DNA from: Candidatus Hydrogenedentota bacterium | GTDB taxonomy: Bacteria; Hydrogenedentota; Hydrogenedentia; Hydrogenedentales; JAEUWI01 | Direction of reading: 5' to 3' | Assembly (NCBI GenBank): GCA_019637335.1 | Contig: JAHBVV010000003.1 | Span: 186,001-250,000 of the forward strand | DNA: 64,000 nucleotides | Shown here: positions 1-64,000 of the stretch, piece after piece | How the letters are laid out: every line of letters begins with the position of its first letter | Position numbering within the stretch: the first letter of the stretch is position 1 | Translations under genes and position numbers: made by a program | The notes under the pieces: model-generated | The model's input: the letters and a program-made list of their open reading frames with translations, nothing else | What the model was told of the DNA's origin: nothing | Database searches by the model: none

Positions 1-302
1 TCCTCGGCTTTATCGCGGCCTCCCTGCTCGCCTCCTTCGCGCTCCTGCCGGCGCTCGGCGAGGACGCCGTCGAAGGCATCCTCAAAAACACCGACGCCGT
101 CCGGAACTGGCTCTTCGCCATGGCATTCCTATCCATTGGGCTGGAGTCCAACTTCCGCGAAATGGCCACACAGATGCGCGGCGGAAAGCCGATGATACTG
201 TATGGCGTCGGGCAGACCTTCAACATCGTGCTCACCCTCTTCGTGGCGTGGCTCGCCCTCAGCGGCGTCCTCCTGCCGGAACCGCCGGCCCTTACCCAAT
301 GA
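1..302 (+). CDS. YeiH-family putative sulfate exporter (UPF0324), C-terminal part
   Basis: The frame is open from nt 3 and stops at TGA 300-302; the N-terminus lies outside the window. The translation is hydrophobic with membrane segments and carries the family-type stretch AFLSIGLESNF followed by a GGKP turn and GQTFNIVLTL. This matches the end of YeiH/UPF0324 integral membrane proteins, annotated in the databases as putative sulfate exporters. The actual substrate is not established by the sequence. The stop overlaps the next start (ATGA), so the small downstream membrane protein is probably translationally coupled. Confidence 0.75.
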   Translation, partial: LGFIAASLLASFALLPALGEDAVEGILKNTDAVRNWLFAMAFLSIGLESNFREMATQMRGGKPMILYGVGQTFNIVLTLFVAWLALSGVLLPEPPALTQ

Positions 303-541
303 GCAGCCGTCCCCCGATAGCGGTCGCCGCGGCGCGCCTCGCGATCGCCCTCGTATCCGTCTGGTTTCTCCTCGGGACCGCCCTGCCGTGGCTCGCGCGA
401 AGCGGCTATGCCGGTCCCGTCATGCGCGAGAACATCCGACACGACCGAGACGCGACGGCGCTCTTCTACGCCGAACACGATCGGACCTGGGAACTGCTCC
501 GGGAAACCCGGGGGGAAGACCGCCATGCGACCGCACCGTAG
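299..541 (+). CDS. Small membrane protein, unknown function
   Basis: An 80-residue protein whose ATG at 299 overlaps the TGA of the YeiH-like gene, which is why I chose it over an in-frame upstream ATG at 248. Residues about 7-30 form one hydrophobic segment (AVAAARLAIALVSVWFLLG); the rest is polar and charged, with a predicted soluble tail beginning near RENIRHDRD. I do not recognise a family. It sits between a transporter and a P-type-ATPase-like gene in one apparent transcription unit, so a role in that membrane system is plausible but only inferred. Confidence 0.55.
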   Translation: MSSRPPIAVAAARLAIALVSVWFLLGTALPWLARSGYAGPVMRENIRHDRDATALFYAEHDRTWELLRETRGEDRHATAP

Positions 542-580
542 ATCGCAACGGGAGCGCGCGCTCCTGTCACGGAACAGATC

Positions 581-2584
581 ATGAGTGGCGATCCCGCCTC
601 CCCGCCGCGGCGCCAGACGTACGTCTACCGCATCGGCGGCATGACCGGCGCCGGCAACGCGCGCCATCTGGAGACCGTCCTCGCCGCCCTGGAAGGCGTG
701 GCCTCCGCGCGCGCCAGCTTCATGACGGGCCAGCTCGTGCTCACAGGCGACCCGGCGCACCTCGGCGGCGAGACCGTCGTATCGGCCGTTTCGCGCCTGG
801 GACTCGTGGCGCGCCCGGCGTCCGAATTCGACCGGGAGGCGGTCTTGAAACAACTCGCCGACGACGCGCGGGATGCCTTCCGGCGCCTGAAGCGCGCCGC
901 CGCCATTGCGCTTCCTATCCTGCTGCTGGCCGTGGCCCGCGAGACTGGGCTGTTCCCGCACCTCCCGGCCCTGTGGCTGGAGGCCGCCCTCGCCCTCGCG
1001 ATCCTCCTCGGGCCGGGACGCCGTATCGTTTCGACGGGCTGGCGCATGCTGCGGGACCGCGCGGCGGGGCGCGAGAGCTTCGTTGCCATCGGCGCCCTCA
1101 TTTGCTGGGTTGCCGGGCTTCCGGATCTGGCCGGTATCCGGCTCTCCGGCTTCGCGGGCGTGGCGGGCGTGCTGATGGCCTTCCATCTCGCCGGCGCCTT
1201 CGCTCAATTGCGGGCGCGGGCCCGGGCGGCTACAGCCATGATGTCGGGCGGCGATCGCGATGCGGCCGTCTGGGCCGGCCAGTGTGCGCAGCCACCCATT
1301 CACGCCTTCGCGGGCCAGATACTCGCCGTGTTCTTGCTGCTCGTTCCGGGCGCCGCCGCGCTGAGCGCCTTCATCTGGCTGACAATCCCGGACCTGATGG
1401 ATGCGCTGGGCGGCTGGGCGCGCCCCTGGATACCCTGGCGTGTTCCCGCGGATGCCGGCGGCGTCGCGGCGGCGATCGGATCCGCTGTCGCCGTCTTGAT
1501 GGCATCCGCCCCCTGCGCGCTCGCCCTCGCGGCCCCGGCCCCCGCACTCGCGGCCGGTGGCGAGGGGCTCCGGCGCGGAATGGCCCTTCGCACGGGCGCC
1601 GCCGTGGAAAAGCTTAGTAATCTCAGCATCCTGTGCTTTGAAAAAACCGGTGTGCTCACCCGAGGAGAGCCCAGAGTACTCGAAGTGGTCGCCGCGCCGG
1701 GCTATGCCGCCGGAGACGCTCTCGCCTGGGCCGCCGCGCTGGAAAGTGACGTCGATCACCCGCTGGCCCGCGCAATCGTGGCCCGCGCCGCGGAGGAGGA
1801 CGCGCACGCCGCCGATGTCCTGGAATCCGTCGAGCTGGTCCCGGGAGAGGGCGTCCAGGGCCTCGTCGATGGCGCATTCGTGCTGGTGGGACGCCCGGAT
1901 TGGCTCGCTGGCCAAGGCGTCAACCTTCGAGCTCTGGAGCACGCCATATACCGCATCGAACACGAGGGGCGGACCCCGATACTGATTGCCCATGCGGGAA
2001 AAGCCGTCGCCGCATTCGCCATTGCCGACCGCCTTCGCCCGGAGTCGGTGCGGGCAATCAAGGTGCTCGCGCGAATAGGCGTGCAGCCCGTACTCGTCAC
2101 CGGCGATACCCCGGGAACCGCCCGGGTGATCGCCGATCAGTGCGGGATAGCGAGAAGTCTGGCCGGGGTCTCCGGTGAAGCGCGCGCAAGAGAATTGGAG
2201 CGGCTCCGAAAGGAGACCATCGGTGTGGTTGGCCGCGTGCGTGGCGATGATCCGCCCCCCGAAGGAGGGGAGGCGGGACTGGAGATAACGCTGGGGGCGT
2301 CAGGCCCGGCCGCGGCCGCGGATGCCGCCATCGAGTCGCATGATCTCGGCGCGCTCGTGGCGCTCGCGTTGCTGGGCCGTTCTGCCTATGTACAAATCGT
2401 ACAAAACCTCTTCTGGGCATTTGGGATCAATGCCGTGCTGCTCGCTTTCGCCATGCTTGGGCTGCTCCCGCCGGCCCTGGCATGCCTCCTCGGCGCGGCG
2501 GCGCCCCTGTTCCCCCAGTATCGCGCCGCGCGCCTGTATCGGTTTAATCCTGAACGGCTTACAGCGGAACTGATGCGCCGCTAG
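581..2584 (+). CDS. P1B-type ATPase-like protein lacking catalytic signatures (pseudoenzyme)
   Basis: A 667-residue protein with the architecture of a heavy-metal P1B ATPase: N-terminal HMA-like fold (about 12-77), membrane helices, a transmembrane segment with an APC triplet (310-312), an aspartyl-kinase/haloacid-dehalogenase-like core and two C-terminal helices. Every signature that makes such pumps work is changed. The HMA CxxC is GMTGAGNA (Gly23 and Asn26 replace the cysteines), CPC is APC, the phosphorylated DKTGT is EKTGV (Glu354), and GDGxND is replaced by RGDDPPPEGG near 555. The HP motif (DVDHPLA) and VTGD (Asp509) remain. The frame is undamaged over 2 kb with host-like codon use, so this is not a fresh pseudogene. 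It may have a regulatory or structural role beside the YeiH-like transporter; transport by the normal P-type cycle looks impossible. Confidence 0.75.
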   Translation: MSGDPASPPRRQTYVYRIGGMTGAGNARHLETVLAALEGVASARASFMTGQLVLTGDPAHLGGETVVSAVSRLGLVARPASEFDREAVLKQLADDARDAFRRLKRAAAIALPILLLAVARETGLFPHLPALWLEAALALAILLGPGRRIVSTGWRMLRDRAAGRESFVAIGALICWVAGLPDLAGIRLSGFAGVAGVLMAFHLAGAFAQLRARARAATAMMSGGDRDAAVWAGQCAQPPIHAFAGQILAVFLLLVPGAAALSAFIWLTIPDLMDALGGWARPWIPWRVPADAGGVAAAIGSAVAVLMASAPCALALAAPAPALAAGGEGLRRGMALRTGAAVEKLSNLSILCFEKTGVLTRGEPRVLEVVAAPGYAAGDALAWAAALESDVDHPLARAIVARAAEEDAHAADVLESVELVPGEGVQGLVDGAFVLVGRPDWLAGQGVNLRALEHAIYRIEHEGRTPILIAHAGKAVAAFAIADRLRPESVRAIKVLARIGVQPVLVTGDTPGTARVIADQCGIARSLAGVSGEARARELERLRKETIGVVGRVRGDDPPPEGGEAGLEITLGASGPAAAADAAIESHDLGALVALALLGRSAYVQIVQNLFWAFGINAVLLAFAMLGLLPPALACLLGAAAPLFPQYRAARLYRFNPERLTAELMRR

Positions 2585-2972
2585 CGCCGCCAGAAAATTG
2601 TCGTTGCGGTGCGTGAAAAAAACCGTTGACAAATAAGCGCAAACGTGCAACGATAAGCAAACAGCTTCGCTGCCGACGTTGCGAAGCACGAGGGCAATAA
2701 GGCATCGCGGAGCGTGGTGCGCATTCGCCTGGCGAAAGAGGGTGCGGCAGTTTTTACCCTTCACTTCATGGGCGGATGCTGAAAGGAGGGTTGCCGATGG
2801 CTGTATTGTAGTCATTTCAGGTAGTTGCGGCGGCATGCGGCAGATTCTCGGGTGTGTTTCTTCCATATCGATTGACACATGATCTGTCTTCTTGGCTCTC
2901 CTGCAACTAGTATCACCATAATGTCTTTTCCATAGGTAAACTGTGCATATCGTATTGAAAGGAAGGTAATAC
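2585..2972. other. Intergenic leader before the DUF1559 gene
   Basis: About 390 bases, more AT-rich than the neighbouring genes. Two TTGACA hexamers occur (2626-2631 and 2872-2877), but neither has a convincing -10 box 16-18 bases downstream. The ribosome-binding site of the next gene (AGGAAGG) ends the region. A 67-codon open frame at 2679-2882 has no RBS and looks fortuitous. I see no repeats or RNA structure here. Confidence 0.4.
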
Positions 2973-4043
2973 ATGTTTCCTGTATCAGCACCCCGCCGCA
3001 ACAGGCTGGCGGGCTTCACACTCATCGAGTTGCTCGTCGTTATTGCCATCATCGGCATCCTGGCGGCGATCCTGCTCCCCGCACTTGCCCGCGCCCGCGA
3101 AGCCGCACGGCGCGCGAGCTGCCAGAACAACCTCAAGCAGCACGGCATCATCTTCAAGATGTACGCCAGCGAGAGCAAGGGCGAACTCTTTCCCCCGCGC
3201 GGCATCCGCTACTGGCAGGATTACCCGAACGGCCCGCAGGGTGGCGGGGTGACGCTCGAACGCGCCTATGCCACCGAGCATGTATATCCGGAATACCTGT
3301 CGGACATCCAGATTCAGTTCTGTCCCTCCGATGGCGACTACGGCAAGTCGCAGATGGAAAACTATCTCTGGAGCCCGCAGGGAGCCAAGATGCACCGGAC
3401 CATCGGTTTCGGCTGGAACGCCACCGACGATCCGATTGTGAAGAACAAAGTGACCCACTCCGACGGCGGCAACAGGCACTGTAACCCCGCGATCTACGAC
3501 CCCGCGCTGAATTGCTACTACCATGGCGGGTACTGGTCCTACAACTACTGGGGCTACATGGTGGATGGTTCCTGGTTCCGCACCGTGGACGACTTCGCCA
3601 TCGTCTTTGGCGATACCCTCGCCCACGGCGCCAGCGCGCAATCGCTGGACGCGAAACCCGTCATTACCGCCGGCGAAGTTCATGCGCAGTGCCGTGGCTT
3701 GCTTGCGAATATGGGCCAGCCCGCCACCTTCACAATGACCGACGGGCGCGTCGTGACGGCGCAGCCGTTGCGCGAAGGCGCCGAGCGCTTCGCCATTACG
3801 GACATCAACAACCCCGGCGCCAGCGCAAGTGCGCAATCGGAAGCCGCCATCATGTGGGACAACTCCTTCTCGCTCGAAGGCGCCATCCGGAATACCGACA
3901 ACTTCAACCACATTCCGGGCGGCGCGAATGTCCTCTACATGGATGGGCACGTGGAATTCGCTAAGTACCCGCAGCCCATTGGCAGCAAGGCCTTCGTCAT
4001 GACGAAGGAAGCGCATCTCGATCAGACCTGGGAATCGCCGTGA
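2973..4043 (+). CDS. DUF1559 prepilin-type cleavage/methylation protein
   Basis: A 356-residue type II pseudopilin-like protein. Residues 13-35 carry a class III signal: Gly-Phe-Thr-Leu-Ile-Glu, with the conserved Glu at +5, then a hydrophobic helix ending at a run of Ala/Arg. A prepilin peptidase should cut after the Gly and methylate the Phe. The C-terminus has the family-typical H[11 protein letters not shown] element (H-xn-DG). This architecture is expanded in Planctomycetota and relatives, where dozens of copies per genome are common. The product is probably a surface or secretion-system pseudopilin. It starts at ATG 2973, seven bases after a strong AGGAAGG. No pilus gene is adjacent; the pilus loci are 30-40 kb away. 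Confidence 0.85.
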
Positions 4044-4164
4044 TCGGCGTCGCTCCCGGTGGCCCTGGTTAAGGGAGACTCTTTCTGACAACATGCACGA
4101 ACGCGGGCGCGGCACTCGGGATTGCGCCCCGCGAGCCTGAAAGGTAAAGACAGTCCAATCCAAG

Positions 4165-4205
4165 CCGGGCCTGGCGTCCCACCCGTGGTGGCGCGCCAGG
4201 CCCGG
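4165..4205. terminator. Hairpin between convergent genes
   Basis: A perfect 12-bp inverted repeat (CCGGGCCTGGCG at 4165-4176 with CGCCAGGCCCGG at 4194-4205) lies between the convergent DUF1559 and antiporter genes. It has no strong T-tract on either strand, so it may be a terminator of a weak kind or a palindromic repeat. Confidence 0.4.
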
Positions 4206-4223
4206 GGTCGTATTGGCCGCAAG

Positions 4224-6383
4224 CTACAGCCACGGCTGGCGCTTGAACGGGGCTATGGCCTCGGAGAGACCAATCACAACAAGAACATCGCGGGCCCGCA
4301 GGCGCTCATCCGGGCCGGGGAATATTCGCTCGGATCCGCGCGCCAGGCCCGCCACGGTGACGCCATAAGTCTCCCGGAAACGGAGCTCCGCCAGGCTCTG
4401 CCCGATCTGCGTCGCCCCCGGCGGGACCAGAACCTCCGTCGCCTCAAACCGGAGCTCGCCCACATCGCTGTCCACTTCGGAAGCCTCCTCCAGAACCGCC
4501 TGCGCCTCCCGAATTACCTCCGGAGGGGCCATCAATACGAGCCGGTCGCCCGGATACAACCGAAAATCGGACCCCGGCTCGTAATGGACGCGGCCAGCCC
4601 GGCTTACCGCGAGGATGGATGCGCCCGACGCCGTCGGCAGGGGGATTTCCGAAAGCGCCTTGCCCACATGGGCGCACGACGCTTTTACCCGAATCTCCCG
4701 GAAGCCAATGGGCCATTCCAGTCCAACCGGGATCACATCCATCGCCTGCGTGAGCGCGTCCGCCGCCAGCTCCGCCCCGTCAACCATCGGCTGGAGCACA
4801 ACGTGAGCGCCCCCCGCGCGGTACCGTTCCGCGTCCCGGGCGTGGACCGCCGCCAGCGCGATCTTGCCCTCGTAGCGGCGCTGGCTGAGCAGCCTGAGCA
4901 ACGCCAAATCCAGATCCGGCGAACGCGTCGTGCTGACGACCCAGCGTGTTTGCCCCAGCGGAAGGTGCTCGTGGAACTCCGGATCGCCCGCGTCTCCGTA
5001 GCGCACATCGACGCCCCGCGCGCGCCACGCGGACAGCACCTGCGGGTCGAAGTCCACGGCCATAATGCGACGGCCGCGCTCGATCAAGTGCTCCGCGAGC
5101 GCGCTTCCGTAGCTGCCAAGCCCCAGAATGATCGCATCGTAAACCGCGCTATTGTCCACATGCTCGCCTCTTTCTTCCCGCGCCGGATTGCTGCGTTCGA
5201 ATACGCGCAGCGGAGACGCCAGCAGGCGGTACAGGTTCTGGGAGTACAGGATCATATAGGTTGACGCAAAAATTGTGATTACGCCCACGAGCGTAACCAG
5301 CCCCATCGTTTCCGGAGTGATATGTCCCAGGCTCACACCCAGCGCCGCAACGATGAGCGAAAACTCGCTGATCTGCGCAACCGTTAATCCCGCCAGAAAA
5401 CTCGTACGCCGCCGGTATCCCATCCCGCCCATGATCGCGAGCACGATCAACGGGTTCCCAGCCAGTACGAACAGGGAGAAGATAAGCGCGTTGCCAAATT
5501 GCGCCCCGACGGCGTCCCATTCCAGGCGCGCGCCCAGGTCGATAAAGAAAAAAAGAAGCAGAAAGTCCCGAAGGCTGGTGAGCCGCGCCCCGATGGCGTC
5601 GCGGTACTCGGTGGATGCGATCGCAATGCCGGCAAGAAAAGCGCCGACTTCCTTGCTGAAACCGAGCTGATCGCTCACGGCGCCGAGAAGCACGGCCCAC
5701 GCGATGGCGAATAGGACAAGCAATTCCTGGGTATGGGCCAGGGCATGGAGCAGCCGAGGCAATACGAAGCGCGCAAGAAGGACAACGCCGCACAGAAAAA
5801 GCGCGCCCTTCAAGGCGATCCCAAGCATCGCTCCTGTGCTGGAGCCGTCATCGGGCAGGGCGCCGCCGAGCGTGGTCAGGGCGACAAGCGCGATAATCGC
5901 GGCAAAATCCTGTACGATCAGAAAGCCGACCGCAATGCGCCCGTGCAGGGAATCGATCTCCTTCTTGTCGGAAAGAAGCTTGACGATGATGATCGTGCTG
6001 GAGAAAGTCAGCGCCACGGCGACGTAGGCCGCGCTGACGCCGTTCATCCCCATGGCGATCGCGATCACGAAACCAACCCCGGAAGTGACGGCGATCTGGC
6101 CCACGCCCGTCGCAAGCGCGACGGCGCCGGTCGTCCGTATCAGGTGGAGGTCCAGCCGCATGCCGACGATGAAAAGAAGCAGCGCGATCCCCATGCCGGC
6201 CAGAAGCTCGATCTCGCCGTGGCTTCGAAGCAGCCCCAGCGCCGAAGGCCCCGCAAGAATGCCCGCGGCCAGAAACATGATAAGTAGCGGCTGCCGGAGT
6301 TTCTGCCCCGCGATACCCAACGCCGTCGCCAGGCCAAGTATGGCCGCAATCTCCGCGAAAGAGCTGTCGAGGTGAAAATCCAT
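4224..6383 (-). CDS. CPA2-family cation:proton antiporter, KefB/YbaL-type, with TrkA-N and TrkA-C
   Basis: A 719-residue inner-membrane protein. Residues about 1-385 form the Na+/H+-exchanger-like membrane domain with roughly 12 hydrophobic helices. Next comes a Rossmann-type RCK/TrkA-N nucleotide-binding domain (GLGSYGSALAEHLIERG, then the VDFDP acidic strand), and two TrkA-C-like segments at the end (around 560-630 and 640-715). This is the layout of KefB/KefC/YbaL K+ efflux or K+/H+ antiporters gated by NAD(H) or glutathione adducts. ATG 6383 is preferred because AAGAGG precedes it; an upstream in-frame extension to 6467 lacks an RBS and is not conserved-looking. It is divergent from the crotonase gene. 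Confidence 0.85.
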   Translation of the reverse strand: MDFHLDSSFAEIAAILGLATALGIAGQKLRQPLLIMFLAAGILAGPSALGLLRSHGEIELLAGMGIALLLFIVGMRLDLHLIRTTGAVALATGVGQIAVTSGVGFVIAIAMGMNGVSAAYVAVALTFSSTIIIVKLLSDKKEIDSLHGRIAVGFLIVQDFAAIIALVALTTLGGALPDDGSSTGAMLGIALKGALFLCGVVLLARFVLPRLLHALAHTQELLVLFAIAWAVLLGAVSDQLGFSKEVGAFLAGIAIASTEYRDAIGARLTSLRDFLLLFFFIDLGARLEWDAVGAQFGNALIFSLFVLAGNPLIVLAIMGGMGYRRRTSFLAGLTVAQISEFSLIVAALGVSLGHITPETMGLVTLVGVITIFASTYMILYSQNLYRLLASPLRVFERSNPAREERGEHVDNSAVYDAIILGLGSYGSALAEHLIERGRRIMAVDFDPQVLSAWRARGVDVRYGDAGDPEFHEHLPLGQTRWVVSTTRSPDLDLALLRLLSQRRYEGKIALAAVHARDAERYRAGGAHVVLQPMVDGAELAADALTQAMDVIPVGLEWPIGFREIRVKASCAHVGKALSEIPLPTASGASILAVSRAGRVHYEPGSDFRLYPGDRLVLMAPPEVIREAQAVLEEASEVDSDVGELRFEATEVLVPPGATQIGQSLAELRFRETYGVTVAGLARGSERIFPGPDERLRARDVLVVIGLSEAIAPFKRQPWL

Positions 6384-6737
6384 ATAAACCTCTTCTGTTC
6401 CACCGGGAAGCACGCGATTCTGGAAAAGCTGCCCGCGGGGCCGGCCTCTTGGGAAACCGGGCATCACACCGCTGCGATGCCGGCCTTCGCCAATCCTGGC
6501 GCATTACAGCCGGGCGGCGGACGTCCGAAGCATATACAACACCGCCGCGTGTTGTCCATGGGCGAACCCTTACCAGGGCGCGCCGTGGCGGGCTACGGAC
6601 AAATCGGACCCCGCTCGGGAGATTGCCCTCGCGGTCGTTCGCGAACTACAATGAGACACGAGCATACCGGGGAACTGTTGGCGCGATCGGCGCGCCTGGG
6701 GGTCTCCGGTCCGCCTTACCAAGGAGCATCCGCCGCC
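6384..6737. other. Divergent intergenic region
   Basis: About 350 bases separate the divergent antiporter and crotonase genes. They hold a candidate sigma-70 promoter for the crotonase gene (described separately). Nothing else recognisable is present. Confidence 0.4.
6623..6652 (+). promoter_or_regulatory. Candidate sigma-70 promoter of the crotonase gene
   Basis: TTGCCC (6623-6628), an 18-base spacer and TACAAT (6647-6652). Transcription would start near 6659, leaving about 80 nt of leader before the AAGGAG ribosome-binding site at 6721. Confidence 0.4.
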
Positions 6738-7505
6738 ATGAACAGTCTCGTTCTAGAAGATAGCCCGCGCCCCGGCGTCACTGTTCTTACGCTCAACCGG
6801 CCAGACAAGCGAAATGCCCTCAATGTGCCGCTCATGCAGGCCCTCTGCGGCGCGGTAAAGCGCGTATCCGAACAGGATGGGCAGCGGGTGCTTGTCTTCC
6901 AGGGTGCGGGGCCCGCCTTTTGTTCCGGTCTCGACCTCCGCGAAGCGCAGGACTCCTCCATGAGCGGGGCCTCGGTGGAACTCGTGCGCACCATGCTCGA
7001 AAGCGTCTACCGCTGTCCGTGCGCGACGGTCGCCGCCGTCCACGGAGCCGCGCTCGCCGGGGGCGCCGGGCTGATGGCCGCCTGCGACATCGCCATCGCG
7101 TCCATGGACACCACCCTGGGCTTTCCCGAAGTCCAGCGGGGGATGGTCTCCGGCCTCGTGATGACCTTTCTGCGGCGCCAGCTCCACGAACGGCACGCGC
7201 GCGAGCTCCTGCTGCTGGCCGAGTCCATCAGTGCGGAACGCGCCGCTGAGCTCGGACTCATCAACCAGGCCGTGCCCGCCGACATGCTCGGCGCGACCGT
7301 GGAGCGCTGCATCAACGGCCTGCTCAAGGCGCCGCCCGGCGCCATCCGCGAAACCAAGGCCCTGTTCGATGCGCTCTGGCATCACCCGCTCGGCGCCGAT
7401 CTCAACATGGCCCACGGCGTTCACGCGAAGATGCGCGAAACCGCCGAGGCCCAGGAAGGCATGCGCGCCTTCCTCGACAAACGCCCGCCCGCGTGGCTCG
7501 ACTGA
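6738..7505 (+). CDS. Enoyl-CoA hydratase/isomerase (crotonase) family protein
   Basis: A 255-residue crotonase-fold protein, typical in length. The N-terminal LNRPDKRNALN, the oxyanion-hole segment GPAFCSGLDLRE, and GAALAGGAGLMAACDIAIAS followed by LGFPEVQRG are the family hallmarks. In classical hydratases two glutamates act. The second is present (in FPEV), but the first, normally in GGGxEL, is Leu/Met here. The enzyme may therefore be an isomerase, hydrolase or other crotonase rather than a standard hydratase. ATG 6738 follows AAGGAG by 11 bases; an open upstream extension has no such signal. No fatty-acid genes are adjacent, so the pathway is unknown. Confidence 0.85.
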   Translation: MNSLVLEDSPRPGVTVLTLNRPDKRNALNVPLMQALCGAVKRVSEQDGQRVLVFQGAGPAFCSGLDLREAQDSSMSGASVELVRTMLESVYRCPCATVAAVHGAALAGGAGLMAACDIAIASMDTTLGFPEVQRGMVSGLVMTFLRRQLHERHARELLLLAESISAERAAELGLINQAVPADMLGATVERCINGLLKAPPGAIRETKALFDALWHHPLGADLNMAHGVHAKMRETAEAQEGMRAFLDKRPPAWLD

Positions 7506-7520
7506 ACGGGCGAAGCCGCG

Positions 7521-8387
7521 TCACGTCACGGCGTTGATCCGGCGGATCGTGTCGTCGACCTCGCCGCCGTTCAGGAAGCCGATGTTGAAGGAATGCACAC
7601 AGCCGAGGCCCATCACAAAACGCAGGGACTCCTCGATCTTGTCCACGATCTCGCCCTCGCCCAGGATCTTCATCCCCAGCATTCCCTTGCCATGGTCGCA
7701 CGCGGTTTGCAGCACCGCCGTGACCTCCTCGGGCGTGCCGTCCATCTTCACGCCGTAGGGGTTGATGCGGTTGAGCATTATCTCCACCCATTCGTGTTTC
7801 GAGGCAGTCTTCATCGCGTCCAGGTTGTGGCACGATACGCCAAGCGCGCGGATCTTGCCCGCCTCCTTCGCCTTGGACAGCACCTCCATACAGGGCGCCA
7901 TCTTCACATCCCAGTCTCCCTCCGTCATGCAGTGCAGCAGCACCACGTCGATATAGTCCGTCTCCGTCTCCTGCAAAAAGCGATCCACGTCCGCCTGCGT
8001 CTCCTCCGCCGTCTTGCTCACCGTCTTCGTCAGCAGCAGCAGTTCGTCGCGCTTCATCCCGCCCTTCTTCATCGCCTGCGCCATGTAGGGATGCGAACCA
8101 TACATGTCGGCCAGGTCAAAGTAGCGGATGCCTTCGTCATAGGCATGGACCAGCGTGTCCACAAACACATCCTTGCCCGCGCGGATCTGCGCCGAGTCCT
8201 TGTTCCACGAAACCGTCCCCGTGCCCATGCCGAGCAGCGACGTGGACAGGCCCGTCTTCCCCAGCGGGCGGAGCGTCGTCGCTTGCAAAGCCTTCACCTC
8301 GGCAGGACTCGCGCCCGCGTACATAAGCGAGGCCGCTACCGCGCCCGCGGAGGTCTTCATGAAACTGCGGCGGTTCATCTTGCGCAT
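7521..8387 (-). CDS. Tat-exported aldo/keto reductase
   Basis: A 288-residue aldo/keto reductase. The N-terminus MNRRSFMKTSAGAVAASLM is a twin-arginine signal, so the folded NADP-containing enzyme is probably exported. The catalytic tetrad of the family can be read: Asp and Tyr in FDLADMYG, Lys in LLLLTKT and His in VLLHCM. The strand-loop GVSCHN and the later GMKILGEGEI fit the barrel. It lacks a C-terminal ferredoxin extension. Its neighbours are convergent (crotonase) or divergent (small membrane proteins), so it is likely monocistronic. The substrate is unknown; such Tat-AKRs are frequent next to sugar-oxidising genes in Planctomycetota. Confidence 0.85.
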   Translation of the reverse strand: MRKMNRRSFMKTSAGAVAASLMYAGASPAEVKALQATTLRPLGKTGLSTSLLGMGTGTVSWNKDSAQIRAGKDVFVDTLVHAYDEGIRYFDLADMYGSHPYMAQAMKKGGMKRDELLLLTKTVSKTAEETQADVDRFLQETETDYIDVVLLHCMTEGDWDVKMAPCMEVLSKAKEAGKIRALGVSCHNLDAMKTASKHEWVEIMLNRINPYGVKMDGTPEEVTAVLQTACDHGKGMLGMKILGEGEIVDKIEESLRFVMGLGCVHSFNIGFLNGGEVDDTIRRINAVT

Positions 8388-8494
8388 CGCGTCGTTCCTT
8401 CTGTAATTGCGCCAGCGCGCATCCCGTGCTGTACGCCCTCTACTCTACGCCAACAAGAGCCCCGCATCAAGCCGACAATTCCCCAGCCCCTCGC

Positions 8495-8557
8495 GGCCCT
8501 TGCATCCCTTGGGTCCCTGCCGTCCCTGCCGTCCCTTGGGTCCCTGCCGTCCACTCC
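8495..8557. repeat. Array of seven 9-bp units, consensus (G/A)TCCCTNNN
   Basis: Reading in steps of nine: GGCCCTTGC, ATCCCTTGG, GTCCCTGCC, GTCCCTGCC, GTCCCTTGG, GTCCCTGCC, GTCCACTCC. The array lies in the divergent spacer upstream of the aldo/keto reductase. A second array of the same family is at 14602-14655. Confidence 0.8.
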
Positions 8558-8634
8558 CCGCGGAATAAAATGCATCCGTCACTTGTTACCTCCCTTACGA
8601 CCTTGCCGAAACACAACAAAGGGAGCCGTGCGGC

Positions 8635-8796
8635 ATGAAAATAAACTGGACACGAAACCTCGGAATCACCCTGCTCGGCGTCTGGCTGCTGGCCACGCAA
8701 ATCTCCGCCCTGTTACGATTGCGGTTCATCGGAAGCGACCTGATTCTCGCGGCGCTCGCTATTGTCGCCGGCGCATTGATCGTATTCCGGAAATAG
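8635..8796 (+). CDS. 53-residue membrane protein
   Basis: Starts at ATG 8635 after a GGGAG ribosome-binding site and ends at TAG 8794-8796. The product has two hydrophobic segments (about 8-22 and 32-50) split by RLRFIGSD, so it is a two-helix inner-membrane miniprotein. The TAG lies inside the AGGAGG Shine-Dalgarno of the next gene, so the two are clearly co-transcribed. No family is recognised. Confidence 0.6.
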   Translation: MKINWTRNLGITLLGVWLLATQISALLRLRFIGSDLILAALAIVAGALIVFRK

Positions 8797-8807
8797 GAGG
8801 TTTCGCC

Positions 8808-9086
8808 ATGCCCTGTCTCTTTACCGTGCTCGGGTTCTTCTTCCCGCGCGTCGCCCTCGTGCTCGTATGGCTCACCGGCTACGGCTCCCGCGCATTCGAC
8901 ACCATGCTCATCCCCTTGCTCGGCTTCTTCCTCATGCCCTTCACGACCCTCTTCTACGCCATTGCATTGAACGAGTTCGGAGCGGTAAAGGGCCTCGGGC
9001 TCGTCCTCGTCATCGTCGGCGTGCTCTTCGACCTCGGCGGATGGGGCGGCGCGGGTTCGGGCTACCGCAGGACCATTCGCACCTGA
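8808..9086 (+). CDS. 92-residue membrane protein
   Basis: ATG 8808 follows a perfect AGGAGG at 8795-8800 that overlaps the stop of the upstream miniprotein gene. The product has three hydrophobic stretches (PRVALVLVWLTGYG, MLIPLLGFFLMPFTTLFYAI, GLGLVLVIVGVLFDLG) and a short basic tail. Similar small hydrophobic proteins with a PRxxL/W core are common as uncharacterised membrane proteins, and I can give no function. It forms a two-gene unit with the preceding miniprotein. Confidence 0.65.
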   Translation: MPCLFTVLGFFFPRVALVLVWLTGYGSRAFDTMLIPLLGFFLMPFTTLFYAIALNEFGAVKGLGLVLVIVGVLFDLGGWGGAGSGYRRTIRT

Positions 9087-9159
9087 AATCCCAAACCACA
9101 AAAAAGGCGCAACAGGCAGGGGCTCAGGCATTCCTGAGAATGTCTCCACGCCACCGTCC

Positions 9160-9678
9160 CTACTTCAACGCCTCCCACGCGTCCCGAAACGCCTCATACG
9201 TCTCCCTGCCAAACAGCACAAAGCGCACAAGTTCAATTTCCGGATGCCCCTCCAGAATTTCCGCGGACGTCCCCACCGCAATCCGCGCCGCATCCGGGAT
9301 CGGGTACCCATACACGCCACAACTGATCGCCGGAAACGCCAGCGTCCGGATCCCGTGCTCCACCGCCACCTCCAGCGCGCGCCGGTGGCAACTCGCGAGC
9401 AGCTCGGGCTCCCCGTGTTTTCCGTCCCGGTAAACCGGGCCAACAGTGTGGATGACAAACCGCGCCGGCAAGTTCCCGCCCGTCGTGATCTTCGCGTCGC
9501 CCGTACGGCAGCCGTTCAGCGCGCGGCATTCCGCCAATATCGCCGGGCCGCCCGCGCGGTGGATCGCGCCATCCACCCCGCCGCCCCCGAGCAGCGTCTC
9601 GTTCGCGGCGTTCACGATCGCGTCCACCGCCTGCCGGGTTAAGTCCCCCTCAACAATCTCAATTCGCTCGCGGCTCAT
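9160..9678 (-). CDS. Macro-domain protein (O-acetyl-ADP-ribose deacetylase type)
   Basis: A 172-residue stand-alone macro domain. Motifs run in canonical order: GDLTRQAVDAIVNAANETLL, GGGGVDGAIHRAGG, the strand FVIHTVGPVY and AFPAISCGVYGYP. Such proteins bind ADP-ribose and, in the YmdB group, hydrolyse O-acetyl-ADP-ribose or mono-ADP-ribosyl adducts. The Asn in NAAN and the Asp of GVDGAI, needed for catalysis in that group, are present. Its ATG overlaps the stop of the heparinase-like gene by four bases, so the two are coupled. The functional reason for pairing them is unclear. Confidence 0.9.
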   Translation of the reverse strand: MSRERIEIVEGDLTRQAVDAIVNAANETLLGGGGVDGAIHRAGGPAILAECRALNGCRTGDAKITTGGNLPARFVIHTVGPVYRDGKHGEPELLASCHRRALEVAVEHGIRTLAFPAISCGVYGYPIPDAARIAVGTSAEILEGHPEIELVRFVLFGRETYEAFRDAWEALK

Positions 9679-11564
9679 GGCGCGCTTTCCTCCGCCGCCA
9701 CGCCCCAGGCTTCCAGGGGCTCAAGCGCCGGCAGCGGAACCTCGGGTTCATCCGGCCACACCGGCCGCAGGCAAACCGCAACCGTCAACGTCCCGGAAGC
9801 CGGCGGGACCTCCACGTGCAGCCGCTTGACCCCGCGGTTGTTGTGCTCCGGATCCGGCCGCTCCGCTGATTCCGAAACGAGGGTTGCATTGGCTGGCGCC
9901 AGCACGTCAACCCGCAGCGTCTCGCCATTCTGTTCGAGCGACGCGCTGTGCGGGCCATGGATCGTGATCACCGCGTCCGTCGTCATGCCCCACGTCACCG
10001 GCAGCGCATCATCCAGCCGGAACTCGTCCTGAACCAGCGCCGCGCGCCGTTGCCCGAACAGCCGTAGCCCGCGGGTAACCCGCTCCGCCTGCGTGTAGGC
10101 CTTTGTCAGGTCGACAATAAAGTGGCTGCCGTCGTGGTCCGCGCCATGCCCCACGATCGCCGCTGTGCCGTTCGGATCCTGGCCCGCGCCGCCAATCAAA
10201 GGCACGTTGTGGCTCAGCGAGTTCAACCGGTAATAGTCCCATCGCTTGCCTCCCGCCTTCTTGTCCCAGTACCCGGGCAGGTTGTAATTGTCCGACCCAA
10301 GATCGCGCGCCCACCGGTTCCCCAGCGCGTCCAGCTCGAAGTTCCCAAGGTCCAGATGGCCGTGCGCCACCTGGTTGTAGCCCCCCTTGATCCCCGCAAA
10401 CAGCGCCCGCCGATCATTCCACGCGCTCCGGGTCACCGCCACCGGAACCGTGCTCTCAAAGACCCGGTCCAGCGGCAACTCAACCGTCCCGGAGGCGGCC
10501 CGCGGCGTGTACCACATCAGGTGTATGGCCTGGGCGGTCTCGGCCTCAAGCAACTGGTGCTCCAGCGCGGCGACCCCCGGCAGGTCGTACGTGCGCGCCA
10601 GCCAGAAAAGCGTCGGCATCGGCCCACGGCGGCTGTTCTGCCCGCTGTCCGCAAAATTCAGGTACAGCTCGGTCGGCCCCGTCGTCAGCAGGGGAAACCA
10701 TGCCGTAGTCGCGAGCCCCGGCGTCTCCGCCAGGCCGAAGGTGCTCCCCAGTGCGCTCTCCAGCGCCGAAAGCCCATACGCCGTATACCGCGTCGCGTAG
10801 TGCCAGTAGGCCGGCCCCTCCGTCCAAACGCCGTCCGGATTGTACGAGTTCAGCGCATTCGGCAGGTTTTCCACCGCCACCGGCAGGATCGCCTCCGCGT
10901 ACGCCGGATCCGTCTCGGCAATGGCCAGCGCGCCGATCAGCAACCCGCTGTGGCAAACCTGGTTCCAGTTGAACGCCGACGTCACCCAGTGCGGAGGCCG
11001 CTCCCGGTTGTAGGCGTCCAGGCCCTCTTCCAGGCCCAGGCGGATAAGCGCGCTCCGGATCTCCGCGCGCGTTTCCTCGTCGAGGAAGTCATACAGCCAG
11101 TCATAGCCGATCGCCACCGCATGGCTCATCTCCGCCGTGTCGAGAAAGTGCGAGGGGTTCCAGTCGGGAAAAGCGCAGACTGTCTTCAGGATCTCCACCG
11201 CCGCCTCCGCGTACCGGGCTTCGCCCGTCCAGCGCCACGCCAGCGCAAGCGGATAAATTCGGCCCACGCACGCCCGGCTCACGTGAAGCAGGCGCGGCCC
11301 CTTCAATTCATGCCGCAGCGGCTCCGCCCCCATCAACCCATCCGCCGTCTCCCGAACCTGCCCCCACATGCGCCGCAGGTCGGGGTCGGATTCCGCCCGC
11401 GCCTTCAGCGCTTCAAGCTGCGGCCCCGTCAGCATCAATCGCGGATGCTCCGGGCGGAGCGCGTCCAGAAAGTCCTCGGGCACGGTCGCCCCGGCGATCG
11501 GCGTAAATGCAAGGGCGGCGGCCAAAATCGGAAAAAGGAGCCAGGTGCGGCTGGAGTGGATCAT
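9675..11564 (-). CDS. Secreted heparinase II/III-like (DUF4962-type) polysaccharide lyase
   Basis: A 629-residue exported protein. It starts at ATG 11564, with GGGAGA upstream, and has a Sec signal (SSRTWLLFPILAAALAFTP, cleavage near AGA). Residues about 60-370 look like the alpha/alpha toroid of alginate/heparin lyases (WNPSHFLDTAEMSHAVAIGY, FNWNQVCHSG, WTEGPAYWHYATRY). The C-terminal half has the heparinase II/III-like beta part with AHGHLDLGNFELDALGNRWA and DLGSDNYNLPGY. The Tyr/His residues of these motifs are the usual catalytic bases. It probably acts in the periplasm on uronic-acid polysaccharides. The next gene in the operon encodes a macro-domain protein. Confidence 0.8.
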   Translation of the reverse strand: MIHSSRTWLLFPILAAALAFTPIAGATVPEDFLDALRPEHPRLMLTGPQLEALKARAESDPDLRRMWGQVRETADGLMGAEPLRHELKGPRLLHVSRACVGRIYPLALAWRWTGEARYAEAAVEILKTVCAFPDWNPSHFLDTAEMSHAVAIGYDWLYDFLDEETRAEIRSALIRLGLEEGLDAYNRERPPHWVTSAFNWNQVCHSGLLIGALAIAETDPAYAEAILPVAVENLPNALNSYNPDGVWTEGPAYWHYATRYTAYGLSALESALGSTFGLAETPGLATTAWFPLLTTGPTELYLNFADSGQNSRRGPMPTLFWLARTYDLPGVAALEHQLLEAETAQAIHLMWYTPRAASGTVELPLDRVFESTVPVAVTRSAWNDRRALFAGIKGGYNQVAHGHLDLGNFELDALGNRWARDLGSDNYNLPGYWDKKAGGKRWDYYRLNSLSHNVPLIGGAGQDPNGTAAIVGHGADHDGSHFIVDLTKAYTQAERVTRGLRLFGQRRAALVQDEFRLDDALPVTWGMTTDAVITIHGPHSASLEQNGETLRVDVLAPANATLVSESAERPDPEHNNRGVKRLHVEVPPASGTLTVAVCLRPVWPDEPEVPLPALEPLEAWGVAAEESAP

Positions 11565-12177
11565 GGGCGTTCTCCCTCGATGCATGGTTGGTCTTTCCAC
11601 CGCCCATTAGAACAATCAAACCCGCCCGCCTTCAACCCGCCGCGCAGCCCAGCCTGGCCGGCGACGCCTCACTTTTCGCAGGGCAATCGCATTTAAACTC
11701 GATCTCGGTATATGGGCGTAAACTTGAGTCGATTTGGAACCTTGAATCAACGACAGTGAGCGTTTTGGAGCGCCGGCATCTGTGCCGGCAAGGTCGGGGA
11801 TTCGCCGCAGGCGAAATGCCAGCGCTCCAACGCGCGCCCTTTTTAACATTGAAGGTGGTTCATGCGGCGCTCGGCTCTAAATGCGATTGACGCCTCACTT
11901 TTCGCTTGAGCCGCCGCCTGCGCTCCGGTATACTGGCCGTAAAGCGGGGCTTTGGGGGCCGCCGTTCATGGCGCGCGGCAGGGGCGGTCTTGAACTTCAT
12001 CTTCTGATATGCTTTTGAAACTCAACGGAATGTAGAACCTGTGGGACCGTACCCGGACGCCAGCAAGTCGCTGATCGGATCGCGCTACCCCAGAGCGGGC
12101 CGCCAGAAGCATCAGCACCGCTCCGGATCCGGCCCCGCCAGGGGCTTCGGCCCCAAAGGACGGAACAGGCGGTCTAA
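11565..12177. other. Repeat-bearing spacer
   Basis: About 610 bases without a gene. Bases 11682-11850 form a dispersed repeat that recurs near 56065-56530; its core hairpin is listed separately. The remainder up to the histidine-kinase gene holds no recognisable feature. Confidence 0.6.
11682..11850. repeat. Dispersed repeat with GGAGCGC-ended hairpin, copy 1
   Basis: A long palindromic unit: TTGGAGCGCCGGCAT (11765-11779) pairs with ATGCCAGCGCTCCAA (11816-11830) with one mismatch, enclosing two smaller hairpins (GCCGGC...GCCGGC and TTCGCC-GCA-GGCGAA). The same core, plus the left flank beginning GGGCAATCGCATT and running to GGAACCTTG, is found at 56065-56530. There the left flank and core are separated by an inserted miniature element. 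Confidence 0.8.
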
Positions 12178-13458
12178 GTGAACGAGATGGACGGGCATCA
12201 GAATTCCGGCGCGCCCGGGTACCTCACCGAGCTCGAAACGCGTTGCGCCGCGCTCGAGCGGGAGCGCGCGCGACTCATCGAGCATATCCGCCACACACGG
12301 CGCCTCGACAGCCTCGGCGTGTTTGCCGGCGCCATCGCCCACGATATGAACAACTACCTCTCGGTCATCATGGGCAACACCGACATCATCGCCCTCGAGG
12401 CCAGCGGCGAGCCGCTCCTGAACCATTGCTGCGGCGAAATCCAGAAGGCCGCTTCGCGCGCATCCTCCCTCGCGGCGCAGATGCTCGCCTACTCCGGCGG
12501 CGGAAAGTACGTCGTGGACAACCTCGACCTCTCCCGCGTCGTGGACGAACTGCGCGGCCTGATGGAGTCCACCCGGCCCCATGGCGTGCGCATCGAGTTT
12601 GCGCTGGCCAAGGGCCTGCCCGAGGTCTCCGGCGACTCCGAACAACTGCAACACGTCCTGGCCAACCTCGTCGCGGGGGCTTCCGACGCCCTGGGCGGCG
12701 GGCCCGGAACCATCCGGATATCCACCGGATTGCTCGACGCCACGGAAGACTACCTCGCGACCCTGCATCCGGAAGATTTCCTGACCCCCGGCCCCTGCGT
12801 CTACCTCGAGGTCCGCGATACCGGACCCGGCCTTGACCAGGACGTGGCCGAGCACTTCTACGAACTCTCGCGCCTGCCCCGGCTGGGCGACCGCGGGCTT
12901 GCCCTGGCGGCCTCGCTCGGCGTTGTGCGCGCGCACCACGGAGCCATTCGCGTCCTCAGCCTTCAGGGCGAAGGAACCGCCGTCCGCATACATTTCCCGC
13001 CCATTGTCGACGAAATCGTGACGCGCCCCGCCGAAACCGGACTCTCCGAAAGCCTGCTCGCCGATCGCGACGGGCGCGCCCGGATTCTGCTCGTCGATGA
13101 TGAGGAAATGATGCGCGCCATCGGCGAAACCATACTCGAGCAAAACGGCTACGCCGTGGTCCTCGCGAAAGATGGCGACGAGGCCGTGGAAGCCTACATC
13201 ACCCACGGCGACGACCTCGCGCTGGTCCTCCTCGATATGAGCATGCCCCGCCGCGACGGCTACGAAGTTGCGCGCGCATTGCGAAGCATCCGCGCCGATA
13301 TTCCGATCGTCCTGTGCAGCGGATATGCCGGTGTCGACGCCCGAAACCGCTTCGCCGGCGTCCGCTTCGACGGCTTCCTCCAGAAACCCTACCACATGCA
13401 CGAATTGCTCGACGCCGTCAACGGAATGATCCGCCGCTTTGGCGAAAACGACGCTTGA
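12178..13458 (+). CDS. Hybrid sensor histidine kinase/response regulator
   Basis: About 426 residues with no membrane segment. A short coiled N-terminus leads to a HisKA-like box GAIAHDMNNYLSVIMG (His55). A HATPase domain follows with an N-box (LANLVAGASDAL), DTGPGL as G1 and the degenerate GLALAASLGVVRAHHG. A receiver domain closes the protein: LLVDDEE acidic pair, LLDMSMP phospho-Asp, CSGYA and FLQKPY. This cytosolic layout resembles FixL-type hybrid kinases with an intramolecular receiver; the sensed signal is not visible. The start is uncertain: GTG 12178 or ATG 12187. No output regulator lies next to it. Confidence 0.8.
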   Translation: MNEMDGHQNSGAPGYLTELETRCAALERERARLIEHIRHTRRLDSLGVFAGAIAHDMNNYLSVIMGNTDIIALEASGEPLLNHCCGEIQKAASRASSLAAQMLAYSGGGKYVVDNLDLSRVVDELRGLMESTRPHGVRIEFALAKGLPEVSGDSEQLQHVLANLVAGASDALGGGPGTIRISTGLLDATEDYLATLHPEDFLTPGPCVYLEVRDTGPGLDQDVAEHFYELSRLPRLGDRGLALAASLGVVRAHHGAIRVLSLQGEGTAVRIHFPPIVDEIVTRPAETGLSESLLADRDGRARILLVDDEEMMRAIGETILEQNGYAVVLAKDGDEAVEAYITHGDDLALVLLDMSMPRRDGYEVARALRSIRADIPIVLCSGYAGVDARNRFAGVRFDGFLQKPYHMHELLDAVNGMIRRFGENDA

Positions 13459-13483
13459 AAATTTATTCAGTATGCGCTATGCT
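13455..13483 (+). promoter_or_regulatory. Candidate sigma-70 promoter of the radical SAM gene
   Basis: TTGAAA (13455-13460), exactly 17 bases, then TATGCT (13478-13483). The -35 overlaps the stop of the histidine-kinase gene. The predicted start (about 13490) falls at the GTG of the next gene, implying a leaderless or nearly leaderless message. Confidence 0.5.
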
Positions 13484-13491
13484 GGGGACAG

Positions 13492-14571
13492 GTGAACCCC
13501 ATGAACTTTCGGCTGCGCGACGATGAATCCATCCCCGGGCGGGGAACCTGGTGGAATCCAGACAACCGCTTTGAGGACCGCTCCGCCGCCTACGAAGGGG
13601 AGGACGCGCCCGAGGGGCCCGCGCGTGTGCCAACCACCTATTTGGAGGACGCCTCCCAGACCATCATCGCGCGAAACAGCAGCCCCGATGTCGGCTTCGA
13701 TGTCAGCATCAATCCCTACCGCGGCTGCGAGCATGGCTGCGTCTACTGCTACGCGCGGCCAACCCACGAATACATGGGCTACTCCGCGGGGCTCGATTTC
13801 GAATCCGTCATCTTCTACAAGCCCCGCGCCGCGGAACTGCTCGAACGCGAACTCTCGAAGCGCTCCTGGAAACCCGAGGTCATCGCCATGAGCGGCGTCA
13901 CCGACCCCTACCAGCCCGTCGAACGCGAAATGAAACTCGCCCGGGGCTGCCTCGAAGTGCTCGCGAAATTCCGAAATCCCGTCGGCATCGTAACCAAGAA
14001 TCGCCTCGTCTGTCGCGACATCGATATCCTCGCCGAGATGGCCGCGGACGGATGCGCCGGCGTCATGATTTCCCTCACCACGCTCGATCTTGCGCTCAAC
14101 CGCATACTCGAACCGCGCACCTCGTCGCCCGCGCAGCGTCTGGAGGCCATCAGCCGCTTGAGCCAGGCGGGTATTCCCGTGGGCGTCCTCGTCGCGCCCG
14201 TCATCCCCGCCATTACCGACCACGAAATCCCCGCCCTGCTCCAGGCCGCGCGCGACGCCGGGGCGCGCCATGCCGGCTACGTCATGCTCCGCCTCCCGCA
14301 CGCCGTCGCCCCCCTGTTCGACGCCTGGCTCGCCGAGCATTTTCCCGATCGCAAAGACAAGGTGCTCCACCGGATCCAGTCCATGCGCGGCGGCGCCCTC
14401 TACAGCGCCGAATTCGGAACCCGCATGCGCGGTACCGGCATCCACGCCGACCAGGTCGCCCACCTGTTTCAGGTCTTCTGCAAACGCCTCGGTTTCCAGC
14501 CCGGCGCCTGGGACCTCCGAACCGATCACTTCCGCCCCGCCGGCGGCGCCCAGCTCGAATTAGGCTTCTAA
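13492..14571 (+). CDS. SPL/PA0069-family radical SAM protein
   Basis: About 359 residues. The radical SAM 4Fe-4S motif CEHGCVYCYARPTHEY follows the typical YRGC start, and downstream are SGVTDPYQPVE and VGIVTKNRLV, characteristic of the spore-photoproduct-lyase-like PA0069 / Rv2578c group. It therefore binds SAM and an iron-sulfur cluster. The substrate of this group is unknown, and the protein lacks evidence for true photoproduct repair. GTG 13492 or ATG 13501 may be used; a promoter ending just before favours a leaderless start. It is likely its own transcription unit. Confidence 0.85.
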   Translation: MNPMNFRLRDDESIPGRGTWWNPDNRFEDRSAAYEGEDAPEGPARVPTTYLEDASQTIIARNSSPDVGFDVSINPYRGCEHGCVYCYARPTHEYMGYSAGLDFESVIFYKPRAAELLERELSKRSWKPEVIAMSGVTDPYQPVEREMKLARGCLEVLAKFRNPVGIVTKNRLVCRDIDILAEMAADGCAGVMISLTTLDLALNRILEPRTSSPAQRLEAISRLSQAGIPVGVLVAPVIPAITDHEIPALLQAARDAGARHAGYVMLRLPHAVAPLFDAWLAEHFPDRKDKVLHRIQSMRGGALYSAEFGTRMRGTGIHADQVAHLFQVFCKRLGFQPGAWDLRTDHFRPAGGAQLELGF

Positions 14572-14601
14572 GCCCGCCCTATCGCCCCAGCCGCCCGAGC
14601 T

Positions 14602-14655
14602 GTCCCTTATGTCCCTTGTGTCGCTGCCGTCCCTGCTGTCCCTGTTGGCCCTTCC
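14602..14655. repeat. Array of six 9-bp units, consensus GTCCCTNNN
   Basis: Units read GTCCCTTAT, GTCCCTTGT, GTCGCTGCC, GTCCCTGCT, GTCCCTGTT, GGCCCTTCC. The array sits between the radical SAM stop and the ceramidase gene and belongs to the same family as the array at 8495-8557. Confidence 0.8.
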
Positions 14656-14736
14656 CTCGGCAGGGTGCGCCGCCGCCATCGCCATGCTATAGTAGCCGCC
14701 AGGCCGGCCCGCAAGCCGGCAAGGAGGATCCCGCCA

Positions 14737-16434
14737 ATGACCATACCGCGCCAAGCCATAGCCATGCTCGTCGCGCTCGCCATCGCCGCCCCCGGCCTCG
14801 CCCAGACGGTCAAGTGGAAAGCCGTCGAAGGCGCCGAGCCGCCCCCCCTGCGCTACCATGGGCTCCTTCCCGGCCAGGACGACCTGGCCGCCGTAAAAGC
14901 CACGCTCGGCGAGCCCGCCCGCGCCACGCGCTGGTACAACTACAAAATGTACTACCCCGCCGAGGGCCGTCCCGGCATGTGGGATGTCGTCCATATGCTC
15001 GGCAACCTCTCCACCGGGGGCCTCGGCAGCATCGAGGCCGCCACCATCCCCGAGGGCTACGCCACCGAGGCGGAGATCCGCGCGAAGCTCGGCGATCCCG
15101 AATACCACCTCCGAATGAACACCTGGCAACTGCTCGATTACAGCGAGCGCGGCCTCCGCTTCAGCACCGATGCCGCAGGCAACACCACCGGCGTCAACTA
15201 CGTGCCCCATGGCCACCGCCGCGTGCCGCCGGGTGAGCGCGATTTTGTCGATTTGCGCTGGGCAAAGCCGCCGGCGGGACCGGGAGCCCAGCTCGAAGGC
15301 CTCCAGGCAGGCGCCGCCGAAGTTGTCATCACGCCCACCGGCCCCGACTGGCTTGGCCCGGTCAAGTACACCGTCCACGACGACCTCAAATCCCGCATCC
15401 TGGTGTTCTCCCGGGGCGATCAGGCCGTCGCCCTGGTCGGCTCCGACGTATTCGGCATGGGCCACCCGGATGTTCAGGTCATCCGCGACGGCGCGCGCGC
15501 CCTCGGCATCGATCACACGATTTTCGGCATGTCCCACAACCACGCCGCCGGCGACACCACCGGCGTTTACGGCTTCTACCCCGCGGAATACATCGCCCAC
15601 ATCCAGCAGCGCACCATCGACGGCATCCGCGAGGCCTGGGAGAACCGCCGCCCGGTCGGGAAGCTGCTGTCGGCCGCGCGCGAACTCCCCATGGACGGCG
15701 GGCGCGTCATGGGCCTCATCCGCAACGCCCGGAACCCCGGCGTAATGGACCCGACCATCGCCACCGTCCAGGCCCTGGACACGGACGGCGCCCCCATCGC
15801 CACCCTCGTTCACTTCGCCTGCCACGTCGAGTCCCTGGAGGCGCCCGGCATGATCGGCGCCGATTTCCCCGGCTACCTCTGCGAGCAGATGAAGGCCGAC
15901 GGCCTCGGGCAGCCAGTATTCCTCAACGGCGCACTCGGCGGCATGATCAGCGGGGACAACCCCGAGCGCACCCAGGAAAGCAGCCGCGAAATGGGCCTGA
16001 AGCTCGCCGAAATCGTCAAGGATCTCGTCCACGAGGGAATTCCGCCCGCCGAGTTCACCTTCCACGCCGAGGCCCGCCGCCTGGAGCTTCCGCTGACCAA
16101 CCCCGCCTTCCGGGCGTTGATGGATAGCGGCCCGCGCACGCTGCACGACGGGCGCGTGGTGACGGACATGATCTACGTGCAGGTCGGAACCGCCCAGTTC
16201 ATCACGCTTCCCGGCGAGCTCCTGCCCGAAGTCAGCTTCGAGATCCTGGAGAAAATGGACGGCTACCCGCGCATGCTCGTCGGCCTCGGAAACGACCAGC
16301 TCGGCTATATGATCCCGCCCTACGATTTCCGCGACGACTACTACGAAGAAACCATGTCCGTCGGCCCCGCCACCGCCCACCAGGTCCGCGATATGGCCCG
16401 GCGCATGCTCGCCGATCACGCGACCGCCCGCTGA
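14737..16434 (+). CDS. Secreted neutral/alkaline ceramidase-like protein with N-terminal BamE-like modules
   Basis: 565 residues starting at ATG 14737 after AAGGAGG, with a Sec signal (cleavage after PGLAQ). Residues about 185-560 match the neutral ceramidase fold: AGAAEVVITPTG, the metal-binding SHNHAAGDTTGVY, FACHVESLEAPG, GADFPGYL and FLNGALGGMISGD. These enzymes use Zn2+ to hydrolyse N-acyl bonds. Bacterial members of this branch lack a proven substrate. Before it, residues 40-160 contain two copies of a turn (LGEPARATRWYNYK and LGDPEYHLRMNTWQ followed by RGLRFSTDAAGN) resembling SmpA/OmlA (BamE) modules, an unusual addition. A thioesterase gene follows without a gap. Confidence 0.75.
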   Translation: MTIPRQAIAMLVALAIAAPGLAQTVKWKAVEGAEPPPLRYHGLLPGQDDLAAVKATLGEPARATRWYNYKMYYPAEGRPGMWDVVHMLGNLSTGGLGSIEAATIPEGYATEAEIRAKLGDPEYHLRMNTWQLLDYSERGLRFSTDAAGNTTGVNYVPHGHRRVPPGERDFVDLRWAKPPAGPGAQLEGLQAGAAEVVITPTGPDWLGPVKYTVHDDLKSRILVFSRGDQAVALVGSDVFGMGHPDVQVIRDGARALGIDHTIFGMSHNHAAGDTTGVYGFYPAEYIAHIQQRTIDGIREAWENRRPVGKLLSAARELPMDGGRVMGLIRNARNPGVMDPTIATVQALDTDGAPIATLVHFACHVESLEAPGMIGADFPGYLCEQMKADGLGQPVFLNGALGGMISGDNPERTQESSREMGLKLAEIVKDLVHEGIPPAEFTFHAEARRLELPLTNPAFRALMDSGPRTLHDGRVVTDMIYVQVGTAQFITLPGELLPEVSFEILEKMDGYPRMLVGLGNDQLGYMIPPYDFRDDYYEETMSVGPATAHQVRDMARRMLADHATAR

Positions 16435-16947
16435 ATGGCCGCCGCGCACGATAGCCCGCCGCGTTTCGTTCCGCTGCCCGGCTGGAAACCCGCCGAGTTT
16501 CCCCGGAGCTTCGGGACCGGGCGCTCCTTCGTCTCCGGCGAGACGGCCGGCGATCGCCTGATCGTCCACTACTACGAAGAAGCCGACCCCGCCGTCCTGC
16601 ATGCGCTGGTCTGGTTCGGGCCCGGCGCCGAAGGGCCCCCGGGACACGCCCACGGCGGCGGCATGGCCGCCGTGCTCGATGAGGCCATGGGCTTCTCCGC
16701 CTGGCACGCCGGCCACCCCGTCGTCGCCGCCACCATCACCGTCAACTTCCGCCGCAAGCTCCCGCTCGGCGTCGTCCGCGGCGTCACCTGCCGGGTCGAG
16801 CGCGTGGATGACCGGAAAGTCTACACATTCGGCCAGATCTACGATCTGCAAAGCGGCGCCTTCTTCACCGAAGCCGAAGGACTCTTCATCATCCAGCCCC
16901 TCGACGCATTCGGCGGCCCCGACGGCCCCCTTCCCGGAAGAAAATAG
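16435..16947 (+). CDS. PaaI/hotdog-fold thioesterase
   Basis: A 170-residue single hotdog-fold protein whose ATG directly follows the stop of the ceramidase-like gene (TGA-ATG), so they are co-translated. The conserved core GHAHGGGMAAVLDEAMGF holds the HGG turn and the Asp/Glu used by PaaI and 4HBT thioesterases. TITVNFRRKLPLG is the usual following strand. It likely hydrolyses an acyl-CoA or related thioester. Pairing with an N-acyl hydrolase hints at lipid turnover, which is inference. Confidence 0.85.
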   Translation: MAAAHDSPPRFVPLPGWKPAEFPRSFGTGRSFVSGETAGDRLIVHYYEEADPAVLHALVWFGPGAEGPPGHAHGGGMAAVLDEAMGFSAWHAGHPVVAATITVNFRRKLPLGVVRGVTCRVERVDDRKVYTFGQIYDLQSGAFFTEAEGLFIIQPLDAFGGPDGPLPGRK

Positions 16948-16958
16948 GATTGGGCAGC

Positions 16959-17005
16959 GTGCCACGCGATCCCGCCTCCGGCGGATTCGTGCGCCTGGAG
17001 CAACA
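16959..17005. repeat. 47-bp intergenic repeat, copy 1
   Basis: Begins GTGCCACGCGAT and ends CGCCTGGAGCAACA. A second copy with the same ends and a diverged centre is at 31199-31244. Each lies within 50 bases after a stop codon, with small CGCC..GGCG-type hairpins inside. Confidence 0.65.
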
Positions 17006-17186
17006 CCCGCCGCTCCCTCCAACGCCACTCCACCCAGCGTCCGCCGCGGGCGGATTAGCCATCCCTGCCGGCCTCACGCTCGCTCCCCCCGTCCACACCC
17101 CCAACGTGTGTGAATTGCGAACCAGCGGCAGTGTAGCATGGAGCTCGGGCGGACACCCCAATCGCCCCGATCGGGAGGAGGAAACC

Positions 17187-19649
17187 GTGACCAGCACATC
17201 CCTGGCCAGTCTCAAGGAGGAGTTCGCCACCGCGGAATCGCTTAGCCAGGAACGCGCCGCGCGTGAACCGGGACGCGGCCCGGCATTCGCCTTACTCGTC
17301 CTGCTTGCGGCCTTCCACGTCGCGGTGAACCTTTGGTGGCTCGGTGCGGACAACCACGTCATCCGTACGGACGAAGAAGGGCATATGCTCTTTGCGCGCA
17401 CCTACCACGAAGTACTCTTCGTCAACGACTACCCGGATCCCATTCACCGCCTGATCGCCGCATCCCGGATCCGGCCCGGAAATCCCGCGCACCCGCCGCT
17501 CTTCCAATTGCTCGGCGCCGTAATGATCGCGACATTCGGCTACAGCACCGATGTCATAGCCGGAACCAACACCGTTTTCTTTGTGTTGTTGCTGTTCGGC
17601 TGCTATGCCCTGGCCCGCACCTTCCTCCGGCCCTGGCAGGCGCTGTTCCTCGTCTTCGCCGTCAGCTTCACACCGATGGTCTTCGCATCGTCGCGTTTCT
17701 TTATGACCGACTTCGCCGCCGCCGCCGTCGTGATCTGGGGACTCTACGCCCTGGTCAAGAGCGACGGCTACCAGCATCCGGGCTGGAGCTTCTTCTTTGG
17801 CTTGCTCATCGGCCTCGGCGTGCTCATCCGGACCATTACCTTCGCCTACTTGCTTCTCCCGGCCCTCGCCGCCGCCCTCTTGAGCCTGTTCCGGGTCCTC
17901 CGGAATAAGCCCAACGATTTCGGGCGCGGCACGCTCGCCGGGCTCACAGTCCACGGCCTCATGGCCCTCGTCGTCGCGGCCGGCGTTGCGGCGCCCTGGT
18001 ACTACGCCAACCTGGAGCATTTCTACGACTTCTGGGCCAACAAGAAGGTCGGCGTAAACCGGGGCGTGCTCACCAATTTCTACCTCACGCCGGATCCGCC
18101 CGCCGCGCCATCCCCGAATGCGCCAGCCGCCGCGCCCGCGCCCCCCGACGCCGCTCCGCTGAAAACGTGGTACGCGCCGCTCCTGCAAAAATTCCAGAAT
18201 CCGCCCGTCGCCTGGATCCGCTACCCGGTTTACCTGCTGAACAACGGCCTTTTCGTCCCCCTCGCAGCCCTGGCGCTGCTGGGCGCGCTCTTCGCCCCGC
18301 TGCGCCGCCAATTCCGAACCCGAACGCTCCTGCACCTCTATCTGTGCATTCTGGGCAGCTGGGTGTTCTTCTCCGTTCTCCTGCGTTTCGGCACGCCCCG
18401 CTACGCGCTGCCCGTCGCGCCACTGGCCGCCGCCCTGGCCGCGCTCTTCGTGCTCGGCCTGCCGGAACGCACGTTGCGCCTTGGCGCGGGCGCGCTAATG
18501 GCCGCCGTGCTGCTCTTCCAGTTCGGCAACCTGACCTTCAAACCCTACGGGCCCTACGCCCGCCTGGATCTGCCCGTGCCGCTCCCGCCCGCCGAGGCCC
18601 GGCATTTCGTGGATGGCCACCCGGTCGTCTACAAGGACCACCTGACCCTGAGCGATGCCTACACCCGGCTCGGCCCCCCGGAGACCGAAAACTTCAAGGA
18701 GCGCCTCCTGCAAATCATGGCCGCGCATGAAAAAACGCTCCCCGTCCGCGAGGGCCAATACGCCAACTACCAGAAGCTGAACCTCCGCGGCATGGAGCTC
18801 CACGAGCGGCATTTCTGGCCCAGCGACAACCCCTACCGCCTGCCCGGGATGGCCTCGGAAGACGCGCCACAGCGTCGCTTCCGCATGATCCACATGGGCG
18901 TCGAACCCGATCATCTGCTCCCGCGCCTGGGCGAGACCGACTACATCCTCTACCAGATCGACGCGGCCCTTTCGGAAACCGCGGCGGAGTACGTGCGCTT
19001 CTTCGAGGCGCGCGGCTTCACGCTCGTGGAGGCCTTCAACGTGCCCGCCTACGGCTGGGTGCCCGAAACCATCAACGGCGTGCTCGCCCGGAAGCTCGAA
19101 GGCGAACTGGCCCCCGTGGACGCGGCGGCGATCGCCGAGATGGACCTCTACGGCCTCCACGAACTCCGCTACTCGCCCGATTTCCAGCTTCTGCCCCCCG
19201 AACTCCGCGCGCTGGCCCGCGAATCCTTCGAATCCAAACTCAACGCGGTTGCGAGCCCCTTCCAGTTGAACGACGCCGTCACCTTCATGACCGCCGACGT
19301 AACGAACGTGGGGGAGAGCACCTTCCGCTTCCGGCTTGTATTCCAGATTCACAAGGCCCTGGACCGCGACTGGCGCATGCTGTTCCACGGCTTTGTGGCG
19401 CCCGAAAACCTCGCGCGCCTTCCGGAAGAAAAGCGGGTCCAGGGCTACGTGGATTGGAACTTCGACCCGCACCCGCCCGCGACCGAGTGGGCGCCCGGCG
19501 ACTACGCCATCCTCACGCACCAGATTGTCGCCGAGCCGATGGTCTACCAGTTCAAGTTCGGGCTTTTCCAGGGCGAAACGCTCTACGGGCGCGAGGCGCT
19601 CCTCAAGACGATGGACCTCGCCGCAATTCCCCCGCCCGCCGCAAACTGA
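17187..19649 (+). CDS. GT39/ArnT-like membrane glycosyltransferase
   Basis: 820 residues starting at GTG 17187, right after GGGAGGAGG. An N-terminal soluble segment of about 30 residues precedes a first helix, then a luminal loop with RTDEEGH (Asp62-Glu63), the acidic pair expected of GT-C dolichol/undecaprenyl-sugar transferases. Around 9-11 hydrophobic helices follow up to residue 460, with a Pro/Ala-rich insert near 300. The C-terminal 360 residues are soluble with no recognised domain. It probably transfers a lipid-linked sugar to a lipid or protein in the periplasm. Its stop is 11 bases from the convergent MoxR gene. Confidence 0.7.
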   Translation: MTSTSLASLKEEFATAESLSQERAAREPGRGPAFALLVLLAAFHVAVNLWWLGADNHVIRTDEEGHMLFARTYHEVLFVNDYPDPIHRLIAASRIRPGNPAHPPLFQLLGAVMIATFGYSTDVIAGTNTVFFVLLLFGCYALARTFLRPWQALFLVFAVSFTPMVFASSRFFMTDFAAAAVVIWGLYALVKSDGYQHPGWSFFFGLLIGLGVLIRTITFAYLLLPALAAALLSLFRVLRNKPNDFGRGTLAGLTVHGLMALVVAAGVAAPWYYANLEHFYDFWANKKVGVNRGVLTNFYLTPDPPAAPSPNAPAAAPAPPDAAPLKTWYAPLLQKFQNPPVAWIRYPVYLLNNGLFVPLAALALLGALFAPLRRQFRTRTLLHLYLCILGSWVFFSVLLRFGTPRYALPVAPLAAALAALFVLGLPERTLRLGAGALMAAVLLFQFGNLTFKPYGPYARLDLPVPLPPAEARHFVDGHPVVYKDHLTLSDAYTRLGPPETENFKERLLQIMAAHEKTLPVREGQYANYQKLNLRGMELHERHFWPSDNPYRLPGMASEDAPQRRFRMIHMGVEPDHLLPRLGETDYILYQIDAALSETAAEYVRFFEARGFTLVEAFNVPAYGWVPETINGVLARKLEGELAPVDAAAIAEMDLYGLHELRYSPDFQLLPPELRALARESFESKLNAVASPFQLNDAVTFMTADVTNVGESTFRFRLVFQIHKALDRDWRMLFHGFVAPENLARLPEEKRVQGYVDWNFDPHPPATEWAPGDYAILTHQIVAEPMVYQFKFGLFQGETLYGREALLKTMDLAAIPPPAAN

Positions 19650-19660
19650 ATACGCCCCGG

Positions 19661-20626
19661 CTACGCCGGCACCGCCACCGATTCCAGGATATCGTTGATC
19701 ACCCCGGCCTTCGTGGTGCCGTCGTACTTCGATTTCGGCGTAAGCACAATGCGGTGGGGGAGGACGTGCCGCGCCATGGCCTGCACGTCGTCCGGCAGCA
19801 CAAAGTCGCGCCCCTCGAGTAACGCCGCCGCCCGCGCCGCGCCGAACAGCATCAGCGAGGCGCGCGGGCTTACCCCGAGCTTCAGCCGGATGTCTTGCCG
19901 CGTCGCCTGCACGAGCCCGACCAGGTACCGCGCGATCTCCGCGTGGACCTGTACTTCCCGCGCCAGCGCCTGGATGGACGTGAGCTCGAGCCCATTCATC
20001 ACCGGCGCCAGCGTTTCCAGGGGATGCTGGCGCGCCTGCGCATACAGGATAGCCACCTCCGTATCCGTGTCCGGATAGCCCAGGTTCAGTTGCGCCAGAA
20101 AACGATCGAGCTGCGCCTCGGGCAGGGGATAGGTCCCGTGGTACTCGATCGGGTTTTCCGTCGCCAGCACGAAGAACGGCGCCGCCAGATGCCGCGCCTG
20201 GCCCTCAATGGTCACCTGCTGCTCGCTCATCGCCTCCAGCAGGGCCGATTGCGTCCGGGGCGACGCCCGGTTAATCTCGTCGGCGAGCAATACGTTGCAG
20301 AACACCGGCCCCGCGCGAAAACCGAAGCTGCCGTCCTTCGGGTTGTAAATGGAGGTGCCCAGGATATCGGCGGGGAGCAGGTCCGGCGTGAACTGGATGC
20401 GGTTGTACGTCGCGTCCAGCGAACGCGCCAGCGCCTTCGCCAGCGTCGTCTTGCCCACGCCCGGCACGTCCTCCATCAGCACGGATCCGCCCGCGACCAC
20501 CGCGGCCAGCAGCACGTCGATGGCATCCGCCTTCCCCTGAATCACGGTATTCAGGTTCTGCCTCAATGCGGCCAACTTCTCATGCGCCTCCGCGTCGGTC
20601 AAGGTATGCATAGTGGCTTGTTCCAT
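19661..20626 (-). CDS. MoxR-family AAA+ ATPase
   Basis: A 321-residue MoxR ATPase. Walker A is EDVPGVGKTTLAKAL, followed by the family signature FTPDLLPADILG, then Walker B in LLADEINRASPRTQSALLEA, sensor 1 in FVLATENPIEYHGTYPLPEA and an arginine finger region. MoxR proteins act as chaperones that insert cofactors or activate partner complexes, usually encoded with DUF58 and VWA-domain proteins. None of these partners is visible next to it. ATG 20626 follows AGGAAA. Confidence 0.9.
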   Translation of the reverse strand: MEQATMHTLTDAEAHEKLAALRQNLNTVIQGKADAIDVLLAAVVAGGSVLMEDVPGVGKTTLAKALARSLDATYNRIQFTPDLLPADILGTSIYNPKDGSFGFRAGPVFCNVLLADEINRASPRTQSALLEAMSEQQVTIEGQARHLAAPFFVLATENPIEYHGTYPLPEAQLDRFLAQLNLGYPDTDTEVAILYAQARQHPLETLAPVMNGLELTSIQALAREVQVHAEIARYLVGLVQATRQDIRLKLGVSPRASLMLFGAARAAALLEGRDFVLPDDVQAMARHVLPHRIVLTPKSKYDGTTKAGVINDILESVAVPA

Positions 20627-20676
20627 CGTTTCCTCGATTCTTCTTCCGTGCGCATTGTAGCAGATCGCGGCGCCGT

Positions 20677-21780
20677 TCAGTTCCCCGGGGCCGGAGCCCC
20701 CTCCGTTAACCGGATCTTCGCCAGGTAAATACTCGTCTTGCCCTCGTGCGACGCATAGTAGCTCATCCAGAGCAGCCCCTCATGCCACACCAGCCCCGGA
20801 TAGCTCGTGTCGCCGCCGCTGGGCAACTCGGCGAGTGGATTGAGGGAAGTCAGGAGCATCGGACGGCCCGCGCCGCCGCCCGGATCCCCGAAATCGCGGG
20901 CTATCACCTCAAGCTTCCGCAGTTCGTACAGCACCGTCTTCGCCCCGCCCGGATACCGCCGCCCCGCCGCTATCCAGTGGCCATTCGGGAGCTGCATGAA
21001 GTTCGGCCCACCCATCTGCACTTCCGTGTTGTCCCAGCGCCAGTCCACATACGGTGGCGGACTCGTTCCAAGCCACGCCCCCTTGTCACCCGCTTCCCGG
21101 CGCACCAGCGCATACATCGTTCCATCGTCGCCAAAGCGAAGCGTCGTCTCGTTCGGGCTGTCCGGCACGTTCAGGATGCTCCGGATCCGATAGTTCTCGC
21201 CGTCCTCGCTCGAATACAGCCGCAGGATCCACTCGCGCGGCTCGCCGATCCGCGCCTCATACGCCACGCCCCACGCCCGCCCTTCGCGCCACGTCACGCG
21301 CCACAACCAGTCCCCGTCCGCGCAAATCGGTTTCGGCGCGCTCCACGTCGCGCCGTCGCCTGAAAACGACACGCGCGGCCGCCGGTTCAACAGCGTGTCC
21401 CCCTCGTAAAAGGATCCCCCCAGGTTCAGCATCAGGCGGTTGTCCGGCGTCACGCACAACTTCGGGTCGCGCAGGTCCACACCCGCCTCCTCCAGCAGCC
21501 CGCACGACTCCCACGCCGCGCCATCCGCCGAACGGATCACCCGGATACGGCCGTCCGTGCCCACATGGTTCTCGCCCTCGCGAAAAGTGCAATACCACTG
21601 CCCCTCAAACCGCACCAGATCCGTAAACGCGTTGTGCGCGCCCTGATCCCAGATCTTCTCCACCGAAACCACTTCCGCCGCGATCCGCGGTTCGGCCAGG
21701 TTAACCAACTCCGCGTGCGCCCGCGACGCCACCCCGGCCAGCAACGCTACAACAGCCCCCGCGATCAACAATCTCGACAT
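20677..21780 (-). CDS. Secreted BNR/sialidase-like beta-propeller protein
   Basis: 367 residues starting at ATG 21780, after GGAGAGCAGG, with a Sec signal ending near SRAHA. The body is a five- or six-bladed propeller with sialidase-type Asp boxes (SADGAAWESC, SGDGATWSAP, SEDGENYRI). It aligns over its full length with the C-terminal 320 residues of the protein encoded at 24575-27622: VEKIWDQGAHNAFTDL versus VEKIWDGAPHNAFTDI at the start, and HEGKTSIYLAKI versus HEEKTSIYLAKI at the end. It is therefore a free-standing paralogue. The substrate is unknown; the sialidase catalytic Arg triad is not certain. Confidence 0.75.
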   Translation of the reverse strand: MSRLLIAGAVVALLAGVASRAHAELVNLAEPRIAAEVVSVEKIWDQGAHNAFTDLVRFEGQWYCTFREGENHVGTDGRIRVIRSADGAAWESCGLLEEAGVDLRDPKLCVTPDNRLMLNLGGSFYEGDTLLNRRPRVSFSGDGATWSAPKPICADGDWLWRVTWREGRAWGVAYEARIGEPREWILRLYSSEDGENYRIRSILNVPDSPNETTLRFGDDGTMYALVRREAGDKGAWLGTSPPPYVDWRWDNTEVQMGGPNFMQLPNGHWIAAGRRYPGGAKTVLYELRKLEVIARDFGDPGGGAGRPMLLTSLNPLAELPSGGDTSYPGLVWHEGLLWMSYYASHEGKTSIYLAKIRLTEGAPAPGN

Positions 21781-22191
21781 CCTGCTCTCCTCGGTTTTGT
21801 TCGTCCGCGCCATTCAGGGCTTCGCAAACCCCGCCGGCTTCAACGAGCCCTTGTCGAACGTCAGAATACAGTTGCGGCCCGCCAGAATCGAAATCTCACC
21901 TACCGGGCAGGCGGCGAAACCAACCTGCAGGCGCCCCCGGGACTCAGACATTCCTGTCGGAGTGGATCCGCAACAGAAGCCCGACCTTGCAACAATAGCG
22001 CCAACCAATGGGAGCGCGGGCGGCCCGCCCGCAACGCGCCAAAGGCGCGCCAGGGCTCCGGATATTCGTGTCTACTCGTTTTTGTGCGCCGTTCAGAGCT
22101 TCGCCAACCGCGATTCGTTATCGCGGCCTCTGTCTCATCCAGCGCGTGCGCGGGACCGGTCGGCAGGCCTCAACAACCGAAATCATTTTCT

Positions 22192-22218
22192 ATCCGTGTC
22201 ATCAGTGTAATCCGTGGG
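22192..22218. repeat. Three 9-bp units (array A)
   Basis: ATCCGTGTC, ATCAGTGTA, ATCCGTGGG: three diverged copies of one 9-bp unit in register. It is the first of four such arrays in 220 bases. Confidence 0.85.
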
Positions 22219-22255
22219 CGACAACCCTGATAGCCGCCCGCAGCAACTCCCAATG

Positions 22256-22285
22256 CATTCGTGTGCATTGGTGTTCATTCGTGGT
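22256..22285. repeat. Three 10-bp units (array B)
   Basis: CATTCGTGTG, CATTGGTGTT, CATTCGTGGT. The final unit again ends in GTGG. The unit sequence resembles that of the array at 34166-34195. Confidence 0.85.
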
Positions 22286-22338
22286 TAAAAAACGCGCCGT
22301 CAATCAACCACCCAACCCAACTGCCTGCAATAAACACC

Positions 22339-22365
22339 CTATGTGCTCTTTGCGTTCTCTGCGGT
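22339..22365. repeat. Three 9-bp units (array C)
   Basis: CTATGTGCT, CTTTGCGTT, CTCTGCGGT. More diverged than arrays A, B and D, but with the same three-unit plan and the terminal GCGG. Confidence 0.75.
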
Positions 22366-22385
22366 TAAAGCCCTTCTCTATTTCT

Positions 22386-22412
22386 CTTCGTGCTCTTCGT
22401 GCCCTTCGTGGT
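22386..22412. repeat. Three 9-bp units (array D)
   Basis: CTTCGTGCT, CTTCGTGCC, CTTCGTGGT. It is followed shortly by GGTTGCGGCC, which also follows the array at 34166-34195. Confidence 0.85.
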
Positions 22413-22456
22413 GATCAATTCCTTGGTTGCGGCCAACAGCCGCCCCAAGCCCGCCC

Positions 22457-23719
22457 CTACTTCACCAGCACCGGCTGAACCCACGCCATCTCCACATCCC
22501 CCGCGACCGGCGGATTCTCCATCACCTTGTCCGACGTGATCGTCGCGCGGACATACAGCTCGTCGCCCTGAAACGCATACCGCGACCGCGTCTCCGTGGT
22601 CTCGTGCAGCACAGCGCCAATCGCATCGCTGTAGATCAGCGAGCTCCCCGCCACGGGCTGGCCGTCCGCGCCGAGAAACGGCGTCGCCGCCTCCGCAAAG
22701 CCCTTTCGCGTGCCGATATAGCGCGTCGTATACGTCACGCCCGGCTGCGCGTCAATCTCAACCCCCAGGCCCCCGGCGCCGCGATCGATCGCCTTCAGCG
22801 TGACCCCGCTGCTGCCGTAAAAGTCGCCCCGCCGCATCGCCTCGACAATCGCGCTCACTTCAAGCGCCTCCGCCCGCACCATCACCCAGCCGCGGCCCGG
22901 ATTCGCCGCGCCAGGCTCGAATTTATGGTAGTTGTGGCTGTCGTCCGTCGCCACGCCATACAGAATATAGTCCGGGTTCCGGCGCAGCTGCATCGACTGG
23001 ACAACGTCCCAGTGCCGCTCCGTGCTCGGTACGCCCCGCTCCGGGTAGCCGCGATCCGTCGGCCCCGCGCCATTGTACACCTCGAAAAAGCGGAGGCGCG
23101 GCACGGCCAGCAACGTCTCCGTGCTCAGCGCATTGCGCCAGTTCGGGTGGTTCAGGTGAACAAACATCGGCGCCCCATGTTTCGCCTGCTGCGCCTCGAT
23201 CGCGTCCAGATACGCGTTCATCTTCGGCGCCGCGTCCCCCTCCTCCGGCGCCCCGGGCACGACCTCCCGCAGGTTGATCGCGTTCATGTGCGGGTTGCCT
23301 CCGGCCGTCGTCATCTCCTCCGCCTGAATCAGGATGAACTTCCCCGGCTCCTCAAAATGCGCCGCAAGCTCCGCCAGCGTCTTCAGCCGCATCTCCCGGT
23401 TCGTGCCCGTCTGCCGCAGGTCGATCCACTCCCGCCCGAACCGCTGCTGGATCGCCAGAAGACGCTCCGGCGTAAGCTTGCCATCCGCAACCACCGGCAC
23501 ATACTTCTCCCCCTCCAGCAGAATGTTGTGGTCCGAAAAACACAGAAAATCCCACCCCTGCGACTTGTACCAGTCCGCAATAATCTCCGGCGCACCATCC
23601 CCGTCGCTCCAGAGACTGTGTACATGCGTCGCCCCCTTGTACCATTGCGCGTCGGCGGCGGATTGGGCAGAGAAAACCAGGGCGGACGCCACCAGGGCGG
23701 CGCTAAGGATACGTTTCAT
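22457..23719 (-). CDS. Secreted PHP-domain (CehA/McbA-like) putative metallohydrolase
   Basis: 420 residues with a Sec signal (cleavage after ADA) and a PHP metal-binding start: GATHVHSLWSDGDG (His32, His34), LCFSDHN, a Glu in LIQAEEMTT, HLNHPNW and VATDDSHNY. These supply the His/Asp ligands of a trinuclear metal site in polymerase-and-histidinol-phosphatase proteins such as CehA-type carbamate/phosphoester hydrolases. It is exported, so the substrate is probably periplasmic. It sits between BNR and beta-helix proteins, all minus strand, suggesting a degradative cluster, but spacers are long. Confidence 0.75.
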   Translation of the reverse strand: MKRILSAALVASALVFSAQSAADAQWYKGATHVHSLWSDGDGAPEIIADWYKSQGWDFLCFSDHNILLEGEKYVPVVADGKLTPERLLAIQQRFGREWIDLRQTGTNREMRLKTLAELAAHFEEPGKFILIQAEEMTTAGGNPHMNAINLREVVPGAPEEGDAAPKMNAYLDAIEAQQAKHGAPMFVHLNHPNWRNALSTETLLAVPRLRFFEVYNGAGPTDRGYPERGVPSTERHWDVVQSMQLRRNPDYILYGVATDDSHNYHKFEPGAANPGRGWVMVRAEALEVSAIVEAMRRGDFYGSSGVTLKAIDRGAGGLGVEIDAQPGVTYTTRYIGTRKGFAEAATPFLGADGQPVAGSSLIYSDAIGAVLHETTETRSRYAFQGDELYVRATITSDKVMENPPVAGDVEMAWVQPVLVK

Positions 23720-23829
23720 CTCGGAATCACCCTTCTCGGTTCAACGCGGTTCGTGCGGCGGGACATAACGGCGCAACCCACCCCGGGCCGGGCCGATCGC
23801 GAACTGGCGGGGCGCCGGTTTGGTATGGT

Positions 23830-23858
23830 TTGCCCGATTCCGCGGGCCATGCTAGAAT
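23830..23858 (+). promoter_or_regulatory. Candidate sigma-70 promoter of the HicB-like gene
   Basis: TTGCCC (23830-23835), a 17-base spacer and TAGAAT (23853-23858). The predicted start near 23865 is within three bases of the ATG and no Shine-Dalgarno is visible, so the message would be leaderless. Confidence 0.45.
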
Positions 23859-23867
23859 TCTTTTACC

Positions 23868-24080
23868 ATGAAAAAGGATCTCATTTACACCATCCATCTG
23901 GAACCCGCCGAAGAGGGTGGATACACCGTGACCGTGCCGGCGCTGCCCGCGGTAATCACGCAGGGCGACACCTACGCCGAGGCTATTGCCATGGCGGAAG
24001 ATGCAATCCAGACCTACATCGAGTACTGCATCGGACGCGCCAGGGGACTGCCTCAGGCGGGCCCGTGCGCCCCCGCATAA
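23868..24080 (+). pseudogene. HicB-like antitoxin, C-terminus replaced by a palindromic repeat
   Basis: 70 codons. Residues 1-57 are a good HicB N-terminal fold: YTIHLEPAEEGGYTVTVPAL, then VITQGDTYAEAIAMAEDAIQTYIE. At nt 24042 the frame enters the first unit of a triplicated palindromic repeat and ends there as RGLPQAGPCAPA. The usual C-terminal segment (and any ribbon-helix-helix domain) is therefore missing. No HicA-like dsRBD toxin is encoded on either side. It is either a short stand-alone HicB relative whose tail was overwritten, or a broken antitoxin; the promoter still looks sound. Confidence 0.6.
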
Positions 24081-24276
24081 CACGGATGCCCCGAACCCGC
24101 CTGTGGGTAGCCAGGGGACTGCCTCAGGCGGGCCCGTGCGCCCCGGCATGGCACGGATGCCCCGAACCCGCCTGAGGCTGTACCCCAAAAAGCAAGGGGA
24201 CTGCCTCAGGCGGGCCCATGCGCCCCGGCATGGCACGGATGCCCCGAACCCGCCTGAGGCTGTGCCCCAAAAAGCC
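24042..24276. repeat. Triplicated 71/82/82-bp palindromic repeat
   Basis: Three head-to-tail units start with AGGGGACTGCCTCAGGCGGG at 24042, 24113 and 24195. Units 2 and 3 are nearly identical. Each contains CCTCAGGCGGG and, about 45 bases on, CCCGCCTGAGG, with a nested CCGTGC/GCACGG pair, so each RNA or single strand would fold into a long two-level hairpin. Unit 1 is diverged and supplies the stop codon of the truncated HicB-like gene. Confidence 0.85.
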
Positions 24277-24574
24277 GTGCCCACGGAGACTGCTCCGAAA
24301 AAACACGCCTCAACATCCCCGTATCTGCCCAGTCCAAACCAAATTACAGCAGGTCCAAACAAGGAAGCGTCAAAGGCTGGGAGCGCAGGCGTCCCCGCCT
24401 GCCAGGCGGCAAAGCCGCCGTCCATTTTCACCCTTAGTGGGTGAGGGAAAGCGTCATAACTCGCTGTACCCGTGGAAGACGCCGTCACCGCGCAAAGAAC
24501 GTGGCACAGCCGTCCCGGCTGTGTAGGCAGGCGGAACGCCTGTACACACACCGGACAGCCAGCCCCCGCGCCCA
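24277..24574. other. Palindrome-rich spacer
   Basis: Holds GGGAGCGCAGGCGTCCCCGC near 24380, the same hairpin type as the inner element at 33934-34088, then several short inverted repeats (GGCGGC/GCCGCC, CACAGCCG/CGGCTGTG). No gene is supported. Confidence 0.6.
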
Positions 24575-27500
24575 TCACTCAAACGCAATCTTCGCCAGAT
24601 AAATACTCGTCTTCTCCTCGTGGCTCGAGTAATACGTCATCCACAGCACATCCCCATGCCAGAGGAAGCCCGGATAGCTCGTGTCGCCGCCGCTCGGCAA
24701 CGTAATCACCGGCTGCAGCGCCGTCTCCGTCATGTACGCGAACACCGTCGTCGCCTTCCCCACATAATTCCGGAAGCCCGCCCACAGCGACCCATCCGGC
24801 AGGCGGATGAAATCCGGCCCGCCCGCGCGGAGGCCCGCGTTGTTCCAGTTCCAGTCCGTATACGGCGGCTTGCTCGTCCCGATATACGCACCCTGGTCCG
24901 CCTCCTCGCGCCGCGCCAGCAGCATCATTGTGTCGTCCGGCAGGAACCGCGCCGTCACCTCGAAGCGGTTGCCCGTAATATCCAGCACGGACCGGATCCG
25001 CCAGTTCACCCCATCCGCGCTCGTGTACAGCAACAGGCTGCGCGGGTCGTCCTCGCCCACCACGTAGTGGTTCGACACGCCCCACGCCACCCCGTCGCGC
25101 CACGTCACGCGCCAGAGCCAGTCGCCCGGGCTGCACACCCGCTGCGGCGCGCTCCAGTCCGTGCCGTTGCTCGAAAACGCCACGCGCGGCTGCCGGCCCA
25201 CCAGTTCGCCGCCCTCATAGTCCGAACCGCCCATGATCAGCATCAGCCGCTTGTCCGGCGTCACCGAAATCTTCGGATCCCGCAGGTCGATGCTGTCCTC
25301 GCTCAGCAACCCGCACGATTCCCACGCCGCGCCGTCCTTCGACCGGATAACCCGGATCAACCCGTCCGTCCCGACGTGGTTCTCCGCCTCGCGGAAGGTC
25401 ACATAGAAGTACTCGTCATGCCGCAGTATATCCGTAAACGCGTTGTGCGGCGCGCCGTCCCAGATCTTCTCCACCGACACCAGCGATGGCTGGCGGGGCA
25501 GCGGCGGCACAAACGGCGCCCGCGCGATCTTCCGGGGCTTCTCCACCCACTCGGGCGGACCGTACAGGCCCACCGCGCTCAAATCGATCGGCCTGAACCC
25601 GAGCGCCAGCGCGGGGGAGTCCGGAGCCAGCGTAAAGTCGGCCGCCTCCGCATTCCGGAACAACGGATTCGCAATAACGCTGTGCCGGTCGTGCCCCGCC
25701 GCCTGCCACTCCGTGAACGTGCGCTCCTTGAACGTGATCGGCCGCCCGCTCGTGTCCCAGTAGATATTGTGGTCCATCGTGAAGTTGTCGTTCTGCCAGT
25801 TGCTCCCCAGCAGCTGGCCGTTGTTGAAATACACGATGTTCCGCTCGAAGAAGAACGAATTGTGTTCCTCGTTCCGTGTTCGGATGATGTTCGGCGTGTG
25901 CGAAAATGCGAAGACGTTGTTCACCACCCGGTTGTCCCGGCCGTAGTGCTGGTGGAAGCCCCCCGTCCGCGTGTTGTACACCACGTTGTTCTCCAGCACG
26001 ATGTCCGTGCTGCCCTCGTCCGTGTACAACCCCCAGCCGCCATACAGCGCCGGGTGCGAAATCACATCGTGCACCAGGTTGTTCTTCACCTCCGTCCCCG
26101 GCGACACCCCCAGCAGGTACACGCCGCCCATGTCGTTGAGCTGGCTCCGCCCGATGTGGTGGATGTGGTTGAAGTTGATCTTGTTGTGATGCGCCGAGCT
26201 CGGATCGTAGCCCCACGACCAACCGACCGACACCCCCGTATAGCGAAAATCCGAAATCTCGTTGTGCGTTACCGCATTGTGCGAGGCGCGCCCGATCCAT
26301 ACCCCCACCGCCTCGCGCCACACCCGCCCGCCGTCGTGCAGGAAGTTGTTGTCGATTACATTATGGTCCGCCGCAAAGGCGTCACTCTCGGGGGAACTCC
26401 CCTCGCCAATCCGCACCCCACCCGCGCCGAGATCCGTCAGCTCGTTCCGGCGGACCGTCACGTGCTGCGATCCCGCCCGCAACCAGATGCCGTAGGTCCC
26501 CACATTCGCGATCCGGCAGTCCTCGATCAGGATATGCCGCGCGCCCGCCGTCTCGAAGGCCGCGTCCACACGGAACGCCGCCTGCGCGTCGCTGTGGCCC
26601 TCCGGCGCAATGGGATACTCGCAATGCCGCAGCTCCAGGCCCTGAAACTGGAGATGCTCCACAAACGCGCCGCTCGCCGGGTCGCCCTTCAGTACAATCA
26701 ACTGCCGCGCCTGCGGGATGGTCGCGCGGAAGCCCTCCAGCGTTTCGCCCTTCATCGGCATGTAGTAAATCTTGTTCGTCTTGCGGTTCAGATACCACTC
26801 GCCCGGCGTGTCCAGGGCCTCAAAGAGGTGCTCCACGTAGTAGCGCTGCTCCTTCTGCCACCGCGTGAAGTGCCAGCGCGCGGGACCGGTGAACTCGATG
26901 ATGTTCCGTTCCCAGTCGATGCTCTTGATGCGCAGGAGCGAGGTGCCCCACGAGTGAAACACCACCACGATCGCGTCATTGAGCGATTCCCAGCGTTGGA
27001 GCTGCTCCGGATTGAAGGCGAACTTCGTCGCACTCGGCGTCTCCTTGCCATCGGCGCCTGTTTCCATCACCGGTCCCGTGGTGTAGAAAAATTCGCTGTC
27101 CAGGGGCTCGTCCCCCGCTGGATTAGTTTCGTTGGGAATCCGCGCGGGTGTGCGACGGGCATCACCGACCCAGAGCTCGTGGAAATCCTTCACGGCGGCC
27201 TCCGCCGGCAGGTCCGCCACCCAGAAGTCGCCCTCCTGGCGCCATCCGGTAATTTGCATGCCGCCGGAAATGATTGGCGTCTCACCGGTGTAGGCGCGGT
27301 AGCTGATTGGTGCATTCGCCGTACCCGAGTCGTCCGGCGTGAAGGTGATTGCCTCCGCAATTTGATATAGCCCGCCGCGCAGGTAGACGTTGACCGCTTC
27401 GGTGAGCCCGCCGGCCGCTTTGCGTTCGCGGATGAGGTCCCGCGCGCGCTGCACGGTCTTCACCGGGCCGTCCGAGGCCTCGGCGTTGGCGTCGGCGAGC

Positions 27501-27622
27501 GAGCCCGACCAGGCGTCGTTGCCCGCGGGAGAGACGAAGTAGTGTATTTCGGCGCGGGCGGCGGGTGTCAGCGAGCAGGACAACAACAGGGCGAGCAAGA
27601 GCAGTGTGGAACGGTTATTCAT
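24575..27622 (-). CDS. Large secreted protein: parallel beta-helix plus BNR propeller
   Basis: 1015 residues from ATG 27622 (AAGGAG upstream) with a Sec signal ending near ARA. Residues about 20-690 are a right-handed beta-helix of the pectate-lyase / DUF1565 kind: FVSPAGNDAWSGS start, then repeated strands with Asn ladders (HNVIDNNFLHDGG, HNAVTHNEISDF, ENNVVYNTRTGGF, NRVVNNVFAFS). From about residue 705 a BNR/sialidase-like propeller begins at VEKIWDGAPHNAF and continues to the end with Asp boxes (SKDGAAWESC, SADGVNWRI). That second part is paralogous to the separate gene at 20677-21780. It probably degrades or binds complex polysaccharides outside the cell. I cannot assign a CAZy class safely. 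Confidence 0.75.
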   Translation of the reverse strand: MNNRSTLLLLALLLSCSLTPAARAEIHYFVSPAGNDAWSGSLADANAEASDGPVKTVQRARDLIRERKAAGGLTEAVNVYLRGGLYQIAEAITFTPDDSGTANAPISYRAYTGETPIISGGMQITGWRQEGDFWVADLPAEAAVKDFHELWVGDARRTPARIPNETNPAGDEPLDSEFFYTTGPVMETGADGKETPSATKFAFNPEQLQRWESLNDAIVVVFHSWGTSLLRIKSIDWERNIIEFTGPARWHFTRWQKEQRYYVEHLFEALDTPGEWYLNRKTNKIYYMPMKGETLEGFRATIPQARQLIVLKGDPASGAFVEHLQFQGLELRHCEYPIAPEGHSDAQAAFRVDAAFETAGARHILIEDCRIANVGTYGIWLRAGSQHVTVRRNELTDLGAGGVRIGEGSSPESDAFAADHNVIDNNFLHDGGRVWREAVGVWIGRASHNAVTHNEISDFRYTGVSVGWSWGYDPSSAHHNKINFNHIHHIGRSQLNDMGGVYLLGVSPGTEVKNNLVHDVISHPALYGGWGLYTDEGSTDIVLENNVVYNTRTGGFHQHYGRDNRVVNNVFAFSHTPNIIRTRNEEHNSFFFERNIVYFNNGQLLGSNWQNDNFTMDHNIYWDTSGRPITFKERTFTEWQAAGHDRHSVIANPLFRNAEAADFTLAPDSPALALGFRPIDLSAVGLYGPPEWVEKPRKIARAPFVPPLPRQPSLVSVEKIWDGAPHNAFTDILRHDEYFYVTFREAENHVGTDGLIRVIRSKDGAAWESCGLLSEDSIDLRDPKISVTPDKRLMLIMGGSDYEGGELVGRQPRVAFSSNGTDWSAPQRVCSPGDWLWRVTWRDGVAWGVSNHYVVGEDDPRSLLLYTSADGVNWRIRSVLDITGNRFEVTARFLPDDTMMLLARREEADQGAYIGTSKPPYTDWNWNNAGLRAGGPDFIRLPDGSLWAGFRNYVGKATTVFAYMTETALQPVITLPSGGDTSYPGFLWHGDVLWMTYYSSHEEKTSIYLAKIAFE

Positions 27623-27740
27623 GGGGGAACTCCTTCGGTGGGAACGAAAGGCCATTATGCAACTCGAGGCGGGGGGGCGTGCAAGGTCTACATGAGCGAC
27701 GAGCGACGCTCGGGCCCAATCCACCGTTGACCAGCCGCGT

Positions 27741-28346
27741 TTATTCGCGATCCTCGCCGTCTCGTTTACGGACAGCTCGTGCGATTAGCGGGGCCATCTT
27801 CTCCAGTCCATGGATAGTCAGGTCCCCCTGCTCGTACAATTCCAGCCACGCCCGTCGCAGGCGGATAACCCGTTCGTCATCACGGAGGCCAAGGCGGAGG
27901 AGGGTGAACTCGGCACGCGCCTTAAGCTCGGAGGGAACACGATCCGTCACAATTACCTGAAGTGAAGGCAGCAGCAGTTCGAACCACTCGTCCTTGAGGG
28001 CGAAGGGGTCCAGAATTTGCGGTTCGCCTTGCTTCCGGTGGCTTTTCAGGTTGTTCATCAGCGCCTTGCAGGGGCGGTAGTTGCTCCACTCGTAAGCGAG
28101 GGATATATCCTCTTTACAGCCCACGTAGTGATCGACCTGTTCGTCACCGACTGCGAACATGGCGCAGTACGCGCACAGATTGTCGAAGCCTTTAAGGAGC
28201 TCCGGGCGGAAGGGGGACCAGTAGTCGTACGGTCGGGTGGCATTCGGGTGGCCCGCCAGCCATCGGGCACCCGGCTTCCTGCATTTCTCGTCGAACTCGA
28301 CCGGTTCCGCAACTGGGCTAAACCTGATCATTTCCACGGTCCCCAT
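27741..28346 (-). CDS. HNH endonuclease, PtuB-like, of a Septu-like pair
   Basis: About 201 residues (ATG 28346, alternative ATG 28331). The segment NLCAYCAMFAVGDEQVDHYV has the zinc-binding CxxC and the DH of an HNH nuclease, and EWSNYRPCKALMNNLKSH provides the Asn and the second half of the beta-beta-alpha-metal fold. The last His of classical HNH is not evident. This resembles PtuB / TIGR02646-type nucleases that accompany an ATPase in Septu and retron-Septu defence systems. Its start overlaps the 3' end of the ATPase gene by 14 or 29 bases, so translation is coupled. Composition is less GC-rich than its flanks, consistent with lateral acquisition. Confidence 0.65.
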   Translation of the reverse strand: MGTVEMIRFSPVAEPVEFDEKCRKPGARWLAGHPNATRPYDYWSPFRPELLKGFDNLCAYCAMFAVGDEQVDHYVGCKEDISLAYEWSNYRPCKALMNNLKSHRKQGEPQILDPFALKDEWFELLLPSLQVIVTDRVPSELKARAEFTLLRLGLRDDERVIRLRRAWLELYEQGDLTIHGLEKMAPLIARAVRKRDGEDRE

Positions 28347-29637
28347 TGCTGACTATCCAACGAGGCCAAAATGGGTCGTGGGTGGGTAGCACGCGTAGCA
28401 ATTCCTTCTGTATTGATTCACGGTTTGTAAACTTGGGTTGCGGTTCCTCAACGGACCCCCGCATGTATGCCTCGGCGGCCTCGATGGCAATCTCGGCGTC
28501 TTTCGAGCGCGCTTGCTCCAGCCCGAACACCTCGGATACCAGCCATCCCACCGCGTCTCCTTGCGGCGCCCATTGCATTTCATCCACGCGGATGTCGCCA
28601 TCGCGTACGTCAAAATGAAATACCTTGTCGGAATGTTCGCTGTATTCCGGCTCGATAGACGCCATAACCAGGGGCGCATGCGTCGAAGCGATGACCTGAA
28701 CGGAAGGAAGCTCTTCACCGGCGCGAATCGCCCCCTCCGTACCAAGTCCTTTCATGACACGAAGCACGGCAGGCAGGAGTACACGCTGCCATTGGGGGTG
28801 CAAGTGAAGTTCCACTTCGTCGATGAGTACGGTAAATCTATGCGTGGGGTTATCGCCCAGAAGTTTACAAGCGTTTACATGCTCCAGATGGGCCCAGGTG
28901 ATGAGGTAGGCCAAAGCGAGGATGCGCTTTACTCCCGCCGAAGCAAGCGTCACGGGGACTGGCCCATAGGGCGTTTCCAGCGTTGGAATTTCCCTCACGT
29001 CACTGAGGGAAATACGCGTCATTTCTCCAAGCTTCATCCAATCACTTTGGTGTGGCGTCAACTTGGAGAGCACGTCGTGGAGTAGTTGGTACTCAAGCTG
29101 GCCTCTATCGCGCCAGGTCTTCCAGTCACTGAGCAAACCTTCACAGTAGACGTTTCCATCTCCGCGCAAGCCGTTCCATATGTCATTCATATCGAAATCG
29201 AAGGACTTGGGACGGTCAGGATCCTCAAAATTCCGCGCGGACCGCTTCTTCCAGTAGTTTCGCGCGGGATCCCACAAAGAATAGCCGCCGTCAATCCGGA
29301 GGTAGAGCACCAGGCCGGGATTCGCGGGACGTGCCTGTTTCAGTGGCCATACCTCACGTTCCGAATCAAATTTGCTGGAATGAGCCATATCCCGACCACT
29401 CTTGGAGTCGAAGGAATATGTGATCGAAGCCTCTCGCCGCTTGCCGTTCAATGGCCAAGCCATCGACTGCCGCTCGTCTTTGCCGGGCCAGGTCTGGGTC
29501 AGCGCCCACCACGCAACGTCCAGGACGAAGGTCTTCCCCAAGCTGTTGTTACCGGTGAGGAGATTGAGTCGTGGCCCGAAATCCAGTCGCATCGACGCAG
29601 CCGGGCCAACATTGGTCAAATCCAGGTGATTCAGCAT
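28318..29637 (-). CDS. AAA/ABC-type ATPase, PtuA-like, of a Septu-like pair
   Basis: About 439 residues. ATG 29637 is preferred (GGAG eight bases upstream and a family-like start MLNHLDLTNVGP), with 29670 as an alternative. Walker A is GNNSLGKT (29-36). ABC-like signature SAGVKRILALAY, Walker B FTVLIDEVELHLHP and switch His in IASTHAPLVMAS follow, as in RecF/OLD-type ATPases that act with nucleases. With the overlapping HNH gene this makes the two-gene layout of Septu. Mechanism by analogy: the ATPase senses phage or nucleotide state and licenses the nuclease. No reverse transcriptase is encoded nearby. Confidence 0.65.
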   Translation of the reverse strand: MLNHLDLTNVGPAASMRLDFGPRLNLLTGNNSLGKTFVLDVAWWALTQTWPGKDERQSMAWPLNGKRREASITYSFDSKSGRDMAHSSKFDSEREVWPLKQARPANPGLVLYLRIDGGYSLWDPARNYWKKRSARNFEDPDRPKSFDFDMNDIWNGLRGDGNVYCEGLLSDWKTWRDRGQLEYQLLHDVLSKLTPHQSDWMKLGEMTRISLSDVREIPTLETPYGPVPVTLASAGVKRILALAYLITWAHLEHVNACKLLGDNPTHRFTVLIDEVELHLHPQWQRVLLPAVLRVMKGLGTEGAIRAGEELPSVQVIASTHAPLVMASIEPEYSEHSDKVFHFDVRDGDIRVDEMQWAPQGDAVGWLVSEVFGLEQARSKDAEIAIEAAEAYMRGSVEEPQPKFTNRESIQKELLRVLPTHDPFWPRWIVSNGDRGNDQV

Positions 29638-29705
29638 GCCTTCACTCCACACAGCGGTTTTCACGATCATACCGGATTACATGCGGCTCCCGAAAGCTGT
29701 CCCCC

Positions 29706-30133
29706 TTAAAAAGTAGAAGGCCGGGTGATCGTTGCAATCACCCGGCCATTCTTGGCTTCTTCCGATGGGCCTAGGCTAATGTCTGGCTGGACATCGGCTC
29801 GGAAGAAGTGGGGGCCCGCCTTCAGGTAGGTTGGGCAGCAGTGAACCGGCGGGCCCGCAGGCAGTGAGTCGAATCACGCAAGAATTGCGTGATGGTGAGG
29901 AGCAAAAGAAACCGGCTGTCCGGCCGGAACGGGGCGATGGCGGCCCACACTTCCGGGTGTGTTCAGCGTTTGCGAGGCGTTTTCGCGGACAGCCGGTATT
30001 TCGGCACGGGACCAATCCACGAAACCGCTCGCGGAGACCGCTCTCGCGGGCTTCGTTCTCGGTATGTGGTGCGCGGTGAATCATGGTCCAGTGCTCGTAA
30101 GGTTTTCCCGGTCTCCCGGGGGCTTGTCTTCAA
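29706..30133 (-). ncRNA. Candidate structured RNA / leader upstream of the ATPase-HNH pair
   Basis: No credible protein is encoded, but this stretch holds at least eight inverted repeats. Among them are a perfect 12-bp pair (29911-29922 with 29986-29997) enclosing a CACAC/GTGTG hairpin, a 9-bp GC pair (29812-29820 with 29848-29856), TCACGCAA-GAA-TTGCGTGA (29874-29892), a 10-bp pair (29756-29765 with 29799-29808), and two stems that on the minus strand carry GAGA (GNRA) loops (30038-30049 and 30107-30120). It ends in an intrinsic terminator on the minus strand. A TATAGA box (30140-30145) could serve as -10, but no good -35 is seen. The signatures of RNase P RNA, tmRNA, SRP RNA and 6S RNA are not found. 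It may be a free RNA or an attenuating 5' leader of the ATPase gene 70 bases downstream. Confidence 0.45.
29708..29747 (-). terminator. Intrinsic terminator after the candidate RNA
   Basis: A perfect 11-bp stem (GGCCGGGTGAT / ATCACCCGGCC, 29719-29747) with a seven-base loop. On the minus strand it is followed by TTCTACTTTTT. It lies about 70 bases before the ATPase start codon, so it either ends a separate RNA or acts as an attenuator. Confidence 0.75.
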
Positions 30134-30478
30134 CTGTCTTCTATAGCGCATAAGTTATGCCAACGATGGCGTAAAGCGGAAAAACAATCATAACCTGTTT
30201 AAAATAAATAGGTTGGCAATATTTGAGCCCGCGCGGTGATCTCCGCCACGATGCGCGCAATGAACACTCCTGCACAGGCAAAAGTGTTCGATTGCGCGCC
30301 CTGAATACACTTCCCCACCGCGCCCTGCCGCCGGGGATCACGCGGATCGCCAATCAGGCCCCGCAACCCCCCGGCGACGACCCGGAAGAACGGGCGTTCG
30401 CCACCGTTGAGCTTGCAAAAAAAGGCCCCGTCGCGTACCATCATCGCAAATTCAGGTCATACCGCAGTGAGAAGCCCC
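29748..30478. other. Structured, partly AT-rich spacer
   Basis: Besides the candidate RNA, it contains the perfect palindrome GCATAAGTTATGC (30148-30160) near the putative RNA promoter, an AT-rich patch at 30170-30225, and a 16-bp interrupted hairpin at 30253-30299. It separates the minus-strand defence-like genes from the plus-strand hemolysin III gene. Confidence 0.55.
30253..30299. repeat. Long interrupted hairpin
   Basis: GCGCGCAAT plus GAACACT (30253-30268) pair with AGTGTTC and ATTGCGCGC (30283-30299). This gives 16 paired bases with one bulge and a 14-base loop containing CCTG..CAGG. No T-tract follows, so it is not an ordinary terminator. Confidence 0.7.
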
Positions 30479-31150
30479 ATGCCCCCCGAACTCGACTATT
30501 CCCCCGGCGAAGAAATCGCCAACAGCATCACCCACGGCGTCGGAGCGCTGCTGAGCGTCGCCGGCCTCACCGTCCTGCTCGTCTACGCCGCCATGGCGGC
30601 CGATCCCTGGGTCACCGCCGGCGTCGCCGTCTTCGGCGCCACGCTCGTGCTCATGTATCTCGCCTCCACCCTGTACCACGCCTTCCCCCAGCCCGGCGTC
30701 AAGCGCGTATTCCGCAAGCTCGACCACTGCGCCATCTACCTGCTCATCGCCGGTACCTACACCCCCTTCCTGCTCGTGCACCTGCGCGGCCCCTGGGGAT
30801 GGAGCCTCTTCGCCTTCCTCTGGTCCGCCGCCGTGGCCGGTTGCTGTTTCAAGGTGCTCTTCATCGACAAGGGCGCGCACCTCCACTGGTGGGACAAGGT
30901 CTCCACCGCGCTCTACATCGCCATGGGCTGGGCGATCATCCTCGCGCTCAAGCCCGCGCTCGAAATGATCCCGCATCCCGCCCTCCTCCTCATGGCCCTC
31001 GGCGGATTCGCGTACACCGGCGGCGTCGCCTTCTACCTCTGGCAGCGCCTGCCCTACAACCACGCCGTGTGGCACCTCTTCGTCCTCGCCGGCAGCACCC
31101 TCCACTTCTTCGCCGTCTTCTACTTCATCATCCCCCGCCCCGCCGGCTGA
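30479..31150 (+). CDS. Hemolysin III family (PAQR) membrane protein
   Basis: A 223-residue seven-helix protein. The three PAQR motifs are present: NSITHGVGALLS near the N-terminus, STLYHAF then DHCAIYLLIAGTYTP, and NHAVWHLFVLAGS at the end. The His and Asp residues of these motifs form the Zn2+ site of the superfamily. Bacterial members are called hemolysin III / YqfA, although a membrane-hydrolase or lipid-homeostasis role is more likely than haemolysis. ATG 30479 is chosen because earlier in-frame ATGs add a non-conserved tail. Confidence 0.88.
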   Translation: MPPELDYSPGEEIANSITHGVGALLSVAGLTVLLVYAAMAADPWVTAGVAVFGATLVLMYLASTLYHAFPQPGVKRVFRKLDHCAIYLLIAGTYTPFLLVHLRGPWGWSLFAFLWSAAVAGCCFKVLFIDKGAHLHWWDKVSTALYIAMGWAIILALKPALEMIPHPALLLMALGGFAYTGGVAFYLWQRLPYNHAVWHLFVLAGSTLHFFAVFYFIIPRPAG

Positions 31151-31198
31151 TCCGCCCGAACCGCCAACACACGCCGAAAGTCCGCCGCGTCAGCGTTC

Positions 31199-31244
31199 GT
31201 GCCACGCGATGGCGCCCCAGCGCCTTCGTGTGCCTGGAGCAACA
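31199..31244. repeat. 47-bp intergenic repeat, copy 2
   Basis: Shares GTGCCACGCGAT at the left and CGTG-GCCTGGAGCAACA at the right with 16959-17005. The middle is replaced by a different CGCC/GGCG-type hairpin. Confidence 0.6.
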
Positions 31245-31260
31245 GTTACCCAACGCCACC

Positions 31261-31439
31261 AGCGCCACCCTGAACGAGCGGCGCAACAGGAGGTTGGGAA
31301 TCCTGCCAGACCAAAAGGGACGTACCCGCGCACATACGCCACACGTTGCCCATCTGGCCTGGCGTCAAGCCGGATCCACTCGGCCCAGCGCCACCCAGAA
31401 CGAGCGGCGCAACAGGAGGTCCGTCATCCTTGTCTGACC
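31261..31439. repeat. Direct repeat pair separated by about 70 bases
   Basis: The segment starting AGCGCCACCC and continuing with GAACGAGCGGCGCAACAGG is present at 31261-31312 and again at 31386-31439. Their ends diverge (CTGCCAGACC versus TTGTCTGACC). Confidence 0.7.
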
Positions 31440-31461
31440 AGCACCCCACACCCCCACCCAA

Positions 31462-31496
31462 ACAAAAAAGCCGGACGCCCTGAAAGACGTCCGGCC
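31462..31496 (-). terminator. Intrinsic terminator of the aminotransferase gene
   Basis: GCCGGACG (31470-31477) pairs with CGTCCGGC (31488-31495). On the minus strand the stem is followed by TTTTTTGTTTG, directly downstream of the aminotransferase stop. Confidence 0.85.
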
Positions 31497-31521
31497 AAAG
31501 ACTCAATATCACCTGCTCAAA

Positions 31522-32712
31522 TCACAGCACGCTCGCGATCGCGTCACAGAGCGGCCCCATGTTGTCCGGCGTCATCCCCGCCACATTAATGCGCCCGGAA
31601 CCCACGATATAAATCGCATACTTCTCGCGAAGCACGTTCACCTGATCCTTGTTCAGACCCGAGAACGAAAACATTCCGTTCTGCGTCGAAATGAACGAGA
31701 AATCCTGCGCCACCCCCTTCGCCTTGAGCGATTCCACGAATAGATCGCGCATCGACTGTATACGGTCGCGCATGGCGTCCAGCTCCGAAATCCAAAGCGC
31801 GCGCAACGCCGGATCATTCAGGATCGTCGTCACGATCGCCCCGCCATGGAACGGCGGGTTCGAATAATTCGCGCGGATCGACTTCTCCACATGGCTGAAG
31901 GCCGACGCGGCCACATCCGCACTCGCGCCCACCAGCGTCATCGCGCCCACGCGTTCATTGTATAGCCCGAAATTCTTTGAGAACGAGCTGCAAACCAGCA
32001 ACTCGCGGCCAGCGGAGCAGAAGGCCCGCAACCCGGCCGCGTCCTCTTCCAGGCCGCGCGCGAAGCCCTGGTACGCAAAGTCGAACAACGGCAGCAGGCC
32101 CTTCTCGAGCGTCAGCGCCGCCAGCGCCTCCCACTGCGCCTGATCCGGATCCATCCCGCTCGGGTTGTGGCAGCATCCATGCAGCAGGACCACGTCGCCC
32201 GCCGGCGCGCTTTCCAGCGCCGCTGTCATCCCCGCAAAATCCAGGCACTTGCCGGCCGCATCGTAATACGGATACGACTTCGTCTCCAGGCCCGCCGCCT
32301 CGAAAATCGCATTGTGGTTCGCCCACGTCGGGTTGCTCAGCCAGATCGCCGCTCCCGGGAACTGCTGCCGGATGAAATCCCCGGCTACCCGAAGCGCCCC
32401 CGTACCCCCTGGCGTCTGCGCGGTGTGCGCCCGGTTCGACGTCACAATTTCGTGGTCCGCGCCAAACAGCAGTTCCTTCACGCACGCCGCATACGCCGGG
32501 CTGCCCGGAATGCTCAGGTAGCTCTTCGACTTCTCCTCGGCCAGCAGCTTCTCCTCGGCCCGCTTTACCGATTCCAGGATGGGCGTCTGGTTCTTTTCAT
32601 CCTTGTACACGCCCACGCCCAGGTTGATCTTGTGCGGCGCCGGATCCTTCTTGAATGCCTCGGTCAGGCCCAGAATTGCGTCGGCCGGAGCCATGGAGAG
32701 TCGTTCAAACAC
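31522..32712 (-). CDS. Aspartate/aromatic aminotransferase (class I, AspC/TyrB group)
   Basis: A 396-residue class I PLP enzyme of the AspC/TyrB subfamily. It shows [11 protein letters not shown] at the start, [13 protein letters not shown] (PLP-binding Asn), [10 protein letters not shown], the Schiff-base Lys in [15 protein letters not shown] and the C-terminal SGRINVAGM with the substrate-carboxylate Arg. It converts aspartate or aromatic amino acids and 2-oxoglutarate to the oxo-acids and glutamate. Aromatic-pathway genes (aroK-aroC, aroE) are elsewhere in the window, but not in the same operon. It is monocistronic, with a clear terminator. Confidence 0.92.
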
Positions 32713-32939
32713 CGTGGGATCCTTTCGTGCGCCCCATCGCGCCCGGGGGGGGGCGTGGGGCTTGCGGTTGGCATGGTTGTTCGCCGCTCCCGTAGACTGC
32801 GTCAGGCGGGCGGGCGGCGAAAGTGGAATTCGAAGAGACGAGGTTGGACGGCGGCGCGATCAATGCCCGCACGCGTCCGCGACCCCGGGCCACGGCGGCT
32901 TCCCCATCCCGCATCGTGGCTTCGGGTATGATACCGAAT

Positions 32940-33587
32940 ATGCACATTCTCACACAACGTAGGCCCCGAGGCGCGCGGCGTATTTCACGCCACATCGTCC
33001 CCCTTCTGGCCGCCTTCGCGCTCCCCGCATGCCTCCAGCCGGATTCCGGAGAGCCGCTGGAAACCGGCGCCCCGGATCACCCAATCGCCCGCCCCCCCGC
33101 GCTTTCCGTGGAACACCCCGCGCCCCGGGCGAACCTCGCGTTGGCCCCAACCCCCCTCGATCCCTGGGTCGTCGCACACAGCCTCGACGAGTTCCACGCC
33201 ATATGGACCGCGCGTTTCGAACACGCCAGTGCCGACCATCCCGCCGAACAACACCTGCTGCCCTACGCCGACGCCCTGGAGCACCACGGCGCCGCCTGGG
33301 GTATCGCGCCCCGGGACGGAATCTGGATGTACGTCCCCGCCCGCCAGGCAGCCTATTCCGTCCCCGACGGCGCGCACACCCGCCTGGACCCCGCCAAAGC
33401 GCGCGACGGCCTGGCCCCGGACCCCGATTACGACGCCACGACCGTCCGGGTGGCCTACCAGGGCGCGACCCTCCGCCTGCGCGGCCCCTTGGTCGCCGCC
33501 TCCACGTGCGCCAAATGCCACGACTTCAAACCCGGCGCGCTCGTGGGCGAACTGGTCTACGAATTCACGGAGATCGCGGACGATTAA
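32940..33587 (+). CDS. c-type haem lipoprotein, DUF3365/Tll0287-like
   Basis: About 215 residues. The N-terminus has basic residues, a hydrophobic stretch and a lipobox-like LPAC, so the protein is probably a lipoprotein. Near the C-terminus STCAKCHDF is a single CxxCH haem-binding site, preceded by a PAS-like region (WGIAPRDGIWMYVPARQAAY), which fits DUF3365 / Tll0287-like haem sensors. The start is uncertain: a -10-like TATGAT at 32926-32931 overlaps the earlier ATG (32928), favouring ATG 32940 on a short or absent leader. No other electron-transfer genes are near. Confidence 0.65.
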   Translation: MHILTQRRPRGARRISRHIVPLLAAFALPACLQPDSGEPLETGAPDHPIARPPALSVEHPAPRANLALAPTPLDPWVVAHSLDEFHAIWTARFEHASADHPAEQHLLPYADALEHHGAAWGIAPRDGIWMYVPARQAAYSVPDGAHTRLDPAKARDGLAPDPDYDATTVRVAYQGATLRLRGPLVAASTCAKCHDFKPGALVGELVYEFTEIADD

Positions 33588-33857
33588 GCCCCCGGTAACC
33601 CGACAGCCGCAGAAATCGCCCGAAGCGTCGCCAATCCCCAGCGCCCAGCACGCTAGACCTTCCCGCCTGACCCACAACCAGCCACGCGCCTCCCGATTCC
33701 CGCACACATCGGCGAGCCGCACCATTCCTCCAACGCCCGCCAACGTGGCATTGCCTTCCAGGCAGAGGCAGCGCGAGCGGCGATTTCGAATCCCCCCATG
33801 CAACCCGTAATTACAGATCCCGATTCCCAAAGCAAGACAGTCCTTTCTTCATTAGTG

Positions 33858-34164
33858 GTAATTCTTTAGCGGAATGAAGCTGGCTTGATTCCTCGACGAT
33901 ACAATCCCGCGCCGCAACGGAAGTGCGGACGAATGGGAGCGCGGGCGGCCCGCCCGCAACGCGCCGGAGGCGCGAGTCTACTAGTCAGCGGTAGTCCGGC
34001 TCCAATTGTCTCGCCGATCAAGTGTGCCGATATTGCAAACACGCCATGCACCTCCGGTGCATTGCAGGCGGGGACGCCTGCGCTCCCAGCCTTGCACGCT
34101 CTCGTCGTAATATCGCGGCATGACAAGAATGGGCTGGCGCTACTTCAGACCGCTAAAGTGTTAC
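33858..34164. mobile_element. IS66-like miniature element, copy 1 (307 bp)
   Basis: Imperfect terminal inverted repeats: the left end reads GTAATTCTTTAGCGGAATGA and the right end, on the other strand, GTAACACTTTAGCGGTCTGA. The flanking octamers CATTAGTG (33850-33857) and CATTCGTG (34165-34172) differ at one base, as an 8-bp target duplication would after drift. GTAA ends plus 8-bp duplications are the rule for the IS66 family. No transposase is encoded, so this is a non-autonomous derivative. The outer 69 and 86 bases match copy 2 closely. Confidence 0.75.
33934..34088. repeat. Palindrome-ended inner element
   Basis: TGGGAGCGCGGGCG (33934-33947) pairs with CGCCTGCGCTCCCA (34075-34088) with one mismatch. 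The left end continues into a perfect GCGGGCGG/CCGCCCGC palindrome. Most of it is absent from copy 2 of the surrounding element (155 bases missing there). Related ends occur near 22012 and 24380. Confidence 0.7.
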
Positions 34165-34165
34165 C

Positions 34166-34195
34166 ATTCGTGTCCATTCGCGTTAATTCGCGGTT
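34166..34195. repeat. Three 10-bp units (array E)
   Basis: ATTCGTGTCC, ATTCGCGTTA, ATTCGCGGTT. It begins at the right-hand target duplication of the miniature element, which therefore appears to have landed in this array. It is followed by GGTTGCGGCC, as is array D. Confidence 0.85.
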
Positions 34196-34286
34196 CAAGA
34201 AAATGGTTGCGGCCCAACGCTGCACCGGAATGTTCCAGACGCCCAAAACAACCCGACGTATACGCCCTGTTGTCAAGAGTTTATGT

Positions 34287-34315
34287 TTGACCATCCTCCG
34301 GACCGGTGATACAAT
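34287..34315 (+). promoter_or_regulatory. Sigma-70 promoter of the MshEN-DnaA / pilus motor genes
   Basis: TTGACC (34287-34292), exactly 17 bases, then TACAAT (34310-34315). The start would be near 34322, about 108 nt before the first ATG of the pilus motor cluster. Confidence 0.65.
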
Positions 34316-34429
34316 GCCTTACCGGCAACGGGTTTCCGTATGGGCTCGATTTCGCGCGCTCCTTCCGGGGGCGTTCGATTCCCGCGCGGAGCCGCGTGCC
34401 GCCACCCCTTCAGGAGTCGTCCGGGACGC

Positions 34430-36637
34430 ATGGCCTTATTTCGAAACACAACGGAGGGTGACGCCGCCGCAGCCCCGCCGCCGCAGCGGCTGGGGGAGTT
34501 GCTCGTGTCCAGCCAGCTGTTGACCCCCGAGCAACTGGCCGAGGCGGAAGCGGAGGCCGAAAAGAGCGGCGCATTCCTCTCCAAGGTGATGGTGCAAAAG
34601 GGGTTAATCACCCAGGACGATATCAACGCCTGCTTCGTGAAGCGCTGCAAGATCCCGCACATCAGTCTGCTCGATTACGAAATCAGCGCCGACGTTCTTC
34701 AGTTAATACCGCGCGAGGTCTGCGAGAAATACGGCCTCCTTCCCATCGACAAGCTCGGCCGCATCCTCACCGTCGCCATGGTCGACCCCCTGGACAGCGA
34801 AGCGCTCGCCATCATTCGCGATCATTGCGCCGAATTGCGCCTGAAGCCGATCCTCTGCAACTGGGCGCACTTCGAACAGGTAGCCGGCAAGTATTTCGCC
34901 GAGGGAGGCGCCGCCGCAAAGGGCAATGAAGTCACCATGGAGAGCTTTGGGCTCGCCAAACTTCCGCCCAAATCGGTCGCCCCGCCCCAGCCGCCTGCGC
35001 CAAAGCCCGCGCCCGCGCCCGCCACGGGTGTGGCCCCCGCGGCCCCCGGCATCGATTCCGCCGCGCTGGTTCAAGCCATACAAGACGGCATGCGCGGCGT
35101 CGCCCAGGATATTATCGGCGCCGTGCGGGGCATGCAGGCGCCCCCCGCCGGAGCGGCTTCCACGGCCCCCGGCATTGACTCCGCCGCGCTGGTTCAAGCC
35201 ATACACGACGGCATGCGCGGCGTTTCCCAGGACCTGTTGAGCGCCATCCAGGGCATGCACGCACCGGCCCCCGCCGGAGCCGGCGCGCCAGGCCTCGCCG
35301 AGGCCCTGCGAGAGAGCCTCGGAGACATCGTGCGCGAGTTGGCCGCCGTGCGCCACGATTCGCCCGCCCAATCGGAAGACATCGCCAACCAGGTTCGGGA
35401 CGCCGTCTCGTCGGTCATGAAGGAAGCCATCCAGCCCCTGGTGAGCCGCCCCGCCCCCGAGCCGGTACAGGCGGCCGCGCCCGAACTGGACACCGGAGCC
35501 CTCGCCGAGGTCCTCCGAGACGCCATTGGCGGCGTCCTCGAAGAAGCCATGGCATCGCTGGCCGTCCAGATTCGCGCGGGCGCCGCCCATTCCGAAAGCG
35601 AAGCCGCCGCCCAACAGGCGCTCGTCGCCGAATTGCGATCCGCCCAGGACGCCGCGGCAAGCGCGCTCCAGGAAGTCATCAACTCCGCCCTGGCGGCACA
35701 GGCCGTGCAGGGCGCGCGCCTGGCCGAGCTCGCCGAAGCCGCCGTGCTCTCGTCGCAGCAGACCACCCAACTCGTCGAAGCCTCGCTCGTGCAGGCCGGC
35801 GCCGCGGGCGGCGCGCGCGCGCGGCACAGCTCCGTCGCCGCCTTTGGCCCGGCCAGCGACGATGGCTCCCACGCCGCCGAAGACGAGCGCGTACGGGAGG
35901 CGCTCGAAGCCGAAGTGCCCCTCGAAACATTCACCCTCGACAACTACATCGCCGGCAAGGCGAACGCCTTCACCCTGCAGGTAAGCCAGTCCGTCGCCCG
36001 GAAGCCCGGCGGCGAATACAACCCCTTCTTCCTCTACGGAAACGTCGGCCTCGGCAAAACCCACCTCATCAGCGCCGTCGGAAACCAGATCCAGCGCGAG
36101 CAGCCCGGCCAGCGCGTGGGCTACGTCTCCGCAAGCCACTTCTCCCGCCGCCTGAAAGACGCCCTCGCCGCAAACGCCCAGGACGCCTTCCGCGACAACT
36201 ACTGCCACTGGGACGTCCTCATTCTCGACGACATTCAGTTCCTCGGCGGGCGCGTAGAGGCGCAGGAGGAGTTCTTCCACATCTTCAACGTCCTGCATCA
36301 GCAGGGCCGACAGATTATCATCGCAAGCGACAAGGCCCCCGACCGGCTCGGCCTCCTGGAGCAGCGCCTTATTTCCCGCTTCTCCAGCGGCATCGTGGTC
36401 GAGATCAAGCCGCCCGAGTGGGAAACGCGCATGCAAATCCTGCGCAGCCACGCCGGGAATTCGCCCGTCCCCGAGGAAATCCTCTCCCTGATCGCCATGC
36501 GCGTCCCGGGAGACGTCCGCAAGATGGTCGGCTGCCTGCGCAAGGTGCTCGCCTTCGCCGCGCACAGCGAAGGCCCGATGACCGTCGAATTGGCCACCGA
36601 AATCCTCAGCCACCTGGGGGGCGAAGCGGCCGCCTGA
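34430..36637 (+). CDS. MshEN domain fused to a DnaA-type AAA+ ATPase
   Basis: 735 residues. Residues about 20-155 are an MshEN (GspE/PilB N-terminal) domain: RLGELLVSSQLLTPEQL, then ISLLDYEISADVLQLIPRE and ILTVAMVDPLDSEAL. A low-complexity Ala/Pro linker follows with two copies of a roughly 41-residue repeat (GIDSAALVQAI..GMRGV..) and helical heptad-like stretches to about 480. Residues 501-730 are a DnaA domain III: FTLDNYIAGKANAF, Walker A GNVGLGKTHL (537-544), Walker B LILDDIQFLGG (Asp600/Asp601), the QRLISRFSSG arginine-finger box and VRKMVGCLRKVLAFA lid. The DNA-binding domain IV is absent. It precedes pilB and pilT, so it is likely a pilus-associated ATPase. The GGAG site is 14 bases from ATG 34430. 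Confidence 0.85.
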   Translation: MALFRNTTEGDAAAAPPPQRLGELLVSSQLLTPEQLAEAEAEAEKSGAFLSKVMVQKGLITQDDINACFVKRCKIPHISLLDYEISADVLQLIPREVCEKYGLLPIDKLGRILTVAMVDPLDSEALAIIRDHCAELRLKPILCNWAHFEQVAGKYFAEGGAAAKGNEVTMESFGLAKLPPKSVAPPQPPAPKPAPAPATGVAPAAPGIDSAALVQAIQDGMRGVAQDIIGAVRGMQAPPAGAASTAPGIDSAALVQAIHDGMRGVSQDLLSAIQGMHAPAPAGAGAPGLAEALRESLGDIVRELAAVRHDSPAQSEDIANQVRDAVSSVMKEAIQPLVSRPAPEPVQAAAPELDTGALAEVLRDAIGGVLEEAMASLAVQIRAGAAHSESEAAAQQALVAELRSAQDAAASALQEVINSALAAQAVQGARLAELAEAAVLSSQQTTQLVEASLVQAGAAGGARARHSSVAAFGPASDDGSHAAEDERVREALEAEVPLETFTLDNYIAGKANAFTLQVSQSVARKPGGEYNPFFLYGNVGLGKTHLISAVGNQIQREQPGQRVGYVSASHFSRRLKDALAANAQDAFRDNYCHWDVLILDDIQFLGGRVEAQEEFFHIFNVLHQQGRQIIIASDKAPDRLGLLEQRLISRFSSGIVVEIKPPEWETRMQILRSHAGNSPVPEEILSLIAMRVPGDVRKMVGCLRKVLAFAAHSEGPMTVELATEILSHLGGEAAA

Positions 36638-36732
36638 CGGCGAGATGTACTTTCCCCGCGATTTGTATTATTCTCAAAGAGAACCGAAACACTGCGCCCC
36701 GGGGGCGTTAGAGTCTTAAAAGGAGTGCATGG

Positions 36733-38457
36733 ATGGCCACACGCGCACCAAAGAAGCGATTGCCGGATATGCTGCTGGAGCAGAATCTGGTTACGCGCGA
36801 GCAGCTGCAGGAGTGTATCAACCTGCACCGGCAGACCGGACAGAGCCTGCCCAGCCTGCTGGTGGCGAACAACTACCTCTCCGAGGAAGACCTGGTCATC
36901 ACCCTGAGCGAGCAGCTCGGCATTCCCCATATCCGCGTCGCCCACTACTCCATCCCCAAGGAAGTCCTCTCCGAAGTCCCCGAAACCCTCGCGCGGCAGT
37001 ACCAGATGCTGCCCGTCAGCGTCACCGGCGATGTCTTGACCCTCGCCATGGCCGACCCCCTTAACATTATGGCGCTCGACGACCTCCGCATGCTCACCAG
37101 CTACGAGATCGAGCCCGTCGTCGCCGTCGCCTCCGAGCTGGCTGCCGCTATCAACAAGCATTACGGCGGCGGCAAGGCCGAAGACCTCTACGAATCCCTC
37201 GTCGGCAGGGAAGAGCGTGACGCGGACGTCGAGGAACTCAAGGCGGCGGACGAAATCGAGGACGTCTCCAAGCTTGAAGCCGGCGCCGAGGACGAGCCCG
37301 TCAAGAAGCTCGCCCGCCTCATCCTTTTCAACGCCCTCGAGCGCGGCGCCAGCGATATTCACATCGAGCCCTTCGAGAAAATCATCCGCATCCGCTACCG
37401 TGTCGACGGCACCCTCGAAGAGGCCAAGGCCCCGCCCAAGAGCCTCCAGCCCAATATCACCGCGCGCTTCAAAATCCTCTGCGGCTGCCGCATCGACGAA
37501 CACCGCCTCCCGCAGGACGGGCGCTTCCGGATCCGCTACAACGGCCGCGAGATCGACTTCCGTGTCGGTTTTCTCCCCTGTAAATACGGCGAGAAAATCG
37601 TGCTCCGTGTGCTCGACCAGGGATCCCTCACCCTCGACCTCGACCAGATGGGCTTCGAGCCCCAGCCCATGAGCGCCTTCAAGGAGGCCCTCAAGCTCCC
37701 GCACGGCATGATCCTCCTAACCGGCCCCACCGGCAGCGGTAAAACCACCACGCTCTACAGCGCCCTGCACAAGCTCAACTCGCCCGCCGAAAACGTCGTC
37801 ACCGTCGAGGACCCCATCGAATACGACCTCTTCGGCGTCAACCAGGTCCAGGTCCAATCCACCATCGGGTTCACCTTCGCCGCGGCACTCCGCCAGATCC
37901 TCCGCCAGGACCCGGATACCGTGATGGTTGGCGAAATTCGAGACGGCGAAACGGCGGACGTGGCCGTGAAAGCGGCCCTCACCGGCCACCTCGTGCTCAG
38001 CACCCTTCACACCAACGACGCCGCCGGCGTCTTCCCGCGCCTCACCGACATGGGCATCGAGCCCTTCCTCGTGCAGTCTTCCGTCGCCCTGGCCGCCGCC
38101 CAGCGCCTCTTCAAGCGCGTCTGCACCGACTGCAAGGAGCCGATCAACGTGCCCGAAGAAGTGCTCGACCGCATCCAGTGGCGCGGCTTCGACTACCTCG
38201 AGCGCGTTCAGTTCGTCCGGGGCCGCGGGTGCAGCCGGTGCAAGGAAAGCGGATACCGCGGTCGCGTCGCCGTCATCGAAGTCCTCCTCAACTGGCCGGA
38301 GTTGCAGCCGCTCGTACTCGAGCGCGCCTCGGGCTACGCCATCAAGCAACAGGCCATCGCCTGCGGCATGCAGACATTGCGGCAAAACGGCCTCGCCAAA
38401 GCGGCGAAGAGCCTCAGCACGATCGAACAAGTGCTGGAACACTCGCCCGCGGACTAG
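36733..38457 (+). CDS. pilB: Type IV pilus extension ATPase PilB (GspE family)
   Basis: 574 residues, normal length. An MshEN domain (about 8-145) precedes the GspE core with the N2 subdomain, Walker A GPTGSGKTTTLYSAL (331 onwards), the Asp box VEDPIEYDLFG, Walker B RQDPDTVMVGEIRDGETA and the His box STLHTNDAAG. A four-cysteine zinc site (CTDC..CSRC) is followed by ESGYRGRVAVIEV. This is the ATPase that powers pilus polymerisation from the cytoplasmic face. ATG 36733 follows AGGAG by seven bases. The upstream MshEN-DnaA gene has a related N-domain, pointing to domain sharing. Confidence 0.93.
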   Translation: MATRAPKKRLPDMLLEQNLVTREQLQECINLHRQTGQSLPSLLVANNYLSEEDLVITLSEQLGIPHIRVAHYSIPKEVLSEVPETLARQYQMLPVSVTGDVLTLAMADPLNIMALDDLRMLTSYEIEPVVAVASELAAAINKHYGGGKAEDLYESLVGREERDADVEELKAADEIEDVSKLEAGAEDEPVKKLARLILFNALERGASDIHIEPFEKIIRIRYRVDGTLEEAKAPPKSLQPNITARFKILCGCRIDEHRLPQDGRFRIRYNGREIDFRVGFLPCKYGEKIVLRVLDQGSLTLDLDQMGFEPQPMSAFKEALKLPHGMILLTGPTGSGKTTTLYSALHKLNSPAENVVTVEDPIEYDLFGVNQVQVQSTIGFTFAAALRQILRQDPDTVMVGEIRDGETADVAVKAALTGHLVLSTLHTNDAAGVFPRLTDMGIEPFLVQSSVALAAAQRLFKRVCTDCKEPINVPEEVLDRIQWRGFDYLERVQFVRGRGCSRCKESGYRGRVAVIEVLLNWPELQPLVLERASGYAIKQQAIACGMQTLRQNGLAKAAKSLSTIEQVLEHSPAD

Positions 38458-38501
38458 ATTCGCCCCGAGAGACCACGCGGAACGGAAGCAAAGGAGAAAC
38501 G

Positions 38502-39575
38502 ATGTCCACACCGAGCATCAAGGAATTGCTGACCAAGACCATTAAGGCGGGCGCGAGCGACCTGCACCTCGTGGTGGGCGCGCCGCCCATGATGCGCCTC
38601 CACGGCGGCCTCGAGCCCCTGGGGCGCTATGAGCGCCTCACCGCCGAAGAGACGCAGGAAATAATTTACAGCGTCATGAACGAAGACCAGATCGCCGAGT
38701 TCGAGTCCACGCGCGAGTGCGACATGTCCTTCGGCGTCGAGGGCCTCAGCCGCTTCCGTCTCAACGTCTACCGCGACCGCGGTTCCGTCGTCGCCGCATT
38801 CCGCGCCATCCCTTTCGAAATCCTCACCTTCGAACAGCTCGGCCTGCCCCGCGTCATCGCCGATTTCGCCTACAAACCCTTCGGCCTGGTCCTCGTGTGC
38901 GGCCCCACCGGCAGCGGTAAATCCACCACCCTCGCCTCAATCCTCGACAAGATCAACCGCGAGCGGAACACCCACATCATCACCATCGAAGACCCCATCG
39001 AATACCTGCACCGCCACAATCGAAGCGTGGTCAACCAGCGCGAAGTACACGCGGACACCAACTCCTTTGGAGATGCATTGAAGCGCGTCCTGCGACAGGA
39101 TCCCGATGTCATTCTCATCGGCGAAATGCGCGACACCGAAACCATACAGGCCGCCCTGACCGTCGCGGAAACCGGCCACCTCGCCTTCGCCACCCTGCAC
39201 ACCAACGACGCCCTCCAGACCATGAACCGCATCATCGACGTGTTCCCCGCCGGCCAGCAGGCCCAGGTGCGCACGCAGCTCTCCTTCGTGCTCGAGGCCG
39301 TCGTCGTTCAGCAGCTCGTTCCCCGCGCCGATGGTATGGGCCGTGTCCTCGCCATGGAGATCATGCTCGCGAACCCGGCCATTCGCTCCCTGATCCGCGC
39401 CGAAAAACTCGAACAGATCCCCTCCATGATCGAAATCGGCAAGGGCGAAGGCATGCTCACCATGAACCAGTCCCTCTACCGGCTCGCCAAACGCGGCGTC
39501 ATCACCACCGAAATGGCCTTCAAGCGCAGCGCCGACCCCGAAGGCCTACAGCACCTGATGGAAAAGGGAATGTAA
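38502..39575 (+). CDS. pilT: Type IV pilus retraction ATPase PilT
   Basis: 357 residues from ATG 38502 (AAGGAG upstream). Walker A GPTGSGKSTT (134-141), Asp box ITIEDPIEYLHRH, Walker B RQDPDVILIGEMRD, His box FATLHTNDALQTMNRIID and the C-terminal NPAIRSLIRAEKLEQI, equivalent to the PilT AIRNLIRE motif required for retraction. It drives pilus depolymerisation and twitching motility. It is immediately downstream of pilB. Confidence 0.95.
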   Translation: MSTPSIKELLTKTIKAGASDLHLVVGAPPMMRLHGGLEPLGRYERLTAEETQEIIYSVMNEDQIAEFESTRECDMSFGVEGLSRFRLNVYRDRGSVVAAFRAIPFEILTFEQLGLPRVIADFAYKPFGLVLVCGPTGSGKSTTLASILDKINRERNTHIITIEDPIEYLHRHNRSVVNQREVHADTNSFGDALKRVLRQDPDVILIGEMRDTETIQAALTVAETGHLAFATLHTNDALQTMNRIIDVFPAGQQAQVRTQLSFVLEAVVVQQLVPRADGMGRVLAMEIMLANPAIRSLIRAEKLEQIPSMIEIGKGEGMLTMNQSLYRLAKRGVITTEMAFKRSADPEGLQHLMEKGM

Positions 39576-39597
39576 CCCGGCGGGCCCCGGCGCTATC

Positions 39598-41211
39598 ATG
39601 AAGAAACTGCTCGAGTACCTCCACCCGACCTACGACGGGCCCGCAACCTGGCTCTGGTTCGTCGGAATCGCCCGCATCGGGATGGTCGTGGTCGTGGCGT
39701 TGGGCGCGGAGCTCGTCACCGGCGACAAAGAAGCCTTCCGCTACCTGCTGAACGGCATCTACATCGCCGCCCTCGCCAGCAGCCTCTGGTACCTCGTCGT
39801 CCTCCGCCGCGAGGGTTCCATACCCGCCATCCTCACCTGGACCCAGGTCTTCGTCGATTTCGGCGTCGTCGCCGCCACCATCAGCTTCACCGGCGGCCAC
39901 GGCAGCGCCTTCACCTTCCTCCTCGTCATCGTCATCCTCGAGGCCGGCGTCCTCATGGGCCTCCTCCAGGGCTTCGTTTTCGCCACCGCCGCCTCCGCCT
40001 TCATGGTCTACCAGGCGCTGATCCAGGCCCCGCAGGCCAGCGACCCCCTCCTCCACTGGTACCAGTACCTCATCCAGGCGCTCGCCTTCTTCTTCACCGC
40101 CTTCATCAGCGGATACTGGAACCAGCGCGTCAGCCGCATGAAGCAATTCCAGCGCGAAATCCTCGACAACATGAACAGCGGCTTCCTCATCACCGACGAA
40201 AAAGGCGTCGTCATCGCCATGAACAAAGCCGCCTGCGGCATCCTCAATCTCGTCGAGGAAAACGTCGCCGGCCTTCACGTGGACGGAATCATGGTCCCCG
40301 AGTCCGGAGCCGAGTGCCCCGTTACCACCGCCCTCCGCCTGGAGAAGGACTTCACCAGCTACGAGTTCTACGCCCGAACCGGAGAAAGCGAAACCAAGCT
40401 CCTCGGTCTCACCACCAACCGCATCCGCGACGCCCACGAACACGTCACCGGCGTTATCGCCTCCTTTACCGACCTCACCGAAATGGCCCAGATGCGAAAA
40501 GAGCTCCAGAAACAGGACCGCATGGCCGTCATCGGCGAGCTCTCCGCCGGCCTCGCCCACGAAATTCGCAATCCCGTCGCCTCCATCCGCGGCAGCATGG
40601 ACGAGCTCCAACGAAACATCGATAACCCCTCGCTCGTCGATCGCCTCGCGAGGATCGCCGTCCGCGAATCCGATCACCTCAACGAAATCGTCAGCGGCTT
40701 TCTCGACTTCGCCCGCGATCCCGGGCGGCGCTACGGCGTACTCGACGTGCGCGAAGTCGCCCGCGAAGTCGAGGAGCAGCTCAACCGCAAGTACGGCGGC
40801 GCCCCCGGGCTGACCGTTACCCTGCAAACGCCCGCCGATCCCTGCCTCGTCCTGGGTGACCGAACACAGATCTGGCAGGTCTTCACCAACCTCGGGCAAA
40901 ACGCCATCGAAGCCATGGACGGCCAGGGCGCGCTCGCCATCATCGTGCTTCAAAACGAGACCCGCGGCCCCGTCGAAATTCGCTTCGACGACGAGGGCCC
41001 CGGAATCGCCCCCGACAAGATGGCCCGAATATTCGAGCCCTTCTACACCGAGAAGGAACGCGGGGTCGGCATGGGCCTCGCCATCTGCCTTCGCATTATC
41101 ACCGCCCATGACGGTACCATACAGGCGGCGTCCCGCCCCGGCGGCGGCACGTCGATGCATGTCCGTCTGCCCCGCGCGCGCGAGGCCGCCAGCGGATCCG
41201 ATTTCAACTGA
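39598..41211 (+). CDS. PilS/NtrB-type membrane sensor histidine kinase
   Basis: 537 residues. The first 175 contain about six hydrophobic helices (as in PilS). A PAS domain (ILDNMNSGFLITDEKGVVIA) follows, then HisKA with GLAHEIRNPVASIRGSMDEL and HATPase with N-box NLGQNAIEAM, DDEGPGI and FYTEKERGVGMGL boxes. PilS monitors pilin in the membrane and phosphorylates PilR. The regulator gene lies 13 bases downstream, so the pair is one operon with pilB and pilT. ATG 39598 is used. Confidence 0.85.
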   Translation: MKKLLEYLHPTYDGPATWLWFVGIARIGMVVVVALGAELVTGDKEAFRYLLNGIYIAALASSLWYLVVLRREGSIPAILTWTQVFVDFGVVAATISFTGGHGSAFTFLLVIVILEAGVLMGLLQGFVFATAASAFMVYQALIQAPQASDPLLHWYQYLIQALAFFFTAFISGYWNQRVSRMKQFQREILDNMNSGFLITDEKGVVIAMNKAACGILNLVEENVAGLHVDGIMVPESGAECPVTTALRLEKDFTSYEFYARTGESETKLLGLTTNRIRDAHEHVTGVIASFTDLTEMAQMRKELQKQDRMAVIGELSAGLAHEIRNPVASIRGSMDELQRNIDNPSLVDRLARIAVRESDHLNEIVSGFLDFARDPGRRYGVLDVREVAREVEEQLNRKYGGAPGLTVTLQTPADPCLVLGDRTQIWQVFTNLGQNAIEAMDGQGALAIIVLQNETRGPVEIRFDDEGPGIAPDKMARIFEPFYTEKERGVGMGLAICLRIITAHDGTIQAASRPGGGTSMHVRLPRAREAASGSDFN

Positions 41212-41224
41212 GGAGTCCACAGCC

Positions 41225-42619
41225 GTGCCCGTAAAACACCGCATCCTCGTCGTCGACGATGAGCTGAGCATGCGCGAGCTGATGGTCATCGTGCTCCAGA
41301 ACGACGGCTACGACGTGGACACCGCAAACGACGTCGCCAGCGCCGTCGCCCTCCTGGAAAAGACCCACTACGATGTCGTGCTCACCGACCTCTACATGGG
41401 GCACGACCGCAACGCCGGCATGGCCCTCCTCACCTGGCTCCAGGAAAACGCCCCCGGCACCCCCGCCATCATGATGACCGCCCACGGCTCCGTCGAAACC
41501 GCCATCGAAGCCATGAAGCGCGGCGCCGACGACTACATGATGAAGCCCTTCAAAAACGACGAAATCCGCATCCTCGTCGAGCGCGCCATCAAGAAGCGCA
41601 ATCTCGTCCGCGAAAATGTCGCCCTCCGCCAGCAGCAGGCGCAGCAGGGCGACCTGGGCAACATGATCGGAAAGAGCCCCGCCTTCCAGAACGTGCTCTC
41701 CATGATCCGGCGCGTCGCCGCACTCCCCAGCACCGTCGCTGTGCACGGCGAAAGCGGCTCGGGCAAGGAACTCGTCGCCCGCGCCCTCCACAACCTCAGC
41801 AACCGCGCAAACAAGCCTTTCGTCGCCATAAACTGCGGCGGCATCCCGGAGAACCTCCTCGAAAGTGAGCTCTTCGGACACAAGCGCGGCTCCTTCACCG
41901 GCGCCACCGAAGACAAGGAAGGCCTCTTCGTCGTTGCCAACGGCGGCACCATCTTCCTCGACGAAATCGGCGAGATGCCCCTGATGCTCCAGGTTAAGCT
42001 CCTCCGCGTGCTCGACAACAACACCGTTACGCCCGTCGGAAGCACCACCGATATCAAAGTCGACGTGCGCGTTATCTCCGCCACCAACCGCGACCTCGAA
42101 AAAATGGCCGAGGAGGGAAGTTTCCGAAGCGACCTCTACTACCGCCTCAACGTCATCCCCCTCTACGTCCCGCCACTCCGCCAGCGCCGGGACGACATAC
42201 CGCTGCTCTGCCGCCACTTCGTACAGGTCCACGCGCAAAACATGAACCGCGATCGCCTCGATATCAGCCCCGACGCCCAGAAGCTCCTCTGCGAATACAA
42301 CTGGCCCGGGAACGTGCGCGAGCTCGGAAACGTCATGGAACGCGCCGTCGCACTCTGCGCCACCGACACCATCGGCCTCGACGACCTGCCCGAAAACCTG
42401 CGGAACTACACCCCGGAGCTGCGCTCGTCCGCCACCCGCGCCCAGGTGCCCGACGAGGGCATGGACATGGAAAAGCTCATCGCCGACCTCGAAGTCGAAC
42501 TCCTCAAACAGGCCCTCGAAAAAAGCCGCTACTCCCAGAAGAAGGCCGCGAGCCTCCTGGGCCTCACACCCAGATCGCTCCGCTACCGCCTCCAGAAACA
42601 CGGCCTAGAGGCCCAGTAG
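41225..42619 (+). CDS. PilR/NtrC-type response regulator with variant GAFTGA loop
   Basis: 464 residues from GTG 41225 (AGGAG eight bases upstream). A receiver (LVVDDE, phospho-Asp in VLTDLYM) is joined to an AAA+ sigma-54 activator domain: Walker A GESGSGKE (175-182), Walker B GGTIFLDEIGEM, and a Fis-type HTH (RYSQKKAASLLGLTPRSLRY). The sigma-54 contact loop is GSFTGA (222-227) instead of GAFTGA. Such a substitution may still work but deserves testing. The target is likely pilin or pilus genes, by analogy with PilR. Confidence 0.88.
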   Translation: MPVKHRILVVDDELSMRELMVIVLQNDGYDVDTANDVASAVALLEKTHYDVVLTDLYMGHDRNAGMALLTWLQENAPGTPAIMMTAHGSVETAIEAMKRGADDYMMKPFKNDEIRILVERAIKKRNLVRENVALRQQQAQQGDLGNMIGKSPAFQNVLSMIRRVAALPSTVAVHGESGSGKELVARALHNLSNRANKPFVAINCGGIPENLLESELFGHKRGSFTGATEDKEGLFVVANGGTIFLDEIGEMPLMLQVKLLRVLDNNTVTPVGSTTDIKVDVRVISATNRDLEKMAEEGSFRSDLYYRLNVIPLYVPPLRQRRDDIPLLCRHFVQVHAQNMNRDRLDISPDAQKLLCEYNWPGNVRELGNVMERAVALCATDTIGLDDLPENLRNYTPELRSSATRAQVPDEGMDMEKLIADLEVELLKQALEKSRYSQKKAASLLGLTPRSLRYRLQKHGLEAQ

Positions 42620-42652
42620 CCGCCAGCGCGCGCCCGCGGGGAGGAAATCACC

Positions 42653-43378
42653 ATGCAAAACCACGCCCTCATCGCGAGCACCGAAGCCGTCGCCCGCGCC
42701 GTGGTCCCCATCCTCTCGGTCTTTCCCGACGCGCCCCGGAAGCTCATGATCTGCGGCACCGGCTTCTTCATTCACGAGCGCGGATGCCTCGCCACCGCCG
42801 CACACGTCGTCCGCCGCGAGCACAAATGGGCCCTCTACGAGGGAACCCTGCTCGAATGCGACGTCATGGTCGAGCAACTGACCATCAACCGGGAAAAAGA
42901 CGACCCGCGCATGAAACACGCCTGGGACATCGGCGTACTGCAAGTGCAGGCCCCGCAAAAGACCTACCACCCGCTCCGCCTCTCCACAAAAACACACTTC
43001 CGCCGCGGCGAGCCTATCGCCCAGTACGGCTACTACGACCAGGGCGTAAGATACCAGGTCGGCGACCTCATCGGCCTCAACGGCCTGCTCACCACCGGCG
43101 TCGTCAGCGCCTCCACCAACATCCGAATCGGCCACCTCGAGCTGGGCAGCCGCCTCATCCTCGACATCAGCGCAGGCCCCGGAAGCAGCGGCAGCCCCGT
43201 ATTCGACCCGGAAACAGCCGAAGTCATCGGCATGATCGTCTCCGGCAAGGAAAAACAGGTCCTCGGCCCCGGCGTCGACCCATCCGAAATGACCATCCAG
43301 CACATTCCCCTCGGCATCGCCTACTCCGACCCCATCATCCACCTCGGCATGTGGCTTCAGAAATTCGTCGGCGGATAA
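42653..43378 (+). CDS. Trypsin-like serine protease (S1/HtrA-like), no signal peptide
   Basis: 241 residues. The triad reads TAAHVV (His), KHAWDIGVLQV (Asp) and GPGSSGSPVF (Ser). There is no PDZ domain and no clear signal peptide, so it may be cytoplasmic. It is 33 bases after the PilR-like regulator gene. A link with the pilus operon is suggested by position only. Cytosolic trypsin-like domains of this length are common as effectors or regulators in conflict systems, which is an alternative. Confidence 0.75.
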   Translation: MQNHALIASTEAVARAVVPILSVFPDAPRKLMICGTGFFIHERGCLATAAHVVRREHKWALYEGTLLECDVMVEQLTINREKDDPRMKHAWDIGVLQVQAPQKTYHPLRLSTKTHFRRGEPIAQYGYYDQGVRYQVGDLIGLNGLLTTGVVSASTNIRIGHLELGSRLILDISAGPGSSGSPVFDPETAEVIGMIVSGKEKQVLGPGVDPSEMTIQHIPLGIAYSDPIIHLGMWLQKFVGG

Positions 43379-43820
43379 CCCGAATCCACCCGCACCGCCA
43401 TCCAACCTCCAGAACGTGGGATACGCGTCCCGCCTGTCCACCGCCGAAGGCGCGCCAGGATCGCGGACATTCCTCCGCGGCAGGACGAGCGCAAGACATT
43501 TCGCAATCGATGCGCACGTGAAGAGGCCCAGGCCCCCGATGGTTCCGCTTTCCTCCTGGGGGCGCCGGATTTCCATTCCAGACGAATTACGTGTCTTGTA
43601 ATTCTTTAGCGGAATGAAGCTGGCTTGATTCCTCGACGACACAATCCCGCGCCGGAACGGAAGTGCGCTCCCAGCCTTGCGCGCTCTCGTCGTAGTATCG
43701 CGGCATTACAAGGATGGGCTGGCGCTACTTCATACGGCTAAAGTGTTACCGTGTCTACACGTCCCGAGCTCCCTTTGCCGCGGACACGAATGGGTGTCCG
43801 CGATCCTGTGGGGCCCGGCG
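43379..43820. other. Spacer with a miniature element
   Basis: 440 bases between convergent genes. The first 210 contain GC-rich short inverted repeats, then comes copy 2 of the IS66-like element (43598-43749). No gene is supported. Confidence 0.65.
43598..43749. mobile_element. IS66-like miniature element, copy 2 (152 bp)
   Basis: Same ends as copy 1 (GTAATTCTTTAGCGG at the left, CGGCTAAAGTGTTAC at the right). The left block matches 33858-33926 with two differences in 69 bases. The interior lacks 155 bases present in copy 1, with the two blocks joined at a shared GC. Flanking octamers CGTGTCTT (43590-43597) and CGTGTCTA (43750-43757) match at seven of eight positions. Confidence 0.75.
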
Positions 43821-44375
43821 TCAGGGTTCCGCGATCTCGGGGTTTTCCAGGGCGTGCCGGGCGAATTCGTATTCGTTGCTGTCTTCCGGGAAGACATCGA
43901 GCATTTTACGGTAGAGCAACCGCAGGCGCGGCTGGTCTTCGAGTTGCGTGTAGCACGCAATCAATTGGTGGTACACGCCGTTGACTCCGGGCCAGTCCGG
44001 ATGGTTCTGAATGACCTGTTCGAAGTAGCCGGCCGCCGTGGCGTAATCCTGCTTCTTCTGCCGGTACAGGTTGCCCAGCGCGGCGAGGCGCGCGGGGGTT
44101 TCCTCCGAGGGGGCATCGGATTCGAGCGCGGCCCGGTGCTCGGCGATAACCGTATCGGTGTCGCGCGGGGCGTCGGTGTCGCCACCGCGGGCGGACTCGG
44201 CGGCCTTTGCCCGCTCAAACTCGGCCCGGAGGGCCTCCTGGCTGTCCGGCGCGGACCCGGGGCCGCCGGGCGGGGCCGCGTCCCGGGCGCTGCCCAGACG
44301 CCCGACAATCACGGCCACCGCGATTCCAAGGACAAGCAGGGGAATGTACCAGTTCTTTATCAGCCACGCCAGCAC
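43821..44375 (-). CDS. Membrane-anchored TPR-like protein
   Basis: 184 residues. One N-terminal transmembrane helix (WYIPLLVLGIAVAVIVG) is followed by a Pro/Gly/Ala linker and then a helical tail with TPR-like pairs (AALGNLYRQKKQDYATAAGYF, QLIACYTQLEDQPRLRLLY) ending near residue 180. It is the last gene of the minus-strand minor-pilin operon, 18 bases after the PilX-like gene. It may be an assembly factor that docks pilin or secretin partners; no specific family is recognised. Confidence 0.7.
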   Translation of the reverse strand: MLAWLIKNWYIPLLVLGIAVAVIVGRLGSARDAAPPGGPGSAPDSQEALRAEFERAKAAESARGGDTDAPRDTDTVIAEHRAALESDAPSEETPARLAALGNLYRQKKQDYATAAGYFEQVIQNHPDWPGVNGVYHQLIACYTQLEDQPRLRLLYRKMLDVFPEDSNEYEFARHALENPEIAEP

Positions 44376-44393
44376 GGGGTTGTGCTCCTTGGG

Positions 44394-46124
44394 TTAATCG
44401 ATGCCGAGCTCACGCCAGGCGACCTGCGACACGGCGAGGATCGGGTAGTTCCCGATCATGCCAATGGGCAGGTTGTCCGCGAGCGCGGGCACTTGATAGA
44501 TGTTCGGCACGTTGGTTCCCATGTCGAAGTAATTGGAAACAAAGGTGCCCATGACATTGGTTTGTTTCTGCGATGTAATCTGGTTCTGCGCGTAAAAGGC
44601 GCCCATGATGTCCAACTGCGCCGTGGAACCGACCATCATGTTGTTGGAGGCCATAATGCCGATGATGTTGTTCACCGGGAAGCTGTTGGCGATGTTGGTC
44701 TTGTTGCCGTTGTTGCAGGTGATCAGGTTGGCGTCGATAGCCACATCGCCATAGACCAGGAAGGCCGCGCGCCCACTGTAGTTGATGGTGCGGTCATTGC
44801 CCTGGCCGGTAAAGGACAAATTGCCGTTAATCCGGATCTGGCCATTGATGCGGAGAACATCGGTCGCCGGATCGAAGTAGAGATAGTCGTGATCCGCGGG
44901 CGGCAGCGAGGCGGGGAGCGATCCGCTCAACGTTTCGCCGGTCGTTGCGTTCCAGTAGAACGACGAGCCTCGCGCATTGAGCACGATATTGCCATTGTAG
45001 ATTCCGTCGTTGGGTATGTTCGGATCGGCGACGAGCACCTCGTTGAAGTAGTCCTCGTGCGTGTACCACGTGCCCGTGGCGGGGTTCTGGACTCTGGAGC
45101 CATCGTCGGGATCGCGCCAGTCGTCCGTGAGCAGGGGGAAGGGCACCTTGTCGCCCAGGTCGTACAGTTCGTCCCAGCCGTTGTCGCTGAACACATTCTT
45201 TGGGTCGCCGCGGTCGCCGTCATCCACCACGGAGTTTCCGGTCCAGCCGCGGTTTACATAGGTGCCGTCCATGGTCTCTTTGTAATCGTTGCCCGCGACA
45301 TTGGGCTCGCCGATCTCGGAGTTGCCGGACATGCCGACCAGGCCCTCTTTCGCGCGCAGCTTCGCCTCCAGGGTGTACACGGCCTCGCCGTTGAAGAGCG
45401 TCTGCTTCAGCGGGGGCACGCGCGCGAACAGGTGGTTGGGGATCCCGGCGTAGTTGTTGTGTATCAGGCTGGTGCCGCTCAGGTCAATTGCCGCAAGCGC
45501 CAGCGCGCCGTTGAATAGGTTGTCGCCCAGAAGGTGAACGGACCCGTGAATGCTCACGTTGCCGTTGATGAGGCCGCCCGCCTGGCCGGACCCCGCGAAG
45601 ATAGCGTTCTCCCAAACGTTTACGTTGCTCGCCTCGTAGACCACCTCGACACGGCGCGTGTTCGCGCCGTTGCGGGCCATCGCGTACACCGTAAACATGT
45701 CGTCTTCCGCCGTGCTGTCGATGATGCCGTCCCCGTTGTTGTCGCGGCCGTCCTCGGCCCAATGCACGGTGTAGGCGGCGAATTCGACGTCTTCCATCGA
45801 CTGGAGCGTTTGCGGCTGGACGCCCTCGGCATCGAAATCGGGGAGCACGATGCGGTTGTTCTCGTCATAGACCGGCGTCCAGCCGTCCATGCCGATGATG
45901 CCGCTGTCTCCGGTTTCCAACTGCACCCGCGCCGCGCTCACGGCGGCCTCGACGCCCTGAAAGGCGGTCGTGTAGTCCTCGTACTGGCCCACCGCGGTCC
46001 GCTGCTGGAGCGAGCGCGACATGAGCGCGCCCACCACAACGATCCCGATGGCGATGAAAAACAGCGCCAGCATGAGGGCCATGCCACTTTCCGAATTGTT
46101 CTGTGTCTTTTGCGGTCGTACCAT
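44394..46124 (-). CDS. PilX-like pilus assembly protein with large C-terminal domain
   Basis: 576 residues. The N-terminus SESGMALMLALFFIAIGIVV is the usual start of PilX-type minor pilins: a short leader, then a membrane helix, lacking the canonical Gly-Phe but with Gly-Met. The rest is a large beta-rich domain with many Asn/Asp/Gly turns (LINGNVSIHGSVHLLGDN, INGNLSFTGQG). It is part of a polycistron between a PilW-like prepilin and the TPR-like gene. PilX-like proteins sit at the pilus tip or are needed for its priming. The family-average size is nearer 200, so the extra domain could be an adhesin. Confidence 0.75.
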   Translation of the reverse strand: MVRPQKTQNNSESGMALMLALFFIAIGIVVVGALMSRSLQQRTAVGQYEDYTTAFQGVEAAVSAARVQLETGDSGIIGMDGWTPVYDENNRIVLPDFDAEGVQPQTLQSMEDVEFAAYTVHWAEDGRDNNGDGIIDSTAEDDMFTVYAMARNGANTRRVEVVYEASNVNVWENAIFAGSGQAGGLINGNVSIHGSVHLLGDNLFNGALALAAIDLSGTSLIHNNYAGIPNHLFARVPPLKQTLFNGEAVYTLEAKLRAKEGLVGMSGNSEIGEPNVAGNDYKETMDGTYVNRGWTGNSVVDDGDRGDPKNVFSDNGWDELYDLGDKVPFPLLTDDWRDPDDGSRVQNPATGTWYTHEDYFNEVLVADPNIPNDGIYNGNIVLNARGSSFYWNATTGETLSGSLPASLPPADHDYLYFDPATDVLRINGQIRINGNLSFTGQGNDRTINYSGRAAFLVYGDVAIDANLITCNNGNKTNIANSFPVNNIIGIMASNNMMVGSTAQLDIMGAFYAQNQITSQKQTNVMGTFVSNYFDMGTNVPNIYQVPALADNLPIGMIGNYPILAVSQVAWRELGID

Positions 46125-46126
46125 GG

Positions 46127-46741
46127 TTAATTCCTCGGGTTCACTAGTTCGGTGAACTCTTGCCGGATCACGTGGCCCCGGCGGGAATGGCCTTGTGTCC
46201 GTATGGTTATCAGTACGCCACCATTTTGACTTTCGACCCAGAACCCCGCCGTGTTCTCGGGCAATTCGGCCCCATCCGGCACGGGAGCCGGGCCGGGATC
46301 GGGAGACAGATTATTTGCGAGGACTGTAACCGCGTCCCCGTTTATCATGATCAGTTGCGTCGTGGTCAGGCCGTCCCCGTTCAGGTCGTCGGCGTCGCGC
46401 TGAACGGTGATCACCCCGCTCAATTCGAGGGCCCCGCCCACGTTTACCGCGCTGCCGTTGCCGTCGATATCCGCGGCCATGCGGAAGGACAGCACATCGC
46501 CCGGAAACTGCGCGGTGTTGACGCTCACCCGCTGGGCCTGGCGCAGGCGCGGCACGATCGCCAGCAGCGCGCGCCGCGCCTCATCGTTCGAGTTGATCTT
46601 GGAGTTCTGAATGCGCGCCGTGTCGCCAATTGTCAGCGAAAGTGTAAACAACACGCCCGTGACCGCCGTCAGGATGGCCATCGATATCATCAGTTCCAGC
46701 AGGGTAACGCCGGCCCGCCGTTTGTCGTGGAGGTTCTTCAT
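46127..46741 (-). CDS. Type IV prepilin-like protein, PilW/GspJ type
   Basis: 204 residues from ATG 46741, one base after the preceding stop (a TTG twelve bases upstream is less likely). The leader MKNLHDKRRAGVTLLELMIS has the Gly-(Val)-Thr-Leu-Leu-Glu class III cleavage site followed by a hydrophobic helix. The C-terminus is a beta-rich minor-pilin domain. It follows the PilV-like gene and precedes the PilX-like gene, the usual order V-W-X of minor pilins. Confidence 0.85.
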   Translation of the reverse strand: MKNLHDKRRAGVTLLELMISMAILTAVTGVLFTLSLTIGDTARIQNSKINSNDEARRALLAIVPRLRQAQRVSVNTAQFPGDVLSFRMAADIDGNGSAVNVGGALELSGVITVQRDADDLNGDGLTTTQLIMINGDAVTVLANNLSPDPGPAPVPDGAELPENTAGFWVESQNGGVLITIRTQGHSRRGHVIRQEFTELVNPRN

Positions 46742-46742
46742 A

Positions 46743-47198
46743 TCAGCGCCCAATCGAAGTTGTAACGTACGACTTGTACACTTGCCCGTTTTCTCGTGTC
46801 CATAGCAGGGTGGCCTTCACTTCCACCGGATTGGGAAGATCCGGAAGCGGCCCGGTGATCTTGCCCGTCAGGGGGTCCGTCGCCAGGTTCATGGGCAGCG
46901 AGATTGACGCCCCGTCCGCGTCGAAACATTCGAGTTGAATCGTCCGGTCGGCGCCGGGATGCGCGGGCTTTTCCGGCGCGTAGGTCACCAGGTCGCTCAG
47001 CGGCATGCCCCGCATCGACTCCAATATGCTGGAGAGCTCCGTATTGGCGATTGCCCGCTCCTCGTTGACCCGGCCAATCACCAGGACGCTGATCATCGAA
47101 CCGAAAATCAGCGACAGCGCCACCGCCAGGATCCCCATGGCGAAGGTAATTTCGATAAGACTGAGACCCGCATTGTCGGGCAGGCTTTGCTTTTTCAT
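46743..47198 (-). CDS. Type IV prepilin-like protein, PilV/GspI type
   Basis: 151 residues from ATG 47198 with GGAGGAG upstream. NAGLSLIEITFAMGILAVAL is a prepilin signal (Gly-Leu-Ser-Leu-Ile-Glu) running into a membrane helix, with a small C-terminal globular part. It is the first gene of the minor-pilin operon. A candidate sigma-54 promoter lies about 50 bases upstream. PilV-type proteins join the tip complex that primes pilus assembly. Confidence 0.85.
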   Translation of the reverse strand: MKKQSLPDNAGLSLIEITFAMGILAVALSLIFGSMISVLVIGRVNEERAIANTELSSILESMRGMPLSDLVTYAPEKPAHPGADRTIQLECFDADGASISLPMNLATDPLTGKITGPLPDLPNPVEVKATLLWTRENGQVYKSYVTTSIGR

Positions 47199-47241
47199 TT
47201 ACGTCTCCTCCAACGCTGACACGCAAGTTCCAGGGAGGTCT

Positions 47242-47259
47242 AAGCACGAAGCGGGCCAA
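47242..47259 (-). promoter_or_regulatory. Candidate sigma-54 promoter of the minor-pilin operon
   Basis: On the minus strand TTGGCCCG-N4-GTGCTT, with the invariant GG and GC exactly ten bases apart. The -24 half is good (TGGC), the -12 half fair (GTGC instead of TTGC). The predicted start near 47231 is about 33 bases before the PilV-like ATG. An NtrC-type regulator gene is adjacent. Confidence 0.4.
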
Positions 47260-47346
47260 TATGGATCGCAAGGGTGAATGTTTTGGATATATGGTTGGAA
47301 ACAATGGGGTTAGGTAGACTTGGTTTCGTGTCCTTGTTTGGTGCAG

Positions 47347-47360
47347 GCAAACATGTTTGC
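47347..47360. promoter_or_regulatory. Perfect 14-bp palindrome in the regulatory gap
   Basis: GCAAACATGTTTGC in the 289-base gap between the NtrC-type regulator gene and the minor-pilin operon, about 90 bases upstream of the candidate sigma-54 promoter. That is a normal distance for an enhancer site of an NtrC-family activator. Confidence 0.4.
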
Positions 47361-47487
47361 GTAATAATACGCAGTTTGTGCGAATTTTTACGCTATCGAC
47401 TCTCGAATCAATCGGCCCGACCTATTCCCAAACGCGCGGCTGCCGCCCGGCGCCGATGCCCGCGCGAAGTCCTCGAAAGGACGTTGG

Positions 47488-48888
47488 CTATTCCTCGTGT
47501 TCACTGGCGCGAGGCCCCTTCAATCCAAACTTCTCGATCTTATAGCGAACCTGATCGCGGGAGATCCCGAGCATTGCCCCGGTGCGGGTCTGGTTCCAGT
47601 CGGCGCGGTTGAGGGCCTGGCGGAGGAGGCTTTCCTCGGCTTCGGCGAGGGTGCATCCGCCGGCGGGCAGCAAAACCTTCTCGCCCAGGCTTTCGGGCGG
47701 CGTGTTGAAGTTGGCGCGTCCGAGGATGATATCGCTCGGTCCGACCCACGGGCCCTCGTTGAGGAGCACGGCGCGCTCGATTACGTTTCGCAATTCGCGG
47801 ACATTGCCGGGCCAGGCGTACTGGTTGAGCTTTTCGAGGCCGGGCGGCGAGATGCCGAGAATGCCCTTTCGGAATTCGCGGTTGAACTGGCTGAGGAAGT
47901 GCCGCGCGAGCACGGTGACGTCCCCTTTGCGATCGCGCAGCGGCGGCATGGTGATGGGGACGACATTGAGCCGGTAGTACAGGTCCTCGCGGAAGGTCCG
48001 ATCGCGGACCATCGTCTCCAGGTTGCGGTTGGTCGCGGCGATCAGGCGCATATCGACGTGAATGTCCGTGACACCGCCAATGCGCTTGAAGGATTTCTCC
48101 TCGAGTATGCGAAGCAGCTTGGCCTGAAGCGTGGGGGCCATGTCGCCAATCTCGTCGAGAAAGACCGTGCCCCGGTCGGCGAGCTCGATGAGGCCTTTCT
48201 TCCGGGCGGTTGCGCTGGTGAAGGCGCCGGCCTCGTAGCCGAAGAGCTCGGATTCCAGCAGCGACTCGGGCAGGGCCGTGCAGGTGATGTTCATGAAGGG
48301 GTAGGCGCCGCGCGAGGACTCGTAGTGTAGCGCGCGCGCGACCAGGTCCTTTCCGGTGCCGCTTTCGCCCAGGAGAAGGATCGTGGTGTTGGGCCCCTGG
48401 GCCACCTTCCGGATCAGGGATTTGACGTCCATGATCTGGGGGCTCTCGCCGATGATATTGTCGAGCCCGAATTGGGATCGTTTCTGGTCGAGCTCCGTGG
48501 AGAGGTTGCGCCGCATGACACTGCTCTCGTGCACGCGCTTGACGGTGATGCTCAGCTCATCGAGGTCGAAGGGCTTCGCCAGGTAGTCCGCAGCGCCATT
48601 CTTGATGGCGTCCACGGCCCCTTCCAGGCTGGAATAGGCCGTGATGATAATTGCGGCGGAATCGGGCTGGAGTTCGTGGAGTTCGCGGACGAGCGACATG
48701 CCGTCGGTGTCGGGCAGGCGCATGTCGAAGAGCGCGAGCTCGAAGTTCTCCTTCCGGAAATGCTGCCGGGCGACGTCCCCGGATTCCGCCTCGGTGACGG
48801 TGTATCCATCCTGCTCGAGGCGCTTGCGCAAGGACCAGCGAATCATTTTTTCGTCGTCAACGACGAGTATTGAACCCGGCACGCTCAC
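47488..48888 (-). CDS. NtrC-family response regulator with GAFTSA loop
   Basis: 466 residues from GTG 48888, which overlaps the stop of the upstream kinase gene (GTGA); GGGAG is just upstream. Receiver (ILVVDDE, phospho-Asp in LALFDMRLP), AAA+ domain with Walker A GESGTGKD, Walker B RGTVFLDEIGDM, and a Fis-type HTH (WNQTRTGAMLGISRDQV). The sigma-54 contact loop is GAFTSA (221-226), one residue off the canonical GAFTGA. It probably controls the minor-pilin operon downstream. Confidence 0.88.
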   Translation of the reverse strand: MSVPGSILVVDDEKMIRWSLRKRLEQDGYTVTEAESGDVARQHFRKENFELALFDMRLPDTDGMSLVRELHELQPDSAAIIITAYSSLEGAVDAIKNGAADYLAKPFDLDELSITVKRVHESSVMRRNLSTELDQKRSQFGLDNIIGESPQIMDVKSLIRKVAQGPNTTILLLGESGTGKDLVARALHYESSRGAYPFMNITCTALPESLLESELFGYEAGAFTSATARKKGLIELADRGTVFLDEIGDMAPTLQAKLLRILEEKSFKRIGGVTDIHVDMRLIAATNRNLETMVRDRTFREDLYYRLNVVPITMPPLRDRKGDVTVLARHFLSQFNREFRKGILGISPPGLEKLNQYAWPGNVRELRNVIERAVLLNEGPWVGPSDIILGRANFNTPPESLGEKVLLPAGGCTLAEAEESLLRQALNRADWNQTRTGAMLGISRDQVRYKIEKFGLKGPRASEHEE

Positions 48889-50975
48889 ATATCTCCCGGT
48901 ATGCCAATGGTAGCCACGACACCAGTGCGCCCCAAGTTCCCTATCTGTAGTGTACCACCGTGGGCTTCCACAATGCGATGGGAAACGGATAGCCCCAGGC
49001 CGGAGCCATCGACGCGCGTGGTGAAGAACGGCTCGAAGACGTGTGGGAGGATATGTTCGGAGAGGGGCTCGCCGTCGTTGTACAGGGAGATCGCCGTTCC
49101 CGTGTTCTCGGGGAACGCCCGCCACGCGAGCCGCCCCCCGGGCGATACGGCCTGGCAGGCGTTGCGCCAGAGGTTCTCCAGCACCTGCCGGAAGAGCCGG
49201 GGGTCGGCATAAACGGCAAGTTGTTCATCGCAATCGAGGGACACGGCGGCGCCGGGCGGCGGCGCTGTGGAGACGGCGAGCAACAGCGGGCGGAGCAGCA
49301 CAACCTCACGCCGTGGCATGATGGGACGGGCGTATCGCAGCAACTGGTCGACCGTGTTTTCGATGCGGTCGGCCAGAATTCGGATCTCGGCGATCACCTC
49401 GCAATTCTCGGGCGGGGAATCCGGCGCGCTTGCGAGGATCTGGAGTGCGCCTTGCATCCCGGCGAGCGGGTTTCGTATTTCATGCGCGATCGTCGCCCCC
49501 ATTTCACCGATCGTGGCCAGGTGTTGGCTGCGGGCGACCTTTTCCTGCATCGCCTTCAGCGCGGAGATGTCGCGCACGGCGAAGACGTAGCCGCGCGCGC
49601 CCTCGCGTTCCATGGGGGAGACGTTGAGCAGGGCGGAGAACTCCTCGCCGCCGCCGCGAAGGCCGCGCCACTCGCGATCGGCCAGCGGCGCGCCGGGTTC
49701 GTCCCGGAGGAGCGCCCGCCAGCGGTCCCCTTCGCTCGTGGCCAGGAGGTCGCTGGCCGGCATGCCGTGAAGGCGCTCCGCCGGAATTTCGAACAGGCCG
49801 GCGGCGGCCGCGTTGGCCGATTCGACGCGGCCCTCGGCGTCGAGGGTCAGCAGCGCGTCCGGTGCGGTCTCAAAGATCGTCTTCAGGCGCGTCTCGCTCG
49901 CGCGGAGGGCGCGCTCCGCCTCGCGCAATCCGGCCTCCTCTTTCCGAATTCGCGCGAGCATCTCGTCGTGGGAGCGGGCAAGCGCCCCGATTTCGTCCTG
50001 GCGCGCGGCGAGCGGGGTGGGCTGGGGGTCGCCGCCCAGCCGAACACTTCGCACGTGTTCGCCGAGCTGCCCCAGCGGATCCGTTACGAGCCATTTGAGG
50101 GCCAGGAGGATCATGCCGAAGAACACGAGGCCCGCCACGCTGACCGCGATGGAGTCGAGCCGGACGGCGGCGAGCCCGCGGGCGAGAATCGCGCGCGGCA
50201 TGTTTAATTCGAGCAGCAGGGCGTCGCGCCCCTCAAGATCATGGAGGTGCGACAGGATGCGGAGCCGTTCCTCGTCCAGGGGGGTGATGCGTATCTCATC
50301 GTTCGCCAGGCCGCGCGCGCCCGGAGGAGAGGCTTCCCGGGACATGTCGACCAGGTTCAGGTTGGACTGGGTCTGCAGCCGCAGCTGGGATTCCAGCGCG
50401 CTGTCGACAACGCGCCCCATTACGACCGCGCCCCGGACGCGCTCGCCCGGCGTGGCGCTGCTGGGGAGTATCGGCCGCGACGCCACAAGCATCGGCCCGC
50501 GCGACGTGGAGAGGATGCCCCCGGTATGGCTGTCGCGGCCCCCGTGCGCGAGGAGGGGGTGGCCCGCGGGAAGGCTCGGCTTCTCCAGGTCGGGAAAGGG
50601 GCTCGGCGCGCCGGATTCGAGGTCGTGGAAGCGGCCCCAGATTAAGGTCCCGTCGGCGCCGTAAAGGTAAATGGCGTTCAGGCCGTTGTCGACGAACGAG
50701 GCCGGAATCAGGTTGGCGTCGCGGTAGGCCTGCCAGGGCTCCTCCGCAAACGCGTAGGTGTCGTCCCACGCGGCCCAGTCAAAGCAAAGAAGATCGATCC
50801 GGTCGATTTGCGCCTGGACCGCCTCCAGGCAGCGGCGCATGTCCTTGCGGGCTTCATCCTGTTCCAGAGCGAGGAAACTCGGGATGATCAGGTAGCGGTG
50901 CACCACATGGCCCGCCAGCGTAAAGAGCGACATGCCCGTCAGCAGCAGGATTAGAATCTTTCGGTGCAAGGTCAT
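48885..50975 (-). CDS. CHASE4-HAMP-PAS sensor histidine kinase
   Basis: 696 residues. An N-terminal helix is followed by a periplasmic CHASE4 domain (about 30-250; FDWAAWDDTYAFAEE is the signature), a second helix, HAMP, a PAS domain (about 345-450) and HisKA with GATIAHEIRNPLAGMQGAL. The HATPase domain has NLWRNACQAV and FFTTRVDGSGLGL boxes. It is the cognate kinase of the overlapping NtrC-type regulator and senses an unknown extracytoplasmic signal. It is the first gene of its operon. Confidence 0.88.
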   Translation of the reverse strand: MTLHRKILILLLTGMSLFTLAGHVVHRYLIIPSFLALEQDEARKDMRRCLEAVQAQIDRIDLLCFDWAAWDDTYAFAEEPWQAYRDANLIPASFVDNGLNAIYLYGADGTLIWGRFHDLESGAPSPFPDLEKPSLPAGHPLLAHGGRDSHTGGILSTSRGPMLVASRPILPSSATPGERVRGAVVMGRVVDSALESQLRLQTQSNLNLVDMSREASPPGARGLANDEIRITPLDEERLRILSHLHDLEGRDALLLELNMPRAILARGLAAVRLDSIAVSVAGLVFFGMILLALKWLVTDPLGQLGEHVRSVRLGGDPQPTPLAARQDEIGALARSHDEMLARIRKEEAGLREAERALRASETRLKTIFETAPDALLTLDAEGRVESANAAAAGLFEIPAERLHGMPASDLLATSEGDRWRALLRDEPGAPLADREWRGLRGGGEEFSALLNVSPMEREGARGYVFAVRDISALKAMQEKVARSQHLATIGEMGATIAHEIRNPLAGMQGALQILASAPDSPPENCEVIAEIRILADRIENTVDQLLRYARPIMPRREVVLLRPLLLAVSTAPPPGAAVSLDCDEQLAVYADPRLFRQVLENLWRNACQAVSPGGRLAWRAFPENTGTAISLYNDGEPLSEHILPHVFEPFFTTRVDGSGLGLSVSHRIVEAHGGTLQIGNLGRTGVVATIGIPGDM

Positions 50976-51031
50976 ACGGGCCGTTCCGGAATTGGCGAAG
51001 CTACGACCCTAACACAGAGCGCGGGAGGAAG

Positions 51032-51079
51032 AAAAACGCGCGCCCCCGGCTTCGCCCGCATGGGGGCCGGGGGCGCGCG
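51032..51079 (-). terminator. Intrinsic terminator of the NTF2-like gene
   Basis: A 14-bp perfect stem (51037-51050 with 51066-51079), then TTTTTCTTCC on the minus strand, directly after the stop of the gene at 51086-51631. Confidence 0.85.
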
Positions 51080-51085
51080 CGGAAT

Positions 51086-51631
51086 TCAGACCCCGGACAT
51101 CTCCATGCCGAAGATCCGCCAGGAGCCGCCGTAATCGCGCAGTTCGAACTCCATCGTGACCGTGCCGAAGATGCCCTCGAGCTCGACCGGGCTGATGACG
51201 ACCGTATCGCCCTTGACCACGGCTTTGGCGTCCGCCGTGTTGCCCTTGATGTCCTCAAGCATGCCGTCGGCCTTTACCCGGTCGAGAAAGCCGCGGTAGC
51301 CGATCTTGTCGCCGACTTCATAGTGGCTGAAATCATCCGCGATCTGTTCCATCAGCGTATCAAGATCGCCGGCCTCCGCCGCTTCCACATAGGCGGAGAC
51401 CGCCTTCATCGCCGCGTCGGTCGGGGACGCGCCCGTGTTCTGCGCGTCCACAATGCCCTTGACCAGCACCAGCAGGGCCGCCTTCTGCTCCACGCTCAGC
51501 CGGGCGATGGCCGCGCTCAGTTCCGCGTCGGGATTTGCGGCGGACTCCGCGCGCACCGGCAGGCTCCCGAGGATGAGGCCGGTGACCGCCAGGAGGGACA
51601 ATACACAACATGCAAGGAGGATACGTTTCAT
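51086..51631 (-). CDS. Exported NTF2/SnoaL-like protein
   Basis: 181 residues from ATG 51631. The N-terminus has a Sec signal ending near VRAES. The rest resembles an NTF2-like cone fold: a helix (AYVEAAEAGDLDTLMEQIADD), FSHYE, then a set of strands (AKAVVKGDTVVISPVEL, TVTMEFELRDYGGSWRIFG). Such folds bind small molecules or act as scaffold domains; no active-site residues can be assigned. It is single, with its own terminator. Confidence 0.6.
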   Translation of the reverse strand: MKRILLACCVLSLLAVTGLILGSLPVRAESAANPDAELSAAIARLSVEQKAALLVLVKGIVDAQNTGASPTDAAMKAVSAYVEAAEAGDLDTLMEQIADDFSHYEVGDKIGYRGFLDRVKADGMLEDIKGNTADAKAVVKGDTVVISPVELEGIFGTVTMEFELRDYGGSWRIFGMEMSGV

Positions 51632-52010
51632 TGGGCTCGATTCCTTTTCCAAAACGGTGGTTGGCGGGAAGCCGGCCGCGGCCGGCGCGCCGGGTGGCCC
51701 CAGACGCACAGTTGGGACCCGCGGCTGTTCGGTGAAGTTTCGGGCGGAAGGCCGCAAAAAAAATCAGCCGCCGTGGGTGGTTCAATCACCGCGCGGCGGC
51801 CCTACCCAACACGCTGAGGTTACCGTCATACGTGTTGCAGGTTCAGTATAGCAAAGGCCCGCGAAATACGCTAGCTAAAAATAGTGATAAGTATGCGTTA
51901 ATTTGGAACTATTTCGTCCCGGCAGGGATCTGGCGGAGGTGGGGTGGTGTTGATCCAGGCTCACGAACGCGCCTGGGGCGCGATCGCGCGGCGCGGGGGG
52001 GATCGGGCTG
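51632..52010. other. Spacer without recognised features
   Basis: About 380 bases between two minus-strand genes. It has a short AT-rich stretch at 51870-51920, but I see no repeat, promoter or structure worth naming. Confidence 0.4.
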
Positions 52011-52847
52011 CTACAGCGGCGGGATGTCGACCCGATTGCCGCAGCGCACGCAGGCGCCGAAGGTCTTGGTGAAGTTCGCCGGGATACGCATCTTCTGGCC
52101 GCACTGGCCGCATTCCACGGCGCGCTCGGGCTGCACGACGGACGGAACGGCGTCGAGCTTGAGGCTGCCCGGGGGCGGGGTGGCGCGGCCGCCGCTGCCG
52201 AGGTTCACGACGGTGGTCTTGGTGCTACGCGGCGGCGCGAGCTTCCGCAGGTGCTTGATGCGCGCGTCCCAATTCCCCTTCCAGCCGTGGTGGAGGCCCT
52301 GCTCCGCGTAGTGCAGCGCGCGGTCGTAGTTCGTCTCTTCTTCCAGCAGGTGGGACATGACCCAGTAGCCGAGATGCTCGCCCTGCACCGTGCCCGGGGG
52401 CATGCTCTGGAGTATCTGGAGCGAGTAGCGGATGTGCTGCTCGCAGCATTCCTTGGTAAAGGCCCGGGCGCGCGGCAGCTGCATCCGGAGGTGGTCGGCA
52501 TCGCGGATGATTTCCTGGAGGAACATGTGGAGGGCGAACCAGTCCCCGGCTTCAATAAGGAAATGCGCGCCCACCCACTTGAGGCGCACGGCGAGGAAGC
52601 GGTCTTCCAGGTCGCTGGAGAAGCGCTGGGAAAACAGCGCCAGATCGCTGATCATATCGATCTCGCCGAGCCGGGTGGCGATGTATTCCCCGCGGGTGAA
52701 GGGGAAATCGGCCTGGCGCGATTCAATGCGCTGCTGTTCCTCGGGGGAGAAAACGCGGTGGTACGTGGGGGCCAGCCCGCACTCGTGGATCAATCCGGAC
52801 GCGTCTGTGTCGCCCGTGGAATCGTTCAGGTGTTCCAGAATACGCAT
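52011..52847 (-). CDS. Zinc-ribbon-tailed helical protein, unknown function
   Basis: 278 residues from ATG 52847 (GGGAG upstream). The body is predicted helical with TPR-like repeats (QGEHLGYWVMSHLLEEETNY, RALHYAEQGLHHGWKGN). The C-terminal 40 residues form a four-Cys zinc ribbon, CGQCGQKMRIP...GACVRCGNRV. Zinc ribbons of this kind occur as N- or C-terminal tails in many Planctomycetota proteins. No enzyme motif and no signal peptide are visible. Confidence 0.7.
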   Translation of the reverse strand: MRILEHLNDSTGDTDASGLIHECGLAPTYHRVFSPEEQQRIESRQADFPFTRGEYIATRLGEIDMISDLALFSQRFSSDLEDRFLAVRLKWVGAHFLIEAGDWFALHMFLQEIIRDADHLRMQLPRARAFTKECCEQHIRYSLQILQSMPPGTVQGEHLGYWVMSHLLEEETNYDRALHYAEQGLHHGWKGNWDARIKHLRKLAPPRSTKTTVVNLGSGGRATPPPGSLKLDAVPSVVQPERAVECGQCGQKMRIPANFTKTFGACVRCGNRVDIPPL

Positions 52848-53314
52848 GACACTCCCTTTCCTCCGTTCGCCCGCATGCATGCGCCCGTCACGTGGCGCCA
52901 TCTCTCCCGGACGCATCCGTACAACCCGCGCGTGCGTTTCGCAAGAACACCTGTCCCTGGCGGGAACCACCCCACCGGCGCCCCCCGGCGCGCCGAATCG
53001 CACATGACCGGGAGCCATAGTAAAGGGTGGGATCCCGATTGTCAATCATTCCGGGAGCGCGATCCGGCGGCCTCCGTGTTTGATCTGGCCCGCGGCGAAC
53101 GCGCCTGAATGCGCGCCCGGCGCCGCGAAAAACTGGATCCCGGCCCGCTGGGTGTGAAAAGATCGGGGGGAGTGAATCGTGACGCCCTCAGGCGGCGTCA
53201 CCGCGCCCCGCCGCCGGAGCGGAATCCACCTCAGCCCGCCCAGTTCGCGGCCTTCGTGCGCCCGCGCGGCGATTGCCGCGCGCCACCGTCCAATACCGGA
53301 AGAAAGCACCAGCG
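52848..53314. other. Divergent spacer without recognised features
   Basis: About 470 bases between the divergent zinc-ribbon and aroK-aroC genes, GC-rich with several small palindromes (for example GCATGCATGC near 52872). No clear promoter was found. Confidence 0.4.
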
Positions 53315-54931
53315 ATGAATATTGTTCTCATGGGATCCAAGGGCGCCGGAAAGAGCACCCTGGGCGAGGCCCTCGCCGCGGCCACCGGCATGGAAGCGAT
53401 CGACACGGACCGCCGCATCGAAGCGCGCTATGAAGCCAGCGAGGGGCGCGCCGCAACCTGCCGCGAGATCTACCAGGCGGCCGGCGAAGCGGGCTTCAGG
53501 GCCTTGGAGCGGGCCGTCGCGCAGGAGGTCGCCGCCCAGTCCTACAAATTCATCGTGACCGGCGGCGGCATGATGATGGACCCGGAATCCCGCCGCGCGC
53601 TTCGGTGCGGCGCCATTCTCGTGCTGCTGACGGCCGATTCCGACACCCTCTGGGCCCGCGCCACCGAGAAAGGGCTTCCGCCCTGGCTGGCGGGCGAGGA
53701 CGGGCGCTCGAAATTTGAGATGCAGGTCGCCATACGCTATGAAGTGATGCACCCCTTTGCTGATATTGTGTTTGACACGTCGGAGGGGACGCCCGCGGTG
53801 CAGGCCGATCGCCTCCTGGAGAAGATCGGCGAGGAACTTGCCGTCCGCCAGACCGCCGCGAGCACCTATGGCGAGATCATCCGCATGACCGGATTCGGCG
53901 AGAGCCACGGCCGCGCCATCGGGACTGTGCTCGAAGGGCTGCGCCCCGGGATCGAATTCAGCGAGGCCATTCTGCAGGAACAGCTCGACCGGCGCCGTCC
54001 CGGCCAGAGCAAGGTGGTCACGCAGCGGAAAGAGCCCGACCAGGTCGAGATTCTTTCAGGCGTCTTCGAGGGGAAAACGACCGGCGCGCCAATCGCCATG
54101 GTCATCTACAACCAGGACCAGCGATCGCGCAACTACGACAACGTGAAGGACGTCTTCCGACCGGGACATGGCGACTTCACCTTCTACAAGAAGTATGGCT
54201 TCCGCGACTACCGGGGCGGGGGGCGCCAGTCCGGCCGCGAGACCGCCTGCCGCGTGGCCGCCGGCGCCGTTCCGATGAGGATCCTGAAGGAGAAGGGCGT
54301 GCGGATCGTGGCCCACGCCGTGGAGGTCGCCGGGATAGCCGCGGAAAGTTGCGACTACGATCAGATCGAGCAAAACCCGGTGCGTTGCGCGGATCCCGAG
54401 GCCGCAAAGGCGATGGAGCAGGCGATTCTCGACGCGCGCGGCGACAAGGACTCGGTCGGCGGCGTTATCCAGCTCGAAATTCACGGCCTGCCCGTCGGGC
54501 TCGGCGATCCGGTCTTCGGCAAGCTCGACGCGCGCCTGTGCAACGCGATCATGACCATCGGCGCGATCAAGGGCGTGGAGGTGGGCGGCGGATTCGCCCT
54601 GTGCAAGCTGCGCGGCAGCGAGGCGAACGACGCGATGAAGGATGGTGAGTTCCTGACGAACTACTCGGGCGGCATCCTCGGCGGGATCAGCACCGGCGAG
54701 CCGGTGGTTATGCGGGTGGCCGTGAAGCCGACCGCCTCCATCGCGAAAGAACAGACCACCACCAACGAGCACGGCGACAACGTGGCGATCGAAGTGCTCG
54801 GGCGCCACGATCCCTGCATCGTCCCGCGGGCCGTGCCGGTGATCGAGGCCATGGCCGCATTGGTCGTGCTCGATGCGTGGGAAGCCCAGAGCCGCCTCAA
54901 CCCGGAGTGGGCCGAGTCCAACCCGCTCTGA
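53315..54931 (+). CDS. Shikimate kinase-chorismate synthase fusion
   Basis: 538 residues. Residues 1-170 are shikimate kinase: MGSKGAGKSTLG (Walker A), AIDTDRRIE (shikimate-binding Asp) and VTGGGMMMD. After a linker (about 170-185) chorismate synthase begins: MTGFGESHGRAIGTVLEGLR, the FMN-binding RRRPGQSK, RGGGRQSGRETACRVAAGA, and later TIGAIKGVEVGGGF and NNVAIEVLG-like DNVAIEVLGRHDPCIVPRA. The two enzymes catalyse steps 5 and 7 of the shikimate pathway; the intervening step (AroA) is not present. ATG 53315 follows GGAAGAAAG. Such a fusion is uncommon. Confidence 0.9.
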   Translation: MNIVLMGSKGAGKSTLGEALAAATGMEAIDTDRRIEARYEASEGRAATCREIYQAAGEAGFRALERAVAQEVAAQSYKFIVTGGGMMMDPESRRALRCGAILVLLTADSDTLWARATEKGLPPWLAGEDGRSKFEMQVAIRYEVMHPFADIVFDTSEGTPAVQADRLLEKIGEELAVRQTAASTYGEIIRMTGFGESHGRAIGTVLEGLRPGIEFSEAILQEQLDRRRPGQSKVVTQRKEPDQVEILSGVFEGKTTGAPIAMVIYNQDQRSRNYDNVKDVFRPGHGDFTFYKKYGFRDYRGGGRQSGRETACRVAAGAVPMRILKEKGVRIVAHAVEVAGIAAESCDYDQIEQNPVRCADPEAAKAMEQAILDARGDKDSVGGVIQLEIHGLPVGLGDPVFGKLDARLCNAIMTIGAIKGVEVGGGFALCKLRGSEANDAMKDGEFLTNYSGGILGGISTGEPVVMRVAVKPTASIAKEQTTTNEHGDNVAIEVLGRHDPCIVPRAVPVIEAMAALVVLDAWEAQSRLNPEWAESNPL

Positions 54932-54965
54932 ACGCCCGCCGCGTCCCATTCCCCCGGCGGAATTC

Positions 54966-56012
54966 CTAATCGTCCGCCTCTTGCGGCTCGAAGGCGCGGT
55001 TGAAGAATTGCGCCAGGTCGCGGCTGGCCCGCGCGTCCACGGCGGCGCGCACCGCCGCCACGCGCAGTTCCTGGCCCGCGTAGATCGCCAGGGCCTTGAT
55101 TGCCAGCATCGCCTCGCGCTCGCGATCCTCGCGCACGATCCCCAGCAGGTAGTCGAAGGCGTCGTCGCTGCGCGTCAGGGCGATCGGCAGCAGAAAATTC
55201 ACGGGCGCGGACCGTCGGCCGGGCGATTCCAGGGCGCGGCGCAGGATCGCGAAGGATTCCGGCAGCCGCGCTTCGCCAATGGCCAGGGCGGCGCCTTCGG
55301 CAATCACCAGGTTGAAGGTGCGGAGGAACTGCGCGACAAAAGGCAGGGAACGTTCCGGGGCGAGCCGCATCAGGGCCTGCAAGGCGAGCGCGACGACATC
55401 GGGCTCTTCATCGCCCGCCAGCGCGCTCACCCGAAGCAGTAGTTCCGCCTGGTAGGCCCCCGAGTCGCCCAGGCACTCAACGGCCATGCGCCGGGTGCGC
55501 GCGTCGGGGTCGCGCAGGAGATTGGCAAGTTCCAGGTAGGCGTCGGGATAGCCCATATTGAGCAGCCCCTGAGCCGCCGCCCCGCGAACACCGGCCGCCG
55601 TGTCCTGGCTGCCCCGTGGCTCCGGATCCCGCCAGTCGCTTGCGCGCGGGCCCATATAGCGGGTTCCGCCGCCGTAGACCGGTTCCCGCTGGACATAGCG
55701 CGTCCCTGCAAGGAAGAATTCCGCGTCGGCGCAACCGAGCACGCTCAGCGCGTCCATGATCGGCTGCTTCGCGGCGCAGCCGGGATCGGACGTCACCGGC
55801 GATTCCAGAAAACGGTCGAAGGCGGCGCGAAGCTCGGGGATGAGCGCCTCGGCCTTCCATTCCTTCGCAAGTGCCGCCGCGCGCCCCGCGATATGGTTGT
55901 TCTGGTGCGCCAGGAGCCCGCGCAACGCCGCAACGCCGCTATCGCTCGGCGCCGCCTTCTCCAGGGCGCGAACTCGGTCGAGCGCTTCCTTGCTGGGGTC
56001 TTTTCTGGCCAT
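54966..56012 (-). CDS. HEAT-repeat-like protein
   Basis: 348 residues from ATG 56012, mostly paired helices resembling HEAT/PBS-lyase repeats: GVAALRGLLAHQNNHIAGRA, GVRGAAAQGLLNMGYPDAYL, ARTRRMAVECLGDSGAYQA, VVALALQALMRLAPE. There is no signal or catalytic motif. Repeats of this type act as protein scaffolds. It is convergent with aroK-aroC, with only a 34-base gap. Function unknown. Confidence 0.75.
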   Translation of the reverse strand: MARKDPSKEALDRVRALEKAAPSDSGVAALRGLLAHQNNHIAGRAAALAKEWKAEALIPELRAAFDRFLESPVTSDPGCAAKQPIMDALSVLGCADAEFFLAGTRYVQREPVYGGGTRYMGPRASDWRDPEPRGSQDTAAGVRGAAAQGLLNMGYPDAYLELANLLRDPDARTRRMAVECLGDSGAYQAELLLRVSALAGDEEPDVVALALQALMRLAPERSLPFVAQFLRTFNLVIAEGAALAIGEARLPESFAILRRALESPGRRSAPVNFLLPIALTRSDDAFDYLLGIVREDREREAMLAIKALAIYAGQELRVAAVRAAVDARASRDLAQFFNRAFEPQEADD

Positions 56013-56064
56013 GTCCCTAGCGTAAAACGCGTAACCCGCCGGTATCAAGGGCCGGAGCACACAG

Positions 56065-56530
56065 GGCAATCGCATTAGAACCCGATCGTGGCAGATGGGC
56101 GTATACTTGTGTTGATTTGGAACCTTGTAACACTTCAGCGGTCTGAAGTAGTCACCCTCGTCGCACCCAACGGTGGCGGCCCTCGGTGATCGAGCACCGT
56201 CATCCCCACGAAATGGGCTGTCGATTTACTTAACTCACCCTACACTATGGAAGGAATGAGCAGATCCGTCATCCCCGCGAACGCGGGGATCCAGTAACGC
56301 GATCGCACAAACCTCCGAATTCCACTGGATTCCCGCCTTCGCGGGAATGACGAAAACATCCAGTGTAAGTAAGGCATCTCGTATCGGCGAACGTCTTACT
56401 TCAGACGGCTGAAGTGTTTCGGAACCTTGAATCAAGGAAAGAGTGCGTGTTGGAGCGCCGGCATCTCTGCCGGCAAGGTCGGGGATTCGCCGCAGGCGAA
56501 ATGCCCGCGCTCCGGCACGCGCCCTCTTCC
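56065..56530. repeat. Dispersed repeat with GGAGCGC-ended hairpin, copy 2 (interrupted)
   Basis: The left part (56065-56127, starting GGGCAATCGCATT) and the right part (from 56421) together reconstruct the arrangement at 11682-11850. The hairpin arms are TTGGAGCGCCGGCAT (56450-56464) and ATGCCCGCGCTCCGG (56501-56515). The miniature element lies exactly at GGAACCTTG. Confidence 0.75.
56127..56420. mobile_element. IS66-like miniature element, copy 3 (294 bp)
   Basis: Terminal repeats GTAACACTTCAGCGGTCTGA (left) and, read on the other strand at the right end, GAAACACTTCAGCCGTCTGA. A perfect 8-bp duplication GGAACCTT flanks it (56119-56126 and 56421-56428). The uninterrupted sequence at 11730-11760 serves as the empty-site model. 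Inside are two REP-like hairpins facing each other (56268-56295 and 56324-56351; GTCATCCCCGCG type). Confidence 0.85.
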
Positions 56531-56614
56531 GGGTTTCCCGTGGATCGTATGGCTATAGGCTCGTACACGAGGTTTAAAAGCGGTTGCCTTGCCGGGAGGC
56601 GTGATGCATTTCCC

Positions 56615-57172
56615 TTAGAAAACGCCCAGCGCGGTGAAACGGCGGGGCATGGGCTTGCCGTCGCACTCCACCGCGGTGAGGGGCGGGTGCGTCGCGTCCA
56701 CGGATCCCTTCCAACGGGCGACCACGAGCAATTCCCGGCCGCGCGCGGCGACCAGGCGGCGGACTTCGCTGTCGGCCATATGGATAAAGGCGTTGGGCAC
56801 AAGCGGGTGGGCCGTGCTGTGCAGGCGAACGATGGCGGAGGCCTCGCCGGGCCGCGGGGCCGTTCGAATGGTCACCGATCCGACCGCCTGAACACCGCGC
56901 GCCGGTACGTGTGCGAACTCGCCCCGCGTTTCCGGATTGTGGCTTCCGAAATAGCCCGCCAGGGTGATGTCGCTGGCGGAGACCTGAAAGCGCGGGCACG
57001 GGAGATCCACCGGCTCGCGAAGCCCGTTCCCGTAGACGCGGATGGCCCCGGGACGTTCCACATAGTAGACGGACGGGCGGAGCAGCAGCACGAGCGGCGG
57101 CCCCACCAGCGCGCAAAGCAAGGCCCCGAGCAACGCCTTGCGGGAATACTCCAGCAGATCGCCAACACGCAT
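56615..57172 (-). CDS. Membrane-anchored protein, unknown
   Basis: 185 residues from ATG 57172 (GAGGAAAG upstream). One N-terminal helix (ALLGALLCALVGPPLVLLL) anchors a periplasmic part with alternating strands (DITLAGYFGSHNPETRGEF, SVTIRTAPRPGEASAIVRL) and a conserved-looking HSTAHPLVPNAFIHMADSE. There are no catalytic motifs and no recognised family. It is divergent from the superoxide dismutase gene. Confidence 0.6.
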   Translation of the reverse strand: MRVGDLLEYSRKALLGALLCALVGPPLVLLLRPSVYYVERPGAIRVYGNGLREPVDLPCPRFQVSASDITLAGYFGSHNPETRGEFAHVPARGVQAVGSVTIRTAPRPGEASAIVRLHSTAHPLVPNAFIHMADSEVRRLVAARGRELLVVARWKGSVDATHPPLTAVECDGKPMPRRFTALGVF

Positions 57173-57477
57173 GTTCCGGCTTTCCTCACCGCGCGCCCCG
57201 ATGCGCACGCGCCCTCCACTCCCTGGCCCAACCTCGGCGGCGTCCCGACGGCCGCTATGCTCCAGTATGACCAGGGGGATAGAATGGCGCAAGTCCCGCT
57301 TTGCGCCGCTCGGTACAACGCGGCGACCCAGTTTGCCGCGACCTGAACCTGGCGCCGTAGTGAATTGAGTTTCCGTATGCCCCGCTCCGTGCTGAATTGG
57401 CGTTGACCGCGCGCCCGGATGGAGCAAGCACAACCCCGGGGTTCCGTCGAACCGAGGCCCCGACAGGAGATATCCCC
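57173..57477. other. Divergent spacer
   Basis: About 305 bases between the divergent membrane-protein and sodA-like genes. It contains the AGGAGA ribosome-binding site of the dismutase gene at its end; no convincing promoter or repeat is seen. Confidence 0.35.
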
Positions 57478-58191
<714 letters not shown>

Positions 58192-58329
58192 TGCGCGGTT
58201 CCGACCGCGCCCGCCCGCCGCTTCAGCCCCGGCCTCGGGGCTGCGCGCGGGACGGCGGGTATGGTAGGGTTGGTGTTGGGTTGGCGGCGGCGCGCCGCCG
58301 GGTTTCGTCCGGAAAGAGGAGCAATATCA

Positions 58330-58914
58330 ATGGCTGCCAAGCGTATCCTGATGATCGTGGGGGATTTCGTGGAAGATTACGAGGTCATGGTGCCGTTTCA
58401 GGCCCTGCAAATGGTGGGGCATACGGTGCATGCGGTCTGCCCCGACAAGAAGGCCGGCGATACTGTCCGGACGGCCATCCACGATTTCGAGGGCGATCAG
58501 ACGTATAGCGAGAAGCCGGGGCACAACTTCTCCCTGAACGCGGCCTTCGGCGAGGTGGATCCGGTCTCTTACGATGCCCTGGTGCTGCCGGGCGGCCGCG
58601 CGCCGGAATACCTGCGCTTGCACGATAGCGTCCTGGACATGTGCCGCCACTTCGCCGAAGCGGAAAAGCCGATCGCGGCCATCTGCCATGGCCTCCAGAT
58701 ACTCTCCGCGGCGGGCGTGCTCTCCGGTCGGGCGTGCAGCTGTTATCCGGCGGTAGCCCCGGAAGTGCGCGCGGCGGGCGGCCAGTACGTGGATATCCCG
58801 GTGGATGCGGCGCACACCGAGGGCAACCTCGTGTCGGCGCCGGCCTGGCCGGCGCACCCGGCCTGGCTCGCGCAGTTCCTGGCGCTGCTGGGCACGCGCA
58901 TTTCACACGAATAA
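58330..58914 (+). CDS. DJ-1/PfpI-family protein
   Basis: 194 residues from ATG 58330 after GAGGAG. Typical DJ-1/PfpI fold: [35 protein letters not shown] and the nucleophile elbow [10 protein letters not shown] (Cys). This superfamily includes glyoxalase III-type enzymes, proteases and redox sensors; the exact activity cannot be read. It is co-oriented with the sodA-like gene, which is compatible with a stress role. Confidence 0.88.
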
Positions 58915-58919
58915 ACGAA

Positions 58920-58955
58920 CGCCCCGGCGGGGCAATCCGCCGGGGCGACATTTCT
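58920..58955. terminator. Bidirectional terminator hairpin
   Basis: A perfect 11-bp stem CGCCCCGGCGG / CCGCCGGGGCG (58920-58947) between the convergent PfpI-like and fliS genes. It is followed on the plus strand by ACATTTCTTTCTTG, and on the minus strand by TTCGTTTATTC. Confidence 0.75.
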
Positions 58956-58972
58956 TTCTTGTCTTCCGGGCG

Positions 58973-59413
58973 CTACCCCTGGATGTTCAGCACCGAGGAT
59001 CCGTGCTGGTTGATGCGGGGCGCGTCTCCCGCCTGGGCCGCCGCCTGCTGGAAGGCCTCCTGCCAGGTGTCCCGCATGCCCGCCATCAGCTGGACGCACT
59101 CGTCGATCGGCTCGGCGGTCTTGCGGATATTCGCGGTGATGAGCAGGTGCTGGAAGTACTCGTAGAGGCGGTCCAGATTCCGGGACACTTCCCCCTGCTT
59201 CATATCCAGCGAACCGCGGAGTTCGGCGATGATCTCCTGCGCGCGGATCAGGTTGTTGTGGACCGCCTCATTCTTGCCCTTGCCGAGCTGGCGCTTCGCT
59301 TCTTCCGCGCGCTTGATGGCCCCGTTGAACAGCATGACAACGAGCTTGCCCTGCGACGCGGTTTCGACATCGACCGTGGTGTAGGTATTCAGTCTGGAAG
59401 CGGTAGCGGTCAT
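58973..59413 (-). CDS. fliS: Flagellar export chaperone FliS
   Basis: 146 residues from ATG 59413 (AGAGGAG upstream). The N-terminal LNTYTTVDVETASQGKLVVM and LFNGAIKRAEEAKRQ are the four-helix-bundle motifs that clamp the C-terminus of flagellin. It prevents premature polymerisation in the cytoplasm and delivers flagellin to the export gate. It is downstream of fliD, as in many flagellar operons. Flagellin itself is not in the window. Confidence 0.9.
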   Translation of the reverse strand: MTATASRLNTYTTVDVETASQGKLVVMLFNGAIKRAEEAKRQLGKGKNEAVHNNLIRAQEIIAELRGSLDMKQGEVSRNLDRLYEYFQHLLITANIRKTAEPIDECVQLMAGMRDTWQEAFQQAAAQAGDAPRINQHGSSVLNIQG

Positions 59414-59503
59414 AGCGGCACTCCTCTTCTGATTGCGAAGGCAATCGTTAAAAAACAATAGCGCGAAAGCGGCCCGAAAGCAAGGGCGGCGGCGGGCGGC
59501 GCG

Positions 59504-61222
59504 TCACCGGAACGACCCGATGCGGGAAAGCGCCGCGGCCTGATTCTGGTACACCGCCGAAATCTGTTCGAGCGCGGTGAACTGGCGGCGCAGGCGCGTC
59601 TCGCGCATCTCCAGACGCTCCTCGAGCCGCGCGATCTGGTCGTTGGCCGTCTGGATCTGCTGGTCTATCGTGCCGTTGGCCCGGATACGCTCGTTCAGGA
59701 AGCCGTTTGTCCGGGTTGCCGAGTCCAAAAACGTAAACAGCTTGTCCGCGATGCCGTTCTCCCCGTCATTCGCGAACAGTCTCTGCACGTTCAAACGGTC
59801 CTTCTGCAGCGCCTCGCGGAACTTGTCCTCGTCGAAGCTCAGCGTCAGCCCGGCCTCGCTGTTGAAGTCCGCGCCGCTGCTGATGCCCAGGTCGAGCAGG
59901 CTTTCGAAATCGCCGCCGAGCCCGGCCACCTGCTGAAAGATATTGTTTACGAGGAAGCTCTCAATGGACCGGATGCCGCTGTCGCCCCGAAGGTTTCCGT
60001 TCGCCCCGAGCTGGTTCCGGAGTTCCGAGAGCGCGGTGTTGAAATTCTCCACGAAGCCGCGGATTTCCTCCACGATGGCGTCGTTGTCGTTGGAGATCGT
60101 TATTGTGCTGGTCCCCGCGCTCAGCAGCTCCAGCGTGACGCCGCCAATGGCGTCCGTAATTGTCGTGGTGTTCCGCGTCTGGAGCGGCCCCCCGTTCACC
60201 GTGAACTGTGTGTTCGCGCCCGCCGTCTGCACCGCCGTGTCCAGGTTCACGAGATCCAGAAAATTGCTCGTGTCGCCCGCGCCGCCGAAGCGGATGGTGG
60301 GGCTGCCCAGCGTCTTCGAAACCACCCGGATCTGGTCCGTCGCGGAATCGTACGTGGCGTTTACGCCCGCGCCCGATTCGTTAATGGCGCCCAGCACGTC
60401 AAACAACGACTGCGACGAGGGGTCCACGGCGATGGAAACGCCGTTGATCGAAAAGGTTCCCGCGGTGAGCGCGCCATCGCGGAAGCTGTATTCATTCAAG
60501 GTCTGTGCCGGATCGACCGCGCCGAGATTGCGCGTGCTCGTGACCGAGGTGGACCCGTTCACGTCGGGGAGCTGGGTGGCGCCCGCCACGTTCAGGGCGC
60601 TCAACAGGTTGCTCGTGTCCGAACTGGCCCCGAAATTGATGATGCTGCCGTCGCCCGCCACCGTATTGGCGATCGTGACCTTATCCGAGACGCTGTCGTA
60701 GGTCGCCGTGATGCCGGCCGCGCTGCTGTTGATGGCGCTCAGCACCGAATCGAGCGAGTCGCTCGCCGGATCGACATTGAATTGCACGCCGTTGATGGTA
60801 AAGGTTCCGGCGGCGATTTCGGTCACGATGCCGCTGCTGTTCAGCGTGGCGGCGGAATTAATCGGTGCGCCTATGGATCCGCCGCTTACGGCGGTCGTGG
60901 CCGTGGCCAGTTGCTGCACGTCGATGGTGAAGGCGCCGGTGACCGGTGTGCTCGACGAGACCGAGGACGTCAGCACCTCGGGCTTGCTGGAAGTTGACGC
61001 ATACGCGTTGAAAATGTTGTTGAGGCGGAAATCCTGCGCCGCGTTGCGGAGGGTCTGGAGCGTCGTGCGAAGCCCGCGAATAGCGGTTTGCTGCGTCTCC
61101 AATTGGGAGATGCGGTCCCGAATGCGCCGGATGGGCTGCCGCTCGAGCTGGATCAGCGACCGGATCAGGGACTCGCTGTCCAGGCCGGTAATCAGTCCGC
61201 CCGCGCTGAAGGTACCGCTCAT
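59504..61222 (-). CDS. fliD: Flagellar hook-associated protein 2, FliD (filament cap)
   Basis: 572 residues from ATG 61222 (GGAG upstream). The N-terminus has GLITGLDSESLIRSLIQLE with a following coiled coil; the C-terminus (QTANDQIARLEERLEMRETR) is the matching coil. The middle contains two flagellin-IN-like repeats (AGTFTINGVQFNVDP and AGTFSINGVSIAVDP). FliD caps the filament and inserts flagellin subunits. A class-3 type FliA promoter lies upstream. Confidence 0.93.
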   Translation of the reverse strand: MSGTFSAGGLITGLDSESLIRSLIQLERQPIRRIRDRISQLETQQTAIRGLRTTLQTLRNAAQDFRLNNIFNAYASTSSKPEVLTSSVSSSTPVTGAFTIDVQQLATATTAVSGGSIGAPINSAATLNSSGIVTEIAAGTFTINGVQFNVDPASDSLDSVLSAINSSAAGITATYDSVSDKVTIANTVAGDGSIINFGASSDTSNLLSALNVAGATQLPDVNGSTSVTSTRNLGAVDPAQTLNEYSFRDGALTAGTFSINGVSIAVDPSSQSLFDVLGAINESGAGVNATYDSATDQIRVVSKTLGSPTIRFGGAGDTSNFLDLVNLDTAVQTAGANTQFTVNGGPLQTRNTTTITDAIGGVTLELLSAGTSTITISNDNDAIVEEIRGFVENFNTALSELRNQLGANGNLRGDSGIRSIESFLVNNIFQQVAGLGGDFESLLDLGISSGADFNSEAGLTLSFDEDKFREALQKDRLNVQRLFANDGENGIADKLFTFLDSATRTNGFLNERIRANGTIDQQIQTANDQIARLEERLEMRETRLRRQFTALEQISAVYQNQAAALSRIGSFR

Positions 61223-61569
61223 AGTGACACTCCATCGGCCCGGGCCGCGCGCACGCGCCACATGGCGCACGGCTTGCCGGCCCAATCATCCAAGGGTTTT
61301 ATCGGCAAATTTGCGCCAGGCTTTAGCGAGAATGGAGGCGTGGTGTGGGGCCGTGCGCGGGCGGGTATCCGCAGCGCTGCGACGACGCCTTCTCCAGTTT
61401 GGACCACTGCGCCAGGACAACGTATGGCGGCGAAAGTCGCACTGATCGATAATATCGAATGGAGAGCGGCGAGGGTCGGAAGAACCACATACCAACAATA
61501 ACGATTCATAATCGACGCTTGTGGCGGAAAAAACACCACAATGTGTGCGATGCGCCGCTCCGATGTCCG
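61223..61569. other. Spacer before fliD
   Basis: About 350 bases separate the CNMP-domain gene from fliD (both minus strand). Apart from the FliA-type promoter near 61299, nothing else is recognisable. Confidence 0.5.
61299..61325 (-). promoter_or_regulatory. FliA (sigma-28) promoter of fliD
   Basis: On the minus strand TAAAGCCT, exactly 11 bases, then a perfect GCCGATAA. This fits the consensus TAAAGTTT-N11-GCCGATAA. The start would be about 70 bases upstream of the fliD ATG. Confidence 0.8.
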
Positions 61570-62007
61570 CTACTCTTTGAAGGCCGCCAGCCGCTTGTTG
61601 GCTTCGCGCAGGCGGTGACTCAGGGTCTTTATGATGTTGAAGAGCACGCGAATAGCGACGCGTTTCGACATTAACCGCTCAAAAGTGCTCTCGGTGAGCA
61701 CGAACAAACGGCTGTCATTGATCGCGGTCACGGTAGCGCTGCGCGGCTCCTTGTTTACCAGCGCCATCTCCCCGAACATATCGCCGGTCCGCAGTTCCGC
61801 CAGGCATTTCTCCCCGTCGAAAACGCCCAGCTTACCCCCGAGCACGACGTACATCTGGCTGCCGACCGTCCCCTGAACAAATATGTCCTGGCCGGCGTCG
61901 ACGTGCATGGTCATGCCCTTGGCGAAGATCTTCGCGACCTCCTCGCGGGACAGGCCGTGGAAGAGCGAGACGTGCTTAATGTACTTATCAACCGTTGCGG
62001 CATCCAT
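61570..62007 (-). CDS. Cyclic-nucleotide-binding (CNMP) domain protein
   Basis: 145 residues from ATG 62007. The product is a single cNMP-binding beta-roll: FVQGTVGSQMYVVLGGKLGV, GDMFGEMALVNKEPRSATV with the Glu and Arg that contact the cyclic nucleotide, and a C-helix (RVLFNIIKTLSHRLREANKR). There is no DNA-binding HTH, so it would signal through protein contact. It lies 70 bases downstream of the PtsN-zinc-ribbon gene and is likely in the same operon. Confidence 0.85.
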   Translation of the reverse strand: MDAATVDKYIKHVSLFHGLSREEVAKIFAKGMTMHVDAGQDIFVQGTVGSQMYVVLGGKLGVFDGEKCLAELRTGDMFGEMALVNKEPRSATVTAINDSRLFVLTESTFERLMSKRVAIRVLFNIIKTLSHRLREANKRLAAFKE

Positions 62008-62077
62008 CGTTCCCTGCACTCCCCTGCGGCGGGCATCCGTCACGCCCCTCACGGGGCCGGGCTATCCCGCGTTTCGG

Positions 62078-62908
62078 TTACACGATATAAATGAAGCGGC
62101 TGCAATTGTTGCACGTGTGTATGTGGTCGTTGTCCTGGCGGACGCGCTGGGCGTACTGGGAAGGCAGCTTCATGAAGCAGCCCTGGCAGGTGTCGCCCTC
62201 CACGGGCACCAGCGCGGGGGCGCGCCCCTTCGTGAGGCGGTCGTAGTGCTTGAGGATCCGGGGGTCGATCATCGCGCGGATGTTCTCGATCCGCTGCTTG
62301 ATCTGCTTCTTGCCGGTGCGCGCGGTTTCGTACATTTCCTGGCAGAGCTGGAGACGGGCGAGGAGAACCAGGTCCGCGTGGGCGTCCTGGGCCTTCATCA
62401 GGTCCGGATCCGTCTTGACCTGGCTCTCGTAGGTTTCTTCCTGCTTGACCAGGGAGGCGGAGAGATTCTCGAGCAGGGAGAAGAGCTCCCCGTCGGTCTT
62501 CGCTTCCAGGAGGGCCTTCATGTGGTCTTCTTCACGCAGCAGTTTCGATATCGTCGCGATGAAATTGAGGTAGGTCGTCTGCTGGGTGGGGGGGTAGCAG
62601 ATGAGGAAGACCAGATGGACCGGGTTCTTATCCACCGCCATGAAATCGAGGCCCTTGTCGATCCGGCCGACGGCGCAGATGAGGGACTTGAGGCCGGAAA
62701 CGCGTGCGTGGGGCACGGCGATGCCGTGGCCTATGCCCGTGCTCTCGGTGGTCTCGCGCGCGAGGATCTGGTCGAGCGCGGGCCCGGCGTTCTTCAACTT
62801 CTTGGTCTCAAAAAGATGGTTGGTTAGCTCTTTGAGGGCGTCGGCCTTGTTGCGGGCCTTCAGCTTGGTGACGATGCAGTCCTCGGTAATGAAATCGGTA
62901 ATCAGCAT
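62078..62908 (-). CDS. PTS EIIA (PtsN-type) fused to a C4 zinc ribbon
   Basis: 276 residues from ATG 62908. Residues 1-150 are a PTS EIIA type-2 domain: DCIVTKLKARNKADALKELT and STGIGHGIAVPHARV, with the phosphorylatable His67. A short coiled coil follows. The C-terminus is a zinc ribbon with CQGC (Cys241, Cys244) and CNNC (Cys266, Cys269), of the kind found in C4-type coiled-coil zinc-ribbon proteins (CT398-like). A signalling role like PtsN is likely. No PTS transporter is nearby. Confidence 0.85.
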   Translation of the reverse strand: MLITDFITEDCIVTKLKARNKADALKELTNHLFETKKLKNAGPALDQILARETTESTGIGHGIAVPHARVSGLKSLICAVGRIDKGLDFMAVDKNPVHLVFLICYPPTQQTTYLNFIATISKLLREEDHMKALLEAKTDGELFSLLENLSASLVKQEETYESQVKTDPDLMKAQDAHADLVLLARLQLCQEMYETARTGKKQIKQRIENIRAMIDPRILKHYDRLTKGRAPALVPVEGDTCQGCFMKLPSQYAQRVRQDNDHIHTCNNCSRFIYIV

Positions 62909-63041
62909 ATGCAGGTCGGTCCTTCGTGGCGAATCCCGACCGGAAGTATTGCGCGCGCGCCGCGCGCGCCCGGCGCCGGTCGTGTAAACCCGGGGAGTAT
63001 ACTAGCACGTGACCGCGAAGACAAACAATGTAAAGGCCAGG

Positions 63042-63227
63042 TTACTTGTACCAGATGGACGTGACCACGATGGGGTCCGAACTCTGGCCGTGGTGCCGTT
63101 CCATCCCGCAACTCTGCTTGACGAAGAGCACTTCAATGCTCTCGCGCTCGATCCAGGCGTTGATCTGGCCGTCACACTGGGACAGGCCGTCCAGGTTCGA
63201 CTTGGCGATGAAGGTCCGTACTTTCAT
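63042..63227 (-). CDS. 61-residue conserved-looking protein
   Basis: Starts at ATG 63227 after GGGAGAAGAGAG and ends at 63042. The sequence has alternating strands (KVRTFIAKSNLDGL, INAWIERESIEVLFVKQSCG) and ends in IVVTSIWYK, suggesting a small alpha/beta fold with two cysteines. There is no signal and no membrane segment. It is 32 bases downstream of aroE in the same orientation. I do not know the family. Confidence 0.6.
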   Translation of the reverse strand: MKVRTFIAKSNLDGLSQCDGQINAWIERESIEVLFVKQSCGMERHHGQSSDPIVVTSIWYK

Positions 63228-63259
63228 GATTTCTCTCTTCTCCCCTGGCAGGGTGTGAT

Positions 63260-64000
63260 TCAAGCGTCCGGCGGGGCCAGCGCCGAAAGCAGCGCCTCCC
63301 GCATGACGGCGACCGGCGCGGGCGCGCCGGTCCAGGTTTCAAATTGTTCGGCCGCCTGCTGCACCAGCATCTCCGAGCCGAGAACCGTCGTGCAGCCCGT
63401 GGCTTCGGCCTCGCGGATGAAGGCGGTCTTCAGCGGGCGGTACACCATATCAAAAACGATCTGGTCCGGCCGCAGATGGCCCGCTGGAACGCACATCGCC
63501 CCCTCGTGCGGATGCATTCCGACGGGGGTGCCCTGGATGATTATGTCGTGGCTGGCGAGCGCGCCCTCGATCTGTTCCCGCAGATGGCCGCTGCCCACGG
63601 GGCAGGCTGCCGCGGTGGACACCTCGTGCGCCAGCGCGCTGGCCTTGCGCGGCTCCCGCGCGAGGATGCTCACCTGGCCGATGCCCGGCTGCATGGCGAA
63701 CGCAAACGCCACCGCGCGCACCGCGCCGCCGGCCCCCAGGAACAGCACGCGGCGGCCCTCCAGTGAAACGCCCGCCTCGCGAAAGGCGCGGAGCGTCCCG
63801 GTGCCGTCGGTCACGCTGCCCCGCAGGACGCCCTTCGTGTTCGTCACCGTGTTGATACAGCCCACACGCTGCGCCATCGGATCGAGCTCGTCCATCTCCG
63901 CCATCGCCGCGACCTTGTGCGGGATAGTGACGCTGAGCCCGCGAAAGCCCTCCATCGCGCGCATGCCGCGCAGGCACGCGGCCACATCCTCCACCCGGAA
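63260..64000 (-). CDS. aroE: Shikimate dehydrogenase, N-terminus outside the window
   Basis: The frame is open to the window edge (residues FRVEDV... on the minus strand), so the start is not included. GLSVTIPHKVAAMAEMDELD has the catalytic Lys and NVTIPHK-like motif, INTVTNTKGVLRGSVTDGTG the substrate-binding part, and VLFLGAGGAVRAVAFA the NADP-binding glycine loop. It reduces 3-dehydroshikimate to shikimate. The aroK-aroC fusion is 8 kb upstream in the window and on the other strand. Confidence 0.9.
   Translation of the reverse strand, partial: FRVEDVAACLRGMRAMEGFRGLSVTIPHKVAAMAEMDELDPMAQRVGCINTVTNTKGVLRGSVTDGTGTLRAFREAGVSLEGRRVLFLGAGGAVRAVAFAFAMQPGIGQVSILAREPRKASALAHEVSTAAACPVGSGHLREQIEGALASHDIIIQGTPVGMHPHEGAMCVPAGHLRPDQIVFDMVYRPLKTAFIREAEATGCTTVLGSEMLVQQAAEQFETWTGAPAPVAVMREALLSALAPPDA

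Follow-up and report, generated by a model that had tools for sequence, protein, structure and literature searches.

Beside the type IV pilus motor genes of a Candidatus Hydrogenedentota bacterium, one protein joins a PilB-type MshEN domain to domain III of DnaA, with the nucleotide-binding and inter-subunit catalytic residues of the latter intact. In three phyla this fusion keeps its place by pilB and pilT, and it lacks a double-stranded-DNA-binding domain. Both of its domains are known; their combination and the pilus setting are new. We hold with moderate confidence that the fusion serves the type IV pilus motor as an accessory regulatory ATPase, in which the MshEN domain would provide docking and the AAA+ domain an assembly switched by ATP. 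An earlier sequence-only reading had proposed a pilus-associated ATPase built of these two modules, and both the domain order and the adjacency to pilB support that proposal.

In the window (the whole 64,000-nucleotide stretch of DNA that was analyzed), the fusion is encoded by a single open frame that runs uninterrupted from its ATG to its stop (Table 1); a second possible start, in frame at position 34340, gives a longer version. At the N-terminus, a Pfam search finds an MshEN domain, and an NCBIfam PilB-type match equates residues 21–166 with the PilB N-terminus. The domain that the sequence-only reading had described as common to the fusion and PilB is present in both. The C-terminal part carries the complete set of DnaA-type AAA+ motifs quoted in that reading (Walker A, Walker B, arginine-finger box and lid). 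Here an NCBIfam DnaA-type match aligns residues 481–729 with DnaA positions 99–338 of 437, so that the fusion contains domain III only. The DnaA model TIGR00362 scores the protein at 273.7, below its cut-off of 343.9, IstB-type matches are given by the AAA+ domain as well, and the T2SSE motor domain (PF00437) is without a match in the Pfam search. Because the protein ends directly after the AAA+ lid, where the alignment stops at about E. coli DnaA residue 372, it has no domain IV, the helix-turn-helix part that binds DnaA boxes, as had been read from the sequence. Structure prediction, which had been proposed as a check, supports both folds. In Foldseek searches, the AF2 model of the MshEN domain matched 5htl, 9g1w and 6ejf, with MshE and PilF/PilB N-domains at the top of the list, and that of the AAA+ domain had its best matches in DnaA domain III (Table 1).

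Table 1. The fusion gene, its parts and the pil genes behind it. Positions count from the first base of the window; residue numbers (aa) are those of the fusion protein.
Feature	Position	Strand	Evidence and remarks
MshEN-DnaA fusion gene	34430..36637	+	single open frame, 735 aa; PF05157 5.6e-15, Bac_DnaA PF00308 1e-55
MshEN domain, aa 18-163	34481..34918	+	PF05157 and PilB N-terminal matches; AF2 pLDDT 93; Foldseek best: MshE, PilF/PilB N-domains
Two 24-residue c-di-GMP motifs with 5-residue spacer, aa 20-72	34487..34645	+	degenerate: 8/11 and 8/10 positions kept
Variable linker, aa 164-490	34919..35899	+	one segment duplicated (starts at aa 205 and aa 246)
SFGL just past MshEN, aa 172-175	34943..34954	+	S[LF]GL-type motif in 25/47 orthologues vs 0.1 expected after shuffling (descriptive figures: pattern picked post hoc, orthologue rows related)
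HSSVAAFG before the AAA+ domain, aa 466-473	35825..35848	+	family form HASVAPFG; (H)ASVAPFG pattern in 33/47 orthologues vs 1.5 expected (descriptive figures, for the same reasons)
DnaA-type AAA+ domain (domain III), aa 491-735	35900..36634	+	profile matches; AF2 pLDDT 93.2; Foldseek DnaA domain III, TM 0.88-0.90
Walker A GNVGLGKTHL	36038..36067	+	Gly residues, Lys and His invariant, n=47 sequences
Initiator-specific motif, two tandem helices between Walker A and B	36131..36205	+	AF2 secondary structure H78-90, H94-102
Walker B LILDDIQF	36218..36241	+	both Asp invariant
Arginine finger R650 (= E. coli R285)	36377..36379	+	invariant 47/47
Sensor II R697 (= E. coli R334)	36518..36520	+	invariant 47/47
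pilB, with its own MshEN domain	36733..38457	+	TIGR02538 3.7e-187; starts 95 bases past the fusion
pilT	38490..39575	+	T2SSE ATPase 3.4e-45
pilS sensor kinase	39598..41211	+	6TM_PilS, PAS, HisKA, HATPase
pilR sigma-54 response regulator	41228..42619 (start approximate)	+	Response_reg, Sigma54_activat, HTH_8

All four of the genes pilB-pilT-pilS-pilR, before which the fusion had been placed, are found downstream of it, and within the phylum this arrangement is widespread. The fusion is encoded in 55 of the 68 Ca. Hydrogenedentota genomes analyzed, a count made up of 54 with the AAA+ part at E <= 1e-88 and one (G006) cut by a contig end. We took 49 fusion loci with their flanks; in all 47 whose contig continues, the fusion is followed directly by pilB. 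Between the fusion's stop codon and the large ORF that comes next there are mostly fewer than 100 bases, or the frames as called overlap, as expected for an operon. PilB orthologues occur in 59/68 genomes: 53 carry both genes, seven neither, six PilB alone and two the fusion alone, the last two being cut by contig ends (Fisher p ~5e-5, a value that ignores kinship among the genomes). With respect to membership in the type IV pilus machinery, the fusion is thus encoded in, and co-inherited with, the pil locus. Such a neighborhood is not proof of a function in the pilus. In genus g24 (G031, G037), pilB-pilT-pilS-pilR are retained with other genes upstream and without the fusion, G018 has an MshEN-linker protein without the AAA+ part upstream of pilB, and in G009 a comparable ORF, likewise without the AAA+ part, lies on a different contig; in G050 and G067 the contigs stop short of the place needed to judge. 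These fusion-less or AAA-less loci indicate that the fusion is accessory and dispensable for the locus rather than a core part of the machine. Further along the window (44394-47198, minus strand) lie likely minor pilin genes, one frame with an N-methylation motif (PF07963) and two neighbors with pilin-like N-termini.

The sequence-only reading had suggested looking for the same domain order in other genomes and asking whether it always adjoins pilB. It recurs in three phyla, beside pilB wherever this can be checked. All three Ca. Abyssubacteria genomes analyzed encode a 435-468 aa protein (MshEN, short linker, DnaA) directly before pilB-pilT-pilS-pilR. In Ca. Fermentibacteria, a cluster upstream of pilB encodes an MshEN protein and an MshEN-DnaA protein of 409-423 aa, followed by a TonB-like gene, pilB, pilT and a T2SSF (pilC-type) gene. 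A 1993 aa Fermentibacteria protein (L279:9942-15923, plus strand, in G387), also encoded upstream of pilB, consists of MshEN, a DnaA AAA+ domain, a long helical-repeat-like region and a second DnaA AAA+ domain. Since true DnaA scores 1e-80 to 1e-87 with the same AAA+ model, we set its cut-off to 1e-88; at this level about 310 other genomes gave no match, a cut-off that can miss divergent fusions and did overlook those of Fermentibacteria, which came up through MshEN. In an MshEN search of the same genome set, the matches listed from outside the three phyla were mostly PilB-sized frames, again with cut-offs that can miss divergent cases.

In a maximum-likelihood tree of the AAA+ domains, the fusions of Hydrogenedentota and Abyssubacteria group together as a single clade (99/95), and the 15 DnaAs, without exception, make up a clade of their own (97/96) with the fusions outside it. 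The Fermentibacteria sequences fall outside both clades, in more than one place. The tree rejects a recent duplication of the host phylum's own dnaA. Two Fermentibacteria genomes (G386 and G387; L265-L270, L272-L274, L276-L278) additionally encode about 12 proteins that combine a receiver domain with the AAA+ domain III of DnaA. The genes are scattered over the genome, several of them beside histidine kinases, and the arginine finger is mostly lost. These REC-DnaA proteins suggest that DnaA domain III has also turned into an output module of two-component signaling in this phylum; a literature search found no paper on the architecture.

The nucleotide-binding and inter-subunit residues of the AAA+ domain are largely kept. 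Besides the invariant positions in Table 1, among them the Walker A lysine, the sensor I aspartate is kept in 44 of the 47 orthologues and the equivalent of R281 in 39. R227, the AID residue that E. coli DnaA uses in initiation-competent oligomers, is replaced by cysteine or serine in most members, and the assembly formed by the fusion may therefore differ from that of DnaA. Head-to-tail assembly of DnaA with ATP depends on R285 (PMC5742627). As judged from the alignment, the residues predicted to serve such ATP-dependent assembly are conserved in the fusion, for which the sequence-only reading had suggested, as an example, a putative polymerizing or remodeling activity at the pilus machine.

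The MshEN domain offers a possible input. The published c-di-GMP motif consists of two 24-residue units, RLGxx(L/V/I)(L/V/I)xxG...LxxxLxxQ, separated by a 5-residue spacer (PMC5013675). The consensus of the fusion family keeps both units, and the domain in the window exceeds the threshold of the NCBIfam MshE-type c-di-GMP motif model (41.7 bits vs a cut-off of 38). From the copy in the window, G10, L21 and Q24 of motif I and G3 and Q24 of motif II are missing, with similar decay in the genus mates of its species; because of these losses, its binding of c-di-GMP is doubtful. With 17 GGDEF domains encoded in the genome, c-di-GMP is probably made in the host, and together with the consensus motif this makes control by c-di-GMP plausible for the family. 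The response to c-di-GMP that had been proposed for the fusion is thus plausible for the family and doubtful for the copy in which it was proposed.

Other MshEN and DnaA-type proteins are encoded in the same genome. A 449-aa protein (L084:5295-6644, minus strand, G000:C1), which carries a cyclic-nucleotide-binding domain (PF00027 6e-21) at its C-terminus, has an MshEN domain close to that of the fusion and adjoins a Ser/Thr kinase-like gene. A 519-aa frame (G000:C6:230760-232169) seems to match MshEN and, weakly, GGDEF, a possible MshEN-GGDEF fusion. A 596-aa protein (L003:328-2118, minus strand, G000:C1) has a weak DnaA-type AAA+ match (5.5e-8) and, behind it, an apparent coiled coil; weak DnaA-type matches also occur elsewhere among the genomes of the phylum.

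The linker between the two domains had been described as a repetitive Ala/Pro stretch. It is indeed Ala-rich (24%) and contains one duplicated segment, but proline makes up only 8%, and among relatives its composition varies strongly, as does its length (113-766 aa). Near its two ends lie the short peptides SFGL and HSSVAAFG (Table 1), which resemble docking peptides.

Taken together, we picture the accessory ATPase as follows. The MshEN domain would bring the fusion to the cytoplasmic pilus base, at the PilM/PilC/PilB site, under the control of c-di-GMP in those members that retain the motif. PilB itself docks in a socket of PilM, and secretion-system structures have been used to infer contacts between its N-domain and PilM (PMC11656802). 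The long flexible linker would act as a tether, and its two conserved peptides could serve as additional docking sites. Bound to ATP, the AAA+ modules would assemble head to tail and, upon hydrolysis, come apart again. This switch may decide between recruitment of PilB and of PilT, or set how active the motor is. In Hydrogenedentota and Abyssubacteria, pilS and pilR share the locus with the fusion.

A sharper version of this explanation, and the boldest reading left, assigns the AAA+ domain a definite target. DnaA, DnaC and IstB work on complexes of other ATPases or of transposases. By analogy, the DnaA-clade domain of the fusion might act on protein rings instead of DNA: assembling with ATP at the pilus base, it would bind the RecA-like hexameric rings of PilB and PilT and load, open or exchange them, gated by c-di-GMP in many species. 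By sequence and fold the domain belongs to the initiator/loader clade, with its tandem-helix initiator-specific motif and IstB-type matches; hexameric ring ATPases are encoded next door, and the MshEN domain common to the fusion and PilB could give both the same docking site. Yet the argument is an analogy from the fold, and we put this reading forward tentatively, at roughly one chance in four. If true, it would extend the initiator/loader clade to cell-surface motility and supply a mechanism for the switch between pilus extension and retraction.

We consider it rather unlikely that the fusion instead works on the chromosome, binding DnaA and promoting its ATP hydrolysis under MshEN control, and so linking pilus or c-di-GMP state to replication in the manner of Hda. 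Hda is likewise a domain-III-only relative of DnaA, its model TIGR03420 matches the fusion at 2.9e-27, and the arginine finger is retained. Set against this, the fusion is far nearer DnaA than Hda (3e-81 with TIGR00362), always lies within the pil locus and is missing from most genomes without PilB.

Less probable still is a role in DNA uptake, with an AAA+ spiral binding single-stranded DNA that enters via the type IV pilus system. In B. subtilis DnaA, the domain III residues N187, I190, R202, K222 and E228 contact single-stranded DNA (PMC10721633). In the fusions, the positions that correspond to R202 and E228 are conserved. Against the idea, other residues mostly stand at the positions of N187, I190 and K222 in Hydrogenedentota, the protein has no domain IV, and no adjacent competence gene was noted. 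An argument against DNA binding from the loss of E. coli R245 was dropped, since the phylum's true DnaAs are also without it.

That the fusion is a functionless chance product, a decayed or mis-assembled piece of dnaA, we regard as next to impossible: beyond the odd architecture nothing speaks for it, the genome encodes a separate full-length DnaA (465 aa, with domains I and IV, at G000:C16), so that the fusion does not represent a fragmented chromosomal initiator, the catalytic residues are invariant in 47 sequences, and the frameshift, assembly join or hidden domain IV that the sequence-only reading had named as grounds for doubt are excluded by a continuous fusion in dozens of independent assemblies, from three phyla that share the architecture and the locus. 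A defense-system reading was likewise rejected, as the fusion has no PADLOC match.

DnaA-type AAA+ domains act in replication (DnaA, Hda), and their near relatives in helicase loading and transposition. A family that three uncultured phyla keep among their type IV pilus genes would give this module a new role, and our literature search found no paper that ties MshEN or pili to a DnaA-type ATPase. It bears on an open question of pilus biology: how PilB and PilT are recruited and switched, and where c-di-GMP enters that decision. With DnaA domain III the fusion shares the AAA+ fold, Walker A and B, the initiator-specific tandem helices, the arginine finger and sensor II. Unlike DnaA, it has no domains I, II and IV, belongs to a separate clade, has mostly replaced N187, I190 and K222, and is encoded in a pilus locus. 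Hda and other domain-III-only relatives resemble it in combining a DnaA-type AAA+ domain with the absence of domain IV; by contrast with Hda, the fusion is much nearer DnaA in sequence, carries MshEN and a long linker, and lies among pilus genes. The extension motors PilB and MshE have the same N-terminal MshEN domain, but in the fusion a DnaA-type AAA+ domain stands in the place of the T2SSE motor domain. MshEN serves as an input domain for varied outputs in other proteins as well: the main text of PMC5013675 lists REC, HD-GYP, CheA, CheX, adenylate/guanylate cyclase and Ser/Thr kinase as partners and does not name a DnaA-type output. A parallel on the output side is REC-DnaA of Fermentibacteria, in which DnaA domain III is likewise the output of a signaling protein. 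Unlike in the fusion, a receiver replaces MshEN, the arginine finger is mostly gone and the genes are dispersed instead of being kept beside pilB.
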